NCBI RefSeq assembly: GCF_020883455.1
Contig: NZ_CP086615.1
Span: 310,001 to 374,000 of the forward strand
DNA length: 64,000 nt
Direction of reading: 5' to 3'
DNA from: Spiribacter halobius
Lineage (GTDB): Bacteria > Pseudomonadota > Gammaproteobacteria > Nitrococcales > Nitrococcaceae
The first letter of the stretch is position 1, and the number at the start of each line of letters is the position of its first letter. The position numbers and the translations under genes are program-made. Below are positions 1-64,000 of this stretch, piece after piece. A model generated the notes under the pieces. It saw only the letters and a list, made by a program, of their open reading frames with translations. It was not told where the DNA came from and did not search any database.

Positions 1-956
1 CAGGCCGGCGGCATCAGCAGGCGCAGCGCCCGGAAGATGTCCATGCCGCCGGTGATCAGCACATCGAGCATGTTGTCCAGGCTCGAGGAATCCGAGCCGG
101 TGAGGTTCACCAGCGGCTGAATCGCCTCGATGTCCGGCAGCAGCGGCGTGTCGAAGCGGTAGGCACGGGCGATGGCCCAGTTGCGGTTGCCCTGGATGGT
201 GTTGATCTCGCCGTTGTGGGCGAGGTAGCGGAAGGGCTGGGCCAGCCGCCACTGGGGCAGGGTGTTGGTGGAGAAGCGCTGATGGAAAACCGCCAGCGCC
301 GTCTCCAGGCGCTCGTCCTGCAGATCCTGGTAGAACACCGGCAGGTTCGCCGGCATCACCAGCCCCTTGTAGGAGATCACGCGGCCCGAGAGGCTCGGCA
401 CGTAGAAGCCTTCGCTCTCCGGCTCCAGCGCCTTCTCCGCCCGGCGCCGCGCCATGAACAGCCGCCGCTCGAACTCCGCCTCGTCCATTCCGTCAGGGGC
501 GTTGACGAACAGCTGCTCGATCCGCGGCAGCGTCTCCAGCGCCTGCTGGCCGCAGGCGGAGGTGTCCACGGGGACGTCACGCCAGCCCGCGGGAGGCAGC
601 TCGTGGTGGGCAAGCGCGTCGACGAGGGCCTGCTTCTCCCGCGCCGCTGCGGCGTCCTCCGGCGTCAGGAAGATGCAGCCGGCGGCGAAGTGGTCGGCGA
701 GCTCGATCCCGGCCTCGGCGGCCGCCGCGCGCAGGAACCCCACCGGCGGCTTCATCAGCAGACCGCAACCGTCGCCGCTCTTGCCGTCGGCGGCGACGGC
801 ACCGCGGTGCGTCAGGCGGGTGAGGGCGCGGATCGCCGTGTCCACCAGCCAGTGGCTGGGTTGGCCGTCCATGTGCGCGATGAGGCCGAAGCCGCAGTTG
901 TCGCGCTCGAACTCGGGACGGTAGAGGGTCGGGCGGGTAAAGGGATGCTGCCTCAC
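1..956 (-). CDS. gltB: Glutamate synthase (NADPH) large subunit, 5' part only
   Basis: The first ~318 residues of the GOGAT large subunit, which makes two glutamates from glutamine and 2-oxoglutarate; the rest lies beyond the window edge. The N-terminal class II glutamine amidotransferase domain is visible. The motif [13 protein letters not shown] places the catalytic Cys near residue 21, so a short propeptide would be removed. Further on are [17 protein letters not shown] and [16 protein letters not shown], both signatures of this domain. I chose the GTG at 954-956 because GAGAGG precedes it and the propeptide length fits. The gene feeds ammonium made by the nitrogen cluster at 45.7-51.1 kb into glutamate, although it is not adjacent to it. 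No gltD can be seen. Confidence 0.93.
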
Positions 957-1193
957 GCGGACTGCCTCTCGAGTTTCCGGGGGACCGGGCCGCGGCTGCC
1001 TCCGACCGGCGCCGTCGGGCAACGATCTCAGGGCAGGCGTAGCGGGGTGATGCCGAGCATGGGGTGGGTGGCCCGGTCCCGACCAAAGGGCAAATGGCCG
1101 GTCAATATAACCCGCACCCGATGGCGCGGCAAACCGGGGGGCTGGCGGGGAGCGGACCCGGCGGCCGGCCGCCGGGTCCTGGAGGCGGCGCGG

Positions 1194-1736
1194 TCAGCCC
1201 ACCGCGCGCCGCGGCCGGTTGCCGCCGCCGGCCTGCAGCTGGTCGCGCACGGACTTCGCGACGTGCCCGTCGCCGGCCGGGCGCTCCAGCAGGCTGCGCA
1301 GCATCCAGGCGGTCTTCTCGTGCACGGTGAGGCGGTCGTCCATGAGGTTCACGGTGGCGTCGTCGCCGGCGGCCTCGGCGGTCTTGCGTGCCTCACGCAG
1401 GCTCGCCAGCGTCTTCTCGTGGTCGGCGACCAGCTGGCGCAGCATCTCTTCCGGCACCGGCACGCCGCGCTCTTCGCTGATGCTGGTCAGCTCGAGCAGG
1501 TCCGCAAAGCTGCCCGGCGCGAACACGCCCAGGGCCCGGATGCGCTCGGCGATCTCGTCCACCGCCTCCCAGAGCTCGCGATACTGCTTCTCGAACTCCT
1601 CGTGCAGCGGCTGGAAGTCCGGCCCGACCACGTTCCAGTGGAAGCCGTGGGTCTTCATGTAGAGCGCGTAGCTGTCCGCCAGCGCCCGCGCCAGCTTGCC
1701 GGCCACCGCTTCTCGCGTCGTGTTCTGCTTGGCCAT
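1194..1736 (-). CDS. dps: Dps family ferritin-like DNA-protection protein
   Basis: A 180-residue Dps/mini-ferritin that stores iron, consumes peroxide and can coat DNA in starved or oxidatively stressed cells. The inter-subunit ferroxidase ligands are present with exact Dps spacing: His33, His45, Asp60 and Glu64, inside HGFHWNVVGPDF and the helix that follows. The C-terminal tail (last ~20 residues) is rich in Arg, Gly and Gln and could contribute to DNA contact. The ATG at 1736 follows a GGAGG. A perfect 15-bp palindrome lies about 70-80 bp upstream (separate entry). The gene is transcribed alone toward gltB. Confidence 0.93.
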   Translation of the reverse strand: MAKQNTTREAVAGKLARALADSYALYMKTHGFHWNVVGPDFQPLHEEFEKQYRELWEAVDEIAERIRALGVFAPGSFADLLELTSISEERGVPVPEEMLRQLVADHEKTLASLREARKTAEAAGDDATVNLMDDRLTVHEKTAWMLRSLLERPAGDGHVAKSVRDQLQAGGGNRPRRAVG

Positions 1737-1804
1737 GGTTCACCCTCCTTCGATGCCATGTCCCACACCGGGAAAGTGTGGACGGAGGCTGGGACCGTTC
1801 AAGG

Positions 1805-1819
1805 TTGGAATGGTTCCAA
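1805..1819. promoter_or_regulatory. Perfect palindrome upstream of dps, candidate operator
   Basis: TTGGAATGGTTCCAA is a perfect inverted repeat (6-bp arms, 3-bp centre) about 70-83 bp upstream of the dps start codon. It lies between dps and the micro-repeat stem-loop. Dps genes are commonly under OxyR, Fur or stationary-phase control, but this sequence does not match an OxyR or Fur box I can recognise. The factor is therefore unknown, and a regulatory role is inferred only from symmetry and position. Confidence 0.35.
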
Positions 1820-1822
1820 TGA

Positions 1823-1929
1823 GAGTTCAAAGTTCAAGGTTCAAAGGGGGAAGGCCCCGTGCGGCCCCCGAGCCGTGGTGCCAGGCACGGGGCCGTCCCC
1901 CTTTGAACTTTGAACTTGCTGCTTTGAAC
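1823..1929. repeat. Micro-repeat stem-loop, GTTCAAA class (copy 1)
   Basis: The left arm contains GTTCAAAGTTCAAGG followed by TTCAAAGGGGGA. The right arm carries CCCCCTTTGAAC, TTTGAACTTG and another TTTGAAC. The inner stem continues with GGCCCCGTGC (1853-1862) against GCACGGGGCC (1885-1894). The whole 107-bp unit can fold as one imperfect hairpin. It sits in the gap between the dps promoter and the dgt 3' end. Similar units occur at 23711-23849 and 61540-61629. Confidence 0.8.
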
Positions 1930-1930
1930 T

Positions 1931-1974
1931 GCGCCTGACCTGAGGCGCGCCGCTGCGCGCCTCAGGTCAGGCGC
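1931..1974 (-). terminator. 20-bp perfect hairpin over the dgt stop codon
   Basis: Arms 1931-1950 and 1955-1974 are perfectly complementary over 20 bp with a 4-nt loop. The dgt stop codon (1962-1964) lies inside the right arm, so the last codons of dgt form part of the hairpin. There is no U-tract, so intrinsic termination is uncertain; it could instead block 3' exonucleases. Confidence 0.5.
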
Positions 1975-3134
1975 TTGGGGGTGTGCAGCCGCTCATGCTC
2001 ATCCAGCGCGAAGCGGTCGGTCATGCCCGCGATGTAGTCCGCCACGGCGCGGGCGCGGCCGCGGTCGCCCCGGCGGGCCTCGCGGGCCTCGGCGTCGGCG
2101 CGGAACTGGGGCGGCAGCAGGCGCGGGTCCCCGAACAGGGTGGTGAAGAGCTCGCGCACCACGCGGGCGGCCTTGGTGGTCATCCGGTGGACGCGGTAGT
2201 GGCGGTAGAGGTGCTCGTAGAGATAGGCCTTCAGCGCCTGATGCCGCTCGCGCATCGCATCGCTGAAGCCGACCAGCGGCTCGGGCAGTGCCCGTGCGGC
2301 GTCCGGCGATGCCGGTGCCGCGGCGTCGATGCGGGCGCGGCTCGCATCCACCAGGTCCCGCACCTGGTGGCCGATCAGCCGGCGTACTGCGGCGTAGATC
2401 AGGCGGCGCTCGCCGAGGTCCGGGTGCTCGGCCGTCACCTCGGTGAGGATATCCCCGACTAGCGGCACCTCGCGGAGCTGGCTGACGGTGAGCAGACCGG
2501 CACGCAGTCCGTCGTCGATGTCGTGGCTGTTGTAGGCGATCTCATCGGCGATGTTGGTGAGCTGGGCCTCGAGGCCGGGCTGGGTGCCGTCCAGAAAGCG
2601 CCGGCCGATGTCGCCGAGGCGCTCGGCATGGTGGAGCGGGCAGCGCTTCACGAGGCCCTCGCGGGTCTCGAAGGTGAGGTTGAGCCCGTCGAAGCCGGGG
2701 TAGCGCGCCTCCAGCAGGTCCACGACCCGTAGCGACTGCAGGTTGTGCTCGAAGCCGCCATGCTCTGCCATGCAGGCGTCGAGCGCGTCCTGGCCGGCAT
2801 GGCCGAAGGCGGTGTGTCCGAGGTCGTGGGCGAGCGCGATGGCCTCGGTGAGGTCCTCGTTGAGGGCCAGGGCCCGGGCGATGGTGCGCGCGATCTGAGC
2901 CACCTCGAGGGTGTGCGTGAGCCGGGTGCGGAACAGGTCACCCTCGTGGTTCACGAACACCTGGGTCTTGTACTCGAGGCGGCGGAAGGCGCTGCTGTGG
3001 ATGATGCGGTCGCGATCGCGCTGGAAGGCGTTGCGCAGGTCCGGCGCGTGCTCGCCGTGCTGCCGGCCGCGGCTGGTCGATGGGCGCTCGGCATAGGGGG
3101 CGAGGCCGGGCGGGTCGCCGAGGGGCTCAGGCAT
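1962..3134 (-). CDS. dgt: Deoxyguanosinetriphosphate triphosphohydrolase-like protein
   Basis: A 390-residue HD-superfamily dNTPase that hydrolyses dNTPs, typically dGTP, to the deoxynucleoside and triphosphate. Metal ligands are visible: His74 in LTHTLEVAQ, the HD pair His103-Asp104 in [11 protein letters not shown], and a later Asp in [15 protein letters not shown]. Length and the N-terminal [11 protein letters not shown] and [11 protein letters not shown] motifs fit the Dgt type 2 family (dGTPase-like inhibitor proteins) rather than the longer E. coli Dgt. It overlaps aroB by 8 bp and is the last gene of the pilM-to-dgt run, an order common in gammaproteobacteria. Confidence 0.93.
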
Positions 3135-4230
3135 GGTGGGCCTCGAAGTGCGCGAGGGTCGCCGTCAGCGCCGTGGCCGGATAGTCCCCGGTTACCACCG
3201 CCTCCCCGGGGCGTCGCAGCAGCACCAGGCGCAGCTGGCCGTCCCGGGCCTTCTTGTCCACCGCCATGTGCCGGCGGAAGGCGGCCCCGCCGATGCCCGG
3301 AGGGCGGGTAGGCAGGCCCGCCCGGGCGAACAGCGCCGCCACCCGCTCGTAGTCGGCGGGGGTGATCCAGCCGAGCTCGGCGGACATCCAGGCCGCCATG
3401 CACTGGCCCGCGGCGATGGCCTCGCCGTGCAGCCAGGGGCCGTAGCCGGTGGCTGCCTCGATGGCGTGGCCGAAGGTGTGGCCGAGGTTGAGCAGCGCCC
3501 GGCGCCCGGCCTCGCGCTCGTCCTCGACCACAATGGCCGCCTTGTTCCGGCAGGAGCGCTCCACGGCGTAGGCGAGGGCGTCCGGCTCCCGTGCCAGCAG
3601 GCGCTCGATGTCCGCCTCCAGCCAGGCCAGGAATTCGGGGTCGCCGAGCAGGCCGTACTTGATCACCTCCGCCAGGCCCGCGCGCAGCTCGCGGTCCGGG
3701 AGGGTGTCGAGCACGGCGAGGTCGGCGATCACCGCCCGCGGCTGGTGGAAGGCGCCGATCATGTTCTTGCCTCGCGGGTGGTTGACGCCGGTCTTGCCGC
3801 CCACGGAGGAGTCCACCATGGCGAGCAGCGTGGTCGGCACCTGCACGAAGGCCACCCCCCGCTGGTAGGTGGCGGCGGCGAAGCCGGCGAGGTCGCCGAT
3901 CACCCCGCCGCCCAGGGCCACCACGGTGCAGCCGCGGTCGAAGCCGGCGTCGATGAGCTGGTCGTAGACCGCCATGGTGGTCTCGAGGCGCTTGTGGGCC
4001 TCGCCATCGGGGAGCACGACGCTCGCGGTGAGGCGGCCCTCAAGGGCGGCCTCCAGGCGGGCGAGGTAGTGGGGCGCCACGGTCTCGTTGCTCACCAGCA
4101 GGACCTGGCGTCCGGGTACGGCGCCGGCGACGGTGGCGCCGTCGTCCAGCAGTCCACGGCCGATCTCGATGGGGTACGCGCGGCCCGGCAGCTCGACGCG
4201 GACCTGGCGGCGTTCAGGGTTCGCGGGCAA
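3127..4230 (-). CDS. aroB: 3-dehydroquinate synthase
   Basis: A 367-residue cytoplasmic enzyme that converts DAHP to 3-dehydroquinate, the second step of the shikimate pathway. The NAD-binding segment is [19 protein letters not shown], and the metal site lies in [24 protein letters not shown] and the HGEA motif; the active-site loop is [17 protein letters not shown] chose the TTG at 4228-4230 because a strong GAGGAGG sits 7-8 nt upstream and the alternatives lack one. It overlaps aroK by 17 bp, so the two shikimate genes are probably translationally coupled. Confidence 0.96.
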
Positions 4231-4747
4231 GTGGCGCCTCCTCGATCAGCGTGGCGATGCGGCGGGCAAGACGGTCCGGGCCGCCCTCGGCGGCGTCGAC
4301 GACGAGGTCCGCGATGCCCTCGTAGAGCGGGGCGCGCTCGGCCAGCAGCCCCTCCAGGCGGGCGTACGGGTCGGCGCACTTCAGCAGCGGGCGGCTGCTG
4401 TGGCGGGTGCGCGCGAGCTGCACCTCCACCGGGGCGCGCAGATAGACCACCAGGCCGCGGCCGGCAAGATGCTGGCGGTTACTCTCGGTGGTGATGGCGC
4501 CGCCCCCGGTGGCGAGGACAATGCCGGGCTCCCGGGTGAGCTCGTCCAGCAGTGCCGCCTCCCGGCGTCGGAAGCCGGCCTCGCCCTCGATGTCGAAGAT
4601 GCGCGGGATGTCGACCCCGGTCCGGGACTCGAGGGCCTGATCCAGGTCCACGAAGCGCAGCCCAAGCTGGCGTGCGAGCCGCCGCCCCACGGTGCTCTTG
4701 CCCGCGCCCATGGGGCCGACCAGGAATATGCGATCCGCCTGCGCCAT
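4214..4747 (-). CDS. aroK: Shikimate kinase
   Basis: A 177-residue P-loop kinase that phosphorylates shikimate with ATP. The Walker A is GPMGAGKST (residues 11-19), FVDLDQALE contains the shikimate-contacting Asp, and [10 protein letters not shown] and ATGGGAI are the other substrate-binding signatures. The lid Arg lies in SRPLLK. It is followed by aroB with overlap and preceded by pilQ, the usual pilQ-aroK-aroB arrangement. The 102-bp gap to pilQ holds two strong hairpins, so aroK may also have its own transcription start. Confidence 0.95.
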
Positions 4748-4769
4748 GGGGCCCGAGTGTACTACGCAT

Positions 4770-4845
4770 GGCCCGCCCGGGGCGCCCGGGCGGGCCTCGC
4801 CCGAGGCAGCTCACCACTGCCCGGCCGCGGGCGGTCGGGCAGTGG
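4770..4845 (-). terminator. Two tandem hairpins between pilQ and aroK
   Basis: One perfect 12-bp stem (4770-4781 with 4785-4796, 3-nt loop) and one perfect 10-bp stem (4814-4823 with 4836-4845) fill the gap directly after the pilQ stop. Neither has a U-tract. They could attenuate pil transcripts before aroK or protect the pil mRNA 3' end. Confidence 0.45.
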
Positions 4846-4849
4846 GCGG

Positions 4850-6997
4850 TCAGTTATTCAGGCCGAGCTGCTCGTCGAGGATGCGCGGGGTGACGAACAC
4901 CAGCAGCTCGCTGTTCTCGTCCAGCGACACCCGGTTGCGGAACATCCAGCCCACGAGCGGCAGTTCGCCGAAGAACGGGATGCGCTCCACACCCTCGGTC
5001 TGGGTGCGCTCGAACACGCCGCCCAGCACCACCGTCTCGCCGTTGTCCACCAGCACCTGCGTGCGCACGGACTGGGTGTTGATGGCGGGGCCGGAAGGGG
5101 TGTCCTCGCCCCGGCTGTCCTGGTTCACCTGCAGATCCAGCAGCACGCGGTCGTCGGGGGTGATCTGCGGCGTCACCACCAGGCCCAGCACCGCCTCGCG
5201 GAACTCGATGCTGGTGGCGCCGCTGGAGGTCGCCTCCTGGAACGGGATTTCCACGCCCTGCTTGATCTCGGCCTCGCGCTGATTGGCTGTCACCACCCGC
5301 GGGCTGGAGATGATCTCGCCGCGGTTCTCGCTCTCCATGGCGGAGAGCTCGAGCTGCAGGAGATAGCTGCCCACCCGGCCGATGGCGAGCCCCGCGGAGC
5401 CCGCGGCGTTGCTCGCCGGCAGATCCACCAGCAGACCCTCGGTGCCCTCGTCGGCAGGGACCTCGAAGCCGGTGGTGCCACCGTAGTTGAAGGCGCCGGG
5501 GCGCGTGCCGCCGAAGACGGCGGAGTCGCCGTCGATGCTGCCGTTGCGGCTGTAGCCGAAGCGCACGCCCAGCTCGTCGCTGAAGTCGTCGCTGGCGATC
5601 ACGAGCCGCGACTCGATCAGCACCTGTCGCACCGGGATGTCCAGCCGCGTCACCAGCCGGCGGATGTCGGCAAGGTTGCGGTCGGTGTCGCGCACGATGA
5701 GGGTATTGGTGCGCTCGTCGATGCTGATGCTGCCCCGCTCGGAGAGCAGGCCCTCGTCACCGCCGTCCTCGCCGCCGTCGCCGCCGATGCCGCGAATGAG
5801 CTCTGCGAGGTCGGCGGCCTTCGCGTAATTGATCTCGATGAATTCCGAGCGCAGCGGTGTCAGTGCCCGCAGCTGCTCGCGGGACTCCAGCTCCTGCCGC
5901 TCGCGGGCCGCGATCTCCTCGGCGGGCGCCACCAGCATGACGTTGCCGTTGGTGCGCTTGTCCAGGCCCTTGGTCTGCAGAATGATGTCGAGCGCCTGAT
6001 CCCAGGGCACGTTCTGCAGGCGCAGGGTGATGTTGCCGCTCACCGAATCGCTGACGACGATATTGAGCCCGGTGAAATCGGCGATGAGCTGCAGCACCGA
6101 GCGGACCTCGATGTCCTGGAAATTCAGCGACAGGCGCTCACCGGTGTACTCCGGCTCCTCCCGGGCGCGGCGCTCCTGCTCGGCCTCGGTGATGGGCTGA
6201 AGCTCGATGGTGAAGGTGTTGTCCGCCTGATAGGCGATCTGGTCGTACTCGCCCTCGGCGTCGATGGCGACGCGGGTGTCGCCGTTGCGCTGGCGGGTCT
6301 CGACGAAGCGGGCCGGCGTGGCGAAGTCGGTGACGTCGAGGCGGCGCTGGAGCCGGTCGGGGACGCTGGCGCCGAGGAAGTCCACGACGATGCGACCGCC
6401 CTCGCGGTTGACGTCCACCGGCGTGGTCTCGTCCGAGAGCTCGACGATGATGCGGGCACTGCCGTCGCCGCCGCGGCGGAAGTCGACGCCATTGATGCGC
6501 CGGCCGCCGTCGTCGGCGTCCGCCGCCGCGCCTGCCTCACCGTTGCCGTTCGCCACCGGCTGCGCGCTTGCCGCGGGAGCCGAGTCGCCGGCGGTCGCGG
6601 CCACCGTCACGAACACCTGATTGCCCTGCACCTTGACGTCAAACGGCACCAGCCGCGAGAGCCGCAGGACGGCCCGCGTGCGCCCGCCTGCCTCGGCCGT
6701 GGAGAGCCCCTCCACAACGCCCTCGCCGATGTCCACCGAGCGCTCCGCGAGGCCGTTGCGCACGCCGACGAAGTCCAGCGCGATGCGTGCCGGATTCTCG
6801 GTGTTGAACGTGCGCGGAGCCTCCACCGGTTCGTCCAGGTTGAAGGTGATCTGCACGGCGTTGCCCGGCAGCGCGCTGTAGTCCACGTCCTGCAGCGTCG
6901 CCGCGCCGGCGCTGCCGGCGATCAGCAGGAGCAGCAGCGCAAGCGCGGCCGCGTGGAACCGGCACATCCGCCGCCGGCCGTTATGGTTGCGGGTCAT
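4850..6997 (-). CDS. pilQ: Type IV pilus secretin PilQ
   Basis: The outer-membrane secretin through which the type IV pilus passes, about 715 residues. A signal peptide with an Arg-rich n-region and poly-Leu core ends near GSAGA-ATLQD. Two N-terminal AMIN domains follow, then the secretin/TonB short domain (RLSLNFQDIEVRSVLQLIADF), an NHR domain, and the C-terminal secretin pore with VLGGVFERTQTE, VPFFG-like IPFFGELPLVGWMFR and LLVFVTPRI. Two starts are possible. The ATG at 6997 is preceded by AGAGGGG and gives a clean signal peptide; an ATG pair at 7030 would add 11 residues. It is the last pil gene of pilMNOPQ. Confidence 0.95.
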   Translation of the reverse strand: MTRNHNGRRRMCRFHAAALALLLLLIAGSAGAATLQDVDYSALPGNAVQITFNLDEPVEAPRTFNTENPARIALDFVGVRNGLAERSVDIGEGVVEGLSTAEAGGRTRAVLRLSRLVPFDVKVQGNQVFVTVAATAGDSAPAASAQPVANGNGEAGAAADADDGGRRINGVDFRRGGDGSARIIVELSDETTPVDVNREGGRIVVDFLGASVPDRLQRRLDVTDFATPARFVETRQRNGDTRVAIDAEGEYDQIAYQADNTFTIELQPITEAEQERRAREEPEYTGERLSLNFQDIEVRSVLQLIADFTGLNIVVSDSVSGNITLRLQNVPWDQALDIILQTKGLDKRTNGNVMLVAPAEEIAARERQELESREQLRALTPLRSEFIEINYAKAADLAELIRGIGGDGGEDGGDEGLLSERGSISIDERTNTLIVRDTDRNLADIRRLVTRLDIPVRQVLIESRLVIASDDFSDELGVRFGYSRNGSIDGDSAVFGGTRPGAFNYGGTTGFEVPADEGTEGLLVDLPASNAAGSAGLAIGRVGSYLLQLELSAMESENRGEIISSPRVVTANQREAEIKQGVEIPFQEATSSGATSIEFREAVLGLVVTPQITPDDRVLLDLQVNQDSRGEDTPSGPAINTQSVRTQVLVDNGETVVLGGVFERTQTEGVERIPFFGELPLVGWMFRNRVSLDENSELLVFVTPRILDEQLGLNN

Positions 6998-7049
6998 CGT
7001 CCTGGCCCCCTCTGCACGCAAGCTCATCATGGCTGTCCGCTCCCGAACG

Positions 7050-7583
7050 CTATTCGCTCAACGCCAGCGAGGCCTCGCGCTCGATCCAGCCACCCTGCTG
7101 GTTCGGCACGAGCTCGCGCAGCTCGATGGAGTTGGGCGTGATCCGCTGGATCTCGCCGTAGTTACGGCCCAGGTAGTTGCCGTCCTGAACGCGGTGAATG
7201 GTGCCGTCGGGATCCTGCACCAGGGCGTAGCGCTCACCCTCCCGCTGCAGGGTGCCGACGTAGGCGAGGGAGTCGAGCTCGAACTGCTCGAGCACCTCCC
7301 GCGGGCGGCTGCGGTCAGGCTGGAGGCCGGAGTCGGCCACGGCCTCGTCGTCCGGCTCCGGTTCGGCAAAGGACTGTACCGAGAACGGATTGGCGTCCAG
7401 CGTCTCCGGGTAGGCGTAGGTCTCGAACGGCTCCATCTCCGGGATGGGCTCGATCTCGCCGCCGGGACGCGCGCGCACCTGCTCGATGTAGCGCTGCAGA
7501 TCGCCCATGCCCTCGGCGCAGCCGCCAAGCAGCAGGGCACAGGTGGCGCCGGTCAGCCAGCGGCCAAGGCGGGCGCTGCTCAT
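7050..7583 (-). CDS. pilP: Type IV pilus assembly lipoprotein PilP
   Basis: A 177-residue lipoprotein with an N-terminal lipobox (ALLLGGC, Cys22). It links the inner-membrane PilN/PilO pair to the PilQ secretin. The C-terminal HR domain is recognisable from LEQFELDSLAYVGTL, ALVQDPDGTIHRVQDGNYLGRNYG and ITPNSIELRELV. The middle section is acidic and low complexity, as is usual for the linker. Its start overlaps the pilO stop by 4 bp (ATGA). Confidence 0.95.
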   Translation of the reverse strand: MSSARLGRWLTGATCALLLGGCAEGMGDLQRYIEQVRARPGGEIEPIPEMEPFETYAYPETLDANPFSVQSFAEPEPDDEAVADSGLQPDRSRPREVLEQFELDSLAYVGTLQREGERYALVQDPDGTIHRVQDGNYLGRNYGEIQRITPNSIELRELVPNQQGGWIEREASLALSE

Positions 7584-8203
7584 TCCCCGCCCTCCTCTGT
7601 CTCGTCGTCCAGATACCAGTAGGTTCGGGCGGTCAGCTCCATGCGCAGCGGGTCGTCCGCGTCGCTGTCACTGCCCCCGTCGCCGTCGGCGCGGCTGATG
7701 GCGATGTCGTGCAGGGTCACGATCCGCGGCAGGTTGGCCACGCCGCTGACAAAGCTCGCGAACTCGCGGTAGTCACCGGTGACCCGGATGTTGACCGGCA
7801 GCTCGGCGTAGAACTCGCGGCGCAGAGGGTCCTGGGGCCGGAACAGCTCGAACTCCAGGCCGGCGCCGAGACCGGTCTGGGAGATGTCCACCAGCAGCCG
7901 GGAAACCTCGGCGCGGCTTGGCAGCTGGCGCAGCATCGCACCGAAGGATTCCTCCATCTCCGCGAGCTGTGCCTCGTAGGCCTCGAGGTTCGCGGCCCGC
8001 CGCTGCTTGGTCTCGAACTCCTGGCGCAGCTGCTGCTCGCGGGCCTCCGCCTGCTCCAGGCGCTGCAGCTGATTGCTCCAGTCGAAGTACCAGCTGGCGG
8101 CGATGGCGAGGGCGAACACCACCACCAGCGCGATGGCCTTGGCCGCCACCGGCCAGCCACCGGGGTTGTTCATGTCCAGGTTGCGGAACTGCTCCAGATC
8201 CAT
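7580..8203 (-). CDS. pilO: Type IV pilus alignment protein PilO
   Basis: A 207-residue inner-membrane protein with a short cytoplasmic N-terminus, one membrane helix (about residues 20-42, IALVVVFALAIAASWYF), a coiled coil rich in Glu/Gln/Arg, then a periplasmic ferredoxin-like domain with LPVNIRVTGDYREFASFVSGVANLPRI split across its conserved core. It pairs with PilN and binds PilP. Its starts and stops overlap both neighbours by ATGA, so pilN, pilO and pilP are likely translated in a coupled way. Confidence 0.95.
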   Translation of the reverse strand: MDLEQFRNLDMNNPGGWPVAAKAIALVVVFALAIAASWYFDWSNQLQRLEQAEAREQQLRQEFETKQRRAANLEAYEAQLAEMEESFGAMLRQLPSRAEVSRLLVDISQTGLGAGLEFELFRPQDPLRREFYAELPVNIRVTGDYREFASFVSGVANLPRIVTLHDIAISRADGDGGSDSDADDPLRMELTARTYWYLDDETEEGGE

Positions 8204-8781
8204 CAGGAGCCCTCCCCGTCGCCGTCCGTAGCGTCATCGGCACGTTCCCGGGTTACCGTGAGGGTGAAGTTGCTCACCCGGGTGCCCTCGCGCTGCTCGA
8301 CCTCGATCACGGAGAGGTCCGGATCCTCAAGCCACTCCGAGGCCTCGAGGTTCTCCATGAAATTGGAGACACGGGCATTGGATTCGGCCACGCCGGTCAT
8401 CGTCACGTCGGCACCCGACTGGCGGATGCTGTCGAGGTACAGGCCATCCGGCGGCGTGATGGCGAACTGCTCGAACAGGTGCACCACCTCCGGGCGGCCC
8501 TGCTGCAGACGCTGGATCACGTTCATGCGGGCGATCAGCTGTTCCTTGGTGGATTCCAGCTCGCGGATGCGCACGATCTGCCGCTCGAGGCGCGAGATCT
8601 CGCGCTCGATGAAGGCGTTGCGGTCGTTCTGGTAGCCGATCCGGCCTTCCAGATGGGTGTGCACGCCGAACCAGACCAGGGCGCCGAGGGCGAGCGCGCC
8701 GCCGAGCATGCCGTAGAAGTCCCGCTCGCGCTTCTTGCGCCGCTCCTCGCGCCAGGGGAGGAGATTGATGCGTGTGGTCAT
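8203..8781 (-). CDS. pilN: Type IV pilus assembly protein PilN
   Basis: A 192-residue inner-membrane protein. The N-terminal INLLPWREERRKKRE motif is the PilM-docking signature. It is followed by one membrane helix (about residues 24-42), a long coiled coil, and a periplasmic domain (PPDGLYLDSIRQSGADVTM). It forms heterodimers with PilO. The C-terminus ends in a strongly acidic tail. Confidence 0.95.
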   Translation of the reverse strand: MTTRINLLPWREERRKKRERDFYGMLGGALALGALVWFGVHTHLEGRIGYQNDRNAFIEREISRLERQIVRIRELESTKEQLIARMNVIQRLQQGRPEVVHLFEQFAITPPDGLYLDSIRQSGADVTMTGVAESNARVSNFMENLEASEWLEDPDLSVIEVEQREGTRVSNFTLTVTRERADDATDGDGEGS

Positions 8782-8782
8782 C

Positions 8783-9847
8783 TCAGTCGAAGCTCCTCAG
8801 CGCCAGCCCGCAGGCGATCATCATGGCCGGAGCATCGTCCGCCAGCGCCTGGGGCTTGACCCGGGAGGCGACGGACATGCGGGCAAAGGGGTTGGCCACG
8901 GTGGTGGGCGCCCCGGTGGCATCGGCGATGGCCTCCGCGGCCCCGGTGACGCCGGCGCAGCCGCCCGCAAGGACGACGTGATCGACGCTGTTGTGCTGGC
9001 TGGCGCCGAAGAAGAACTGCAGCGAGCGCCCGACCTGCTGGCTCATCGCCTCGCGGAACGGGGCCAGCACCTCCTCCTCGTAGGTGTCCGGCAGCCCGCC
9101 GCCCTGACGCTTGGCGCGCCCGGCCTCCTCGTACGAGAGCCCGTACCGGCGCATGATCTCGTCGGTGAGCTGGCGGCCGCCGAAGACCTGGTCCCGGGTG
9201 TAGACGATCTGCTGGGCCTCGAACACGGTGAGGGTGGTCATGGTCGCGCCCACATCCACCACCGCGACGGTGCCCTCGGACGCCTCCGGCAGCTCCGGGG
9301 CGATCAGCCGAGTGAAGGTCTCCTCGAGGGCATAGCTCTCGACGTCCACCAGCTGTGCCTTCAGGCCTGCCGCCTCCAGCGCGTCGACACGGATGTCCAC
9401 GTTCTCGCTGCGGGAGGCGACCAGCAGCACCTCGACCTCGTTGGGGTCGCGCTGAGCGGGGCCGATGATCTGGAAGTCGAGGTTCACCTCTTCCAGCGGA
9501 TAGGGCACATACTGGTCGGCCTGCAGCTGAACCTGGGCCTCGAGCTCGTCGTCGTTGAGCCCGGCCGGCAGGGTGAGCGTGCGGCTGATGGCGGAAGAGC
9601 CCGGAACCGCGACGGCGGCCTGCTTGAGCTTGGTCTGGGAACGGCGCACGGCAGCGCGAATCCCCTCGCTCACGGCCTCGATGTTGCTGATGTTCTTTTC
9701 GATCACCGCGTTCTGGGCAAGGGGCTCCACGGCGAAGCTCTCCACCCGGAAACGCTGGTCATGCCCGCGAAGCTCGATCAGCTTCACCGAGGTGGAGCTG
9801 ACGTCGATGCCGAGCATCGGGACGGGCTTCTTCCTGAAGAGGGCCAC
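8783..9847 (-). CDS. pilM: Type IV pilus actin-like ATPase PilM
   Basis: A 354-residue actin/FtsA-fold cytoplasmic protein that binds the PilN N-terminus and joins the pilus platform to the motor. The phosphate-1 motif is LGIDVSSTSVKLIEL (residues 13-27), the phosphate-2 motif is VAVVDVGATMTTL, and the adenosine motif is VVLAGGCAGVTG. It starts with GTG at 9845-9847, preceded by AAGGAAAA. It is the first gene of the pil operon, divergent from ponA across 169 bp. Confidence 0.95.
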   Translation of the reverse strand: MALFRKKPVPMLGIDVSSTSVKLIELRGHDQRFRVESFAVEPLAQNAVIEKNISNIEAVSEGIRAAVRRSQTKLKQAAVAVPGSSAISRTLTLPAGLNDDELEAQVQLQADQYVPYPLEEVNLDFQIIGPAQRDPNEVEVLLVASRSENVDIRVDALEAAGLKAQLVDVESYALEETFTRLIAPELPEASEGTVAVVDVGATMTTLTVFEAQQIVYTRDQVFGGRQLTDEIMRRYGLSYEEAGRAKRQGGGLPDTYEEEVLAPFREAMSQQVGRSLQFFFGASQHNSVDHVVLAGGCAGVTGAAEAIADATGAPTTVANPFARMSVASRVKPQALADDAPAMMIACGLALRSFD

Positions 9848-9975
9848 GGTAATTTTCCTTCTTGATTTTCAGTTTAGGAACTTTTCGTGGTTCGCAACAT
9901 TCAATACGACGCGTAACTGAAGATCAAGCGCACGGAAATCGTGCAATGGTGCCCAGTCCCGCCGGGTGCCGGTGA

Positions 9976-9981
9976 TATACT
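9976..9981 (+). promoter_or_regulatory. Candidate -10 element for ponA
   Basis: TATACT at 9976-9981 is one mismatch from the sigma-70 -10 consensus and lies 36 bp upstream of the ponA ATG. No convincing -35 hexamer sits 17 bp further up. The 169-bp ponA/pilM divergent gap is locally AT-richer than its surroundings and must hold both promoters. Confidence 0.35.
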
Positions 9982-10016
9982 TCGCGAGCGCCTCAGCCCG
10001 ACGGTCGAATACCCCC

Positions 10017-12524
10017 ATGTCACGCATCCTTCGCCTCTCCCTGCAGTGTCTGGCCGCCCTCGGTGCCCTTGGTCTGCTCGCCGTGGCCGGCGCCGGTGCC
10101 GTCTACCTCTGGCTCTCCCCCGGCCTGCCGCCGGTGGAGGCGGTGCGCAATGTCGAGCTGCAGGTGCCGCTGCGCGTGCACAGCGCCGACGGTGCGCTGA
10201 TCGCCGAATTCGGTGAGATGCGCCGCACCCCCGTTTCCCTGGACGCCGTGCCCGACCCGCTGGTGAACGCGTTCATTGCCGCGGAGGACCAGCGTTTCTA
10301 TCAGCATCCGGGGGTAGACTATCAGGGGCTTGCGCGAGCGATCTGGTACCTGGTTCGCACTGGCGAGAAGGGACCGGGGGGCAGCACCATCACCATGCAG
10401 CTTGCCCGCAACCTCTTTCTGTCCAGCGAGCGCACCTACATCCGCAAGGCGCGGGAGATCCTTCTGGCGCTGCGCATCGAGCGCCAGCTCGACAAGCGCG
10501 AGATCCTCGAGCTCTACCTCAACAAGATCTATCTCGGCCAGCGCGCGTACGGCGTGGCGGCGGCGGCGGAGGTCTACTACGGCCGCCCGCTGGCTGAGCT
10601 CAGCCTCGCCGAGCAGGCGATGATCGCCGGCCTGCCCAAGGCGCCCTCGGCCTGGAATCCCATCAGCAATCCCGAACGGGCGCTGGAGCGGCGGGCCTAC
10701 GTCCTCGGGCGCATGCTCGATCAGGGTTTCATCGAGCAGTCCGCCTACCAGCAGGCGATGGCGGCGCCGATCACCGCCGAGCGCCACGCGCGCCAGCCGG
10801 AGCTCGCCGCGCCCTTCGTGGCCGAAATGGTGCGGGCCCAGATGGTGGCCCGCTATGGCGAGGAGGAGGCCTATACCCGCGGCTTCAAGGTCACGACCAC
10901 GCTGCAGGCGGTGCGCCAGGCAGCGGCCAATGCGGCCTTGCGCAGCGCCCTCCATGCCTACGACGAGCGCCACGGCTATCGCGGCCCGCTGGACCGCTTG
11001 GCCGAGGACGTGCCGCTGGAGCCGCAGGCGCTGCAGGAGGCCCTGGAGGACTACCCCCGGGTCGGCGAGCTCCACAACGCCGTGGTCATGGCCGTGGACG
11101 AGGACGGCGCCGAGCTCATCAGCCGCGACCGGGACGCGCCCTGGCGCCTGCCCTGGTCGGCCATGCAATGGGCGCGGCCGATGCTTTCGCGCAATGCGCT
11201 CGGGCCGGAGCCGGAGCGCCCCGCGGACGTCCTCGCGGTGCGGGACGTCGTCCGGGTGCGCCAGACCGCGGAGGGCCCGCGGCTCGCCCAGGCCCCGGAG
11301 GCCGAGGGCGCGCTGGTGGCGGTGGACCCGCGGGACGGGCGCCTGGTCTCCCTGGTCGGTGGCTACGACTTCGGCCGCAGCAAGTTCAACCGCGCGGTCC
11401 AGGCGCGTCGCCAGCCCGGCTCCGCGTTCAAGCCGCTGATCTACTCCGCGGCGCTGGAGAACGGCTTCACCCCGGCGACCCTGGTCAACGATGCGCCGGT
11501 GGTCTTCGAGGACTCGGCCCTGGAGAGCGTGTGGCGCCCGGAGAACTACAGCGGCCGCGTGTTCGGGCCGACGCGGCTGCGCGAGGCGCTGACCTACTCC
11601 CGCAACCTCGTCTCCATCCGGGTGCTGCGCAGCATCGGCGTGGAGGCTGCCATCGACCACATCCGGCGCTTCGGCATCGACACCGCGCAGCTGCCTCGCA
11701 ACCTCTCCCTCGCCCTCGGCTCGGCCGAGGTCACGCCTCTGGAGCTCGCCCGGAGCTACGCCGTGTTCGCCAACGGCGGCCATCTGGTGGAGCCCTATTT
11801 CATCCAGCGAATCGAGGGCGACGAGGGCGAGGTGCTGTTCGCGGCGCGCCCGTACGCCGCCTGCGACGCCGGCGAGGCGGCGTGCAGCGAGCGCGCCGAC
11901 GAGGCCGCCGACGGCGGTCCCGCCGTCGGCGATGGCGAGGAGCCGCTGCAGGCGGCGGGCCTGGAGCAGGATCTGCTGGTGGCGGTGGAGGAGGAGGACG
12001 GCGCGGTGCCGCCGGCGCGGCCCGCCCCGCAGGTGATTCCGCCCGCCAACGCCTGGCTCATGCGCTCGATGATGCGGGACGTGGTCCAGCGCGGGACCGC
12101 CCGCGCCGCCGCCGCGCTCGGGCGCACCGACATCGCCGGCAAGACCGGCACCACCAACGATCAGCGCGACGCCTGGTTCTCGGGCTTCAACAGCCACCTG
12201 GTGGCGACCGCGTGGGTCGGCTTCGACGAGCTGCAGTCCCTCGGCCGCTACGAGACCGGCGGACGGGCGGCGCTACCCATGTGGATGGACTACATGCGCG
12301 TCGCCCTGGACGGCCTGCCAGAGGCCGATCCGGCGCGGCCGGACGGGCTGGTCACCGTGCGCATCGATCCGGACACCGGGCGGCTGACCAACGCCGACAA
12401 TGAGGATGCGATCTTCGAGACCTTCCGCGAGGGCCGCCTGCCTGAGGCCGAGCGCCAGGCCCGCGGCGGCTCCGGCGGCAGCGACGAGGGCGACGACAGC
12501 GCCTCGGAGCAGGCCCTGTTCTGA
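10017..12524 (+). CDS. ponA: Penicillin-binding protein 1A (bifunctional transglycosylase/transpeptidase)
   Basis: An 835-residue class A PBP that polymerises and cross-links peptidoglycan in the periplasm. A single N-terminal membrane helix anchors it. The GT51 domain has the catalytic Glu90 in AAEDQRFYQHPG, then GGSTITMQLARNLF and RKAREILLALRIE. The transpeptidase has SAFK (nucleophile Ser469), SRN (528-530) and KTGT (Lys709). An acidic, Pro-rich stretch of about 65 residues (roughly 620-690) between SRN and KTG, and a Gly/Asp-rich tail, look like lineage-specific additions. It is divergent from the pil operon, as in Pseudomonas and relatives. Confidence 0.96.
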   Translation: MSRILRLSLQCLAALGALGLLAVAGAGAVYLWLSPGLPPVEAVRNVELQVPLRVHSADGALIAEFGEMRRTPVSLDAVPDPLVNAFIAAEDQRFYQHPGVDYQGLARAIWYLVRTGEKGPGGSTITMQLARNLFLSSERTYIRKAREILLALRIERQLDKREILELYLNKIYLGQRAYGVAAAAEVYYGRPLAELSLAEQAMIAGLPKAPSAWNPISNPERALERRAYVLGRMLDQGFIEQSAYQQAMAAPITAERHARQPELAAPFVAEMVRAQMVARYGEEEAYTRGFKVTTTLQAVRQAAANAALRSALHAYDERHGYRGPLDRLAEDVPLEPQALQEALEDYPRVGELHNAVVMAVDEDGAELISRDRDAPWRLPWSAMQWARPMLSRNALGPEPERPADVLAVRDVVRVRQTAEGPRLAQAPEAEGALVAVDPRDGRLVSLVGGYDFGRSKFNRAVQARRQPGSAFKPLIYSAALENGFTPATLVNDAPVVFEDSALESVWRPENYSGRVFGPTRLREALTYSRNLVSIRVLRSIGVEAAIDHIRRFGIDTAQLPRNLSLALGSAEVTPLELARSYAVFANGGHLVEPYFIQRIEGDEGEVLFAARPYAACDAGEAACSERADEAADGGPAVGDGEEPLQAAGLEQDLLVAVEEEDGAVPPARPAPQVIPPANAWLMRSMMRDVVQRGTARAAAALGRTDIAGKTGTTNDQRDAWFSGFNSHLVATAWVGFDELQSLGRYETGGRAALPMWMDYMRVALDGLPEADPARPDGLVTVRIDPDTGRLTNADNEDAIFETFREGRLPEAERQARGGSGGSDEGDDSASEQALF

Positions 12525-12545
12525 TCACCGGGAGACGGGCTGACC

Positions 12546-13154
12546 ATGGCTCGCAATCGCCAGAACCGCGATACGCGCATGCGCGAGCTGCTCGCGCAGG
12601 AGTGCGCACGCATCATGTCCGCCGAGGGCGTGCGCGACTTCTCCCTTGCCAAGCGCAAGGCGGCCCTGCGCCTCGGTGCCCCGGATACCCGCAACCTGCC
12701 CCAGAACCGGGAGATCCAGGACGCCCTGCTGGACTATCAGCGGCTGTTCGGCGGCGTAGCGCAGCAGAACACCCTGCGCGCACTGCGCGAGGCGGCGCTG
12801 GAGGCCATGACGTTCTTCGAGCGTTTCCGGCCGCGGCTGGTGGGGCCTGTGCTGGACGGCACCGCGGACGACTACTCGGAGGTCAACCTGCATCTGTTCG
12901 CGGATACGCCGGAGGAGGTGGTGCTCTTCCTGATGGAGCACGATATCCCCTTCGATACCGACGAGCGCCGCTTCCGCTACGACGACGACTACGTCTTCCT
13001 CCCGGTCTACCGCTTCGTCGCCGGCGAGACCCGCATGGATGTCTGCGTGTTCACCGAGCGCGGCCTCCGTCACCCGCCCCGCAGCCGCGTGGACGGCCGC
13101 CCGATGCGGCGCGCGAATGTCAGTGAGGTTCGGTCATTGCTGGAGTTCGACTAG
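12546..13154 (+). CDS. Conserved protein of unknown function
   Basis: A 202-residue soluble protein with no signal peptide or membrane segment. The N-terminal ~70 residues are Arg-rich and helical (LAQECARIMSAEGVRDFSLAKRKAA split by helices). The C-terminal half is mixed alpha/beta with acidic patches (LHLFADTPEEVVLFLMEHDI, then YDDDYVFLPVYRF) and ends FD. It is 21 bp behind ponA with GGGAGACGG before the ATG, so it is probably cotranscribed. I do not recognise a catalytic motif. The family is possibly a nucleotidyltransferase-like fold, but I cannot support that from the sequence. Confidence 0.75.
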   Translation: MARNRQNRDTRMRELLAQECARIMSAEGVRDFSLAKRKAALRLGAPDTRNLPQNREIQDALLDYQRLFGGVAQQNTLRALREAALEAMTFFERFRPRLVGPVLDGTADDYSEVNLHLFADTPEEVVLFLMEHDIPFDTDERRFRYDDDYVFLPVYRFVAGETRMDVCVFTERGLRHPPRSRVDGRPMRRANVSEVRSLLEFD

Positions 13155-13235
13155 CCCGCGAATCGGTGAGATATGGGGGCTGGGAAACCGCTGATTTTGC
13201 CGCGGTGCTCAGGGCGCATCGGCGGCGGTGCCTGG

Positions 13236-13343
13236 AACGCAGTCTGGCCCCCACTGGCGGGACACGGCGTGAATCCATCCCTGGAGCCTCCACTGCGGCG
13301 TCCATGCCGCAGAGGGTCCCGCCAGCGGGGGCCAGACTGCGTT
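13236..13343 (+). repeat. Palindromic core/arm repeat, copy A
   Basis: Arms 13236-13263 and 13316-13343 are complementary at 27 of 28 positions. The core between them begins ACGGCGTGAATCCATCC and contains an inner hairpin CTGCGGC...GCCGCAG. The arm sequence is unique to this copy, while the core is shared with copy C at 26423-26528. The whole element lies in the 530-bp gap between the unknown gene and gltA. That gap also holds copy B and about 165 bp with nothing recognisable (13344-13510). Confidence 0.85.
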
Positions 13344-13510
13344 CTCGCTGGCGCAGTGCCTGCTTCCGCGAGGCTGGAGACTGGTCGCGCGTTGCGGGCT
13401 TGGGCGCAGAAGTGACCCGCTCAGTTTGCGCGCTGCATGGCTTTGGGGAGGTTCCCGACTCCTGGCGCCAAGGCGCTTTTACGCTCGCGGATCAGCGACA
13501 GGCGTTGGCA

Positions 13511-13620
13511 GTGCGGTGAGAGGTGGGAGCGACCGGGACCGTAAGCGAGAGGGACCTCGCCTACGAGCCCCCAGGGATGGGTTCACGGCGTGTCCCGGGC
13601 GCTCCCACCTCTCACCGCAC
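13511..13620 (-). repeat. Palindromic core/arm repeat, copy B (inverted)
   Basis: Arms 13511-13539 and 13592-13620 match at 28 of 29 positions. The core is in the opposite orientation to copy A: read on the minus strand it gives GGGACACGCCGTGAACCCAT, then the CTCGTAGGCGAG inner-stem type seen in copies D and E. It lies 64 bp from the gltA stop codon and might end gltA transcripts. Confidence 0.85.
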
Positions 13621-13684
13621 CCGGCACCACGTGTTGCCACGCCCGAAGCTTCGCGGAACACTAGTCCGCCAAGCTGCCCGGCAC

Positions 13685-14983
13685 TCAACGACGCCGGTGC
13701 AGCGGCACGTAATCGCGCTTGGCGGCGCCGGTGTAGATCTGGCGCGGGCGGCCGATGCGCTGCTCGGGGTCGCCGACCATCTCCATCCACTGGGCGATCC
13801 AGCCCGGTGTGCGGCCGATGGCGAAGAGCACGGTGAAGAACTCCGTGGGGATGCCGAGGGCGCGGTAGATGATGCCGGAGTAGAAATCGACGTTCGGGTA
13901 GAGCTTGCGCTCGACGAAGTAGTCGTCCGCCAGCGCGATCTCCTCAAGACGCATGGCGAGCTCGAGCTGCGGGTCGTTGCCGACGCCGAGCTCGTCGAGG
14001 ACCTCGTGGCAGGTCTTGCGGATGATGGTCGCGCGCGGGTCGTAGTTCTTGTAGACCCGGTGGCCGAAGCCCATCAGGCGGAACGGGTCGTTCTTGTCCT
14101 TGGCCTTCTCGATGTACTTCGGTACCTGCTCGACCGTGCCCACCTCCTCGAGCATGTTCAGCACCGCCTCGTTGGCGCCGCCGTGGGCCGGCCCCCAGAG
14201 GGCCGCGCAGCCGGAGGCGATGGCGGCGAACGGGTTCGCGCCCGTGCTGCCGGCCAGGCGCACGGTGGAGGTGCTGGCGTTCTGCTCGTGGTCGGCGTGC
14301 AGGATGAGGAGCTGGTCCAGCGCCTTCTCGGCCACCGGATTGATCTCGAACTCCTCGGTGGGCCGGGCGAAGAGCATGTTCAGCAGGTTGCCGCAGTAGG
14401 AGAGGCGGTTCTGCGGATAGACGAACGGCTCGCCCATCATGTGCTTGAACGCCGCCGCGGCGATGGTCGGCATCTTGGCGATGATCCGGTGCGCGCAGAG
14501 CACGCGATTCTCCGGATCGTTGATGTCGATGGTGTCGTGGTAGAAGGCGGACAGCGAGCCCACCACGCCGGTCAGCATCGCCATGGGATGGGCGTTGTAG
14601 TGAAAGCCGTTGAAGAAGTTCTTCAGGCTCTCGTTGACCATGGTGTGGTGGGTGATGGAGTGCTCGAAGTCGTCGAGCTCCGATTGCGTCGGCAGCTCGC
14701 CGTGGATGAGCAGCCGCGCCACCTCCAGGAACGAGCTCTGCTCGGCGAGCTGCTCGATGGGGTAGCCGCGATAGAGCAGTACGCCGCGGTCACCGTCGAT
14801 GAAGGTGATGTCGCTGCGGCAGCTGCCGGTGGAGCTGAACCCCGGGTCGTAGGTGAAGTAGCCGAGATCCTTGTACAGCGAACGGATGTCGAGGACTTCC
14901 GGGCCATGGGTACCGCCCAGCACCGGCAGCTCGGTCTGCTTGCCGGTGGCGTTGTCGGTGAGGGTTACGGTCTTCTCGGCCAT
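13685..14983 (-). CDS. gltA: Citrate synthase (type II)
   Basis: A 432-residue citrate synthase that condenses acetyl-CoA and oxaloacetate to start the TCA cycle. Catalytic residues are visible in [14 protein letters not shown] (His), the second motif [14 protein letters not shown] (His), and the Asp-containing [12 protein letters not shown] region. The N-terminal domain [15 protein letters not shown] is typical of the hexameric, NADH-sensitive gammaproteobacterial type. The ATG at 14983 follows GGAGAG. It is transcribed alone, downstream of the L31 gene. Confidence 0.97.
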
Positions 14984-15230
14984 TGATGCTCTCCTGGTTT
15001 CCCCGCGGCCGGTTGAGGCCCCGACCCTGGCGGCTGCGCCCGGGCCGACCCGGGCCTGCCCGGGCGGTTTGCCGCGCCCGGGCTACGGCCTGGCGGGAGA
15101 CGACCGGGGGTGTGACGGCAGCGCGTATGACCGGACACGGCCGGACCGCGCGAGCAAAATCGCGGCGAATGGTAGCAGCAAAGACTGAGGGCGGGAAGCG
15201 AGGCGCGGGTGAGGTGGCGCAGGGTCGCAG

Positions 15231-15253
15231 GCGGCCGCCGTGGCGGCGGCCGC
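15231..15253 (-). terminator. GC-rich hairpin downstream of the L31 gene
   Basis: A perfect 9-bp stem (15231-15239 with 15245-15253, 5-nt loop) begins 11 bp after the end of rpmE2. It has no U-tract, so a termination role is only suggested by its position. Confidence 0.35.
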
Positions 15254-15264
15254 GGGCAGGTGGC

Positions 15265-15528
15265 TCAGCGCTTGGCGCCCTTGGCCATGTTGCCGAAGCG
15301 CTTGCGGAACTGGTCGACGCGGCCGCCGCTGGAGAGCACCCGCTGTTTGCCCGTGTAGAACGGGTGGCTGGCACTGGAGATCTCCACCTTGATCAGCGGA
15401 TACTCCTGCCCATCCTCCCAGGTGATGGTCTCGTTGCTGCGGATCGTCGAGCGCGTGAGGAACGCGAAATCCGAGGAGATATCCTGGAAGACCACCGGCC
15501 GGTACTGGGGATGGATGTCCTTCTTCAT
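15265..15528 (-). CDS. rpmE2: 50S ribosomal protein L31, type B (zinc-free)
   Basis: An 87-residue L31 of the C-minus type. The start [14 protein letters not shown] and the [10 protein letters not shown] and [10 protein letters not shown] motifs are characteristic, and the CxxC zinc ligands of type A are absent. In many bacteria the type B copy is induced when zinc is scarce and replaces the zinc-binding L31. No Zur-like palindrome is evident just upstream. AAGGTGG precedes the ATG. A type A copy, if any, is outside this window. Confidence 0.95.
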
Positions 15529-15620
15529 GCTGCCACCTTGACTGGATTGCGCGGGGCGCTCGCCCCGGTCGATGCAAGGCCGCGAATCTTAGGGCCTTGC
15601 CGGCGTCAAGGCAAGGGCCT

Positions 15621-15962
15621 TCAGCGACGCGGGCGGAACCGCAGGATCTGCGCCCGGCGCCTGCTGGGCGGCGGCGCGGTGCCCTGGAGGGCGTGCAGGT
15701 GCTCCACCAGCCCGCCCTGGCCGGCGAAGCTGCGCCACATCAGGTCGCTGAGGCGCCGGCAGGCGCCAAGGGGATTGCCGGAGCGCTCGCGCTCGCGGTC
15801 GATCCGCCACTGCAGGCGCCTGAGCCGCTCGCGCCGGTCCGGGGCCTGACGCGCCATGAAGGCCTCGATGGCAGCCTGGCGGCGGGACTCGAACGCGCCC
15901 GGATCGCGCCGCGCGAGATGGGACCAGCTGTCGAAATCGAATGGCTCGAGCCGCGGCTCCAT
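15621..15962 (-). CDS. DUF3135 family protein
   Basis: A 113-residue basic, helical protein of unknown function. The N-terminal FDFDSWSHLARRDPGAFESRR pattern and the central LRRLQWRIDRER match what I recall of DUF3135. It has no membrane segment. The start at 15962 is set by GGAGGTG eight bases upstream; longer reading is possible but lacks a binding site. It is divergent from the SirB-like gene. Confidence 0.7.
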   Translation of the reverse strand: MEPRLEPFDFDSWSHLARRDPGAFESRRQAAIEAFMARQAPDRRERLRRLQWRIDRERERSGNPLGACRRLSDLMWRSFAGQGGLVEHLHALQGTAPPPSRRRAQILRFRPRR

Positions 15963-16090
15963 GGCGGGCACCTCCACACGGGGCCTGTGGACAAAGCTAG
16001 CACACCCCCGCCGACCTGCCCGAGATGGCCAGGCGCTGCCCCGCATGAGTACCATCCCCCACCAATCGCAACCGACCCGGAGCGCGCCCA

Positions 16091-16471
16091 ATGGGCTACA
16101 TGATCGCCAAGCACCTGCACACCACCGCGGTGGCCCTTACCCTCATTCTGTTCCTCGTGCGCGGGGCGTGGATGTTCGCGGACTCGGGGATGCTCCAGCG
16201 CAAGTGGGTACGCATCGTCCCCCACGTGATCGACACGGTGCTGCTGCTGAGCGCGCTCTACCTCGCCATCGCGGTGTGGGGCTGGCCGGCGACGTTCCAC
16301 GGCTGGATCACGGCCAAGCTCCTGGCGCTGATCGCCTACATTGTGCTCGGCACCATCGCGCTGAAGCGCGGCCGCACCAAGGGCGTGCGCAGCGCTGCAT
16401 TCGTGGGCGCGCTGCTGGTGTTCGCCTATCTGGTGGCGGTGGCGCTCAGCAAGCAGGTGGTTCCGGTGTGA
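16091..16471 (+). CDS. SirB2 family integral membrane protein
   Basis: A 126-residue membrane protein with four predicted helices: about 10-30, 42-62, 72-92 and 102-122. The start GYMIAKHLHTTAVALTLILF and the central LITAKLL-like GWITAKLLALIAY are family signatures. SirB was named as an invasion-gene regulator in Salmonella, but the biochemical role is unknown. It is followed by a small 6-bp hairpin (16472-16486) without a U-tract. Confidence 0.85.
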   Translation: MGYMIAKHLHTTAVALTLILFLVRGAWMFADSGMLQRKWVRIVPHVIDTVLLLSALYLAIAVWGWPATFHGWITAKLLALIAYIVLGTIALKRGRTKGVRSAAFVGALLVFAYLVAVALSKQVVPV

Positions 16472-16614
16472 GGCGATCAGATCGCCGGTCGCATAGCCTT
16501 CGAACCGTAGCCTTCGGGACGGTCTGACTCCGCCTCGCCTCTGGCCGCTGGCGTCGGTGCCCGCCGCCGCGAATGGCATCGCGGTTGCCGTCGCAGGTTG
16601 CCGCCGGCGAGTCC

Positions 16615-16800
16615 TCACTCGTCATCGCGGAGGGTGACGATCTCGCCGCTGCCTGTACTGTCGGCCATGAGCCGGAACTCGATGGGGCGGCAGCAGACGG
16701 CGCAGTCCTCGACGTAGGACTGGTCGCCGGCGGACCAGTCCACCAGCGTGGTGAACGGCTCCCCGCAGTAGGGGCACTCCACCGTCCGTTCCTCGATCAC
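16615..16800 (-). CDS. CPXCG-motif cysteine-rich small protein
   Basis: A 61-residue protein starting with GTG at 16798-16800, overlapping the hemW stop by 4 bp. It has CPYCG at residues 9-13 and a second cysteine group, DCAVCCRP, near residues 31-38. This is a likely zinc-ribbon-type metal site. The DWSAGDQSYVEDC segment is typical of the CPXCG-motif family, which has no known function. Translation is probably coupled to hemW. Confidence 0.85.
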   Translation of the reverse strand: MIEERTVECPYCGEPFTTLVDWSAGDQSYVEDCAVCCRPIEFRLMADSTGSGEIVTLRDDE

Positions 16801-17963
16801 GAGGCGGCCTCCGTGGCCGGCTCCAGGAACAGCCCCAGGAGATCGTTCAGAAAGCGCAGACCCTCGGCGGTGGCGGCGAGGCGTTCGGGGTCGGAGACCA
16901 TCCAGCCACGAGCGCGCGCCTCGGCGACGCCCGGGGCGAAGGCCGACCAGGGCAGCCCGGTGCGCGCCAGGGCCTCGGCCCGCGGGGCGCCGTCCACCAG
17001 GCGCAGGGCGTTCATCAGGTACTCCAGCACGCGCTCGTCGGCGGGCACCTCCCACGCCTCGGCGACGGCGGCCGGGGTGCCCGCCACCGTCTGATAGTGG
17101 CGCGGCAGGGCCACCTTGCGGGTGCGCTGGATGCGGCCGTCGCTGGTGCTGAGCTTGCCGTGGCCGCCCGCGCCCAGGGCCAGGTAGTCGCCGAAGCGCC
17201 AGTAGTTGAGGTTGTGCCGGCAGGCACCGCCGGGCCGGCTCCAGGCGGAGACCTCGTAGCGGACGAAGCCCGCCGCCGCCAGGCGCTCCGCGCAGGCCGC
17301 CTCCATGTCCGCCGCCAGGTCCTCGTCGGGCAGGGCCGGCGGGCGCGCGTGGAAGGCCGTGCCGGGCTCCAGGGTCAGCTGATAATGGGATATATGCTCG
17401 GGCTCGAGCGCAATGGCCGCGTCCACGTCCGCCACGGCGCCGGCCAGGTCCTGGTCGGGCAGGGCAAACATCAGATCCAGGTTGAAGCGCTCGAATCCGG
17501 CCGCCCGCGCCGCCCGCGCCGCGGCGCGGGCCTCGCCGGGGCCGTGGATGCGCCCCAGGCGATGCAGCTGGCCCGCGTCGAAGCTCTGCACGCCAATCGA
17601 CAGCCGGTTCACCCCGGCGGCGCGGAAGCCCTCGAAGCGCTTCTGCTCCACCGTGCCGGGGTTGGCCTCCAGGGTGATCTCGGCATCGCCGGCCACCGTC
17701 AGGTGTTGCGACAGCCCCTCCAGCAGCTGCCCGATGGCCGCCGGCGAGAACAGGCTCGGCGTGCCCCCGCCGATGAATATCGTGCGCACGCTGCGGCCGG
17801 TCGCCGTCGGTGCCTCCCAGGCGGCATCCCGCAGCAGCGCCGTGAGGTAGTCGGTCTCGGGGAGCGGCCCGCGCAGGGCGTGGGAGTTGAAGTCGCAGTA
17901 GGGGCACTTCTGCACGCACCAGGGCAGGTGCAGGTAGAGGCCGAGGGGTGGCAGCGGGGTCAT
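16797..17963 (-). CDS. hemW: Heme chaperone HemW (radical SAM)
   Basis: A 388-residue radical-SAM protein related to coproporphyrinogen dehydrogenase but acting as a heme-transfer chaperone. The cluster motif CxxxCxxC is Cys16, Cys20 and Cys23 in LPWCVQKCPYCDFNSH. The SAM-binding GGG appears in IFIGGGTPSLF, and NRLSIGVQSFD and HISHYQLTLEPGT are family motifs. The HNxxYW heme-domain motif reads HNLNYWRFGDYLALGAGGHG in two parts. I chose the ATG at 17963 because it overlaps the rdgB stop (ATGA); a GTG/ATG five codons upstream is possible. Confidence 0.95.
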   Translation of the reverse strand: MTPLPPLGLYLHLPWCVQKCPYCDFNSHALRGPLPETDYLTALLRDAAWEAPTATGRSVRTIFIGGGTPSLFSPAAIGQLLEGLSQHLTVAGDAEITLEANPGTVEQKRFEGFRAAGVNRLSIGVQSFDAGQLHRLGRIHGPGEARAAARAARAAGFERFNLDLMFALPDQDLAGAVADVDAAIALEPEHISHYQLTLEPGTAFHARPPALPDEDLAADMEAACAERLAAAGFVRYEVSAWSRPGGACRHNLNYWRFGDYLALGAGGHGKLSTSDGRIQRTRKVALPRHYQTVAGTPAAVAEAWEVPADERVLEYLMNALRLVDGAPRAEALARTGLPWSAFAPGVAEARARGWMVSDPERLAATAEGLRFLNDLLGLFLEPATEAAS

Positions 17964-18565
17964 GCGTGCGCGCCCCATTCCCGTGCCAGGGCCTCGCGCA
18001 GGCGCTGCAGTGCCTGGCCGCGGTGGCTCAGCCGGTTCTTGGTGGCGGCGTCCAGCTCGGCAGCAGTGCGGTCGAGCTCCGGAACCAGGAAGTGCGGGTC
18101 GTAGCCGAAGCCGTGCCCGCCGCGGGGCTGCTCCAGTACCCGCCCCGGCCAGACGCCCTCGGCGATGAGTGGCGCCGGATCCGCGGCATGGCGCAGGTAG
18201 ACCGCCACGCAGCGAAACCGCGCGCTGCGCTCCGCTTCGGGCACGTCCAGCAGCTCGTCCTGCAGCCGGGCATTGTTGGCGGCGTCATCGGCGTCTTCCC
18301 CCGCCCAGCGCGCGGAGTGCACGCCGGGTGCCCCGCCGAGGCCGTCCACCTCGAGCCCGGAATCGTCGGCGATCGCCGGCAGTCCGGTGTGCTCGCAGGC
18401 GTTGCGCGCCTTGATGATCGCGTTCTCGACGAAGGTGGTCCCGGTCTCGGCGGCGGCGGGGACGTAATAGAAAGACTGCGGCAGCACCTCGACGCCAAGC
18501 CCTTCGAGCAGCGCCTGCAGCTCGCTGACCTTGCCCGGGTTGCCGGTGGCTAGGACGATGCGCAT
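17960..18565 (-). CDS. rdgB: XTP/dITP pyrophosphatase
   Basis: A 201-residue Ham1-family pyrophosphatase that removes inosine and xanthosine triphosphates from the nucleotide pool. It has the N-terminal LATGNPGKVSEL, ADDSGLEVDGLGGAPGVHSAR in two motifs, and the C-terminal GGHGFGYDPHF and LSHRGQAL. It is coupled to hemW by a 4-bp overlap. In many gammaproteobacteria this pair directly follows metW; here it is some 41 kb away from metW, next to rph. Confidence 0.96.
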   Translation of the reverse strand: MRIVLATGNPGKVSELQALLEGLGVEVLPQSFYYVPAAAETGTTFVENAIIKARNACEHTGLPAIADDSGLEVDGLGGAPGVHSARWAGEDADDAANNARLQDELLDVPEAERSARFRCVAVYLRHAADPAPLIAEGVWPGRVLEQPRGGHGFGYDPHFLVPELDRTAAELDAATKNRLSHRGQALQRLREALAREWGAHA

Positions 18566-18572
18566 TGGTGCG

Positions 18573-18764
18573 AGTTACAAGCTGTAAGTCGCAAGTTTCA
18601 AGTTGCAAGTGGCAAGTTGCAAGTCAATCATGAGCACCGCCGAGGCGGGTGGCGAGGCGCCGTCCTGCCTGGTCCTGGCGGGGCACTCCCCGCGCTCGCG
18701 GGATCATCCTGCTTGCCACTTGCCACTTGCCACTTGCCACTTGCCACTTGCCACTTGCAACTCA
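18573..18764. repeat. Micro-repeat stem-loop, TTGCAAGT class (copy 1)
   Basis: The left arm (18573-18626) is a run of CAAGTTG/CAAGTGG-like heptads. The right arm (18711-18764) is a near-perfect tandem of TTGCCAC repeated about six times, ending TTGCAACTCATCATT. The arms are complementary and enclose about 85 bp of GC-rich DNA. The unit fills the whole rdgB-rph gap and abuts the rph stop codon. A second copy lies at 29593-29700. Confidence 0.8.
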
Positions 18765-19481
18765 TCATTCCTCCAGCGCCACCCGCTGCGCCTCCAGCAG
18801 TCCGCTGATTCCCTTCTGCGCCAGGTCCAGCATCCCGTCCAGCTCGGCACGGCGGAAGGCGTGGCCTTCGGCGGTGCCCTGGACCTCGATGAAGTGGCTG
18901 GCGTCGTTCATGACCACGTTCATGTCCGTCTCCGCCTCGGCGTCCTCGGCGTAGTCCAGGTCGAGCACGGGCTCGCCCCGGTAGATGCCGACCGAGATGG
19001 CGGCGACCTGGCCGTGCAGGGGGTTGCGTCGGAGGCTGCCGTCGCGCAGCAGTCGGCCGACGGCGTCGGCCAGGGCGACGTAGCTGCCCGTGATGGCCGC
19101 AGTGCGGGTGCCGCCGTCGGCCTGGAGGACGTCGCAGTCCAGCACCACCTGGCGCTCGCCCAGCGCCTCCAGGTCGACTACGGCACGCAGGGCGCGACCG
19201 ATCAGGCGCTGGATCTCGATGGTGCGGCCCTGCTGGCGGCCACGGGCGGCCTCGCGGTCGTTGCGGCTGCCGGTGGCCCGCGGCAGCATGCCGTATTCGG
19301 CGGTGAGCCAGCCCCGGCGGTTGCCGCGCAGCCAGGGCGGCACCCGTTCCTCCACGGAGGCGGTGCAGAGGACCCGCGTATCGCCGAACTCCACCAGTAC
19401 GGAGCCCTCCGCATGCTTGGTGAAATGCCGCGTGAGGCGGACCTGACGCAGCTCGTCCGGCTGACGGCCGCTCGGGCGCAT
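18765..19481 (-). CDS. rph: Ribonuclease PH
   Basis: A 238-residue phosphorolytic 3' exoribonuclease that trims tRNA precursors. The N-terminus [12 protein letters not shown] is diagnostic. The core has [35 protein letters not shown] in pieces, the phosphate-binding [13 protein letters not shown], and the C-terminal [17 protein letters not shown]. Length is standard, so the enzyme should be intact, unlike the truncated E. coli K-12 allele. It is divergent from yicC. Confidence 0.97.
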
Positions 19482-19614
19482 GGCGGGCTCCTGGATTGCG
19501 TTGCACACGGGGCGCGCAGGGTAGCACAGGCGGGGGCTGCCGGCCGTGGCCCGGCGCGGCGCGTGCGGGTACCATGCCCGCTCCGGCCATGCCGGCCGCC
19601 GGACCGGAGCCGCC

Positions 19615-21098
<1,484 letters not shown>

Positions 21099-21186
21099 CC
21101 GTCGCCACCACTGTCGCTTTCTCGGCAGGCCGCTTTCAGGGTAGAATCAGAGGGCTATCACACCGAACCCCTGCGGAGGCCCCTGC

Positions 21187-21510
21187 ATGGCGCGCGTTAC
21201 GGTCGAAGACTGCCTCGAAACCATCGACAACCGCTTTGAGCTCGTGCTCGCGGCGACCCGCCGTTCCCGCCAGATCGCCCGCGGCGCCCAGCCGTTCGTC
21301 GACTGGGAGAACGACAAGCCCACCGTCGTCGCCCTGCGCGAGATCGCCGATCGCCATGTGACCCGGGACATCCTGCGCGTGGAGGCCGAGGCTGCCGAGG
21401 CGCTGGAAGCGCTCGAGGAGAGCGGCGAGGGCGATGCCGACGCGGCCATCGAGTCGCCTACGGCATCGGCCTCTCCCGCTGGCGGGGACGAGGGCGAGCC
21501 CCGCGAGTGA
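21187..21510 (+). CDS. rpoZ: RNA polymerase omega subunit
   Basis: A 107-residue omega subunit that stabilises the beta-prime subunit and forms part of a ppGpp site. The conserved start [20 protein letters not shown] and the [11 protein letters not shown] and [11 protein letters not shown] motifs are split around the core. The last ~35 residues are acidic and Ala/Ser rich, a common lineage extension. The gap before it (21099-21186) contains a possible -10, TAGAAT, near 21141, so rpoZ-spoT may have their own promoter. Confidence 0.96.
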
Positions 21511-21520
21511 TCGTCTGTCC

Positions 21521-23689
21521 ATGGCGAGCGGCGATGCGGTAGTCACCCGGGGGAGCACCGGCATCGAGCCCTCGTCGCGGGCGGCGGATCTCTGTTCCCT
21601 GCTCGAGGACTACCTGGACCCGCATCAGGTCCAGAAGGTCTATCAGGCCTACCAGTTCGGCGCCGCGGCCCATGAGGGGCAGCGGCGCCTGTCGGGCGAG
21701 CCCTACATTACGCACCCGCTGGCGGTGGCCAAGCTTCTCGCCGAGATGCGCATGGACACGGAGAGCCTGTGCGCGGCCATTCTGCACGACGTCATCGAGG
21801 ACACCCCCACCGCCAAGGCGGAGATCGCCGAGCGCTTCGGCGAGGAGGTAGCCCAGCTCGTCGACGGCGTCTCCAAGCTCACCCAGATCAACTTCCGCAG
21901 TAAGGCGGAGGCGCAGGCGGAGAACTTCCGCAAGATGGTGCTCGCGATGTCCCAGGACATCCGCGTCATCCTGATCAAGCTCGCCGACCGCCTGCACAAC
22001 ATGCGCACCATCTGGGTGATGCCGCCGAACAAGCGCTGGCGCATTGCCCGCGAGACGCTGGAGATCTACGCCCCCATCGCCCAGCGCCTCGGCATCAACA
22101 CCCTGCGCGTTGAGCTGGAGGATCTCGGCTTCGCCGCGCTCTATCCGATGCGCTACCGGGTGCTGAAGGAGAAGGTCCGGCGCCAGCGCGGCTCGCGCAA
22201 GGAGCTGCTCGGCAAGGTGCGCAGCGCGCTGGAGCAGCGCCTCGAGGAGGCCGGGATCCAGGCCCACGTCATCGGCCGCGAGAAGCACCTCTGGAGCATC
22301 TACCAGAAGATGCGCGCCAAGCACGCGAGCTTCCAGGACATCTTCGATGTCTATGGCTTCCGTGTGATCGTCGCGGACGTGGATACCTGCTACCGGGTGC
22401 TCGGCCAGCTGCACGGGCTCTACAAGCCGCTGCCCGGGCGCATCAAGGACTACATCGCCATCCCCAAGGCGAACGGCTACCAGAGCCTGCACACCACGCT
22501 GCTCGGCCCCCGCCGGATCCGGGTCGAGGTCCAGATCCGGACCGCCGAGATGGACAAGGTGGCCGAGGCCGGCATCGCCGCCCACTGGCTATACAAGGAT
22601 TCCGAGACCGCCAGCAGCGTCGCCCAGGCCCGGGCACGGGAGTGGGTGCGCGGGCTCATGGAGATGCAGAAGAGCGCCGGCAACTCGCTCGAGTTCATCG
22701 AGCACGTCAAGATCGACCTGCTGCCGGACGAGGTCTACGTGTTCACCCCGAGCGGCGACATCATGGAGCTGCCCAAGGGGGCCACGGTGGTGGACTTTGC
22801 CTATGCCGTGCACTCGGACATCGGCGACTCCTGCATCGCCGCCATGGTGGACCACCGCCTCGCGCCCCTGCGCACCCCCCTCGAGACCGGGCAGACCGTG
22901 GAGATCATCACCGCCCCGGTGGCGCGGCCCAATCCGGCCTGGCTGGATTTCGTGGTCACCGCCAAGGCCCGCGCCGCCATTCGCCACAGCCTCAAGCGCC
23001 TGCGCGGCGAGGAGGCCGTAGCCCTCGGCCGGCGGCTGGTGGCCCAGGCGCTGGAGGCCATGGCGCTGCGCCTGGAGGACGTGGGCGGCGAGCAGGTGGA
23101 GCGCGCGCTGGAGGCGCTCGGGGCGGAGAGTCTGGAGCAGGTGTTCGAACAGGTGGGGCTCGGCCAGCGCATGCCCTGGCTGGTGGCCCAGCGCCTCTCC
23201 GGGGCCACCGCGGTGAGCGCCGAGCAGCCGGGAGACGGCGGCCCGGGCCCGCTCACCATCCGCGGCTCCGAGGGCGCGGTGGTGACCTTCGCCCGCTGCT
23301 GCCGGCCGATCCCCGGCGACCCGATCGTCGGCTTCGCCAGCGCCGGGCGCGGCGTGGTGATCCACCATCAGGCCTGCCACAACATCCGCGAGTACCGGAA
23401 TCACCCCGAGAAATGGCTGGACGTGCAGTGGGATGCCGCCGCCGCCGGCGAGTACCCGGCGGCGATCGCCGTGGACGTGGTCAACCGTCGCGGGGTGCTG
23501 GCTGACGTCGCGGCCGCGGTGTCGGACCTGGACTCGAACATCGAGGCGGTGGAGATCGAGGAGAAGGAAGGGATGATCGCCACCATCCGGATCACCCTCA
23601 GCGTCCGCAACCGCGCCCACCTCGCCCGCATCATGCGCCGCCTGCGCGGGCTCTCGGCGGTGCTCCGGATCAACCGCCGGCGCGGCTGA
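21521..23689 (+). CDS. spoT: Bifunctional (p)ppGpp synthetase/hydrolase
   Basis: A 722-residue long RelA/SpoT homolog. The hydrolase domain is intact, with His89-Asp90 in AAILHDVIEDT and KLADRLHNMRT. The synthetase domain is also intact (FRVIVADVDTCYRVLG, then YIAIPKANGYQSLHTTL and VEVQIRTAEMD), so both activities are expected. TGS (VYVFTPSGDIMELPKGATVVDFAY in parts), a conserved CCRPIPGD zinc-finger segment and a C-terminal ACT domain follow. It lies 10 bp behind rpoZ. It sets the stringent response in the cytoplasm. Confidence 0.96.
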   Translation: MASGDAVVTRGSTGIEPSSRAADLCSLLEDYLDPHQVQKVYQAYQFGAAAHEGQRRLSGEPYITHPLAVAKLLAEMRMDTESLCAAILHDVIEDTPTAKAEIAERFGEEVAQLVDGVSKLTQINFRSKAEAQAENFRKMVLAMSQDIRVILIKLADRLHNMRTIWVMPPNKRWRIARETLEIYAPIAQRLGINTLRVELEDLGFAALYPMRYRVLKEKVRRQRGSRKELLGKVRSALEQRLEEAGIQAHVIGREKHLWSIYQKMRAKHASFQDIFDVYGFRVIVADVDTCYRVLGQLHGLYKPLPGRIKDYIAIPKANGYQSLHTTLLGPRRIRVEVQIRTAEMDKVAEAGIAAHWLYKDSETASSVAQARAREWVRGLMEMQKSAGNSLEFIEHVKIDLLPDEVYVFTPSGDIMELPKGATVVDFAYAVHSDIGDSCIAAMVDHRLAPLRTPLETGQTVEIITAPVARPNPAWLDFVVTAKARAAIRHSLKRLRGEEAVALGRRLVAQALEAMALRLEDVGGEQVERALEALGAESLEQVFEQVGLGQRMPWLVAQRLSGATAVSAEQPGDGGPGPLTIRGSEGAVVTFARCCRPIPGDPIVGFASAGRGVVIHHQACHNIREYRNHPEKWLDVQWDAAAAGEYPAAIAVDVVNRRGVLADVAAAVSDLDSNIEAVEIEEKEGMIATIRITLSVRNRAHLARIMRRLRGLSAVLRINRRRG

Positions 23690-23710
23690 CGCCGGCGCTG
23701 GCCGCGCCGG

Positions 23711-23849
23711 AGTTCAAAGTTCAAAGTTCAAGGTCCAAAGTATGAGAGGGCTACTGCCGAGGGCGGAACGCGCTAGCCAAAGCTCGGCCGCGAAGAGTGC
23801 CCCCGCCGGTGATGGGGGTGGCTTTGAACTTTGAACCTTGAACTTGTAA
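23711..23849. repeat. Micro-repeat stem-loop, GTTCAAA class (copy 2)
   Basis: The left arm (23711-23740) reads AGTTCAAAGTTCAAAG then TTCAAGGTCCAAAG; the right arm (23821-23849) reads CTTTGAACTTTGAACC then TTGAACTTG. The enclosed ~80 bp are unrelated to those in the other copies. It fills the gap between spoT and ridA, ending 16 bp before the ridA start. Confidence 0.8.
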
Positions 23850-23865
23850 CTCGGAGCAACGCGAC

Positions 23866-24255
23866 GTGCGCACGACCATTCAGACCGACCAGGCCCCCGC
23901 AGCCATCGGACCCTACTCGCAGGGCGTTCGGGTGGGCGATCTGGTGTTCCTGTCGGGGCAGATCCCGCTCGACCCGATCACCATGAGCCTGGCGGGGGAG
24001 GACGTCGACACCCAGACCCGGCGGGTGTTCGACAACCTCGAGGCCGTCTGTCAGGCGGCGGGCGGGGGGCTGGACGATATCGTCAAGCTCAGCATCTTCC
24101 TCACCGACCTCGGCCACTTCGCCACGGTCAACGGGATCATGGCCGAGTACTTCGCCGAGCCCTATCCGGCGCGGGCGGCGATTGGCGTCGCGGCCCTGCC
24201 GAAGGGGGCCATGGTCGAGGTGGAGGCCATCATGAGCCTCGCCGGTCGCGACTGA
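23866..24255 (+). CDS. ridA: RidA family 2-iminopropanoate deaminase
   Basis: A 129-residue trimeric RidA protein that hydrolyses reactive enamines/imines released by PLP enzymes, protecting for example branched-chain amino acid synthesis. Signature motifs are [20 protein letters not shown] in two parts, and the carboxylate-binding Arg in [16 protein letters not shown]. It starts with GTG at 23866 with CGGAGCAAC upstream. The spoT-ridA-recG order is common in the group. Confidence 0.95.
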
Positions 24256-24268
24256 AGGCGCAGTGACC

Positions 24269-26344
24269 ATGGCGGTGGCCAGGGACGGCACGCCCCTCGA
24301 GCGGCTCCCCGGCATCGGGCCCCGGCTCGGCGAACGGCTCGGCCGACTGGGGATCACCCGGGTCGAGGACCTGCCGTTCCATCTCCCCCTGCGCTATGAG
24401 GACCGCTCCCGCTGCGTGCGCCTCGGTGAGCTGCGTCCGGGCGAGAGCGTGCTCGCGGAGGGCGAGATCACCGCGGCCGAGGTCGTGGCCGGCCGGCGGC
24501 GTCGGCTGGTGTGCCGACTTGCCGACGGCAGCGGGTCGCTGGAGCTGGTGTTCTTCCACTTCTTCGGCGCCCACCGCCAGCGGCTGACCCGGGGCGCCCG
24601 GGTACGGGTGTTCGGCGAGGTCCGTCCCGGTCCGGTGATGCTGCAGATGGTGCACCCCGAGTGGGAGGTCGTGGCGGCGGACGCGCCGCCGCCGGCTGGC
24701 GGCCTCACGCCCTGCTATCCGGCCACCGAGGGCGTTACCCAGCAGCAGCTGCGGCGGGCCGTGACAGGCGCCCTGGAGAGCGCGGAGGCGGTCCGGGACT
24801 GGCTGCCTTCGGCCCTCGTCCAGCGCCAGCAGCTACCGGACCTCGCCACCGCGCTGGCCACCGTGCACGCGCCGCCGATCGAGGCGGACACGCGGGCGCT
24901 GCTCGAGGGCCGTCACCCGGCGGTCCGCCGGCTCGCCTTCGAGGAGCTGCTCGCCCACCGCCTCAGCCTGCTGCGCCTGCGCCGGGCCCACCAGGCCGCC
25001 CGCCCGGCGCCGGTGCTGGCCGGCGGTGAGGACCGCCACGCCGCACTGCTCCAGCGGCTGGGCTTCGCGCTCACCGACGCCCAGTCCCGGGTCCGGCGCG
25101 AGATCGCCGCCGACCTGGCGAGCGAGCAGCCGACGCTGCGCCTGGTACAGGGAGATGTCGGCTCCGGCAAGACCGTGGTCGCGGCGCTGGCTGCCCTCAC
25201 CGCCGTCGCGAGCGGGCACCAGGCCGCGGTGATGGCGCCGACGGAGCTGCTCGCCGAACAGCACTTCCGCAACTTCCGCGACTGGCTGGAGCCGCTTGGG
25301 GTGCGCGTGGCCTGGGTGAGCGGGCGACTGTCCGCGGCGCGCCGGCGCGAGACCCTGGCCGCGCTGGCCGAGGGTGAGGCCCAGGTGGTGATCGGCACCC
25401 ACGCCCTGTTCCAGGAGGGCGTTCGCTTTGCCCGGCTGGGGCTGGTGGTGGTGGACGAGCAGCACCGCTTCGGCGTGCACCAGCGCCTCGCCCTGCGGGA
25501 CAAGGGCGATGACGGCCGCACCCAGCCCCACCAGCTGGTGATGACCGCAACCCCCATTCCGCGCACCCTGGCGATGACGGCCTATGCGGATCTGGACGTG
25601 TCCGTCATCGACGAGCTGCCGCCGGGCCGCCAGCCGGTGACCACGGTGGCAATCCCGGACAGCCGGCGGGCGGAGGTGGTGGAGCGCGTGCGCGCCGCCT
25701 GCGCCGAGGGGCGGCAGGCGTACTGGGTGTGCACGCTGGTGGAAAGCTCCGAGCTGCTGGAAGCCGAGGCTGCGGAGGCGACCGCGGAGCGTCTGCGCGA
25801 GAGCCTGCCGGAGCTGCGGGTGGGCCTGGTGCACGGCCGTGTGAAGGCCTCGGACAAGGAGGCGGTGATGGCCGCCTTCGAGGCTGGCGAGCTGGATCTG
25901 CTGGTGGCGACGACGGTTATCGAGGTGGGTGTGAACGTGCCCAATGCCTCGCTGATGATCATCGAGAACCCCGAGCGCCTCGGCCTCGCCCAGTTGCACC
26001 AGCTGCGCGGTCGCGTCGGCCGTGGCGATGCGCAGAGCAGCTGCGTGCTGCTCTACCACGGCCCGCTCACCGAGACGGCCCGGGCGCGCCTCGGCGTGCT
26101 CCGGGAGAGCAACGACGGCTTCCGCATCGCCCGCCGCGACCTCGAGCTCCGCGGCCCTGGCGAGCTGCTCGGCACCCGCCAGACCGGCGCCCTGGAGTAC
26201 CGCATCGCCGACCTCCACCGCGATGCGGACCTGATCGACGCCGTCCAGGCGGAGGCCGACGCCCTCCTGGACGACTACCCCGAGGCCGCCGCCGCCCTCA
26301 TCCGCCGCTGGGTCGGCGAAGGTGAGCGCTACGCGCAGGTGTAG
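24269..26344 (+). CDS. recG: ATP-dependent DNA helicase RecG
   Basis: A 691-residue superfamily 2 helicase that remodels stalled forks and recombination intermediates. The N-terminal wedge domain (OB fold, EDLPFHLPLRYEDRS) precedes the helicase core with Walker A GDVGSGKT, DEQH box (VVVDEQHRFGV), MTATPIPRTLAM and motif VI QLRGRVGRG. The C-terminal RDLELRGPGELLGTRQTG is diagnostic. A GTG two codons upstream (24263) is an equally possible start; AAGG lies between 4 and 10 nt away. It is the last gene of this run, followed by repeat copy C. Confidence 0.96.
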   Translation: MAVARDGTPLERLPGIGPRLGERLGRLGITRVEDLPFHLPLRYEDRSRCVRLGELRPGESVLAEGEITAAEVVAGRRRRLVCRLADGSGSLELVFFHFFGAHRQRLTRGARVRVFGEVRPGPVMLQMVHPEWEVVAADAPPPAGGLTPCYPATEGVTQQQLRRAVTGALESAEAVRDWLPSALVQRQQLPDLATALATVHAPPIEADTRALLEGRHPAVRRLAFEELLAHRLSLLRLRRAHQAARPAPVLAGGEDRHAALLQRLGFALTDAQSRVRREIAADLASEQPTLRLVQGDVGSGKTVVAALAALTAVASGHQAAVMAPTELLAEQHFRNFRDWLEPLGVRVAWVSGRLSAARRRETLAALAEGEAQVVIGTHALFQEGVRFARLGLVVVDEQHRFGVHQRLALRDKGDDGRTQPHQLVMTATPIPRTLAMTAYADLDVSVIDELPPGRQPVTTVAIPDSRRAEVVERVRAACAEGRQAYWVCTLVESSELLEAEAAEATAERLRESLPELRVGLVHGRVKASDKEAVMAAFEAGELDLLVATTVIEVGVNVPNASLMIIENPERLGLAQLHQLRGRVGRGDAQSSCVLLYHGPLTETARARLGVLRESNDGFRIARRDLELRGPGELLGTRQTGALEYRIADLHRDADLIDAVQAEADALLDDYPEAAAALIRRWVGEGERYAQV

Positions 26345-26422
26345 GTTTCCGGCTCCGCGTGCTGAGCGCGCGCGGCCCATGCTCCGCGACGTCGCGGCGT
26401 ATCCACCCGTGGTGCCCGGGCC

Positions 26423-26528
26423 TGGAGTCGTGTGCCTCCCGACGGGACACGGCATGAATACATCCGTGTAGCCTCCACTGCGGCATCCCTGCCGCAGAGG
26501 GCCCCGTCGGGAGGCACACGACTCCAGA
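26423..26528 (+). repeat. Palindromic core/arm repeat, copy C
   Basis: Arms 26423-26447 and 26504-26528 are perfectly complementary over 25 bp. The core (ACACGGCATGAATACATCC onward, inner hairpin CTGCGGC...GCCGCAG) matches copy A, but the arms do not. It lies 78 bp after recG and directly flanks the 3' side of the IS110-family element. Confidence 0.85.
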
Positions 26529-26587
26529 CCTTCCGGCGTTTGGGGCAGCCGCCGCGTTCTGGGTCCCGTAGATACTCCCTTGCCGGG

Positions 26588-27580
26588 TCAAGCCTTCTGC
26601 ATGTGGTTTCTGCTGAACAGCTGGCTGCTATCGAAGGGCTGCTGTGTTTTGAAGCAGGCCCAGATGCCGGTGAGGTACTTGCGCATGACCGCGCAGATGG
26701 CCTGGATGCGCTTTTTGCCGCGGGCGATGAGCGCCTCGTAGAAGGCCTTGGCGTAGGGATCATTTTGGATGGCGACCATGGCCGGCATGAACAGCGCCGC
26801 GCGCAGGTAGGCATTGCCGGCCTTGCTGAGCCGTCCGGGTCTGGCGACGCTGGTACCGGATTGGTTGAGGCGCACGTCGAGCCCGGCGTGGCGGGCGACC
26901 TGCTTGGCCTTGAGCTGCTCGGGCAGCGTGCAGAGCTCGGCGATGAGCGTGATGGCGCTGACCTCGCCGACGCCGACGGCGGCGGTGAGGGCGCGGAACT
27001 GCGCCTGGAGGGTGGCATCGGCGTTGATCAGCTCGAGTGCCGCGGCGCGCAGGCGCTCGATGCGCCGATCGAGCGCGGCGATGCCCTCGCGCTCGTCGTC
27101 GATGACCAGCGCCGGCGTGGCCTGCTTGGCGCCGAGGGCGTGGAGGCGGTTCTTCGCCTGGGTGCGCTCGCCGACGAGGCGGTTGACCTGGCGGCCGAGC
27201 TCGCGCAGGGCAAGGGCGCTCTCGCGCGGGGGCTGCCACAGGGGCGGGTGCATGCACTCGGCGTAGTCGGCGAGCAGCGCGGCGTCGATGGGATCGGTCT
27301 TCGAGCCGGTGAGCTTGAGCTCGGCGAAGTGCTTGAACGCGCGCGGGTTGATCACGCACACGGGCAGCCCCGCCTGGTGCAGCGCGAGGGCGAGATCGAG
27401 GAAGTACACGCCGGTGGCCTCGAGCACGATGCGCTCGGGGGCGAGGCGCTGGAGGTGGGCGATGGCGTGGCGATGGCCCTGCGGGGTCTGCTCGAAGCGC
27501 TTCGAGGGGCTGTGGCGCCCGGCCTTGCGCGTGACCAGCTCGAAGCTTGCAGCGGCGATATCGACCCCGACGTTGCACAT
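26588..27580 (-). CDS. IS110 family transposase (DEDD recombinase)
   Basis: A 330-residue, apparently intact recombinase. The N-terminal RuvC-like DEDD domain has Asp7 (NVGVDIAAASFE), Glu54 (IVLEATGVYF) and Asp96/Asp99 (GSKTDPIDAALLADYA). The C-terminal Tnp_20 domain has the conserved Ser in RPGRLSKAGNAYLR. The middle is a coiled coil. The ATG at 27580 follows GGAGG. No frameshift or stop interrupts it, so the element may still be active. Codon use is GC-rich like the host, so transfer is not recent on that criterion. Confidence 0.95.
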   Translation of the reverse strand: MCNVGVDIAAASFELVTRKAGRHSPSKRFEQTPQGHRHAIAHLQRLAPERIVLEATGVYFLDLALALHQAGLPVCVINPRAFKHFAELKLTGSKTDPIDAALLADYAECMHPPLWQPPRESALALRELGRQVNRLVGERTQAKNRLHALGAKQATPALVIDDEREGIAALDRRIERLRAAALELINADATLQAQFRALTAAVGVGEVSAITLIAELCTLPEQLKAKQVARHAGLDVRLNQSGTSVARPGRLSKAGNAYLRAALFMPAMVAIQNDPYAKAFYEALIARGKKRIQAICAVMRKYLTGIWACFKTQQPFDSSQLFSRNHMQKA

Positions 27581-27823
27581 CCTCTTGGCCTCCTGAACGT
27601 GACTGAGAGAGACTGGCTACCAGGCTCCCCGACCTCGCAGTTGTTGCCGCTTCGACCTTGTGATGCGAAGTCCAGCACGGCTGGCTTCCGGATACTCCTC
27701 GAAGTGGGCAATGAGGCGGGGAGCCGCTCTACGGACGAGGTCAGTCGGCGACTGCCTCCAGGTCGGCGCGGCTTCCCCGGTAACCGGTTCGTGAAGCCCG
27801 AAAAGCTTCAAGCGCAGCATACA
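27581..27823 (-). ncRNA. Candidate bridge RNA region of the IS110 element
   Basis: The 243-bp segment upstream of the recombinase, on the same strand, has no plausible gene but several clean stems. These are CCAGC/GCTGG at 27672-27684, CAGTC/GACTG at 27742-27754, and a nested GCTTC/GAAGC with CCGGT/ACCGG at 27771-27797. IS110-group elements transcribe a structured bridge RNA from this position, with loops that base-pair to target and donor DNA. I cannot assign the loops without the exact element ends. Confidence 0.4.
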
Positions 27824-27921
27824 AGGTCGGCAAGCGCGCAGCGCTCGCCGACAGCCGCGCTCAGCGCGGCTCGGGGATTCGCCTGCCGGCGTGTCGGCGA
27901 GCGCTGTGCGCTTGCCGACCT
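27824..27921. repeat. Palindromic repeat F at the 5' side of the IS element
   Basis: Arms 27824-27853 and 27892-27921 match at 29 of 30 positions. The arm reads AGGTCGGCAAGCGCGCAG then CGCTCGCCGACA. The inner part has its own GCCGCGCTCAGCGCGGC hairpin. The core differs from copies A-E. It forms the border between the IS110 5' region and about 230 bp of unassigned DNA before ubiC. Confidence 0.8.
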
Positions 27922-28150
27922 ACAGCTGGCTGGACACGGCCGCTCCGCTCTGCCCGGCACCACCACAATCGGCAGGCGGCGGCGTGGCGGAAATCTGTCT
28001 GCCTCGCGCCGGTGCGGCCGAGGCATCGCTCGTTATCCATTGGATTCCCAGCGCCGGGATTGCCACGGATGGATCTCTGGTAGCGGCCCGGGCGGCACCA
28101 AAACCGTCGGCGCAATGGCACAATGCGCGCGTCGTCACGATGCGAGGTGC

Positions 28151-28714
28151 GTGTTGCGCGAACGGGGAGCCCGCTGCTGGCGGCCGCCGACGGTGCCGGC
28201 GGGGGCGCCGGTGCCGGGGCCGCTGCGACCCTGGCTGAACGAGCCCGGCTCACTGACCCGGCGGCTGCGACATCTGGCTGGCGAGGACTTCAGCGTCCGG
28301 GTCTGTACCGAGCGCTGGGGGAGGCCGTGGCTCGATGAGCGCCGGCGACTGGGGCTGGAGCCGCGGCGGCGAGCCTGGTTGCGGGAGGTGGTCCTGGGTT
28401 GCGGGCAGCAGCCCTGGATCGTGGCGCGCAGCGTGATGCCCGAGCCGACCCTGCGCGGGCCCTTGCGGCGGCTGCGCGGCCTCGGGCCGCGGCCACTCGG
28501 GAGCGTGCTGTTTGGGCATTATGCCGTGGTGCGCGGGCCCATCGAGCTGGCGCGGCTTGACGAGGGCGACGCCCTCGCCGCGCGGGCGGCCGGTTTTGGC
28601 GGCGAGCCGGGGGAGTGGGCGCGCCGCTCGGTGTTCCGTATCGGCGGCCGGCCGCTGCTGGTCACCGAGGTGTTTCTGCCGTCCCTGCTGGAGGCCTGTC
28701 GACGATGGCCGTGA
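28151..28714 (+). CDS. ubiC: Chorismate lyase
   Basis: A 187-residue enzyme that splits chorismate into 4-hydroxybenzoate and pyruvate, the first committed step of ubiquinone synthesis. Recognisable segments are [13 protein letters not shown] near the start, the substrate-gripping Arg in [22 protein letters not shown], and the C-terminal [21 protein letters not shown] in two parts. I chose the GTG at 28151 because GCGAGG lies 4-7 nt upstream; an ATG at 28109 is possible. It overlaps ubiA by 10 bp, so the two are coupled. Confidence 0.9.
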
Positions 28715-29586
28715 CCGCTGACCGCCTCACCGACCGTCTCGCCGACTACGCGCGGCTGACCCGCCTGGACCGGCCCATCGGCAACTTCCTGCTGCTCTGG
28801 CCCATGCTCTGGGCGCTGTGGCTCGCCGCCGAAGGGCCGCCACGGCCGTTGGTGCTGGCGGTGTTCGTGGCCGGCGTCGTCGTCATGCGTGCCGCCGGCT
28901 GCGTGATCAACGACTACGCGGACCGCCACTTCGACCGCCACGTCAAGCGCACCCGGGACCGCCCGCTCACCACGGGGCGCGTCAGCGAGCGGGAGGCGCT
29001 GTCGCTGTTCGTGCTGCTGTGCCTGGTGGCCTTCGGGCTGGTGACACTCATGAATCCCCTGACCGTGGCCCTGTCCCTCGGCGGAGTGGCGCTGGCCGCG
29101 ACCTACCCGTTCATGAAGCGCTACACCCATCTGCCCCAGGTCCACCTGGGCGCGGCCTTCGGCTGGGCGATTCCCATGGGGTTCGCTGCTCAGACCAACA
29201 GCGTGCCCCCGCTCGCCTGGCTGGTGTTCACCGCCGCCGTGGTCTGGGCGACGATCTACGACACCCAGTACGCCATGGTCGACCGCGACGACGATCTGAA
29301 GATCGGTATCAAGTCCACGGCGATCCTGTTCGGCGAACACGACCGGCTGATGATCGCCGTGCTGCAGGGGCTGATGACGCTGACCCTCATCGCCATCGGC
29401 GTGCGTGCCGATCTCGGTCCCGCCTACTTCGGCGCCCTGGTGCCGGCGACGATGCTGTTCGCCTGGCAGCAATGGCTCATTCGCGACCGCAGCCGCGACG
29501 GCTGCTTCCGAGCCTTCCTGAACAACAACGTCTACGGCGGCGTCGTGTTCATCGGGATTCTGCTGCATTACCTGTACGCCGCCTGA
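28705..29586 (+). CDS. ubiA: 4-hydroxybenzoate octaprenyltransferase
   Basis: A 293-residue integral membrane prenyltransferase with about eight or nine helices, attaching the polyprenyl tail to 4-hydroxybenzoate. The two Asp-rich motifs are present: [19 protein letters not shown] for the first (read in two halves) and [20 protein letters not shown] for the second. It follows and overlaps ubiC, as in many gammaproteobacteria. Ubiquinone made here serves the aerobic respiratory chain encoded from 32 kb on. Confidence 0.96.
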
Positions 29587-29592
29587 CGGCGG

Positions 29593-29700
29593 CAGTTGCA
29601 AGTTGCAAGTAACAAGTGACAAGGGGGCCTCGCCGCCAAGGCCCAACCGCCGGCACGACAGGGTCCTCTCGCTTGCAACTTGTCACTTGCCGCTTGCCAC
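29593..29700. repeat. Micro-repeat stem-loop, TTGCAAGT class (copy 2)
   Basis: The left arm (29593-29623) is AGTTGCAAGTTGCAAG then TAACAAGTGACAAG; the right arm (29671-29700) is GCTTGCAACTTGTCAC then TTGCCGCTTGCCAC. About 47 bp of GC-rich DNA separates them. It fills the gap between the convergent ubiA and comF genes. Confidence 0.8.
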
Positions 29701-29701
29701 T

Positions 29702-29722
29702 ACGCCGCGCGACGCGCGGCGT
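29702..29722 (-). terminator. GC-rich hairpin touching the comF stop codon
   Basis: ACGCCGCGCG and CGCGCGGCGT form a near-perfect 9-10 bp stem whose right arm ends at the first base of the comF stop codon (29722-29724). It lies between convergent genes and has no U-tract. The arrangement of micro-repeat plus GC hairpin at a stop codon matches dgt and yggT. Confidence 0.45.
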
Positions 29723-30435
29723 TACGCCCTCGCCAGCACCATCAGGTCGACGCGTTCGACGCCCTTGGCGAGCAGGGCGCGGGCCAGCTCGCGGGCGCTG
29801 GCGCCGGTGGTGAGGACGTCGTCCACGAGGGTGATCGCCGGCGGCAGCGGGCGGTCGGTGACGGCGAAGGCGCCACGGACGTTGCGGCGGCGGGCGCCGG
29901 CGTCGAGGCCGCTCTGGGCGGCGGTGTTGCGCGTACGGCGGACGAGGTCCGCCGCCACGGGCGGGCCCAGCCTGCGGGCGAGCTCCAGTGCCTGGTCGAA
30001 GCCGCGCTCCCGGCGCCGCGCGGGATGCAGTGGCATCGGCACCAGTACGGCGGGCGGCGGCACGCGCTCCGCCAGGGTCTGCGCGGCCAGATCGGCGAGG
30101 AGTCGGCCGGCGGCCAGGTCGCCATGGAACTTGAAGGCGCGGATCAGCGTGGCGACCTGACCGGCGTAATGCCACAGAGCATGGCTGCGGGTGATCGGCG
30201 GCGGCCGCCGCTGGCAGCGCCCGCACTGCAGGGACTCAGCGACGAGCGGCAGGGCGCAGGTCCGGCACGCCGGGCCGAGCCAGGGCAGCTCCGCCCGGCA
30301 GCCGGCACAGATCTCCGGCCCCGGCGCCGGCCCGGCACAGAGGCGGCAATGGCCCGCCAGCAGCAGGAAGGGCCAGCGGTCGCCGGGCCCGTAGCGACGC
30401 CACCGGGGCCCGCGTCGACTGCGAAGTCGAAGCAT
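29722..30435 (-). CDS. comF: ComF family phosphoribosyltransferase-like protein
   Basis: A 237-residue protein of the ComF/GntX family. The N-terminal double zinc ribbon has CRLCAGPAPGPEICAGC and CRTCALPL...CGRC. The C-terminal PRTase fold has the PRPP-binding motif ITLVDDVLTTGAS near residue 200 and the family pattern RERGFDQALELAR. In naturally competent bacteria ComF acts in DNA uptake and processing. The exact chemistry is not settled. Together with the type IV pilus genes it leaves open that this organism is competent. Confidence 0.92.
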   Translation of the reverse strand: MLRLRSRRGPRWRRYGPGDRWPFLLLAGHCRLCAGPAPGPEICAGCRAELPWLGPACRTCALPLVAESLQCGRCQRRPPPITRSHALWHYAGQVATLIRAFKFHGDLAAGRLLADLAAQTLAERVPPPAVLVPMPLHPARRRERGFDQALELARRLGPPVAADLVRRTRNTAAQSGLDAGARRRNVRGAFAVTDRPLPPAITLVDDVLTTGASARELARALLAKGVERVDLMVLARA

Positions 30436-30713
30436 CGTCCGGCGCTCCTTGCCGAATAACGGCGAATCCTTTGCACGCTCCGATGACCAGGCATCGTGTC
30501 ACCTAGCGTAGCCGAACGCGCTGCCGTGAGACACTTCCGTCCGCGCCCTTGCGGGCACTGTGGCACCCTTTCGCGAAGATGCGGGTCGAACCCCACGGAC
30601 GGATTGCCCGCAGCCCATGGGCACGCTCGTTGTCACGCGTGCGGCCTCGCGGCTACGGGCTGCACGCGCGGCGAGGACGCCGGAATCAAACGAGCAGTCT
30701 GAAAGGTGGACGG
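30436..30713. other. Divergent comF/bioC gap with no recognised element
   Basis: A 278-bp spacer between divergent genes must contain both promoters. I see TCCGTCC (30536-30542) paired with GGACGGA about 60 bp on, a tRNA-like outer stem, but no matching D, anticodon or T arms. No BirA-type biotin operator was recognised upstream of bioC. Confidence 0.4.
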
Positions 30714-31652
30714 ATGAGCCAGCGTGAAGAGCCTTTTGCCCTGGATGTGAGGGCCCAGCGGCGCGGGCTTGCCGCTGCCGTGGAGAGCCATGAGGGCGCG
30801 GCCGTGCTGCAGCGCGAGGTCACCGCCCGGCTGCTCGAGCGCCTGGATTTCATCCGGCTGGACCCCGCCGACATCCTCGAGCTCGGCTGCGGCCCCGGGG
30901 GCAACACACGCGCCCTGCGCCGGCGCTATCCGAAGGCGCGGCAGGTGGGCCTGGAGCTGGTGCCGGGAATGGCGCGCGCGGCGCGGCGGCGCTCGCCCTG
31001 GCGGCGGCGCCTGCAGGCCGTGAGCGCCGGCTACGAGCAGCTCCCCTTTGCCGGCGACAGCTTCGATCTGGTGTTCTCCAGCCTGGCGCTGCATCGCTCC
31101 CGGGATCTGCGGACGACCGTGCGGGAGCTGCAGCGCATCCTCCGCCCCGGGGGCGTGCTCATGTTCGCCACCTATGGCCCGGATACGCTGGACGAGCTGC
31201 GCGCGGCGTGGGCGGCCGCGGACCCGCACGTGCACGTGCAGCGATTCGTGGACATGCACGACATCGGTGACGCCCTGGTGGGGGCACGGCTGGCCGATCC
31301 GGTGATGGACATGGAGCATTTCACCCTGACCTACCCGAACCTGCGCGGCCTTGTCGCCGATCTGCGCGCGCTCGGCGAGCGCAACGTCCTGCGCGGGCGC
31401 AATCCGGGGCTGACCACACCGCGGCGCTGGCGCCGCATGGAGGCGGCCTACGAGATGCGGCGCGACGCCGACGGCCGCCTCCCGGCGACCTGGGAGATCG
31501 CCTACGGACATGCCTGGGGCACGGATGCGCAGCCGCAAACCCACGGTCCCGAGGGCGAGGTCCGCGTCGCCCTGGGAGGGGTCAGCATCCCGCGCCGGGG
31601 CCGCGGAGACGGCCCGCGAACGGAACCGGGCGCCCGCGGTGGCGGTCGGTAG
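30714..31652 (+). CDS. bioC: Malonyl-ACP O-methyltransferase BioC
   Basis: A 312-residue SAM-dependent methyltransferase that caps malonyl-ACP as a methyl ester to prime pimeloyl synthesis for biotin. Motif I is LELGCGPG (residues 55-62). The order continues with SAGYEQLPFAGDSFDLVFSSLALH in two parts, LRPGGVLMFATYGPDTLDELR, and FVDMHDIGDALVGARLADPVMDME, the last being characteristic of BioC. The C-terminal ~20 residues are Arg/Gly rich and probably disordered. The start at 30714 follows AAAGGTGGA. It stands alone here; other bio genes are not in the window. Confidence 0.92.
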   Translation: MSQREEPFALDVRAQRRGLAAAVESHEGAAVLQREVTARLLERLDFIRLDPADILELGCGPGGNTRALRRRYPKARQVGLELVPGMARAARRRSPWRRRLQAVSAGYEQLPFAGDSFDLVFSSLALHRSRDLRTTVRELQRILRPGGVLMFATYGPDTLDELRAAWAAADPHVHVQRFVDMHDIGDALVGARLADPVMDMEHFTLTYPNLRGLVADLRALGERNVLRGRNPGLTTPRRWRRMEAAYEMRRDADGRLPATWEIAYGHAWGTDAQPQTHGPEGEVRVALGGVSIPRRGRGDGPRTEPGARGGGR

Positions 31653-31654
31653 AA

Positions 31655-31829
31655 AAGCGCTGATCGATTCCCGCGGGCCTTTACGCTCTGGAGCGCCTTT
31701 CGGGGCCGCAGGTCGCGCGCGCAGCCCGCGTTGCGCTGCCTGACCGTACCCCCGGTACAGCGCGGTACAGCGCGCCTTGCCTGCACACGCGACCTGCGGC
31801 CGGAGGCCCACGGGAATCGATCAGCACTT
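31655..31829. repeat. Long palindrome G with a hairpin inserted in one arm
   Basis: Outer arms 31655-31680 and 31804-31829 match at 24 of 26 positions; inner arms 31706-31717 and 31788-31799 match perfectly. Between outer and inner parts the left side has 25 bp that the right side lacks; these include a small hairpin CGCTCTGGAGCG (31684-31695). The centre contains CCGTACCCCCGGTAC. It starts 3 bp after the bioC stop and fills most of the 279-bp gap to the cox operon. Confidence 0.8.
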
Positions 31830-31931
31830 CCCTGGGCGGGGCAGGCAGCTTTCCTCGCCCTGGCGACTCCTCTACACTAGCGACCGGCCTGAGCGGCGCG
31901 GAGAGCGCCGCATGCGGCCCGGGAGGTGCGA

Positions 31932-32501
31932 ATGGCGACGAGCTCCGCAGCGCCCGCCGACGAGCGCCGCTTCGTGCTGGCGCCGAACATTGCACCGAAC
32001 TGGCCGCAGACGAAGCGGATCTATGCGGGGCTCTGCGCGGTGTGTCTCACCGTAGCCGGTGCCTGCGCCGCCGTGGGGCTCTGGCCGGTGGTGCCGTTTG
32101 CGGGGCTGGAGCTCGCGGCGCTTGGCGCGGCGCTCTACGTCTCCGCGCGCCGCTCGCTGGACCGGGAGGTGATCCGGGTCGCGGGCAACGAGGTGCACGT
32201 TGAGCGGGGGCGCGGGCGCGTGGAGCGCGCCTGGCATTTCGAGCGGGCCTGGACCGAGGTCCTGCTGCAGCCGCCGCGCCGCCGCTGGGATCCGCCGTTG
32301 CTGCTCTTGCGCTCGCGGGGCAGGGTCCTTCGGGTGGGCGAGTGGCTCGACGACGAGGAGCTGCGCAGCCTGGCGCGGGAGCTGGCGGGCTGCATCGGGC
32401 CAATGGCCCAGTGTGGCCGCGGCGACGGTCCGGCCCGGCCGACGGCGGCCGTGGCGCCGGCCGCCGCGGCGGCCGCCAACCCAACACAGCCTGGGAGATA
32501 A
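31932..32501 (+). CDS. DUF2244 membrane protein upstream of coxB
   Basis: A 189-residue protein with two membrane helices (about residues 35-57 and 61-80) and a cytoplasmic domain carrying VHVERGRGRVERAWHF and PLLLLRSRGRVLRVGEWL, typical of DUF2244. It is usually found beside cytochrome oxidase genes, and its function is unknown. The C-terminal 35 residues are Ala/Pro rich. The start at 31932 has GGAGG 5 nt upstream. It sits 6 bp before coxB and is probably the first gene of the operon. Confidence 0.88.
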   Translation: MATSSAAPADERRFVLAPNIAPNWPQTKRIYAGLCAVCLTVAGACAAVGLWPVVPFAGLELAALGAALYVSARRSLDREVIRVAGNEVHVERGRGRVERAWHFERAWTEVLLQPPRRRWDPPLLLLRSRGRVLRVGEWLDDEELRSLARELAGCIGPMAQCGRGDGPARPTAAVAPAAAAAANPTQPGR

Positions 32502-32507
32502 CACGGG

Positions 32508-33383
32508 ATGAAGCGGAACTGGCGCAGAGGATTCGGGGCCCGCGCCGCGGCGGCACTGGTGCTGCTTGTGGCGGCCATGCCGGCGTGGGCCGACTTCGGG
32601 CTGCTCAACATGACCGAAGGCGTCACCGAATCCAGCCGGCAGATCTACGACCTGCACATGCGCATCTTCTGGATCACCGTGGTCATCGGCCTGGTGGTCT
32701 TCGGCGCCATGTTCTACTCGATGTTTCGACACCGGAAATCCCGCGGGGTCAAGCCGGCGCAGTTCCATCACAGCACCGCGGTGGAGATCGTCTGGACGGT
32801 GATCCCGCTGATCATTCTGGTGAGCATGGCGGTGCCCGCCACCCGCGTGCTTATCGATCTCGAGGACACCAGCGACGCCGAGATGACCGTCAAGGTCACG
32901 GGCTACCAGTGGTTCTGGGGCTACGAGTACATGGGCGAGGACGTCCAGTTCTTCAGCCGCCTGGACGAGGCCAGCAACCGCGCGCGTCAGCTCGGCTCGG
33001 GCATCGATCCGTCCTCGGTGGACAACTATCTGCAGAACGTGGACCGGCGCCTGGTCCTGCCGGTGGACACGAAGATTCGCTTCCTGATCACCGCCGAGGA
33101 CGTCATCCACTCCTGGTGGGTGCCCGATCTGGGCTGGAAGAAGGACGCCATCCCCGGCTTCGTCAACCAGACCTGGACGGTGATCGATGAGCCGGGCGTC
33201 TACCGCGGGCGCTGCGCGGAGCTCTGCGGCCGTGACCACGGCTTCATGCCGGTGGTGGTCGAGGCCGTGGCGCAGGACGAGTACGAGCAGTGGCTCGCCG
33301 GCCAGCGCGGCGACGATGGCGAGGCGGCACGCACCGCCGCGGTGGACGGGGACGACGCGGGCGCCAGGCTCGCGGCCCGCTGA
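32508..33383 (+). CDS. coxB: Cytochrome c oxidase subunit II
   Basis: A 291-residue subunit that receives electrons from cytochrome c. A signal peptide ends near AMPAWA-DFG, and two membrane helices follow (about 46-68 and 88-110). The CuA site is complete: His201 (VIHSWWVPDLG), Cys236, Glu238, Cys240, His244 and Met247 (CAELCGRDHGFM). The aromatic electron-entry patch YQWFWGYEY is present. The C-terminus is acidic, without a fused cytochrome c domain, so this is an aa3-type rather than caa3-type subunit. Confidence 0.96.
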   Translation: MKRNWRRGFGARAAAALVLLVAAMPAWADFGLLNMTEGVTESSRQIYDLHMRIFWITVVIGLVVFGAMFYSMFRHRKSRGVKPAQFHHSTAVEIVWTVIPLIILVSMAVPATRVLIDLEDTSDAEMTVKVTGYQWFWGYEYMGEDVQFFSRLDEASNRARQLGSGIDPSSVDNYLQNVDRRLVLPVDTKIRFLITAEDVIHSWWVPDLGWKKDAIPGFVNQTWTVIDEPGVYRGRCAELCGRDHGFMPVVVEAVAQDEYEQWLAGQRGDDGEAARTAAVDGDDAGARLAAR

Positions 33384-33413
33384 CGGCAGGAATTCCACGG
33401 GAGGTTTGGCCTG

Positions 33414-34991
33414 ATGACTGCGACGACCCACGACGACGCGCACCACCACGAGGCCGGCTACGGTGGCCTCAGGCGCTGGCTGTTTACGACCAATCACAAG
33501 GACATCGGCACGCTGTACCTGCTCTGGTCGCTGGCGATGTTCCTCGTAGGCGGTGCCATGGCGCTGGTGATTCGCGCGGAGCTGTTCCAGCCGGGGCTGC
33601 AGGTCGTCGATCCCTACTTCTTCAACCAGATGACCACCAACCACGCGCTGGTGATGATCTTCGGCGCGGTCATGCCCGCGTTCACCGGGCTCGCCAACTG
33701 GATGATCCCGCTGATGGTCGGCGCGCCGGACATGGCGCTGCCGCGGATGAACAACTGGAGCTTCTGGCTGCTGCCGTTCGCCTTCGCCATCCTGCTGGCG
33801 ACGCTGTTCATGCCGGGCGGCGGCGCCGCCGGCGGCTGGACCATGTATCCGCCGCTGATGCTCCAGACCGGCGACGCGTTCCCGTTCATCATCTTCGCGA
33901 TCCACATCATGGGCATCAGCTCGATCATGGGCTCGATCAACGTGATCGCGACGATCCTGAACATGCGCGCCCCGGGCATGACCCTCATGAAGATGCCGCT
34001 GTTCGTCTGGACGTGGCTGATCACCGCCTACCTGATGATCGCCGTGATGCCGGTGCTGGCGGGGGCGATCACCATGCTGCTCACGGACCAGTACTTCGGC
34101 ACCACCTTCTTCAGCGCCGCCGGTGGTGGTGATCCGGTGCTCTACCAGCACATCTTCTGGTTCTTCGGCCACCCCGAGGTGTACATCCTGATCCTGCCGG
34201 CCTTCGGGATCGTCTCCACCATCATCCCGACGTTCGCCCGCAAGCCGCTGTTCGGCTACAGCTCCATGGTCTACGCGACCGCGTCCATCGCGTTCCTCTC
34301 ATTCATCGTCTGGGCGCATCACATGTTCACGGTGGGCATGCCGCTGGCCGGCGAGCTGTTCTTCATGTACGCCACCATGCTCATCGCCGTGCCCACGGGG
34401 GTGAAGGTGTTCAACTGGGTGGCGACCATGTGGCGCGGAGCCATGACCTTCGAGACGCCGATGCTGTTCGCCGTGGCGTTCGTCATCCTGTTCACCATCG
34501 GCGGCTTCTCCGGGCTGATGCTGGCCATCGCTCCGGCGGACTTCCAGTACCACGACACCTACTTCGTCGTTGCCCACTTCCACTACGTGCTGGTGACTGG
34601 GGCGATCTTCGCGATCATGGCCGCGGCCTACTACTGGCTGCCGAAGTGGACCGGGCACATGTACGACGAGCGCCTGGGCCAGTGGCACTTCTGGCTGTCG
34701 ACGATCACGGTGAATGTGCTGTTCTTCCCGCAGCACTTCCTGGGGCTCGCGGGTATGCCGCGGCGCATTCCGGACTATTCGGTGCAGTTTGCCGACTGGA
34801 ACCTGGTCTCCAGCCTCGGCGGCTTCGCCTTCGGCCTGTCGCAGCTCATCTTCGTGTGGCTGGTGATCAAGTGCGCCCGCGGCGGCCAGCGGGCCGAGGC
34901 GCGGGCCTGGGAAGGCGCCGAGGGCCTGGAGTGGGAGGTGCCCTCGCCGGCTCCGCACCATACCTTCGACACGCCGCCGGCGGTGCGCTGA
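33414..34991 (+). CDS. coxA: Cytochrome c oxidase subunit I
   Basis: A 525-residue, 12-helix catalytic subunit of an A1-type heme-copper oxidase. It starts with the subunit I signature WLFTTNHKDIGTLYL. The D-channel Glu255 is in WFFGHPEVYILIL (His253 is a CuB ligand). The heme a3 and heme a ligands are in FVVAHFHYVL. K-channel residues are in the SSMVYATASIAFLSF region. It reduces O2 to water at the inner membrane while pumping protons. It lies 30 bp after coxB. Confidence 0.97.
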   Translation: MTATTHDDAHHHEAGYGGLRRWLFTTNHKDIGTLYLLWSLAMFLVGGAMALVIRAELFQPGLQVVDPYFFNQMTTNHALVMIFGAVMPAFTGLANWMIPLMVGAPDMALPRMNNWSFWLLPFAFAILLATLFMPGGGAAGGWTMYPPLMLQTGDAFPFIIFAIHIMGISSIMGSINVIATILNMRAPGMTLMKMPLFVWTWLITAYLMIAVMPVLAGAITMLLTDQYFGTTFFSAAGGGDPVLYQHIFWFFGHPEVYILILPAFGIVSTIIPTFARKPLFGYSSMVYATASIAFLSFIVWAHHMFTVGMPLAGELFFMYATMLIAVPTGVKVFNWVATMWRGAMTFETPMLFAVAFVILFTIGGFSGLMLAIAPADFQYHDTYFVVAHFHYVLVTGAIFAIMAAAYYWLPKWTGHMYDERLGQWHFWLSTITVNVLFFPQHFLGLAGMPRRIPDYSVQFADWNLVSSLGGFAFGLSQLIFVWLVIKCARGGQRAEARAWEGAEGLEWEVPSPAPHHTFDTPPAVR

Positions 34992-35040
34992 GGCGGCAGC
35001 GGATGATGGCCCCGCCCCGGGGCGGGGCCGAGGAACTGGC

Positions 35041-35157
35041 ATGATCAACCGGGAAGTGGATCGCCGCACCCGCCGCCGGATCCGCTGGACGGTCGCGGTG
35101 CTGGCGCTGGTGGCGGCTGGCATCTACGTGGGCACGTTCCTGGAGCACGTCAGCTGA
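35041..35157 (+). CDS. 38-residue single-helix membrane protein in the cox operon
   Basis: A short reading frame with GAGGAAC before the ATG. It encodes a basic N-terminus (NREVDRRTRRRIRW), one membrane helix (about residues 16-33, TVAVLALVAAGIYVGTFL) and a short tail. It matches the small cytochrome-oxidase assembly protein often found between coxA and ctaG/cox11. Here cox11 is absent and coxC follows 44 bp later. Confidence 0.75.
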   Translation: MINREVDRRTRRRIRWTVAVLALVAAGIYVGTFLEHVS

Positions 35158-35201
35158 GCTCCGGAACCCGCCAGATGACAACGAACACAGAGGAAGAGGG
35201 C

Positions 35202-36062
35202 ATGGCGCAGGCGCAAGGCTCCTACTACGTACCCCACGGCAGCTACTGGCCCATCGTCGGCAGCGTGGGCATCACCAGCCTGGTGGTGGGCATGGGCCTA
35301 TACCTGGAAGGGTCGACCTGGGGGCCGTACCTGCTGGCCCTCGGCGCGGCGGTGCTGGTGGTGATGATCGTCGGCTGGTTCGGCGACGTCATCCGTGAGG
35401 GCGTGGGCGGCCTCTACAGCGATCAGGTGGACCGCTCGTTCCGGTGGGGGATGGTCTGGTTCATCTTCTCGGAGGTGATGTTCTTCGGTGCCTTCTTCGG
35501 GGCGCTGTTCTACGCCCGCACGCTGTCGGTACCGTGGCTCTCCGGCGCGGATCCGGAAACCAGCCGCTACATCTGGGACTCCGTCGTGCTCAACTGGCCC
35601 ACCGCCGGTCCCGGCAACACGGCCATGGAATTCGAGCCGATGGGCCCCTGGCCGCTGCCCACCATCAATACGCTGATCCTGCTGACCTCGGGCGTGACCA
35701 TCACCATCGCCCATCATGCGCTGAAGGCGAACGAGCGCCTGCGGCTCATCGGTTTCATGTGGGCCACGGTCGCGCTCGGTACGCTGTTCATCGGCCTGCA
35801 GGCCTACGAGTACTACGAGGCCTATGCCCACCTGAACCTGCGGCTGGACACCGGGATCTACGGCTCGACATTTTTCATGCTCACCGGCTTCCACGGCATG
35901 CACGTGCTCATCGGCACCATCATGCTCGCGGTGATCACCCTGCGCTGCATGCGAGGCCACTTCCGCCCGGAGGCCCATTTCGGCTTCGAGGGCGTGGCCT
36001 GGTACTGGCATTTCGTCGACGTGGTTTGGCTCGGGCTGTACATCTTCGTGTACATCCTCTGA
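35202..36062 (+). CDS. coxC: Cytochrome c oxidase subunit III
   Basis: A 286-residue, seven-helix subunit III that stabilises the oxidase and supplies its D-channel. Segments MVWFIFSEVMFFGAFFGALF (helix 3), LLTSGVTITIAHHALKANER and the final AWYWHFVDVVWLGLYIFVYI are diagnostic. The start at 35202 has GAGGAAGAGG directly upstream; an in-frame ATG at 35175 lacks a binding site. Confidence 0.96.
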   Translation: MAQAQGSYYVPHGSYWPIVGSVGITSLVVGMGLYLEGSTWGPYLLALGAAVLVVMIVGWFGDVIREGVGGLYSDQVDRSFRWGMVWFIFSEVMFFGAFFGALFYARTLSVPWLSGADPETSRYIWDSVVLNWPTAGPGNTAMEFEPMGPWPLPTINTLILLTSGVTITIAHHALKANERLRLIGFMWATVALGTLFIGLQAYEYYEAYAHLNLRLDTGIYGSTFFMLTGFHGMHVLIGTIMLAVITLRCMRGHFRPEAHFGFEGVAWYWHFVDVVWLGLYIFVYIL

Positions 36063-36068
36063 GCGCAT

Positions 36069-36089
36069 GGCGGGCGCAAGGCGCCCGCC
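36069..36089. terminator. Hairpin between convergent coxC and DUF2909 genes
   Basis: GGCGGGCGC (36069-36077) and GCGCCCGCC (36081-36089) form a perfect 9-bp stem with a 3-nt loop in the 31-bp gap between two convergent genes. There is no clear U-tract on either side. Confidence 0.5.
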
Positions 36090-36093
36090 GCCG

Positions 36094-36312
36094 TCAAGCC
36101 AGTGGGCTCGAGTTCGGCGCGATCATGCCGGTGGCGAGCCCGAGCAGGATCAGCAGGAACAGCACGACCGACAGCACGATGCGCACGGTGAGGGCATTCA
36201 GCGTGCGCCGCGACTCGCTGCGATCCCGCATCAGATAGAACAGTCCCGAGCCGAGGCTGCCGACAATGGCGAGGAGCGTCAGGACGATGGCGCCCTGGAT
36301 GGCGAGTTGCAT
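36094..36312 (-). CDS. Twin-transmembrane protein (DUF2909)
   Basis: A 72-residue protein with two membrane helices (about 7-28 and 44-66) joined by a short basic loop (MRDRSESRR). This is the layout of DUF2909, commonly found opposite surf1 in cytochrome oxidase loci. The ATG at 36312 follows GGGAGG. Function is unknown; a role in oxidase assembly is inferred only from location. It is divergent from surf1. Confidence 0.85.
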   Translation of the reverse strand: MQLAIQGAIVLTLLAIVGSLGSGLFYLMRDRSESRRTLNALTVRIVLSVVLFLLILLGLATGMIAPNSSPLA

Positions 36313-36391
36313 GCGAAACCTCCCCTCTGGGGATGATCGATTGTAGTCCAGCCCGGCGGCACTTGTGCACGCCGCGAGTGGTCCGAGAGGC

Positions 36392-37138
36392 ATGACCATC
36401 GCCGGATACGAGTTTCGCCCCCGGCTGGTCCCCACGCTGGCCTATGTGGTCGTCCTGGCGCTGCTGCTGGGTCTGGGTTTCTGGCAGCTGGAACGTGCCG
36501 AGCAGAAGCGCGAGGCCCTGGCCGCCCGCGCCGCCGCTGCCCGGGCGCCGGTGCTGGAGCTGAACCGCGCACCGGCGAGCCTCGCTGAGCATCGCTACCG
36601 CCGCGCGCGTGCCAGCGGACGCTATGACGGTGAACATCAGTTCCTGCTGGACAATCAGGTGCGCGATGGCGAGGCCGGCTACCGCGTGCTGACCCCGCTG
36701 CGGCTCGAGGGTTCAACCGGTGCGGTGCTGGTGGACCGTGGCTGGGTGCCGGTGGGGCCGGACCGCAGCCAGCTCCCGGCCATCCCCGCGCCCGACGGTG
36801 CCCGCACCGTCAGCGGCAGGATCGCGCGCGGACCAGTGGTCGCGCTGCGGCTCGGCGAGCCCGCCGCCGAGAACCGCAGCTGGCCGCGGCGGATCCAGTA
36901 CCTGGACTTCGACTACATTGCGCACGCCCTGCCGTATCCGGTCGAGGGCTATCTGCTGCGGGAGACCCCCGAGGGCGAGGGCGCCGTGGCGGCCCGGGCC
37001 CCGCGGGACGCCTGGCGCTTCGGTCCGGAGCGGCACGAGGGCTATGCGGTCCAGTGGTTCGCCCTGGCGGCTGCGCTCACGCTCATCTGGATTGGCGTCA
37101 ACAGCCATCGACAGCGAGAGGACGGAAAGCAGACATGA
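36392..37138 (+). CDS. SURF1 family cytochrome oxidase assembly protein
   Basis: A 248-residue protein with two membrane helices, one near each end (about 15-33 and 222-240), and a periplasmic domain between. Family motifs are LGFWQLERAEQKREAL, a conserved RYDGEHQFLLDNQ region, GAVLVDRGWVPVG and YAVQWFALAAALT. SURF1 helps place heme A in subunit I. The start at 36392 follows GAGAGG. It overlaps the next gene by ATGA. Confidence 0.94.
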   Translation: MTIAGYEFRPRLVPTLAYVVVLALLLGLGFWQLERAEQKREALAARAAAARAPVLELNRAPASLAEHRYRRARASGRYDGEHQFLLDNQVRDGEAGYRVLTPLRLEGSTGAVLVDRGWVPVGPDRSQLPAIPAPDGARTVSGRIARGPVVALRLGEPAAENRSWPRRIQYLDFDYIAHALPYPVEGYLLRETPEGEGAVAARAPRDAWRFGPERHEGYAVQWFALAAALTLIWIGVNSHRQREDGKQT

Positions 37139-37728
37139 CCCAGCCAACGCGGCGCGGCCGCTGGCAGCTCCTGGCCGTGCTGGTGCTCTTCGTGGGGCCG
37201 ACGGTCGCGGCCTTCGTGCTGACCGTGAGCGGCTGGCGCCCCGGCGGCACGACCAACAACGGCGAGCTGGTACAGCCTGTGCAGAGGCTCGCCATGGAGG
37301 GCTGGCGCGACCGGACTGGCGAAGCTCCGGATCTGGACGGCAGCTGGATCCTGCTGGTGCCGCTGGCTGGCGATTGCAATGCCGAGTGTGAGGATAGGCT
37401 CGAGACCCTCGGGCGGGTCCGCATCGCGCTGGATCGGGATGTCGACCGCGTGCGCATCGCCACGCTGCAGCCGCCGGACAGTGTTCCGCCGGAGGCGGAT
37501 GGCGATGCCCTGGTGCGGCTCACGGCGCCGGCCCCCCGGGTGGCTGCCCTGATCGGGAACGCGGGCCAGCCGGTCGCGGTCCATCTGCTCGACTATCGCG
37601 GCTTCCACGTGCTGCGCTACCGCCGCCCCCTGGATGCCTCGGGGCTGCTCGACGACCTGGAGCGCCTGCTGCGCCTCTCCAAGGAAGAGGCCGAGAGGCG
37701 CGCGTCCGAATCCCCTGACAACGCCTGA
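37135..37728 (+). CDS. SCO-like thioredoxin-fold protein with a CxxxC motif
   Basis: A 197-residue protein with an N-terminal membrane anchor (about residues 11-32) and a periplasmic domain. WILLVPLAGDCNAECEDRL has a CxxxC (Cys81, Cys85) at the position where SCO proteins have CPDIC, and FHVLRYRRPLD near the end resembles the C-terminal strand. This gene regularly lies between surf1 and ctaA in gammaproteobacteria. A role in CuA or CuB maturation, or redox upkeep of subunit II, is inferred. Confidence 0.8.
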   Translation: MTQPTRRGRWQLLAVLVLFVGPTVAAFVLTVSGWRPGGTTNNGELVQPVQRLAMEGWRDRTGEAPDLDGSWILLVPLAGDCNAECEDRLETLGRVRIALDRDVDRVRIATLQPPDSVPPEADGDALVRLTAPAPRVAALIGNAGQPVAVHLLDYRGFHVLRYRRPLDASGLLDDLERLLRLSKEEAERRASESPDNA

Positions 37729-37744
37729 CCCGGACTCCCGGACC

Positions 37745-38758
37745 ATGCACCAAGCCCATCCCTGGTTCTATCGCCTCTCCCTCGCCGCCACGACGCTCGC
37801 GCTCTGCGTCATCGTGCTCGGCGCCTGGGTACGCCTGACCGATGCCGGCCTCGGCTGCCCCGATTGGCCGGGCTGCTATGGGCTGATCGACGTGCCCCGG
37901 ACCGCGGAGGAGATCGCCGCCGCCAATGCCGCCTTTCCCGAGCGGCCGGTGGAAGTGGGCAAGGGCTGGCGGGAGATGATCCATCGCTATCTCGCCGGAA
38001 TCCTTGGACTGCTCATCCTCGGGCTCGCTGTGTTCGCGTGGCGGCAGCGGCGCCGCCCCGGCCAGCCCCGCCGCCTGCCCTGGATCATCCTGGGGGTGGT
38101 CACCTTCCAGGCCATACTCGGCATGTGGACGGTCACCTGGCAGCTGAAGCCGGTGGTGGTGATGGCCCACCTCCTGGGCGGCCTGCTGACGCTCTCGCTG
38201 CTCTGGTGGCAGACGCTGCGCAGCCGGCCGCTGCCGGCCGCCGGGCGCCTCGGCGGCCGGCCGCAATTGCGCCTCCTGCTGGCGGCGGGCCTCACCGTGG
38301 CCATCGGCCAGATCGCCCTCGGCGGCTGGACCAGCACCAACTACGCGGCGCTGGCCTGCAATGAGTTCCCCGCCTGCAGCGTCGGCGAGTGGTGGCCCGA
38401 CGACGCCGACTTCGCCGAGGGCTTCGTGCTCTGGCGGGGACTTGGGGTGAACTATGAGTTCGGCGTGCTCGACCACCCCGCCCGGGTGGCCATCCACCTC
38501 ACGCACCGGCTGGGGGCAGTGGTCGCCCTGATCGTCCTGGGGGCGCTGGCGTGGGCGCTCTGGCGTGCCGGCGGCGCCGGTCGCGTGGTCGGCCTGGCCC
38601 TCGCGGGCGCCCTGGTGCTGCAGATCAGCCTGGGCGTCGGCAACGTGGTCTACAGCTTGCCTCTGCCAATGGCGGTCGCGCACAATGCCGGAGCTGCGTT
38701 GCTGTTGCTGGTGCTCGTCACCGCCATCCATCTGGTCCGACCGCTGCCCACATCATGA
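37745..38758 (+). CDS. ctaA: Heme A synthase
   Basis: A 337-residue, eight-helix membrane enzyme that oxidises the C8 methyl of heme O to the formyl of heme A. The N-terminal repeat has RLTDAGLGCPDWPGCYG, the first heme-proximal EMIHRYLAG, and VMAHLLGG. The second repeat has IHLTHRLGA and VAHNAGAA, giving the four His ligands. The Cys pair ALACNEFPACS in the second periplasmic loop is also present. It overlaps ctaB by ATGA. Confidence 0.96.
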   Translation: MHQAHPWFYRLSLAATTLALCVIVLGAWVRLTDAGLGCPDWPGCYGLIDVPRTAEEIAAANAAFPERPVEVGKGWREMIHRYLAGILGLLILGLAVFAWRQRRRPGQPRRLPWIILGVVTFQAILGMWTVTWQLKPVVVMAHLLGGLLTLSLLWWQTLRSRPLPAAGRLGGRPQLRLLLAAGLTVAIGQIALGGWTSTNYAALACNEFPACSVGEWWPDDADFAEGFVLWRGLGVNYEFGVLDHPARVAIHLTHRLGAVVALIVLGALAWALWRAGGAGRVVGLALAGALVLQISLGVGNVVYSLPLPMAVAHNAGAALLLLVLVTAIHLVRPLPTS

Positions 38759-39699
38759 GCCGAACCCTGGATGCGACAACGCCGGAGGAGCTGCCCGCCC
38801 TCCAGCATCTCGCACGCCACTGGCGCGACTACTACGAGCTGACCAAGCCCGGAGTGGTGGCTCTGATGGTGTTTACGGCGGTAGTGGGCGAGCTGCTGGC
38901 GAGTCCGGGTACGGTGCCGTGGAACGCGCTACTCGTCGGCAATCTCGGCATCGCGCTCGCCGCCGGATCGGCGGCGGCGATCAACCACCTGGTGGACCGC
39001 GGCGTCGACGCGCGCATGGCGCGTACCCGCGGCCGGCCACTGCCTACCGGGCATCTGCGCACGGTTCACGCCTCGCTGTTCGCCGGCCTGCTCGGCGCGG
39101 CGGGTCTCGCGCTGCTGTATTTCGCGGTGAACCCGCTGACGGCAGCGCTGACCTTCCTCTCGCTCATCGGCTATGCATTCGTCTATACGCTGTTCCTGAA
39201 GCGGGCCACGCCGCAGAACATCGTCATCGGCGGGGCGGCCGGCGCAGCGCCGCCAGTGCTCGGCTGGACCGCCGTCACGGGCACCATCGACCCGCATTCC
39301 CTGCTGCTCTTCCTGATCATCTTCGTGTGGACGCCCCCGCACTTCTGGGCGCTGGCGATTCATCGCCGGGAGGAGTACGCGAGCGTGGACATCCCCATGC
39401 TCCCCGTGACCCACGGCGATCGCTACACCCGCTGGCAGATCCTGTTCTACACCGTGCTCCTGGTGGGAGTGACGATGCTGCCCTTCGCCACCGGCATGAG
39501 CGGGCCGCTCTATCTCATGGGCGCCCTGGCGCTTGGCATCGTCTACATCTACTACGGCGTGACGATGCTCACCCACGAGCATGATCGCTCGCTGCCGATG
39601 AAGTCCTTCGGCTACAGCATCATCTACCTGATGGCGCTCTTCGCCGTGCTCCTCTTCGACGCCTACCTGCCGTTCATTCTGGCGCCGTTCCTCGGTTGA
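38755..39699 (+). CDS. ctaB: Protoheme IX farnesyltransferase (heme O synthase)
   Basis: A 314-residue UbiA-superfamily membrane prenyltransferase that makes heme O from protoheme. The Asp-rich motifs are NHLVDRGVDARMARTRGRP (read in two halves) and YASVDIPMLPVTHGD, together with TWTPPHFWALA-like FVWTPPHFWALAIHRREEY in parts. Heme O then goes to CtaA for the adjacent oxidase. It is translationally coupled to ctaA and is the last gene of the cox operon. Confidence 0.96.
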   Translation: MSRTLDATTPEELPALQHLARHWRDYYELTKPGVVALMVFTAVVGELLASPGTVPWNALLVGNLGIALAAGSAAAINHLVDRGVDARMARTRGRPLPTGHLRTVHASLFAGLLGAAGLALLYFAVNPLTAALTFLSLIGYAFVYTLFLKRATPQNIVIGGAAGAAPPVLGWTAVTGTIDPHSLLLFLIIFVWTPPHFWALAIHRREEYASVDIPMLPVTHGDRYTRWQILFYTVLLVGVTMLPFATGMSGPLYLMGALALGIVYIYYGVTMLTHEHDRSLPMKSFGYSIIYLMALFAVLLFDAYLPFILAPFLG

Positions 39700-39729
39700 G
39701 CGCAGCTTTCGGACGAGTGTCCGCGACGT

Positions 39730-39759
39730 GGGAGCCCTCCTCGCCAGGGCGTCACTCCC
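39730..39759. terminator. Interrupted hairpin at the ctaB / cyclotransferase junction
   Basis: GGGAG (39730-39734) pairs with CTCCC (39755-39759), and CCCT with AGGG inside, in the gap between convergent genes. It runs into the last codons of the cyclotransferase gene. It has no U-tract. Confidence 0.3.
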
Positions 39760-40168
39760 CCTCCACCCAGCGCAGCCAGTCGCCGTGGGGGATGCGGCGG
39801 GCGGTGGTTAGGGGGCCGTGGTACCAATAGATCTCGACCCCCAGCCGCGCACCGGCGCCAGTGCGTGCCTGCACCGGTCGGCGGCGGAACAGGCCCCGCT
39901 CCGGGCGGTTGGGGTCCGCGCCCTCGTAGCGGTCCATGATCGGCAGGCAGCGCTGGGGACGCTCCAGCTCCAGGATCTCGCCGTGCACGCGGTCGCGGCG
40001 GTGGTGCGAGGGCAGGGCACCCGGAAAGCGACCGAGGCAGTAGAGCCGGCCCTGCACCGAGGCCGGATAGCGGGTCCGGCAGTGGCGGGCGAGCAGGCGG
40101 TCAATCTGCGGGTCTAGGGTTCCGGTGAGCAGGGTGCCGTAGGAGAACAGCCGGAGTACGGCCGCCAC
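39752..40168 (-). CDS. Gamma-glutamylcyclotransferase-like protein (AIG2/GGCT fold)
   Basis: A 138-residue small enzyme of the BtrG/AIG2 family that cleaves gamma-glutamyl groups as 5-oxoproline. It opens with the diagnostic LFSYGTLL substrate loop (residues 7-14). The catalytic Glu sits in MDRYEGAD (about residue 82), and EIYWYH follows. Its physiological substrate cannot be told from sequence. It is 6 bp downstream of lipA on the same strand, so the two are probably cotranscribed. Confidence 0.88.
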   Translation of the reverse strand: MAAVLRLFSYGTLLTGTLDPQIDRLLARHCRTRYPASVQGRLYCLGRFPGALPSHHRRDRVHGEILELERPQRCLPIMDRYEGADPNRPERGLFRRRPVQARTGAGARLGVEIYWYHGPLTTARRIPHGDWLRWVEGE

Positions 40169-40174
40169 GTCGCG

Positions 40175-41182
<1,008 letters not shown>

Positions 41183-41236
41183 GCTGCCACTCCGCAGTTG
41201 CGGGGGGATGGCCGCCCGGCGGTCCCGGGCGGGGGC

Positions 41237-41425
41237 TCAGTCCTTGCCGTAGGGGTTGTTCATCACGGAAAACCAGTTGCTGTGGCTTTCGTCAGCCTCC
41301 CGCCGCCAGCGTTCCACCTGCTCCCGGGTGACCTCCTCGCGCAGGCGGTCGTCGCTCACCGGGCGCGGGTCGTGCGCATCCGCGGCGGGCTGCTGGTCCT
41401 TGCGGTCGTCGCTGTTGGTACTCAT
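41237..41425 (-). CDS. Small hydrophilic protein of unknown function
   Basis: A 62-residue, highly charged protein without a membrane segment, ending NWFSVMNNPYGKD. The ATG at 41425 is preceded by GGAGG, and the reading frame shows normal GC3 bias. It is divergent from tusA, with which it shares an 84-bp promoter region. I do not recognise the family. Confidence 0.65.
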   Translation of the reverse strand: MSTNSDDRKDQQPAADAHDPRPVSDDRLREEVTREQVERWRREADESHSNWFSVMNNPYGKD

Positions 41426-41467
41426 GGATCGTGCCTCCGGCCGGCCCCCAGGGCCGGCGCGCTTCGA

Positions 41468-41486
41468 TATACTTGTGACCAGTATA
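41468..41486. promoter_or_regulatory. Symmetric pair of divergent -10 elements
   Basis: TATACT on the plus strand (41468-41473) and TATACT on the minus strand (complement of AGTATA, 41481-41486) face each other across TGTGACC, making a near-palindrome. The first would serve tusA, the second the small gene on the minus strand. Neither has a good -35 hexamer. Confidence 0.4.
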
Positions 41487-41509
41487 CGCCGGCCCAGGGG
41501 GCAGCCTCC

Positions 41510-41797
41510 ATGCAGGACAGCTCTGCCAGCGCTTCCATGACCGATACCGATGCACTTGTCCACGACGAGGATCTGGACGTGCGCGGGCTCAACTGCCCGC
41601 TGCCGATCCTGCGCACCAAGAAGGCACTGGCCGATCTCGCGCCGGGCACGCGCCTGCGCGTCCGCGCCACCGATCCGCACTCGGTGATCGACTTCACCGC
41701 CTTCTGCGCCCGCTCGCCCCACGAGCTGCTGAGCCATCACGAGGCGGATGGCGAGTATCACTTTCTCCTGCGCAAGGGGCCGCCCGCCACCGGGTGA
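41510..41797 (+). CDS. tusA: TusA family sulfurtransferase
   Basis: A 95-residue protein with the TusA signature LDVRGLNCPLPILRTKKAL, in which the Cys of CPLP carries persulfide sulfur. The later THELLSH-like SPHELLSHHEADGEY in the second half fits the beta/alpha fold. The first 25 residues are an extra Ser/Asp-rich extension; an in-frame ATG at 41537 would remove nine of them but has no ribosome site. Sulfur could go to tRNA thiolation or to other acceptors. Confidence 0.9.
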   Translation: MQDSSASASMTDTDALVHDEDLDVRGLNCPLPILRTKKALADLAPGTRLRVRATDPHSVIDFTAFCARSPHELLSHHEADGEYHFLLRKGPPATG

Positions 41798-41843
41798 CCC
41801 CGCCCGCCGCGGCGGCGACCGTCGGTGTGAATGGGGCGGGCCG

Positions 41844-42848
41844 TCACTCCTCCAGGTGCCCGCCGCCCAGGCCCAGCCGGGCGGCCAGGGATTCCAGGGT
41901 CAGCGCGAGCCGGCGGCTGAACGGCTGCGGCCGGCGGTAGCGCAGGGCGACCAGGTCCATCCGCTCGCGGCGCTCCAGCAGGATGTCGTCGCTGGTGCCG
42001 AGGTCGTCCACCAGCCCCAGCTCCAGCGCCTGCTCGCCGAGCCAGTGCTCGCCGGTGGCCACCCGCTCCAGGTCGAGCTTGGGCCGGTGCCGGGCGATAT
42101 GCGTCTTGAACAGATCATGTACGGCCTGCAGGGACTCGCGGAACTTGGCGCGCCCCTCGTCGGTATTCTCCCCGAACAGCGTCAGCGTGCGCTTGTGTGC
42201 GCCCGCGGTGTGCAGCTCGAAGTCCACGTCGTAGCGCTTGAGCAGCCCGCGGAAGTTGGGCACCTGGCCGACCACGCCGATGGAGCCGATGACGGCAAAC
42301 GGCGCGGCGACTATGCGATCGGCGACACAGGCCATGAGATAGCCGCCACTCGCTGCCACGCGGTCGACGCTGACGGTGAGCCGGATCCCGCGCTTGCGCA
42401 GGCGGGCGAGCTGGGAGGCGGCGAGGCCGTAGCCCGGGACCGTCCCGCCGGGGCTTTCCAGGCGCAGCAGCACCTCGTCGTCGCTGCGCGCGGTGGCGAG
42501 CACGGCGCTCACCTCCTCGCGCAGGGCCTCGGTGGCACTGGCACGCAGGTCACCCTCGAAATCCAGCACGAACAGCCGCGGCAGCCGGGCCTCCCCGCGG
42601 CGGCCCTCGCGCCGCTCCCGCCGGCGCTCGCGCAGGCCCTTCAGCCGGCCGCGCCGGGGTGCAAGGCCCTGGTCGATGCGCCGTGCCATGTCGCGGTAGC
42701 GGCGGTTGAGCGGCTCGACTTCCAGCTGCTCACGGCTGCGGCTCCGGCTGCGCCCGGCGTTGGCCATCATGGCCAGGGCGAAGCCGAGTGCGGCCAGCAG
42801 CGTGACCGTCTTGGCGAGGAACAGCCCGTAGTCCTGCAGCAGCTCCAT
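41844..42848 (-). CDS. sohB: SohB-like inner-membrane S49 protease
   Basis: A 334-residue signal-peptide-peptidase-type protease. One N-terminal helix (about residues 9-29), then a basic linker, then the S49 core: ESPGGTVPGYG, the catalytic Ser in RVAASGGYLMACVAD and the Lys in GAHKRTLTLFG, giving a Ser-Lys dyad. QALELGLVDDLGT is the C-terminal landmark. It would degrade membrane or signal peptides on the periplasmic side. The start follows AAGGAG. Confidence 0.93.
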   Translation of the reverse strand: MELLQDYGLFLAKTVTLLAALGFALAMMANAGRSRSRSREQLEVEPLNRRYRDMARRIDQGLAPRRGRLKGLRERRRERREGRRGEARLPRLFVLDFEGDLRASATEALREEVSAVLATARSDDEVLLRLESPGGTVPGYGLAASQLARLRKRGIRLTVSVDRVAASGGYLMACVADRIVAAPFAVIGSIGVVGQVPNFRGLLKRYDVDFELHTAGAHKRTLTLFGENTDEGRAKFRESLQAVHDLFKTHIARHRPKLDLERVATGEHWLGEQALELGLVDDLGTSDDILLERRERMDLVALRYRRPQPFSRRLALTLESLAARLGLGGGHLEE

Positions 42849-42976
42849 CCTGGTCTCCTTGACGATACGGCGCGTGGGACAATCGGAACGGCCCGCGGAC
42901 AACCGCGGACCGCGGCGGGCCGAGACTACCGGAGGCCCGGCGCGCGGCAACCCGTTACGGTCAATGCGGAGCTCCC

Positions 42977-43258
42977 ATGGTGAAAGACGCGGTCACCCCG
43001 TTCCACCACGACGGCCACCCGGTGCTCACGCTGCGCCAGCTCGACCGCCTGAACAATGTCCCCAAGGGCACCGCGTTCCGTGCCTTCAAGCGTGCCCGAG
43101 CCAACCTGGTCGAAGGCCGGGACTTCTTCGTTCTCGACCCCGAGCGGGATGCCGGCCGAATCGCGGAGCTCAAGGCCGCCGGCCTTGCCTATGACAGCAG
43201 CCATCGCGTGGTGCTCCTCACCGCGGCGGCCTATGAGGTGATGCGAGGCGCGCGCTGA
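42977..43258 (+). CDS. ORF6N/KilA-N-like small DNA-binding protein (tentative)
   Basis: A 93-residue basic protein with the pattern LRQLDRLNNVPKGTAFRAFKR, ANLVEGRDFFVLD, then SSHRVVLLTAAAYEVM. This order resembles phage-derived ORF6N/anti-repressor N-terminal domains, which bind DNA, but it stands alone without the usual second domain. It is divergent from sohB. It could be a domesticated phage remnant. No other phage gene is near. Confidence 0.6.
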   Translation: MVKDAVTPFHHDGHPVLTLRQLDRLNNVPKGTAFRAFKRARANLVEGRDFFVLDPERDAGRIAELKAAGLAYDSSHRVVLLTAAAYEVMRGAR

Positions 43259-43493
43259 GTCGGCGAGCAAACTGTGCCGGTTGCAGACCTTCTCGGATTG
43301 CGGAGCTGACCAAGCTGTACTCAAACCACTCACGTCGCGGGACACGCCACCGATGTTTGGCCATGCGGTGCGGCCTACGCCTCACCCGCGGCCCGCGGCC
43401 CCGCGGCGGAAGTTCCCCCAAGCAGGGCGGACACCGGTGGGTAGTCGGGAACCCCTCCCCGCGAAGCCCTGGGCGCATTTGCCTCCGTGCCGG

Positions 43494-43603
43494 GTGCGAG
43501 TCGGGGCAGGAGCCTCCGGGACACGCTGTGCATACGTCCCTGTAAGCTCGTAGGCGAGGTCCCTCTCGCCTACGGTCCCGGACGCTCCTGCCCCGCCTCG
43601 CAC
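43494..43603 (+). repeat. Palindromic core/arm repeat, copy D
   Basis: Arms 43494-43522 and 43575-43603 match at 27 of 29 positions. The core ACGCTGTGCATACGTCCC leads into the inner stem CTCGTAGGCGAG...CTCGCCTACG. Core and arms are both close to copy E at 56888-56993. It lies in the 527-bp gap 43259-43785. The rest of that gap shows no gene; an AT-richer stretch near 43655-43685 may hold the ctaG promoter. Confidence 0.85.
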
Positions 43604-43785
43604 AGTCGCGGTCAGTGGTCGCTTCCGCGATGCGCGCAATTGAGCCGGGCAGGGGGTGGTGATAACTTGAACAGCCAATGTCCGATCTGATCATGCACTT
43701 GCCTCGGCCCCGGATCGCACCCGGCATGCCCCTCGTCGCGCGCACGAGCTCGCGGTGGCATGACTGAGGCGGGTACCTAATCAGC

Positions 43786-44628
43786 ATGTCCGACCTGCTG
43801 GCCTGGCTCCGGCCCTGGGAGCCGTCGCTGCCCATCCTGCTCGCCTGTGCCCTCGCCGTCGGCCTCTACGCCGCCGGCCTGCTGCGCGGGGCGCGCCCCG
43901 GTGTGCCGGCGATGCTGGCCTACTTCCTCGGCGTCGGGCTCATGTACGCGGTGACGCAGACCCACGTGGACTACTACTCCCAGTACCTGTTCGCCGCCCA
44001 CCGCGGGCAGCATCTCGTGCTGCACCACCTGGCGCCCTTCCTCATCGCGCTCTCGGCCCCGGCGCCGGTGCTCGCCGCAGGGCTGCCGGCGGCCCTGCGG
44101 CGTCTGCCCCATGGCCGGCTCGCGCCGCTGTTCCGCCTGCTCGCCCTGTGCTACCGCATCGTCCAGCAGCCGGTGATCGCGGCGGTGCTCTTCGTTGGGC
44201 TGATCTTTTTCTGGCTGACGCCGTCGATCCATTTCGACGCCATGCTGAGCCTCGATCTGTACTGGATCATGAACTGGACCATGGCCGTGGACGGGCTGCT
44301 GTTCTGGTGGCTCATCCTCGAGCGTGGCCGGCCGGGCATCACGCCGCGGCTCTCCCCGGGGCGGCGTATCCTCATCCTGGCGCTGATCATGCCGCCGCAG
44401 ATCGGGCTCGGGGCGTTCATTACCTTCAGCGACCGCAACCTGTTCGAGATCTATGACGTCTGTGGCCGTGCCTTCCCCATCGGACCCCTGGTGGACCAGC
44501 AGATCGGAGGGCTCATCACCTGGATCCCGGCGGCGATGATGAGCGTCATGGCGGCGCTGGTGGTGCTCGCCTTCCGGCTTGCCCCGAGCGAGCGCGGGGC
44601 GCCGGCGACCGCGGCGGAGGCGACATGA
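43786..44628 (+). CDS. ctaG: Cytochrome c oxidase assembly factor CtaG (caa3 type)
   Basis: A 280-residue membrane protein with about seven helices. Motifs HLVLHHLAPFLIALSAP, the paired His in QTHVDYYSQYLFAAHRGQH (in parts), SIHFDAMLSLDLYWIMNW and LIMPPQIGLGAFI fit the Bacillus-type CtaG family (caa3_CtaG), which helps build the copper site of subunit I. It is unrelated to Cox11, which is sometimes also called CtaG. It overlaps the sco gene by ATGA, suggesting they act together on the oxidase encoded 8 kb upstream. Confidence 0.9.
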   Translation: MSDLLAWLRPWEPSLPILLACALAVGLYAAGLLRGARPGVPAMLAYFLGVGLMYAVTQTHVDYYSQYLFAAHRGQHLVLHHLAPFLIALSAPAPVLAAGLPAALRRLPHGRLAPLFRLLALCYRIVQQPVIAAVLFVGLIFFWLTPSIHFDAMLSLDLYWIMNWTMAVDGLLFWWLILERGRPGITPRLSPGRRILILALIMPPQIGLGAFITFSDRNLFEIYDVCGRAFPIGPLVDQQIGGLITWIPAAMMSVMAALVVLAFRLAPSERGAPATAAEAT

Positions 44629-45209
44629 GGCGGCTCGGCCTCATCGGGAGCGTGCTGCTGGCCGGGATGCTCCTCGCGGCCTGCGGCGGAGGCCAGTACG
44701 CCACCAAGGGCATCGAGGGCCTGCTGCCCGACCTGCGCTTCGAGCTCACCGGCGAGTCCGGCGAGCCGCTCACCGCGGCGGATCTCCGCGGCGCGCCGGT
44801 GGTGCTGTTCTTCGGCTTCACCCACTGCCCGGACATCTGCCCCACGGCCATGGCACGCATTTCGGCGGCGCTGCGGGCGGTGGACGACCCGGCGGCGGAA
44901 GAGGTGCAGATCCTGTTCGTCTCGGTGGACCCGGGGCGTGACGACCCGGAGACCCTTCGCCGCTACACCAACGCCTTCGGCGAGAACATCATCGGTGCCA
45001 CCGCGCCGGTGCCGCGTCTGCGCGAGGTCACCAAGCGCTACCGGGCGACCTTCGGCTACGGGGAGGCGGACGCCGGCGGCGACTATGCCGTCTCCCACTC
45101 CAGCGCCATGTACCTCTTCGACGCCGAGGGCCGCGCCCGCGCGCTGTTCCGTCCCGACGACGGCGTCACCGCCATGGCCGCCGACCTGGCGCGGGTGCTC
45201 GACGGCTGA
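44625..45209 (+). CDS. SCO1/SenC family copper chaperone lipoprotein
   Basis: A 194-residue lipoprotein with a lipobox ending LLAAC (Cys20). The thioredoxin-like domain has FFGFTHCPDICPTAM, in which Cys68 and Cys72 bind copper, and the distal copper-binding His lies in YAVSHSSAMYLFD. FVSVDPGRDDPETL is typical. It delivers copper to, or reduces, the CuA site of CoxB. It is coupled to ctaG and followed by a good intrinsic terminator. Confidence 0.94.
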   Translation: MRRLGLIGSVLLAGMLLAACGGGQYATKGIEGLLPDLRFELTGESGEPLTAADLRGAPVVLFFGFTHCPDICPTAMARISAALRAVDDPAAEEVQILFVSVDPGRDDPETLRRYTNAFGENIIGATAPVPRLREVTKRYRATFGYGEADAGGDYAVSHSSAMYLFDAEGRARALFRPDDGVTAMAADLARVLDG

Positions 45210-45220
45210 TCCGCGTCTTC

Positions 45221-45242
45221 GGGCTTCTTCGAAGGCCGTTTT
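45221..45242 (+). terminator. Intrinsic terminator after ctaG-sco
   Basis: GGGCTTC (45221-45227) and GAAGGCC (45231-45237) pair at six of seven positions around a TTC loop and are followed by GTTTT. It begins 11 bp after the sco stop codon. Confidence 0.55.
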
Positions 45243-45243
45243 A

Positions 45244-45470
45244 AACGCAACGACACAACGGGCACAACGAAGCACAACGGGAAGCCTTATTGGTTGACTC
45301 CATGTCCCTCCGCGGATGCCTGCTAACGGGCCCGGCTGCGCAAGGCTGATCTGGAGGTCCCCGGTTCCAGAGCAGCCCCCGCAATCCTTTCTCCAAGGCC
45401 TCGAGCTTCGGCATAGCAATCCTCTTGTAACTGATTGCCTTCCCCGTTGTGTTTCGTTGTGTTTAATCCC
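45244..45470. repeat. Micro-repeat stem-loop, CACAACG class (copy 1)
   Basis: The left arm (45244-45281) has CAACGACACAACGGGCACAA then CGAAGCACAACGG; the right arm (45444-45470) has CCCGTTGTGTTTCGTTGTGT. About 160 bp lie between. It fills the first half of the 523-bp gap before the nirA-like gene; the second half carries the NtrC and sigma-54 sites. A compact second copy lies at 53171-53257. Confidence 0.75.
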
Positions 45471-45527
45471 CGTGTTCAATCCCCGCCTTCACCCCGCCAC
45501 CCAGCTGGCAAACGCCCGGTCGCCCGA

Positions 45528-45546
45528 TTGCACCAGTTTTGTGCCA
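45528..45546 (+). promoter_or_regulatory. Candidate NtrC-binding site upstream of nirA
   Basis: TTGCACCAGTTTTGTGCCA contains GCAC-N7-GTGC (45530-45544), the spacing of the enterobacterial NtrC consensus. It lies about 105 bp upstream of the -24 element, in the usual enhancer range. Confidence 0.55.
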
Positions 45547-45649
45547 CCCGCGAAGCAGCTGCCCGGCAAGGGTGCATCGCTCCGGCCGCGGCGCCACGGC
45601 AGTCCGCATAACTTCCTGACGCACGGGTCCTAAGCCTGCGACCCGGAAT

Positions 45650-45666
45650 CTGGCCTGGTGTTTGCA
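45650..45666 (+). promoter_or_regulatory. Sigma-54 promoter of the nirA-like operon
   Basis: CTGGCCTGGTGTTTGCA has TGGC (-24) and TTGCA (-12) separated by exactly the 7 nt of the sigma-54 consensus. Transcription would start near 45677, leaving a leader of about 55 nt before the ATG at 45733. With the upstream NtrC-type site this indicates induction under nitrogen limitation. Confidence 0.65.
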
Positions 45667-45732
45667 GTGCAACATGGTGACGCAGGCGACGCCGGATTGT
45701 GGTGTCGCGGGCAGGCATCCGAGGACCGGGCC

Positions 45733-47499
45733 ATGAGCAGCAAAGACGTCACCGCCGAGTTCACCGATGTCCAGAAGCGCTTTCTGGAAGGCTTTCTCAG
45801 CGGTATCGACACCCTGCGCGCGGGGCAGGGCCTGAGCGGGATCTTCACCCCGGACGAGGCAGACAGCATCGGTGCCGACGGCCACCCCGACGCGCTGCAT
45901 CTGGCAGCGCAGGCGGCCACGGAGAAGGAAGGCCGCAAGCTCGTCAAGGAGGAGCTCGCCAAGCGCGAGGAGCCGGCGCTGGATATCTGGAGGAAGATCC
46001 AGGCCAACGCGGCGAGCCGGACCTTCCCCCAGGGCACGGACGTCTTCCGCTACAAGTTCCACGGGCTGTTCTACACCGCACCGAACCAGGACGCCTACAT
46101 GTGCCGCCTGCGCATGCCGAACGGCATCCTTACGGCGGTGCAGGGCCGGGGCATCGCGGACCTTGCCGACGCCTTCGCCGGCGGCTACGCCCACGTCACC
46201 ACCCGCGCCAATCTGCAGATCCGCGAGATCGGCGCCGGCGATGCGCCCAAGGTGCTCATGGGGCTGCAGGACCTCGGCATCATCAACCGCGGCGCCGGCG
46301 CCGACAACGTGCGCAACATCACCGGCGATCCCCTGGCCGGCGCCGACCCGCAGGCGCTCATCGACACCCGCGAGCTCTGCCGGGAGATGCACTACCACAT
46401 CCTCTGCCACCGCGAGCTCTTCGGCCTGCCGCGCAAGTTCAATATCGCCTTCAACGGCGGCGGCCGCGTGCGCGGCGTCGCCGATACCAACGACATCGAC
46501 TTCACCGCCGTGCGCCGCGGCGACGGCACGGTCTGGTTCCGGGTCGGCATCGGCGGGGTGCCGGGGCATGACGCCTTTGCCGGCGACACCGGCTGGCTGG
46601 TCACCCCCGAGCAGTGCGTGCCGCTGGCGGACGCCATCCTGCGGGTCTACGCGCAGACCGGCTGCCGCAGCGACCGCAAGAAGGCGCGGCTGAAGTACGT
46701 GCTCGAGTCCCTGGGCATGGAGGCCTTCCTGGAGCAGGTCCGGGCCCATCTCGACTTCCAGCCCGCCGGCGACGACGGCGCCTGCGAGGAGGCTCCGCCG
46801 CCGGATCCGATGGCCCACGTCGGCGTGCACGAGACCGCCGAGCCCGGCGTCCATTACATCGGCGTGCCGCTGCCCTTCGGCTACCTCAGCAGCGAGCAGC
46901 TGCGCGGTCTCGCCGCCGTCGCCGAGGAGCACGGCGACGCCCTGCTGCGCCTGACCGTGTGGCAGAACCTGCTGGTCGCCGGCATCCCCGAGGCCGGCCT
47001 AGAGGACGCCACGGCCGCCATCGAGGCCCTGGGCCTGCGCTGCAGCGCGAGCTACGTGCGGGCGGGCACCATTGCCTGCACCGGCAACTTCGGCTGTAAG
47101 CTCGCCAACGCCGACACCAAGACCCATGCCGGCCTGCTGGTGGAGCATCTCGAGCAGCATCTCGAACTCGATCAGCCCCTCAGCATCCACGTCACCGGCT
47201 GCCCCAACTCCTGCGCCCAGCACAAGATCGGCGATATCGGCCTGCTCGGCACCGGCGTCGAGACCGAGGACGAGGAGATGGTGGAGGGCTACGACGTCTT
47301 CGTCGGCGGCGGCTTCGGCGGCCAGCGCGGGCTCGGGGAGCGCCTCTTCGCCAAGGTGATGGCGCCGGACGTCCCGGCGACGGTGGAGCGGGTGCTGCGC
47401 GCCTACCAGGCCCACCGCGATTCCCCCGAGGAGACCTTTCAGGCGTTCGTCGGCCGGCAGGGCGTGGACGGCGTCAAGCGCCTTCTCGCGGCCGCCTGA
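45733..47499 (+). CDS. NirA-like siroheme nitrite (or sulfite) reductase
   Basis: A 588-residue siroheme/[4Fe-4S] reductase of the NirA/CysI superfamily that would reduce nitrite to ammonium (or sulfite to sulfide) with six electrons. Two ferredoxin-like/siroheme half-domain pairs are visible. Cluster ligands are Cys449 and Cys455 (CTGNFGC) plus Cys490 and Cys494 (CPNSC), the last bridging to siroheme. An anion-site Arg cluster is in THVTTRANLQIRE-like AHVTTRANLQIREIG. Nitrite is preferred because the gene sits with a nitrite channel and cyanase under NtrC/sigma-54 elements. Electron supply by the downstream flavoprotein is inferred. Confidence 0.88.
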   Translation: MSSKDVTAEFTDVQKRFLEGFLSGIDTLRAGQGLSGIFTPDEADSIGADGHPDALHLAAQAATEKEGRKLVKEELAKREEPALDIWRKIQANAASRTFPQGTDVFRYKFHGLFYTAPNQDAYMCRLRMPNGILTAVQGRGIADLADAFAGGYAHVTTRANLQIREIGAGDAPKVLMGLQDLGIINRGAGADNVRNITGDPLAGADPQALIDTRELCREMHYHILCHRELFGLPRKFNIAFNGGGRVRGVADTNDIDFTAVRRGDGTVWFRVGIGGVPGHDAFAGDTGWLVTPEQCVPLADAILRVYAQTGCRSDRKKARLKYVLESLGMEAFLEQVRAHLDFQPAGDDGACEEAPPPDPMAHVGVHETAEPGVHYIGVPLPFGYLSSEQLRGLAAVAEEHGDALLRLTVWQNLLVAGIPEAGLEDATAAIEALGLRCSASYVRAGTIACTGNFGCKLANADTKTHAGLLVEHLEQHLELDQPLSIHVTGCPNSCAQHKIGDIGLLGTGVETEDEEMVEGYDVFVGGGFGGQRGLGERLFAKVMAPDVPATVERVLRAYQAHRDSPEETFQAFVGRQGVDGVKRLLAAA

Positions 47500-47525
47500 A
47501 GCCGACCCGAGGGAGACGGACCAGC

Positions 47526-47924
47526 ATGCGTACCCCCCAGCTGCCCGAGAACGCGCCCTTCGACGAGGAGCAGCGTGCCTGGCTGAACGGCTACATCGCC
47601 GCCCTGCTCACGGGCGTCGAGGACGGGGCGCCCGCGGCGGAGGCGCCGGCGCAGAACGGCGAAGCGGCCGCAGAGCCGGCGGACGAGCCCTGGCATGACC
47701 CCACACTGACCCTCGAGCAGCGCATGGCGCTGGCCGAGGGCCGGCCGCTGGCGGACCGGCTGATGGCGGCCACCGCCAACGAGGACTGCGGCGCCTGTGG
47801 CTACGACTGCCGCCGCTATGCCGAGGCCCTCGCCGACGGCACCGAAACGGACACCACCCTCTGCGCCCCCGGCGGCAACGACACCCGCAGGCAGCTCAAG
47901 GCCCTGCTCAAGGGCGAGGCCTGA
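47526..47924 (+). CDS. Stand-alone Fe-S domain protein paired with NirA
   Basis: A 132-residue soluble protein. The last 60 residues carry DCGACGYDC (Cys88, Cys91, Cys95) and a fourth Cys113 in TLCAPGG, a likely [4Fe-4S] site. Around it, WHDPTLTLEQRMALAEG matches the same part of the next gene, WHDMDLPLEERMALVPEG, so the two proteins share an N-terminal module. It could shuttle electrons between flavoprotein and reductase. It looks like a partial tandem duplication; which copy came first is unknown. Confidence 0.8.
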   Translation: MRTPQLPENAPFDEEQRAWLNGYIAALLTGVEDGAPAAEAPAQNGEAAAEPADEPWHDPTLTLEQRMALAEGRPLADRLMAATANEDCGACGYDCRRYAEALADGTETDTTLCAPGGNDTRRQLKALLKGEA

Positions 47925-47982
47925 GCCGGCGCCCGCCAGCAGCGCAGCGGGCGGCCCACGGACACGAGTACCGGAGAGCGGC

Positions 47983-49530
47983 ATGAACGCGAGCGTGATC
48001 CCGCGCAGCGCCCCCTTTTCCGAGCAGCAGCGCCAGTGGCTGGCGGCCATCGTCAGCGAGCGCTTCCTGAACCCCGGCGGGGCCGGGGAGGCCACCACCG
48101 GCGACGACGGCCTGCTCGATGATCTGGACAGCGCCCCCTGGCACGACATGGATCTGCCGCTGGAGGAGCGCATGGCGCTGGTGCCCGAGGGCGGGCCGTT
48201 CCTGTATCGGATCATGGCCGCCATGGCCCAGCAGGACTGCGGCCAGTGCGGCTACGACTGCAAGGGCTACGCCCAGGCCCTGGTGGAGGGCCGCGAGCCG
48301 GAGATGGGGCTCTGCGTCCCCGGCGGACCCACCACCCGCAAGCAGGTCAAGGCCCTGTTCGAGGCCCATGGCCCCGTGGCGGCGGCCGCCGAGGCGGCGC
48401 CGCTCGGGCCGGTCGGCCAGGACCCGCGCAACCCCTGGCATGCGCCGGTCAACTCGGTGTACGCCCTGCACGGCGAGGGCGCGCCCAAGGACACGCGGCA
48501 TGTGGTGATCGACCTGGCGGGCAGCGGCCTGACCTACCGCCCGGGCGACTCACTCGGCGTCTATCCGCAGAACGATCCGGCGCTGGTGGCGAGCGTCATC
48601 GGCGAGCTGGGGGCCGCCGCGGAGACCGAGGTCACCGTGAAGGCCGGCATTGCCCTCAGGCTGGACGAGGCGCTGCGGGACTGGCTGGACATCACCGCAC
48701 CCAGCGACGAGGTGCTCGAGCTGCTGGCGGCCGTGGCGGGTGATGCCGGGGAGGCGCGGGCGCTCGCCGCCCTGGCCGAGGAAGGGCTGGACGACAGCCC
48801 CCTGGACGTCTTCGATGTCCTGCGGCGTCATCCCTCGGCACGGCCGGACGTGCAGGCCTTCGTCGACCGCCTCGGGCGCCTGCGGCCGCGGCTCTACTCC
48901 ATCGCCTCGTCCCAGAGCATGCATCCGGAGGAGGTGCACCTCACCGTCGGCGTGGTCCGTTACGAGGCGGAGGCGCGCCAGCGCAAGGGCGTGGCCTCGA
49001 ATTTCCTCGCCGAGCGCGCCGCCGGCCGCGAGGTCCCGATCTACCTGCAGCCGGCGAAGGACTTCGCTGTGCCGGAGGACGACCGCACGCCCATCATCAT
49101 GGTGGGGCCGGGCACGGGCATCGCCCCCTTCCGGGGTTTCCTGGAGGAGCGCCATGCCCGCGGCGCCAGTGGCGGCGCGTGGCTGTTCTTCGGCAACCCG
49201 CACCGGGAGTCCGACTTCCTCTATCAGGAGGAGCTGGAGGGCTATCTCGAGGCGGGCACCCTGACCCGGCTCGCCACCGCCTTTTCCCGTGACGGCGAGC
49301 GCAAGGTGTACGTGCAGGACCGCATGCGCGAGCACGGTGCCGAGCTCTGGTCCTGGCTGCAGGCCGGGGCCTGCTTCTACGTCTGCGGCGACGCCGAGCA
49401 CATGGCCCCGGCGGTGGATACGGCCCTGCGCGACGTGATCCGGGAGCACGGCGGCGCCGACGAGGAGAGCGCCCGGGACTACCTGCGCAAGCTCGCCCGT
49501 CAGGGCCGCTACCAGCGCGACGTCTACTGA
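47983..49530 (+). CDS. CysJ-like flavoprotein with Fe-S domain replacing flavodoxin
   Basis: A 515-residue predicted NADPH-dependent reductase. The N-terminal ~120 residues hold DCGQCGYDC (Cys86, Cys89, Cys93) and Cys111 in GLCVPGG, a [4Fe-4S]-type module. The rest is the CysJ FAD/NADPH half: YRPGDSLGVYPQND, the FAD motif RLYSIASSQ, VGVVRYEAEARQRKGVASNF in parts, NADPH-site GPGTGIAPFRGFLEER, and the C-terminal RYQRDVY that ends in an aromatic residue as in CysJ. No flavodoxin (FMN) domain is present. It would pass electrons FAD to Fe-S to the NirA-like enzyme. Confidence 0.87.
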   Translation: MNASVIPRSAPFSEQQRQWLAAIVSERFLNPGGAGEATTGDDGLLDDLDSAPWHDMDLPLEERMALVPEGGPFLYRIMAAMAQQDCGQCGYDCKGYAQALVEGREPEMGLCVPGGPTTRKQVKALFEAHGPVAAAAEAAPLGPVGQDPRNPWHAPVNSVYALHGEGAPKDTRHVVIDLAGSGLTYRPGDSLGVYPQNDPALVASVIGELGAAAETEVTVKAGIALRLDEALRDWLDITAPSDEVLELLAAVAGDAGEARALAALAEEGLDDSPLDVFDVLRRHPSARPDVQAFVDRLGRLRPRLYSIASSQSMHPEEVHLTVGVVRYEAEARQRKGVASNFLAERAAGREVPIYLQPAKDFAVPEDDRTPIIMVGPGTGIAPFRGFLEERHARGASGGAWLFFGNPHRESDFLYQEELEGYLEAGTLTRLATAFSRDGERKVYVQDRMREHGAELWSWLQAGACFYVCGDAEHMAPAVDTALRDVIREHGGADEESARDYLRKLARQGRYQRDVY

Positions 49531-49608
49531 CCGGTGGCCGCCGCGGCCGCCGGCCCGCTCCGGCACCGCGGCGGCCCGCGGCCCTCACCGGCCGAAACGG
49601 TGCAGATG

Positions 49609-49627
49609 CTGCACCGCACAAGTGCAA
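49609..49627 (+). promoter_or_regulatory. Candidate NtrC-binding site upstream of cynS
   Basis: CTGCACCGCACAAGTGCAA contains GCAC-N7-GTGC (49611-49625). A second palindrome, GGTGCAGATGCTGCACC, overlaps its left edge. It lies about 63 bp upstream of the -24 element. Confidence 0.55.
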
Positions 49628-49687
49628 ACCCCCCGGCCGATTCCCCTGCCAAGGTCATAACCCGCTGTTCGGCCGGGTAATCCGCGC

Positions 49688-49704
49688 CTGGCACGGTCAT
49701 CGCA
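49688..49704 (+). promoter_or_regulatory. Sigma-54 promoter of the cynS operon
   Basis: CTGGCACGGTCATCGCA matches the sigma-54 consensus with one mismatch (TCGC for TTGC) and correct spacing between TGGC and the -12 GC. Transcription would start near 49715, about 79 nt before the cynS ATG. Confidence 0.6.
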
Positions 49705-49793
49705 TTGAGCGGCAGGGAGCGCCTTGCCCCGGCTGCGGCCGGGCCATCCATATTCCAGGCAGAAACCCATTCGCAGATAGGAGTGACGTCGAC

Positions 49794-50240
49794 ATGACGA
49801 AGGACGAGATGCGTGCAGCGATTCTCGAGGCCAAGGCGGAGAAGCAGATGACCTGGGAGCAGATCGCCCGGGAGGTCGGCTGCTCTCCCGTGTTCGTGAC
49901 GTCCGCCTGCCTCGGCGAGAACAGCATGACCGACGAGCAGGCCGGAAAGCTGACCGGCACGCTCGGGCTCGGCAAGGAGGTCGCGCAGGCGCTGATGCGC
50001 TGCCCGGTGCGGGCGCGCCAGGGCGAGGCGCTGATGACCGATCCCGTGATCTACCGGGCCTTCAAGGAGGTGGGCATGGTCTACGGCGAGACCTTCAAGG
50101 AGCTCGTCCACGAGAAGTTCGGCGACGGGATCATGAGCGCCATCGACTTCACCATGGACGTGGAGAAGGTGGAGGACCCCAAGGGGGACCGCGTGAAGAT
50201 CGTCATGAACGGGAAGTTCCTGCCCTACAAGCGCTGGTAG
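49794..50240 (+). CDS. cynS: Cyanate hydratase (cyanase)
   Basis: A 148-residue cyanase that converts cyanate and bicarbonate to ammonia and CO2. The N-terminal helical domain (MTWEQIAREVGCSPVFVTSA) and the C-terminal catalytic domain (HEKFGDGIMSAIDF, which includes the active-site Ser) are clear. The active-site Arg and Glu are in YRAFKEVGMVYG; compared with the usual YRFYE spacing there appears to be one extra residue between them. The gene supplies ammonium from cyanate beside the nitrite system. Confidence 0.94.
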   Translation: MTKDEMRAAILEAKAEKQMTWEQIAREVGCSPVFVTSACLGENSMTDEQAGKLTGTLGLGKEVAQALMRCPVRARQGEALMTDPVIYRAFKEVGMVYGETFKELVHEKFGDGIMSAIDFTMDVEKVEDPKGDRVKIVMNGKFLPYKRW

Positions 50241-50259
50241 GCCGCCGGCCACCGGCGGC
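50241..50259 (+). terminator. Hairpin directly after the cynS stop codon
   Basis: GCCGCCGG (50241-50248) and CCGGCGGC (50252-50259) form a perfect 8-bp stem with a CCA loop, starting at the base after the stop codon. With no U-tract it may only partly limit read-through into the channel gene 51 bp on. Confidence 0.4.
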
Positions 50260-50309
50260 TCGGCGTACAACGCCGCCCCCTTGCAGACACACCAGAGGAA
50301 TCCGAATCC

Positions 50310-51125
50310 ATGTCCTACCTACAACCCACGGAATTCGTCACCAAGCTCGTCGATCAGGGCGAGGCCAAGGTCTACATGAGCGAGCGGGATACCGTGCTGC
50401 GGGCCTTCATGGCCGGCGCCACCCTCGCCCTCGCCGTGATCTTCGCCGTCACCATCGCCGTGAACACCGGCAACTTCCTGATCGGCGCACTGCTCTTCCC
50501 GGTCGGCTTTTCCATGCTCTATCTCATGGGCTACGACCTGCTGACCGGCGTGTTCACCCTGGTGCCGCTGGCGTGGCTCGACCGGCGTCCGGGCGTCACC
50601 TTCGGGCGCATGCTCAAGTGCTGGGCGCTGGTGGGCCTCGGCAACCTGATGGGAGCCCTGTTCATCGCCGTCTTCGGCTGGCTCAACTTCACCCAGGGCT
50701 GGTCCCAGGAGGTGAACGAGGTCGGCCAGGCGATCATGGCCACCGGCGAGAGCCGCACCGTCGGCTACCGCGAGGCCGGCCTCGGCGGCTGGATCATCCT
50801 CTTCCTGCGCGGCATGTTCTGTAACTGGATGGTGTCCATGGGCGTGGTCGGCGCCGCCATCTCCACCACCGTGCCCGGCAAGATACTCGGCATGTGGATG
50901 CCGATCATCGTGTTCTTCTACCTCGGCTTCGAGCACTCGGTGGTGAACATGTTCCTGTTCCCGATCGGACTCATGATGGGGGCGCCGTTCACCCTCTACG
51001 ATTACATCTTCTGGAACGAGATCCCGACGGTGCTCGGCAACCTGGTGGGCGGCCTCACCCTGGTGGGTCTCGCGCTCTACACCACCCACGTGCGCACCGG
51101 CGCGAAGAAGCAGTTCGCCGTCTGA
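50310..51125 (+). CDS. Formate/nitrite transporter family channel
   Basis: A 271-residue FNT-family protein with six membrane helices. The central His of the pore is in YLGFEHSVVNMF, followed by the family signature NMFLFPIGLMMGAPF. The first half has the matching FLIGALLFPVGFSMLYLMGYDLLTG region in parts. Members pass formate, nitrite or other small anions; nitrite import is favoured because of the NirA-like enzyme next door. AGAGGAA precedes the ATG. It is probably expressed from the cynS sigma-54 promoter. Confidence 0.93.
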   Translation: MSYLQPTEFVTKLVDQGEAKVYMSERDTVLRAFMAGATLALAVIFAVTIAVNTGNFLIGALLFPVGFSMLYLMGYDLLTGVFTLVPLAWLDRRPGVTFGRMLKCWALVGLGNLMGALFIAVFGWLNFTQGWSQEVNEVGQAIMATGESRTVGYREAGLGGWIILFLRGMFCNWMVSMGVVGAAISTTVPGKILGMWMPIIVFFYLGFEHSVVNMFLFPIGLMMGAPFTLYDYIFWNEIPTVLGNLVGGLTLVGLALYTTHVRTGAKKQFAV

Positions 51126-51426
51126 GGCTTCCACCGTCGCGGAGCTGACGGAAGCGGCTGGTGCCGGGGCCTCCCTGGCGCCAGCCTTCCTGGTTCCTGA
51201 CCAAGTATCTGCCTCAGCCCGCGTTACCCCACGGCACCCGCGGCACGGGCTTGAATCCGCTCGCAGCACCGCGGATGCGTGCCCGACAAGTACGGCCGAG
51301 CAAGATGCGTAATCAGGTTGTGGTTAAGGCGCTACTGGCGTGGGTGGCTGCCTCCGCGAGGATCTCGGCGCCAAGGATTGGGTCCTTTCAGCGACCGCAC
51401 CCGAGGCCAGAACCCGGGAGAAGGCC
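51126..51426. other. 301-bp gap before the PP2C-kinase gene
   Basis: No gene, long palindrome or sigma-54 element was found here. A TTGTGG near 51318 could be a weak -35. It presumably carries the promoter of the downstream fusion gene unless that is read through from the channel gene. Confidence 0.4.
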
Positions 51427-53151
51427 TTGACCGGCAAGCTCAGCGTATCCATCGGCCAGCACTCCGAGGCCGGCGCCAAGCCCCGCAATCAGGATGCCTG
51501 CGGCGCGCGCGTCCCCGCCGGCGCGGAGCTCGCCTCCAAGGGGGTTGCCGTCGCCCTGGCGGACGGCATCAGCACCAGCGAGGTGGCCCATATCGCCAGC
51601 GAGACGGCGGTCACGGGCTTCCTTGCCGACTACTACTGCACCTCCAACGCCTGGTCCGTGAAGCGCTCCGGCCAGCGCGTCATCGACGCGATCAATGCCT
51701 GGTTGCATGGCCACACGGACCGCAGCTGGGCGCGCTACGACAAGGACCGCGGCTACGTCTGCACCTTCACCGCGCTCGTCATCAAGGGTCGCACCGGGCA
51801 TCTGTTCCATGTCGGCGATTCCCGGGCCTGGCGCGTTCAGGGCGGTTCGCTCGAACAGCTCACGGACGATCACCGCCATCACGCCGGCGGGCGCAGCTTC
51901 CTGGGGCGTGCGCTCGGCACGGCGCATTCCGTGGAGATCGACTACCGGGCGTTCCCGCTCGCGCCGGGTGACACCTTCGTGCTGACCACCGACGGCGTCC
52001 ACGAGCATCTGCCGCCGCAGGCCATCGCCGCCGCCATCCGTGAGGGTTCCGATGATCTGGAGGCAGCGGCCAGGGCGCTGGTCGCTGCCGCCCACGGGCG
52101 CGGCAGCGAGGACAATCTCACCGCCGCCATCCTGCGCGTGGACCGGCTCCCCGAGCCGGCGCTGAGCGAGTTTCAGCAGCGGGTCACCGAGCTGCCGTTT
52201 CCGCCGGCGCTTGGCCCGCGCAGCCTCATTGACGGCTACGAGATCGTGCGCGAGCTGCACGTCAGCAGCCGCAGCCACGTGTTCCTCGCCCTGGACAGCG
52301 AGTCGGGCACGCCGGTGGCGCTCAAGGTCCCGGCCACGGAACTGCGCGACGATCCGGCGGCGCTCGAGCGCTTCCTGGCCGAGGAGTGGATCGCCCGCCG
52401 GGTGGACAGCGCCCACCTCCTCAAGCCGCGGCCGAGGGAGCGCGCCCAGAACTACCTGTACGTGGTCACCGAATACGTGGACGGGCAGACCCTGACCCAG
52501 TGGATACGGGACCACCCCCGCGCCGACTTCGCGCGGGTGCGGGATCTGGTCACGCAAATCGGCAAGGGTCTGCGCGCCCTCCACCGGCAGGACATGATCC
52601 ACCAGGACCTGCGTCCGTATAACGTCATGATCGACGCCACCGGAACGGCCAAACTGATCGATTTCGGCGCCGTGCGCGTGGCCGGCCTCGGCGAGGGTGT
52701 GGATGAAGCGGTGGGTCCCGTCCTCGGCACGGAGCAGTACGCCGCGCCGGAATACTTCCTCGGGGCGGGCGGATCGGAGCGCTCGGACGTCTTCTCGCTG
52801 GCGGTGATCACCTACCAGATGCTGACCGGGCAGCTGCCCTACGGCCCGAAGGTGGCCCAGGTGCGCAGCCGGAGCGGGCTCAATCGCCTGAAGTACACGT
52901 CAGTGCTCACCTACAACCGCGCCTGCCCGCCCTGGATCGACGGCGCCCTGCGCAAGGCGCTGCATCCTCGTCCCGAGCGGCGCTACGCCGAGGTCTCGGA
53001 GTTCCTCCACGACCTCCACCACCCGCGCCCGGAATTCGTCCACGCCACCCGCCCGCCGCTCATCGAGCGCAATCCCGAGGCCTTCTGGAAGGGCGTTTCC
53101 CTGCTGATCGGCTTGATCGCGCTGGCCGAGCTGCTCTGGCTCGTTCGCTGA
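51427..53151 (+). CDS. Bifunctional PP2C phosphatase / Ser-Thr kinase, membrane-anchored
   Basis: A 574-residue fusion. The N-terminal PP2C domain has RNQDACG, VALADGIS, HVGDSRAW, LTTDGVHEHL and SEDNLTAA, so the metal-binding Asps are present. The kinase domain (from about residue 270) has VALKVPA (Lys), IHQDLRPYNVMI (HQD in place of HRD), LIDFGAV and AAPEYF. One C-terminal helix (SLLIGLIALAELLWLV) anchors it. The start is TTG at 51427 with GGGAGAAGG upstream. Similar fusions occur beside nitrate/nitrite transport genes in other proteobacteria, suggesting control of nitrogen uptake. Confidence 0.9.
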   Translation: MTGKLSVSIGQHSEAGAKPRNQDACGARVPAGAELASKGVAVALADGISTSEVAHIASETAVTGFLADYYCTSNAWSVKRSGQRVIDAINAWLHGHTDRSWARYDKDRGYVCTFTALVIKGRTGHLFHVGDSRAWRVQGGSLEQLTDDHRHHAGGRSFLGRALGTAHSVEIDYRAFPLAPGDTFVLTTDGVHEHLPPQAIAAAIREGSDDLEAAARALVAAAHGRGSEDNLTAAILRVDRLPEPALSEFQQRVTELPFPPALGPRSLIDGYEIVRELHVSSRSHVFLALDSESGTPVALKVPATELRDDPAALERFLAEEWIARRVDSAHLLKPRPRERAQNYLYVVTEYVDGQTLTQWIRDHPRADFARVRDLVTQIGKGLRALHRQDMIHQDLRPYNVMIDATGTAKLIDFGAVRVAGLGEGVDEAVGPVLGTEQYAAPEYFLGAGGSERSDVFSLAVITYQMLTGQLPYGPKVAQVRSRSGLNRLKYTSVLTYNRACPPWIDGALRKALHPRPERRYAEVSEFLHDLHHPRPEFVHATRPPLIERNPEAFWKGVSLLIGLIALAELLWLVR

Positions 53152-53170
53152 TGGCCATCTGCCGCAGGTA

Positions 53171-53257
53171 TAAACACAACGACACAACGAGCACGACGTT
53201 CGGGAATAAAAACATCCTCCCGTTGTGTTTCGTTGTGTCCGTTGTGTCGTTGTGTTG
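53171..53257. repeat. Micro-repeat stem-loop, CACAACG class (copy 2)
   Basis: The left arm (53171-53197) is TAAACACAACGACACAACGA then GCACGAC; the right arm (53220-53257) repeats CGTTGTGT four times. The loop is only about 20 bp and A-rich. It sits between the convergent kinase-fusion and ilvD genes. Confidence 0.8.
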
Positions 53258-53285
53258 AATCCCGGCGGTCGCCAGCGCCGCGAGC

Positions 53286-54974
53286 TCAGTCGAACAGGTC
53301 CTTGTCGGTGACCGCGCCGTAGGCGGCGGAGCTCACGAGCTTGGCGTACTTGCCGAGGACGCCGCGGCGGTAATTCGGCGGCCGGGGCTGCCAGGCCTCG
53401 CGGCGACGGGCGATCTCGGCCTCGTCGACGTCCAGCTGCAGCAGGTTGCGGTCGGCGTCGATGGTGACGGAATCACCTTCCTCCACCAGGGCGATGGTGC
53501 CGCCCGCCGCCGCCTCCGGGGCGACGTGACCCACCACCATGCCGTAGGTGCCGCCGGAGAAGCGGCCGTCGGTGATCAGCCCCACGGTGTCCCCGAGGCC
53601 ACGGCCGATGATGGCCGAGGTGGGGGCGAGCATCTCGCGCATGCCCGGGCCGCCGCGCGGGCCCTCGTAGCGGATGATGATGACGTCGCCGTGGCGGATG
53701 CGGTCCGAGAGGATGGCGTCCATGGCCTCCTCCTCGGAGTCGAACACCCGCGCCGGGCCGGTGATCTGGCGCTTCTTGATGCCCGTGACCTTGGCCACCG
53801 CGCCCTCCTCGGCAAGATTGCCGCGCAGGATGGCGAGATGGCCGTGCTCGTAGAGCGGGTCCTCGAAGCGGTGGATGATGTCCTGGCCCGTCGGCGGGTC
53901 CGACGGCACGTCCGCGAGCTGCTCGGCCACGGTGCGCCCGGTGATGGTAAGGCACTCGCCGTGCAGCAGGCCGCGGGCGAGCAGCATCTTCATGACCTGG
54001 GGCGTGCCGCCCACCTCGTGGAACTCGCTGGTGACGTAGCGCCCCGAGGGCTTCAGGTCACAGAGCACCGGCACCTTCCGGCGGATCGCCTCGACGTCGT
54101 CGATGGAGAAGTCCACCTCGCAGGCGTTGGCGATGGCGAGCAGATGCAGCACCGCGTTGGTGGAGCCGCCGAGCGCCATGATCACGGCGAAGCCGTTCTC
54201 GAAGGCCTCGCGGGTCATGATCTGGCGCGGCAGACGCTGGTGGTGGATGGCGTCCACCAGCACCTCGGCGGCCCGGGCGGCCACCTCCCGAGCGTCGTCG
54301 TCCTCGGCGGACACCGTGGAAGACCCCATCAGGCTCATGCCCATGGCCTCGAAGGCGCTGGACATGGTGTTGGCGGTGTACATGCCGCCGCAGGAGCCGG
54401 CGCCGGGGCAGGCGTTCATCTCCACGCCCTTGAGGTCCTCCTCGGAGAGGTTGCCGGCGGCGGCCTGGCCCACGGCCTCGAAGGCGCTGACGATGGTGAG
54501 GTCCTGGCCCTTGTAGCGCCCGGGCTTGATGGTGCCGCCGTAGACGAAGATCGCCGGGATGTTCAGCCGGGCGATGCCGATCATCGCACCGGGCATGTTC
54601 TTGTCGCAGCCGCCGGTGGCGAGCACTCCATCCAGGCTCTGGCCGTTGCAGACGGTCTCGATGGAGTCCGCGATCACCTCGCGGGAGACCAGCGAGTACT
54701 TCATCCCCTCCGTGCCCATGGAGATGCCATCGGAGATGGTGATGGTGCCGAAGGTCACCGGCATGGCGCCGGCGCCCTTGAGGGCCTCGGCGGCACGCTC
54801 GGCCTGGGCGCCGATGCCGAGGTTGCAGGGCGTGATGGTGCTATGCGCGTTGCCGACGCCGACGATGGGCTTCTGGAAGTCCTCGTCGCGGAAGCCCACG
54901 GCGCGCATCATCGCGCGGTTCGGCGTGCGGGCGAGGCCCTCGGTGGTGATACGGCTGCGGCGGTTGTCGGCCAT
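53286..54974 (-). CDS. ilvD: Dihydroxy-acid dehydratase
   Basis: A 562-residue Fe-S dehydratase for valine, leucine and isoleucine synthesis. Cluster Cys residues are in [10 protein letters not shown] and [16 protein letters not shown]. The carbamylated-Lys/Mg region and C-terminal [12 protein letters not shown] and [19 protein letters not shown] are typical. The length fits the [2Fe-2S] 560-residue type. An AGGAG lies 10 nt before the ATG. It is transcribed alone. No branched-chain attenuator was recognised in the 162 bp upstream. Confidence 0.96.
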
Positions 54975-55136
54975 GATGCTCTGCTCCTGGTGAACTGGCG
55001 GCCCCGGGCGGTGACGCGCAGGAACACTTCCCGGCGGGTCGGTAACCCGGCAAAATACGAGAGCGGCGCCGATCTGGCAACGCAGCCCTGATGGCCGCCG
55101 CCCGCTCCCGCCCCACGCCTGCGGAGGCCGTGGCCC

Positions 55137-55451
55137 ATGCGCGTCGACCCGCCCCTGATCACCGGCCTCCCGGCGCCCCGCCTGCGGGGCCCGGCAACCG
55201 TCGCGCCGGGGGGCAGCGAGCCGCGGCGCCCCCAGGCACCGACACCACCGGAGCGCACGCCGGTCCCGGCCGCCGTCACCGATCGCCTGCCGAGCGCCCG
55301 CCTGGCCGCCCTGCGCATCGCCGACCCGCGCCGTGACGGCGCCGACCCCCGCCCCGAGCCACCGGCACTGCGCGCCTTCCGCACGGTCGAGACCTTCGAC
55401 GGCGGCGCCGAGCTCCTCACCCGCGGCGGACGTATCGATCTCTCGGTCTGA
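55137..55451 (+). CDS. Pro/Arg-rich small protein of unknown function
   Basis: A 104-residue protein with a low-complexity Pro/Arg/Ala N-terminal two thirds and a more regular end ([19 protein letters not shown]). It has no signal peptide or membrane helix. The coding assignment rests on an uninterrupted frame with suitable GC3 and on resemblance to short Pro-rich proteins I recall in related genomes, so it is uncertain. The following 263 bp to zapE contains nothing I recognise. Confidence 0.45.
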
Positions 55452-55714
55452 GCGACGGACGCCGCTCCCTGCGCTTCCCGCCCGTAACCGTCTGGCCGAA
55501 TGGGTCTGTTACGGGGTGATCACGGAGGCCGATGGGCCGCGATGCTGCGGGCGACGACCCGGCCGTGCCGGGTGCGGGGCCGAACGCCATCACGCCTTTC
55601 GACGAGTCGTCGGCGTACCTGCGGCAGCCCGCCAGCCGGCATGCGATACTCCGGCGCCGGGCGGTGCGGGGGCGCCGCCCGATGATCGTCGTTGCCGTCA
55701 GCGGGGGGGAGCTG

Positions 55715-56815
55715 ATGACCACGCCCCAGGAGCGTTACCGGGCCGATCTCGAGGAATCCGGATTCGTCGCCGATGCCGCCCAGCGCGAGGCCGTAGCGGC
55801 GCTGCAGGATCTCTACGAACGCCTGTGCGCGGCACCCGAGCAGCCCGCCGGCGGGCTGCTCGGGTGGTGGCGCAGGCGGCGCGGCGGCGGGCCGGCGGCG
55901 GAGACCGGGCTCTACCTCTGGGGCGGAGTCGGCCGCGGCAAGACCTACCTCATGGATACCTTTTACGAGTGCCTGCCCTTCCGCGCCAAGCGCCGCCTGC
56001 ACTTTCACCGCTTCATGCGCGCCGCCCACCAGCGCCTGCCCCAGCTGCGCGAGCGCGAGGACCCGCTGCGCCTGCTCGCCCGGGAATGGGCGGCGGAGGT
56101 GCGGGTGCTCTGCTTCGACGAGTTCTTCGTCAGCGACATCGCCGACGCCATGATCCTCTCCGGCCTCCTGCACGGCCTGTTCGAGGAGGGGGTGACCCTG
56201 GTGGCCACCTCCAACGTGCCCCCGGAGGATCTGTACCGCGACGGCCTGCAGCGCGCCCGCTTCCTGCCCGCCATCGAGCTGCTCAAGGCCCATACCCGCG
56301 TGCTCAACGTCGACGGCGGCACCGACTACCGGCTGCGCTTCCTGAGCCAGGCAGAGATCTACCACACGCCGGCGGACGCCCCCGCCGAGGCGGCGCTCGC
56401 CGAGGACTTCGAGCAGATCTGCCCGGACCGGGAGCACGAGAGGGGGCCGCTCTGGATCGAGGGTCGGCGCATCCCGGTACGGGCCCTCGGCGATGGCGTG
56501 GTCTGGTTCGACTTCAGCGCCGTGTGCGAGGGGCCGCGCAGCCAGACGGATTACATCGAGATCGCCCGCCAGTTCCACACCGTGCTGATCTCCGGGGTGC
56601 CGGTGTTCGACCGTCGCCGCGAGGACGCGGCGCGACGGTTCATCAGCCTCGTGGACGAGTTCTACGACCGCGGCGTCAAGCTCCTGCTCTCGGCGGATGC
56701 CCCCGTGGAGCAGCTCTACCAGGGCAGGCGCCTCGGCTTCGAGTTCGAGCGCACGGCAAGCCGGCTCATCGAGATGCGTGCCCACGACTACCTCGCGGCA
56801 CCGCACCGGCCTTAG
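55715..56815 (+). CDS. zapE: Cell division ATPase ZapE (AFG1 family)
   Basis: A 366-residue AAA-type ATPase. Walker A is WGGVGRGKTYLMD (about residue 66-78) and Walker B is VLCFDEFFVSDIADA; sensor-type VATSNVPPEDLY follows. ZapE associates with the Z ring and is linked to low-oxygen and heat survival in E. coli. The start at 55715 is preceded by a GGGGGGAG; the frame is open further upstream but without a ribosome site. It is followed by repeat copy E. Confidence 0.94.
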   Translation: MTTPQERYRADLEESGFVADAAQREAVAALQDLYERLCAAPEQPAGGLLGWWRRRRGGGPAAETGLYLWGGVGRGKTYLMDTFYECLPFRAKRRLHFHRFMRAAHQRLPQLREREDPLRLLAREWAAEVRVLCFDEFFVSDIADAMILSGLLHGLFEEGVTLVATSNVPPEDLYRDGLQRARFLPAIELLKAHTRVLNVDGGTDYRLRFLSQAEIYHTPADAPAEAALAEDFEQICPDREHERGPLWIEGRRIPVRALGDGVVWFDFSAVCEGPRSQTDYIEIARQFHTVLISGVPVFDRRREDAARRFISLVDEFYDRGVKLLLSADAPVEQLYQGRRLGFEFERTASRLIEMRAHDYLAAPHRP

Positions 56816-56887
56816 CCCCAAGGATTCTCGGCTATCGCGGCGCCAGGAATCCGCGGCGCAGGGGGTGTCTTGGCGGCCGTGCCAGGC

Positions 56888-56993
56888 GCGAGGCGGGGCA
56901 GGAGCGCCCGGGACACGCTGTGAATACGTCCCTGTAAGCTCGTAGGCGAGGTCCGTCTCGCCTACGGTCCCGGTCGCTCCTGCCCCGCCTCGC
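56888..56993 (+). repeat. Palindromic core/arm repeat, copy E
   Basis: Arms 56888-56914 and 56967-56993 match at 26 of 27 positions. The core ACGCTGTGAATACGTCCC and inner stem CTCGTAGGCGAG...CTCGCCTACG are nearly identical to copy D, and the arms (GGCGGGGCAGGAGCG) are shared with D too. It fills much of the 344-bp gap 56816-57159. Confidence 0.85.
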
Positions 56994-57159
56994 TCAGCCG
57001 TCGTGGGTGCCCGCCGCCGCGCCGATGCCGGCGGCAGGGACAGCCGAGGCTCGTCGCTGATCCGGCAGAGGGCTGATCGGGGCTTCCGTCGTGTGGCGTG
57101 CTACGTTGTTAGTCTGAGCGGCCTGCAAAGGCGAGCGCCCCCGGCCGGGAGCGAATGGC

Positions 57160-57921
57160 ATGAGCGACCTGGACCGCGTGATCGACGCCCATGGCGGGCG
57201 GGAGCGCTGGCAGGGCATGAGCCGCCTGCTGGCTACGCTCTCCCTCGGCGGCATGGAGTTCGTGGCGCACTTTCAGCCACGGCCGTTCCGCGAGGTGGAG
57301 GTGACCCTCGACCCGCGGGCCTTCCGGGTGACCTGCACGCCGTTCCCCAATCCCGGCTGCGTCGGCGTGTTCGACCCGCAGCGCGTGCGCCTCGAGGACG
57401 AGGACGGCGGCGCGCTTGAGGAGCGCGCCGCGCCCGCACGCATCGCCCGCTCGCTGCGCCACTGGTTCCTCTGGGACAGCCTCGATGTGCTCTACGTCAG
57501 CGGCATGACGCTATGGCATTCGCTGCTGCTGCCGTTGATCCTCGCCCGCTCGGGCGTGGCCTGTGAGCCCCTCGGCCCGGTGACCACCGACGCCGGGCGC
57601 TGGCAGCGCTACGACGTGCGCTTCCCCGCCGACCTGCCTCTCCCGGCCGCCCAGCAGACGCTGTACACGGACGGTGCCGGGGTCATCCGCCGGGTGGACT
57701 ATGCACCCGTCACCTACGGCAGCGTGATGCGGGTGGCGCAGCTGCTGGAGGGGCACGAGTCCGTGGACGGCCGAATCATCGCCACCCGGCAGACGCTGCA
57801 CCCGTGCCTGCCCGGCGGCTACGTCGTGCGGGCGAGTCGCCTCGCCTGGCTCGAGGCCTCGGATCTGCGGGTGGTGGCGGACGCCCCGGGCGGGGCCGAG
57901 AGCGAGCGGGCGCCCTCCTGA
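57160..57921 (+). CDS. Conserved protein of unknown function
   Basis: A 253-residue protein. The opening RVIDAHGGRERWQGMSRL and alternating short strands after it (VTLDPRAFRVTCTPF, RYDVRFPADLPLP, VIRRVDYAPVTYG) suggest a lipoprotein-like half-barrel of the LolA/LppX kind, but no signal peptide or lipobox is present. A hydrophobic LWHSLLLPLILAR segment lies at about residue 118. I do not recognise a named family. It is monocistronic by position. Confidence 0.7.
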   Translation: MSDLDRVIDAHGGRERWQGMSRLLATLSLGGMEFVAHFQPRPFREVEVTLDPRAFRVTCTPFPNPGCVGVFDPQRVRLEDEDGGALEERAAPARIARSLRHWFLWDSLDVLYVSGMTLWHSLLLPLILARSGVACEPLGPVTTDAGRWQRYDVRFPADLPLPAAQQTLYTDGAGVIRRVDYAPVTYGSVMRVAQLLEGHESVDGRIIATRQTLHPCLPGGYVVRASRLAWLEASDLRVVADAPGGAESERAPS

Positions 57922-57948
57922 CGGCGTCCCGACGCGGGATTCCCCGGC

Positions 57949-57970
57949 TTTCCACAGTTCCTGTGGATAA
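57949..57970. other. Inverted pair of DnaA-box-like 9-mers
   Basis: TTTCCACAG (57949-57957) and TGTGGATAA (57962-57970) face each other; the second is a perfect reverse complement of the DnaA box TTATCCACA. CCACAG-TTC-CTGTGG also forms a small hairpin. It is at the start of a 255-bp, locally AT-richer gap (57922-58176) with no gene. Confidence 0.4.
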
Positions 57971-58176
57971 CATTGTGGAGGAACTGGGGGAAGACCCCCG
58001 CGAGCGGCGTGCCGAGGCGCTTCATGTCAATTCGGTGAAGATTTGATCGAAGCCAAAAAGTGCCGGAATATCAGGGCGTTGAGGTTTTCGGGCGGTGCAA
58101 TGGCGGCGCCGGTGGACAAAGCGCGTCAGATCGCGTCGGCATGTGAATAAGTTCGCTTGTCAACCTGTGCGGATGT

Positions 58177-59100
58177 TCAGCGCAGCAGCCCGGAGACATG
58201 CGCCGCGACCCCCCGGCCGAGGGCGCCCAGGTTGTAGCCGCCCTCGAGACTGGACACCACCCTCCCACCGCAGCAGTAGTCGGCGACGGCGACCAGCTCC
58301 TCGGTGATCCAGGCGAAGTCGTCCGTGTCCAGGTTCATGCCGGCCAGCGGATCGTGCGCGTCCGCGTCAAACCCCGCAGAGATGAGCAGCAGCTCCGGGT
58401 CGAATTCCATCAGCGCGCTGATGACCTGCCCGTGGAACTGCTCGCGGTAGGCTGCGGAGTCGGTGCCGCCGGGCATGGGGATGTTGAGCAGGTTGCCGGG
58501 CCGGTTCTCGCGGCGTGTGCCGGTGCCGGGAAACAGCGGATGCTGGTGGGTGGAGACGTAGAGGAAACCCTCGCGCCCGCCGAGCATGGCCTGGGTGCCG
58601 TTGCCGTGATGGACGTCGAAGTCCACCACGGCAACTCGCTGTACGCCGTGGGCGATGCGGGCGTGCAGCGCGCCGACGGCGATGTTGTTGAACAGGCAGA
58701 AGCCCATGGCCCGGTCGGGCTCGGCGTGATGGCCAGGCGGCCGCACCGCGCAGAAGGCGCGCCGCGCCGCCCCGCCCATGACCGCGTCCACCGCCTGGCG
58801 CACGGCACCGGCGGCGCGCAGCGCGGCCTCCGCCGAGCCGGGGCAGACCACGGTGTCGCCGTCCAGATGGCGGTAGCCGATCTCCGGGATGGCGGCGAGG
58901 GTCTCCTCGATGTAGGCGGCATCGTGCACGCGGCGCAGCTCGTCCGGCGTCGCCGCCTCCGCCTCGTGGCGCTGCAGCGCCGCGAACGCCGGCCCTTCCA
59001 GGGCCTTCAGCACCGCCTCGAGACGCGCCGGGCACTCGGGGTGGCCGGGCCCGGTGTCGTGGCCGAGGCCTGCCTCATGGGTAATCAGCCAGGTGGTCAT
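58177..59100 (-). CDS. Histone deacetylase / acetylpolyamine amidohydrolase family protein
   Basis: A 307-residue zinc hydrolase of the HDAC superfamily. RPPGHHAEPDRAMGFCLFNN is split by the catalytic His pair. The zinc ligands are in DFDVHHGNGTQ (Asp, His) and in SAGFDADAHDPLAG (Asp). GGYNLGALG closes the active site. Bacterial members deacetylate acetylpolyamines, acetoin-pathway proteins or acetyl-lysine; the substrate here cannot be told. It ends at a DnaA-box-containing gap. Confidence 0.9.
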   Translation of the reverse strand: MTTWLITHEAGLGHDTGPGHPECPARLEAVLKALEGPAFAALQRHEAEAATPDELRRVHDAAYIEETLAAIPEIGYRHLDGDTVVCPGSAEAALRAAGAVRQAVDAVMGGAARRAFCAVRPPGHHAEPDRAMGFCLFNNIAVGALHARIAHGVQRVAVVDFDVHHGNGTQAMLGGREGFLYVSTHQHPLFPGTGTRRENRPGNLLNIPMPGGTDSAAYREQFHGQVISALMEFDPELLLISAGFDADAHDPLAGMNLDTDDFAWITEELVAVADYCCGGRVVSSLEGGYNLGALGRGVAAHVSGLLR

Positions 59101-59196
59101 GGCCCGTGCGCTCTCCCCCTCGCTCCACGCCGGTCCCTGCCGGCATGCTGACGCCGCCGCGCGGGCGGTGCAAGCCTGCCGGCGGGGCTAGCGGGC

Positions 59197-59628
59197 TCAC
59201 TCGCCGGCGAAGAACCGCTGGCGGAAGCCGATGCGGAACGGGCCGGCCTCGCCGCCCTCGGGGGTAACCTCCACCTCGAAGCGCAGCGCCTGCTCGTCTT
59301 CCACCGGGAAAGTGCCGATGTAGGAGACCCACGCGGACTGGCGTACCTCGCGCATGTCCACCTCCTGCAACCGGTCGTCGGCGTCCCGGGCGAGCGCCTC
59401 GATGCGGGCGGGCACGGCATCGCCGCCGCGCATGACCGTGAGCATCAGCAGGCCGCGGGTGCGGCTGCGGAGGATGTTGTAGGACGCCGCCACCTCGGCA
59501 TTGAGCAGGCGCGTGGGCATGGCGTTGTAGTGGACCTCGTAGTCGCCGAAGCGGTCCGCCTGCTGGGCGGCTGCCGGCAGGGCGAGGAACATGAGCGTCA
59601 GGCCAAACAGCAGGCGCAGCGGGGGCAT
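59197..59628 (-). CDS. DUF4426 periplasmic protein
   Basis: A 143-residue exported protein. A signal peptide ends near LPAAAQ-QADRF. The mature part is a beta-rich domain with FGDYEVHYNAMPTRLLN and an RFRIGFRQRFF-like end (GPFRIGFRQRFFAGE). DUF4426 genes commonly follow metW in gammaproteobacteria, as here. Function is unknown. Confidence 0.88.
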   Translation of the reverse strand: MPPLRLLFGLTLMFLALPAAAQQADRFGDYEVHYNAMPTRLLNAEVAASYNILRSRTRGLLMLTVMRGGDAVPARIEALARDADDRLQEVDMREVRQSAWVSYIGTFPVEDEQALRFEVEVTPEGGEAGPFRIGFRQRFFAGE

Positions 59629-59701
59629 GGGCAGTCTCTCCTTGTCGGGCGGCCTCTGCCCTGTTGAGAGTTCGGGGCCGGGGTGCGAGTTCAGCGCCGT
59701 C

Positions 59702-60304
59702 TCAGGCGCGGCGGAAGCGGTACAGAGCCACTTCCGCCAGCAGGTTCGGCAGCAGCCCGCCGAGCCGTGGCGGCTTGAGCTCGTGGGAGAGCACGCGGCG
59801 CTCGATGATGCGGATGCCGAGCTCCCGGCACAGCTCCTCGAAGTCGTGGATGGTGCACAGGTGGATGTTGGGCGTCTCGTACCAGGCGTAGGCGAGGGCG
59901 CCGCTCATGGGCATGCGGCCGAGGATCGCCAGGTAGTAGCGCAGCCGCCAGTAGGCGAAGTTGGGGAAGGTGACGATGCCCTCGCGCCCCACCCGGAGCA
60001 TCTCCAGCAGCAGACGGTCCGGGCGCTGTACGGCCTGCAGGGTCTGGGTCATCACCACATGATCGAAGGCCTCGGCCTCGAAGTCGGACAGGCCCTGGTC
60101 CAGGTCCGTCTGGATGACATTGACGCCGTTGGCGACGCTCTCGCTGATCTGCTCCGGATCGATCTCCAGCCCGTACCCGGTCACATTGCGGCTCTCGTAG
60201 AGATGGCGCAGCAGATGGCCGTCGCCGCAGCCGAGGTCGAGCACGCGGCTGCCGCTGCCGATCCAGTCGGCGACGATCTGCAGGTCCCGGCGCAGCCCGG
60301 TCAC
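59702..60304 (-). CDS. metW: Methionine biosynthesis protein MetW
   Basis: A 200-residue methyltransferase-fold protein. SAM motif I is [16 protein letters not shown] (about residue 20-35), followed by [11 protein letters not shown] and [10 protein letters not shown]. In related bacteria MetW is required for MetX to act as an efficient homoserine O-succinyltransferase. It starts with GTG at 60302-60304, overlapping the metX stop by 4 bp, so the two proteins are likely made together. Confidence 0.95.
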
Positions 60305-61455
60305 GCTGCCACCTCCGCGGCCACCCGCTGCATGTAGGTGCGGAACACCTGCAGGTACTGCGGCACCGGCATCAGGAAGGCGTCATGCCCGTGGTCCGCC
60401 TCGATCTCGCCGTAGGTCACCGGCTTGTAGGTCTCCAGCAGCGCGCGCACGATCTCCCGGGAACGGGAGGGCGGGAAGCGCCAATCACTGGTGAAGGAGA
60501 GCACCAGGAAGCGCGCCGTGGCGCTGGCCAGCGCCCGGGCCAGACTGCCGCCGTGGGCCGCCGCCGGGTCGAAGTAGTCCAGCGCCTTGGTCATCAGCAG
60601 GTAGGTGTTGGCGTCAAAGCGCTCGACGAAGGACTCGCCCTGATAGCGCAGGTAGCTCTCCACCTCGAACTCCACCTCGTAGTGGAAGTCGTAGTCGTCC
60701 TTGCCCCGGCGCAGCTCGCGGCCGAATTTCTCCCGCATGGCGGCCTCGGAGAGGTAGGTGATGTGGCCGAGCATGCGCGCGAGCATCAGCCCGCGCCGCG
60801 GGATCACGCCCCGGGACTGGTAGCGGCCGTCGTGGAACTCCGGGTCGGAGCGGATGGCCTGGCGGGCGACCTCGTTGAAGGCGATGTTCTGCGCCGAGAG
60901 CCGTGGGGCAGCAGCGATGGCAACCGCATGGGCGATCCGGTCCGGCAGATCCATGGCCCACTGCAGCGCCTGCATGCCGCCGAGGCTGCCGCCGACGACC
61001 GCCGCCCAGCGCTCGATGCCGAGATGGTCCGCGAGTCGCGCCTGGCTCGCCACCCAGTCCCGCACCGTGACCATGGGGAAGTCGGGCCCGTAGGGCTCGC
61101 CGGTCTGCGGATTGGTGCTGGTGGGGCCGGTGGAGCCGTGGCAGCCGCCGAGGTTGTTGCAGCAGACGACGAAGAAGCGATCCGTATCCAGTGGCTTGCC
61201 CGGGCCGATGCAGGCCTCCCACCAGCCCGGCTTGCGGTCGTCGGGGCTGTGGTAGCCCGCCGCGTGGTGCGTCCCGGAGAGCGCGTGGCAGACCAGCACG
61301 GCGTTGCTCGCCGCCGCGTTCAGCGTGCCGTAGGTCTCATAGACCAGCTCGAACCCCGACAGCGTCCGCCCGCACTCCAGCGCCAGCGGCGCCGGAAACA
61401 CGGCGCGCTGCGGCTCGACGAGCCCGACGGAGTCGGCAGGGTAGGTTGCGGGCAT
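60301..61455 (-). CDS. metX: Homoserine O-acyltransferase MetX
   Basis: A 384-residue alpha/beta-hydrolase-fold acyltransferase that activates homoserine for methionine synthesis. The nucleophile Ser is in [14 protein letters not shown], the Asp in [12 protein letters not shown], and the His in ADHGHDAFL. The N-terminal [19 protein letters not shown] is typical. With metW beside it, succinyl-CoA is the likely acyl donor rather than acetyl-CoA. No SAM riboswitch was recognised upstream. Confidence 0.95.
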
Positions 61456-61500
61456 GGACTAGGCAGCCATCCGGTGGACAAAGGCCTGGGATGGTACGAA

Positions 61501-61539
61501 GCCCGCCCGCGGCCGGCAACTGCCCGGCCGCGGGCGGGC
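61501..61539 (-). terminator. 16-bp perfect hairpin between yggT and metX
   Basis: Arms 61501-61516 and 61524-61539 are perfectly complementary over 16 bp with a 7-nt loop. It lies downstream of yggT and 45 bp upstream of the metX start, so it may separate the two units. No U-tract. Confidence 0.45.
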
Positions 61540-61629
61540 AGTTCAAAGTTGACAGTTCAAAGTTCAAAGGCCGGCATGCGTGGTCCGCGGCCAGCGCTTT
61601 GAACTTTGCACTCGGAACTTTGAACTCGC
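61540..61629. repeat. Micro-repeat stem-loop, GTTCAAA class (copy 3)
   Basis: The left arm (61540-61570) is AGTTCAAAGTTGACAG then TTCAAAGTTCAAAGG; the right arm (61595-61629) is CGCTTTGAACTTTGC then GGAACTTTGAAC. A GC-rich hairpin (CGCGCCGCG...CGCGGCGCG, 61627-61649) follows and ends 3 bp before the yggT stop. Confidence 0.8.
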
Positions 61630-61652
61630 GCCGCGCCACGCGCGGCGCGCCG

Positions 61653-62231
61653 CTACATCATCAGGGGTGGCGCCACACGATCCAGCGGCGGCATCACCAG
61701 CATCTTCACCACCTGGATCGCGAGCAGCGCCGCCAGGGGGGAGAGGTCGATGCCGCCGGGCATGGGGATGACCTGGCGGAACGGACGCAGCACCGGTTCG
61801 GTGAGGCTGATGAGGACCGTTGCCGCGGGGTTGTAGCCGTCCGGGTTCACCCAGGAGAGGATGGCGCGCACGATGATGGCGACGAGATAGACGTTCAGCA
61901 GCAGCTCGATCAGCTCCGCCGGCGTGCGCAGGATCAGGTAGTCCGGGCGGGGCGTCACCCCGGCCACCATCATCAGCAGGGCCAGCGCCAGCATCTGCAG
62001 CAGGATCATCAGCACCAGCGCGGAGAGGTCGATGCCGCCCCAGCCGGGGATGAGACGCCGCAGCGGGCGCAGGGGCGCCTGGGTGATGCGCACCAGGAAC
62101 TGCGAGACCGGATTGTAGAAGTCCGCCCGCGCCCACTGCAGCAGGAAGCGCAGCATCACCGCCATGATGTAGAGGCTGAACAGCGTCTCGATCAGGAACG
62201 CGAGCGGGCTGCTGAGGTATCCCGGACCCAT
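61653..62231 (-). CDS. yggT: YggT family membrane protein
   Basis: A 192-residue membrane protein made of two similar halves, each with two helices and the YggT pattern: FYNPVSQFLVRITQAPLRPLRRLIP in parts and GYNPAATVLISLTEPVLRPFR. YggT proteins are linked to turgor or cell-division roles but lack a defined activity. The ATG at 62231 lies 2 bp after the proC stop, so it is cotranscribed with proC. Confidence 0.94.
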   Translation of the reverse strand: MGPGYLSSPLAFLIETLFSLYIMAVMLRFLLQWARADFYNPVSQFLVRITQAPLRPLRRLIPGWGGIDLSALVLMILLQMLALALLMMVAGVTPRPDYLILRTPAELIELLLNVYLVAIIVRAILSWVNPDGYNPAATVLISLTEPVLRPFRQVIPMPGGIDLSPLAALLAIQVVKMLVMPPLDRVAPPLMM

Positions 62232-62233
62232 GC

Positions 62234-63061
62234 CTACTGCTCTCCGAGCATGTCGCCGAGTTCGCCCGCGCGCTCGGCGGCGGTGCGCAGGGCACGGCGG
62301 TAGAGCTCGGGCAGCCCGCCCTCCTCGAGCACCCTGGTGGCGGCCTCCGTGGTGCCGCCCGGCGAGGTGACGCGCTGGCGCAGCTTCGCCGGCTCCTCCT
62401 CGCTCTCCAGCGCCATGCGTGCCGCCCCCAGGGCCGTTTCCAGCGTCAGCAGGCGGGCGGTCTGCCGGGGCAGGCCAAGCTCCGCGCCGGCATCCTCCAT
62501 CGCCTCCATGAGCAGGAAGAAATAGGCCGGGCCGCTGCCCGAGACCGCGGTCACCGCGTCCATCAGCGCCTCGTCCTCGAGCCACTGGGTGATGCCCACC
62601 GCACGCAGCAGCGACTCGGCGAGATCCCGCTGGTCCGCGCTGACGCGCTCGTTGGCGTAGAGCGCGGTGGCGCCCGTCTGCACCAGCGACGGCGTGTTCG
62701 GCATGGTGCGCACCACCGCCACGCCGCCGCCGAGCCAGCGGCTCAGGTCCGCCTCGCGCACGCCGGCGGCGATGGAGATCACCAGTGCCCCGGCCTCGCG
62801 CAGGATGCCGCCGAGGGGCTCGGCCACCTGCTTGACCACCTGCGGCTTGACGGCGAGGACGACGGCATCGGCGCCGCGGGCGGCCTCGGCGTTGTCTTCC
62901 AGGGCGGTGATGCCGAAGCGGTCGGCGAGCTGGCCGCGGCGCTCGGCGTGCGGGTCGGCGACGCGGATGCGGTCGGCGGGGTAGCCGTCCGCCACCAGGC
63001 CGCCGATGAGGCTGCGGGCCATGTTGCCGCCGCCGATGAAGGCGATGATCTTCTCGCTCAC
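62234..63061 (-). CDS. proC: Pyrroline-5-carboxylate reductase
   Basis: A 275-residue NAD(P)H-dependent enzyme that makes proline in the last step of its synthesis. The Rossmann motif is IAFIGGGNMARSLIGG (residues 6-21). VVRTMPNTPSLV and AVSGSGPAYFF are the other signatures, and the C-terminal QRVTSPGGTTEAATRVLEE completes the fold. It starts with GTG at 63059-63061, preceded by GAGAGGAG. The order yggS-proC-yggT is widely conserved. Confidence 0.96.
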   Translation of the reverse strand: MSEKIIAFIGGGNMARSLIGGLVADGYPADRIRVADPHAERRGQLADRFGITALEDNAEAARGADAVVLAVKPQVVKQVAEPLGGILREAGALVISIAAGVREADLSRWLGGGVAVVRTMPNTPSLVQTGATALYANERVSADQRDLAESLLRAVGITQWLEDEALMDAVTAVSGSGPAYFFLLMEAMEDAGAELGLPRQTARLLTLETALGAARMALESEEEPAKLRQRVTSPGGTTEAATRVLEEGGLPELYRRALRTAAERAGELGDMLGEQ

Positions 63062-63088
63062 GGTGGAGTCTCCTCTCTGGCTGCTGGC

Positions 63089-63778
63089 TCAGCCCGGCGG
63101 GCGCGGGCCGAAGACCGCGGTGCCGATGCGAACGATGGTGGCGCCCTCGGCCACGGCGGCTTCCAGGTCGTCGCTCATGCCCATGGACAGCGTGTCGAGC
63201 CCGTAGCCGCGGGCGTTGAGCGCCTCGAGACACTCGCGCAGAGCCCGCAGCGGCTGGCGCTGCGCCTCGAGCCCGGCCGCCGGCGCGGGCAGCGTCATCA
63301 GTCCGCGGAGGCGCAGGCCCGGCAGCGCCGCCACGGTTTCGGCCAGCGCCTCGACGTCCGCCGGCGTGACTCCGGACTTGCTCGCCTCGCCACTGACGTT
63401 GACCTGGATGCAGCAGTTCAGCGGCGGGCGGTCCTCCGGGCGCTGCTCGGACAGCCGGCGCGCGATTTTCGGTCGATCCAGAGTGTGAATCCAGTCAAAG
63501 CACTCTGCCGCCGGCTTTGTTTTATTGGATTGCAGGGGACCGACGAAATGCCACTCGACGGGGTAGCCGGCGAGCGCCTCGCGCTTGTCGAGAGCCTCCT
63601 GCAGGTAGTTCTCGCCGAAGGCGTGCTGTCCGGCCGCCAGCGCCTCGCGCAGCGCTTCCGGCGGGTGGCGCTTGCTGATGGCGAGCAGCGCGACGCTGCC
63701 GGGCTCGCGGCCAAAGCGCGTCTCCGCCTGGCGGATGCGCTCGCGGACGGCGTCGAGCCGCGCGGCGATGGCGTTCAT
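63089..63778 (-). CDS. yggS: PLP homeostasis protein YggS
   Basis: A 229-residue PLP-binding protein of the YggS/PROSC family, a single TIM-barrel domain. The PLP Lys is in LLAISKRHPPEAL, the partner-binding HFVGPLQSNK follows, and the phosphate site is in LSMGMSDDLEAAVAEGATIVRIG (in parts). It buffers pyridoxal phosphate and affects amino acid pools. It is divergent from pilT and upstream of proC. Confidence 0.95.
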   Translation of the reverse strand: MNAIAARLDAVRERIRQAETRFGREPGSVALLAISKRHPPEALREALAAGQHAFGENYLQEALDKREALAGYPVEWHFVGPLQSNKTKPAAECFDWIHTLDRPKIARRLSEQRPEDRPPLNCCIQVNVSGEASKSGVTPADVEALAETVAALPGLRLRGLMTLPAPAAGLEAQRQPLRALRECLEALNARGYGLDTLSMGMSDDLEAAVAEGATIVRIGTAVFGPRPPG

Positions 63779-63867
63779 GTTGCCGCCCCCCGGGGCGGGG
63801 CGTAGCTTGAGCGGTCCGCCACACTTACAGGCCAGTCACCGGGCATCGTTTTTCTCTGGGGGGCTCG

Positions 63868-64000
63868 ATGGATATCGCGGACCTGCTCGCCTTCGGCGTC
63901 AAGAACAACGCCTCCGATCTGCACATCTCCGCGGGGCTGCCGCCGATGATACGGGTGGACGGCGATGTGCGTCGAATCAACCTGCCGGCCATGGAGCACA
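63868..64000 (+). CDS. pilT: Type IV pilus retraction ATPase PilT, 5' part only
   Basis: The first 44 residues are in the window; the gene runs off the right edge. MDIADLLAFGVKNNASDLHIS and GLPPMIRVDGDVRRINLP are the PilT N-terminal domain. PilT powers pilus retraction for twitching and DNA uptake. It is divergent from yggS across 89 bp. The other pil genes lie at 4.8-9.8 kb. Confidence 0.93.
   Translation, partial: MDIADLLAFGVKNNASDLHISAGLPPMIRVDGDVRRINLPAMEH

Follow-up and report, generated by a model that had tools for sequence, protein, structure and literature searches.

The NirA-family siroheme protein P0003 and the Fe-S flavoprotein P0002 encoded close by in Spiribacter halobius probably work together as a dedicated NADPH-dependent assimilatory nitrite reductase of two proteins, wired as NADPH-FAD-[4Fe-4S]-siroheme. 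From the comparison of sequences and gene order, we put the probability of this reading at roughly 0.78, and the word "sulfite" in the database name of the flavoprotein family is probably a misnomer. In the route proposed here, NADPH would reduce the FAD in the CysJ-type C-terminal half of P0002; this FAD would hand single electrons to an N-terminal PF04060-type Fe-S cluster, acting as a substitute for the FMN of CysJ, and the cluster would in turn feed the [4Fe-4S]-siroheme centre of NirA, with six electrons going to each nitrite. The pair would prefer NADPH, pass electrons directly from one protein to the other and take nitrite as its substrate. Both genes, together with a third that encodes a free version of the Fe-S module (P0001), lie in the window, by which we mean the whole stretch of 64,000 nucleotides that was analysed (G000:C1:310001-374000), in a genome of 4.17 Mb assembled as a single contig (Table 1).

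Table 1. Features of the nitrite reductase locus, with positions counted from the first nucleotide of the window
Feature	Position	Strand	Basis or remark
Putative NirA-family siroheme/[4Fe-4S] nitrite reductase (P0003), 588 aa	45733..47499	+	NF007126, PF01077, PF03460
NirA N-terminal motif FTDVQKRFLEGFLSGID	45760..45810	+	Placed by eye; resembles the starts of the reductase family and the free module
Free Fe-S module, predicted (P0001), 132 aa; Cys88, 91, 95, 113	47526..47924	+	PF04060, NF004859 positions 11-142
Fe-S/FAD/NADPH reductase, predicted (P0002), 515 aa	47983..49530	+	NF004859, named sulfite reductase subunit alpha
Four-Cys Fe-S motif of P0002: Cys86, 89, 93, 111	48238..48315	+	Alignment
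CysJ-type FAD and NADPH domains of P0002, with C-terminal RYQRDVY	48418..49530	+	PF00667, PF00175; 6efv; 1ddg_A
Cyanase CynS, family-conserved next gene	49794..50240	+	PF02560, NF002773; order the same in four related genomes with the pair
Formate/nitrite (FNT) transporter	50310..51125	+	PF01226, 206 bits
PP2C phosphatase-protein kinase fusion, conserved neighbour	51424..53151	+	PF13672 and PF00069

The initial annotation of this DNA had described P0002 as a CysJ-like protein with FAD and NADPH domains, a terminal RYQRDVY and no FMN domain, and both Pfam and the sequence itself agree with that description. The Pfam search places a PF04060 FeS domain at residues 85-112, PF00667 (FAD_binding_1) at 147-341 and PF00175 (NAD_binding_1) at 373-478, and it returned no match to flavodoxin (PF00258) in P0002. 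The cysteine arrangement that had been pointed out at the N-terminus is likewise present, with the spacing C-x2-C-x3-C-x17-C-x-P-G-G common to P0001 and P0002, and PF04060 scores 25.3 bits in P0002 and 25.1 bits in P0001, above its gathering score of 23 in both. The four cysteines are kept in all 34 full-length fused sequences, P0002 included, and in both free copies; the underlying reductase alignment had 41 rows, from which seven cut by the end of their locus were left out. They are also kept in three further fused sequences that were checked separately (L068, L069, L143). The x17 spacing and the PGG are looser than the cysteines: in L033-L036 the spacing is one residue shorter and PGA replaces PGG, and in L067-L069 it is PGS. 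The module of P0002 would hold an Fe-S cluster, predicted to be of the [4Fe-4S] type. The only solved structures that the module profile picks up are those of RnfB (8ahx_B, E 6.7e-5; 7zc6_B, E 0.064), and membership of the RnfB family itself was rejected with TIGR01944 scores of 42.6 and 34.1 bits against a cut-off of 68.7.

For the remainder of the protein, a profile search against solved structures aligned residues 126-515 with the sulfite reductase flavoprotein 6efv (E 3.9e-95), Foldseek matched the AlphaFold model to 1ddg_A (rmsd 2.7), and the BoxA profile covers residues 303-506 only, that is, the FAD/NADP half (84.1 bits). The model has low confidence in the fused module, with residues 84-113 under 50, and hence the fold matches count for the FAD/NADPH half only. 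At the level of families, P0002 reaches 595.9 bits with NF004859 (PRK06214; cut-off 432) over profile positions 10-539 of 539, whereas CysJ TIGR01931 gives 416.9 bits over positions 232-597 only, below its cut-off of 668. This end-to-end match means that the fused architecture, with an Fe-S module in place of flavodoxin, is not new: it is already catalogued, in a widespread family filed under a sulfite name, and we found relatives of the fused reductase in Alpha- and Gammaproteobacteria, Planctomycetota and Myxococcota. FAD-plus-Fe-S relays are also known in principle from NirB and BoxA. The initial idea of a distinct wiring therefore stands with respect to flavodoxin-type CysJI, and is not supported as a claim of uniqueness.

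The assignment of P0003 to the NirA family relies on NF007126, which scores 775.2 bits against a cut-off of 523, and on the presence of PF01077 and PF03460 twice each. The CysI profile TIGR02041 gives P0003 121.7 bits (cut-off 756) and that of ferredoxin-nitrite reductase, NF007125, 340.5 bits (cut-off 594), both well short of membership. The CobG profile TIGR02435 scores 356 bits, above its cut-off of 234.8; a CobG reading of P0003 was rejected, since NF007126 outscores that profile by 419 bits and the relatives of P0003 have nitrogen genes around them.

The distribution of the two proteins across genomes provides the main support for their joint function. A match to NF004859 counted as full-length when its start fell at profile positions 1-11 and its end at 539; a start beyond 110 with an end near 539 marks a flavodoxin-type CysJ or another reductase, and short matches around 84-143 are of the RnfB kind. 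Six of the 369 genomes sampled from the class have the full-length reductase, and all six are among the eight with NirA over cut-off. The same five genomes carry both in the sample of the order (n=54), as do the same 22 in the sample of the phylum (n=398), for which the hypergeometric p of 1.3e-36 is a rough guide only, the genomes being non-independent. The three samples overlap, with G000 in all of them; together they contain 31 genomes with the reductase and 33 with NirA. At most three candidates per genome were scored for the class and the phylum, so that a weaker second copy could have gone unnoticed there. In all 31 reductase genomes a NirA gene (NF007126) lies upstream on the same strand, with a gap of -1 to 492 bp between profile matches. 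The presence of the reductase beside NirA in every genome checked makes it very likely the electron supplier of NirA.

Beyond these samples, 22 loci encode a relative of the free module. In seven of them (L004-L009 and L025, from an Ectothiorhodospiraceae MAG, five Planctomycetota and one Polyangiaceae) the fused reductase is present; NirA lies immediately before it in L005-L009 and L025, and the free module comes in between in L004, which is the same contig as G399 (13,154 bases, identical scores) and is counted once. The other 15 comprise 14 loci with only a frame of 269-288 codons (L010-L022, L024) and L023, where the frame is cut at the contig end. Two of the NirA genomes are exceptions. 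In G295, NirA adjoins a 604-codon CysJ-type protein with flavodoxin (PF00258, 79.1 bits), and in G314 it ends a 1402-codon frame, of one or more genes, in which cNMP_binding, FAD_binding_6 and, below threshold, a BFD [2Fe-2S] domain were matched; in these two genomes, a differently built flavoprotein seems to take the place of the Fe-S type. Adjacency of NirA and a reductase is not in itself proof of electron transfer.

The gene neighbourhood points to nitrogen metabolism. Twenty regions from the 33 NirA genomes were compared with the proteins of a Methylocystis MJC1 plasmid and of the window (phmmer, E <=1e-12), and 18 of these regions hold the Fe-S reductase. NasA- and/or NasTS-like genes are found in 11 of the 18 (L179-L183, L190, L191, L193-L195, L198) and an FNT-like transporter in six others (L184-L187, L192, L196); on the short contig L197 neither a NasA/NasTS-like gene nor FNT was found. 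Among the regions without the Fe-S reductase, L189 (G314) has a NasA-like gene and L188 (G295) has none of the NasA-, NasTS- or FNT-like genes. The MJC1 plasmid (NZ_CP107559.1) carries labels for an ANTAR protein, NrtA-type proteins, a nitrate ABC transporter, an FAD oxidoreductase, a NirA family protein, a "sulfite reductase subunit alpha" and nitrate reductase, and the unannotated record of Methylobacterium bullatum has, by similarity, the same gene set. G446 and G735 display the order NasT-NasS-NirA-reductase. The distant loci L005-L008 and L025 have a weaker NasA-like match near NirA (319-371 bits), and L009 has a Flp-like match only. In the five genomes of the window's own family with the pair (G000, G399, G405, G408, G417), the order is NirA, the free module in two of them, reductase, cyanase, FNT and PP2C kinase. 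Together with the invariable NirA neighbour, this context lends comparative support to the NADPH-FAD-[Fe-S]-siroheme path put forward in the initial annotation. Among the observations that count against the pair reading are the CobG score, the seven of 18 reductase regions without a NasA/NasTS-like gene and the data on PA4130 presented below.

Taken at its word, the database name would make the pair an assimilatory sulfite reductase, a variant of CysJI with an Fe-S module. The FAD/NADPH half of P0002 is indeed closest to CysJ, NF004859 is named as the alpha subunit of sulfite reductase, and neither a second CysI-type siroheme reductase nor a flavodoxin-CysJ-type protein was matched in G405, G408 and G417, so that in these genomes the pair could serve sulfite too. 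Spiribacter halobius, on the other hand, has a flavodoxin-type CysJ beside CysI elsewhere in its genome, at about 2.73 Mb; the gene that adjoins the reductase in 31 of 31 genomes encodes a NirA over cut-off, and the surrounding genes are those of nitrate and nitrite use. In addition, the NirA of Pseudomonas aeruginosa (PA4130), assayed with methyl viologen, reduced nitrite, and sulfite only minimally, according to the available part of PMC8092218. The separate CysJI and the nitrogen context led us to down-weight the sulfite reading, which we regard as very unlikely. That same CysJ, a frame of 625 codons, is one of three places where PF00258 matches the genome, so that flavodoxin is lacking in P0002 and present elsewhere in Spiribacter halobius. 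Beyond P0003 and CysI, a search of that genome at E 0.001 gave no further NIR_SIR gene, and no NirB was seen.

A second alternative assigns the driving of NirA to an ordinary ferredoxin, leaving the Fe-S reductase to recycle ferredoxin or to serve nitrate reductase. NasA-like genes are often nearby, and related NirA enzymes are called ferredoxin-dependent in what is available of PMC8092218 and PMC4724949. Several genomes, however, have the pair with no NasA-like gene in reach: none was found in the regions of four relatives from the window's family (G399, G405, G408, G417), nor within the 18 kb read around the pair in G446 and G735. When the MJC1 nitrate reductase was used as a NasA query against Spiribacter halobius, the top two hits (32% identity) proved to be formate dehydrogenases, with TIGR01591 over cut-off; they reach 499 of the 1100 bits set for NasC (NF047855) and were rejected as assimilatory nitrate reductases. 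Furthermore, the accessible sections of PMC4724949 describe a separate flavoprotein of Bradyrhizobium japonicum, Flp, as the proposed partner of NasC and not of NirA. We thus consider it improbable that ferredoxin is the donor, and retain the dedicated NADPH pair as the preferred reading.

Published work on relatives bears on the question from both sides. As presented in the accessible sections of PMC4724949, growth of Bradyrhizobium on nitrate or nitrite depends on the nirA gene (bll4571), whose product is described as putatively ferredoxin-dependent; the main text as available makes no mention of bll4570. In B. diazoefficiens, the portion of PMC4926349 at hand has bll4570, a probable sulfite reductase (NADPH) flavoprotein, and nirA bll4571 rising together, with tabulated log2 values of 4.8 and 5.0 in nifH nodules and of 1.6 and 2.2 in nifA nodules, and nirA is among the genes down in a nasT mutant in the available part of PMC6759348. 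Judging from the gene order in G446 and G735, bll4570 would be a member of NF004859. Recombinant PA4130 accepted methyl viologen or reduced spinach ferredoxin as donor and made minimal use of NADPH with free flavin, in an assay that contained no cognate reductase (PMC8092218, same part); PMC12688703, also available in part, is a further source on this enzyme. Judged from listings, the literature searched held no publication that we recognised on the biochemistry of a NirA/Fe-S reductase pair or on the Fe-S reductase alone.

The locus of Spiribacter halobius adds the free module to this general scheme. The first description of the gene that precedes the reductase, as the same module standing alone with similar flanks, is borne out: P0001 and P0002 share 44% identity over 130 aa, flanks included (E 1e-33). 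NF004859 covers P0001 over profile positions 11-142 with 162.6 bits, the RnfB profile gives 42.6 bits, and PF04060 (residues 87-113) is the sole Pfam family matched. The AlphaFold model of P0001 has five helices and a mean pLDDT of 77.1, and a fold search with it gave seven matches, none with E below 0.001. Among the matches listed, the free module occurs in two of the 31 reductase genomes (G000, G399), as N-terminal-only matches to NF004859 of about 160 bits, and in both it fills the gap between NirA and reductase; the frames that surround the pair in the compared loci and regions showed no further free copy. Its presence in two of 31 genomes implies that the pair does not need the free module in general, and makes the soluble shuttle suggested in the initial annotation a conjecture.

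The free module is under purifying selection and is conserved between two genera of one family. Between G000 and G399 (L004), simple counting gives for the free gene a dN of 0.17 and a dS of 0.79 (dN/dS about 0.21), as against 0.15 and 1.27 for the fused module (0.12), 0.18 and 1.29 for the FAD/NADPH half, and 0.14 and 1.02 for NirA (0.14). Conservation was compared over 40 columns, each at least 85% conserved in the 32 other fused sequences. At the N-terminus, both free copies retain all 10 such columns and their fused twins 7; in the middle, free copies and twins alike retain 5 of 6; and in the cluster half, the free copies retain 19 of 24 and the twins 21. Neither fused twin has the glycine of WLxG, which all 32 other fused sequences and both free copies possess, and both free copies have lost two near-invariant residues on the N-terminal side of the cluster (M83 to T, Q85 to N). 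Free and fused modules thus look like a division of labour, arisen as one event in one lineage, in which the free module would be a duplicate of the N-terminal domain of the reductase, seen in the lineage of Spiribacter halobius only. The tree joins the two free modules as sister to their own family's fused modules (support 93/89), a position that is not decisive and comes with long branches flagged, and grouping the free modules with their own fused modules is not rejected (p-AU 0.138). The other free copy aside, the best pairwise scores of P0001 are with a Planctomycetota sequence and with one from another class of the phylum; an origin in another phylum was rejected, as the tree does not place P0001 there.

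Since the free module keeps its cluster cysteines and the N-terminal motif, which is incomplete in the fused copy, the reading that we find most probable, at somewhat less than even odds, is that it works for this very pair. We tentatively propose that it may do so as an extra one-electron carrier or as a docking piece between reductase and NirA. Were it instead a decaying, non-functional leftover of the duplication, its restriction to two of 31 genomes, the two substitutions ahead of the cluster in both copies and a dN/dS above those of the fused module and NirA would be readily explained; a ratio far below 1 and the retention of all four cysteines and of every conserved N-terminal column make this unlikely. 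Use by an unrelated acceptor, or in a regulatory role, would agree with the occurrence of PF04060 modules in other electron carriers, such as RnfB, and sits poorly with a gene placed between NirA and reductase in both genomes that have it; we hold it to be quite improbable.

The motif retained by the free module belongs to a short start of the type F/L-x3-Q-x-x-aromatic-L-x-G that is common to NirA, the reductases, the free module and many CysJ. The pattern, which was picked after viewing the sequences, occurs in 31 of 34 fused sequences, both free copies and 33 of 36 NirA rows, some of the latter cut by the locus end or with a guessed start; a slightly looser version occurs in 27 of 37 CysJ rows, several of them near relatives, against 7 of 2140 shuffles. 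Profile-profile comparison of the N-termini gives probabilities of 93% for NirA-reductase, 96% for reductase-CysJ and 66% for NirA-CysJ. The N-terminus of E. coli CysJ is known for its part in octamer formation, and the motif may be an assembly segment, which we offer as a lead and not as a result. It is possible, though doubtful, that the locus embodies a third NADPH-to-siroheme wiring beside CysJI and ferredoxin-NirA, with a PF04060 domain for flavodoxin, in which the free module would have taken part of the job as a removable one-electron carrier and as a docking piece joining reductase and NirA through the similar N-terminal motif.

What is new in these results is the functional evidence for the fused family, and not its architecture. 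If the main reading is true, a widespread set of bacteria, with Bradyrhizobium included on gene order beside Methylocystis, Methylobacterium and Planctomycetota, would reduce nitrite with a dedicated NADPH-Fe-S flavoprotein, many sulfite reductase annotations would be corrected, and NirA would be supplied with a donor where ferredoxin has been assumed. More generally, the family offers a natural domain swap in which Fe-S replaces FMN, and one genome has a flavodoxin-type substitute; such a swap could help in asking what the feeding of siroheme demands of an electron-transfer domain.

Among known systems, NF004859/PRK06214 has the same architecture and the same FAD/NADPH half as P0002, which it matches over its full length, and P0001 covers the first quarter of its profile only; its name implies sulfite, whereas the comparative evidence for P0002 points to nitrite. 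CysJ (TIGR01931) and CysI resemble the pair in the FAD and NADPH domains, the C-terminus and the siroheme-enzyme partner, and CysJ also shares with P0002 an N-terminal motif of the type F/L-x3-Q-x-x-W-L-x-G; they differ in that P0002 has the PF04060 module in place of flavodoxin/FMN and NirA, not CysI, as its neighbour. The PF04060 domain of RnfB (8ahx, 7zc6) has the cysteine pattern and the PGG in common with the module, which in the alignments has one residue fewer between the second and third cysteines. In NirB and BoxA, an NAD(P)H-FAD-Fe-S relay runs within or next to the catalytic enzyme, through Fe-S domains other than PF04060. Ferredoxin-dependent NirA (NF007125; P. aeruginosa PA4130) is also a siroheme nitrite reductase, and PA4130 prefers nitrite over sulfite (PMC8092218, available part); unlike NirA of the NF007125 type, P0003 has a dedicated, putatively NADPH-dependent reductase encoded next door.

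In the window, genes for a cyanase, an FNT transporter and a PP2C-kinase fusion lie behind the nitrite reductase genes, and the four relatives whose genomes carry the pair of NirA and Fe-S reductase show the same order. Together with the nitrite reductase genes these may form a nitrogen operon for nitrite and cyanate with its own Ser/Thr regulator. The S. halobius genome has two near-identical copies of a formate dehydrogenase alpha subunit, and the same upstream gene accompanies both.

At their N-termini, relatives included, NirA and the Fe-S reductases carry a similar F/L-x3-Q-x-x-aromatic-L-x-G segment, as do the free module and many CysJ proteins; it may serve in docking or oligomerisation.

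Features of the nitrite reductase loci and formate dehydrogenase copies
Feature	Position	Remark
NirA	window 45733-47499	N-terminal segment
Free module, Fe-S reductase	within window 47526-49530	N-terminal segment
Cyanase, FNT transporter, PP2C-kinase fusion	window 49794-53151	after nitrite reductase genes
NirA-containing 1402-codon frame	L189:5825-10030 (G314)	cyclic-nucleotide-binding, weak BFD [2Fe-2S], FAD_binding_6
Flavodoxin-type CysJ	L188:6262-8073 (G295)	directly adjoins NirA
Formate dehydrogenase alpha subunit, two copies	L175, G000:C1 ~3265753; L176, G000:C1 ~1890969	TIGR01591 over cut-off

The NirA frames of L180 (G171) and L182 (G279) span about 650 codons, as against 588 aa in the window, and the free module was not found in the gap between NirA and reductase at either locus. 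NirA forms the end part of the long G314 frame, which could possibly be a self-contained nitrite reductase. In G295, the place of the Fe-S reductase beside NirA is taken by a flavodoxin-type CysJ.
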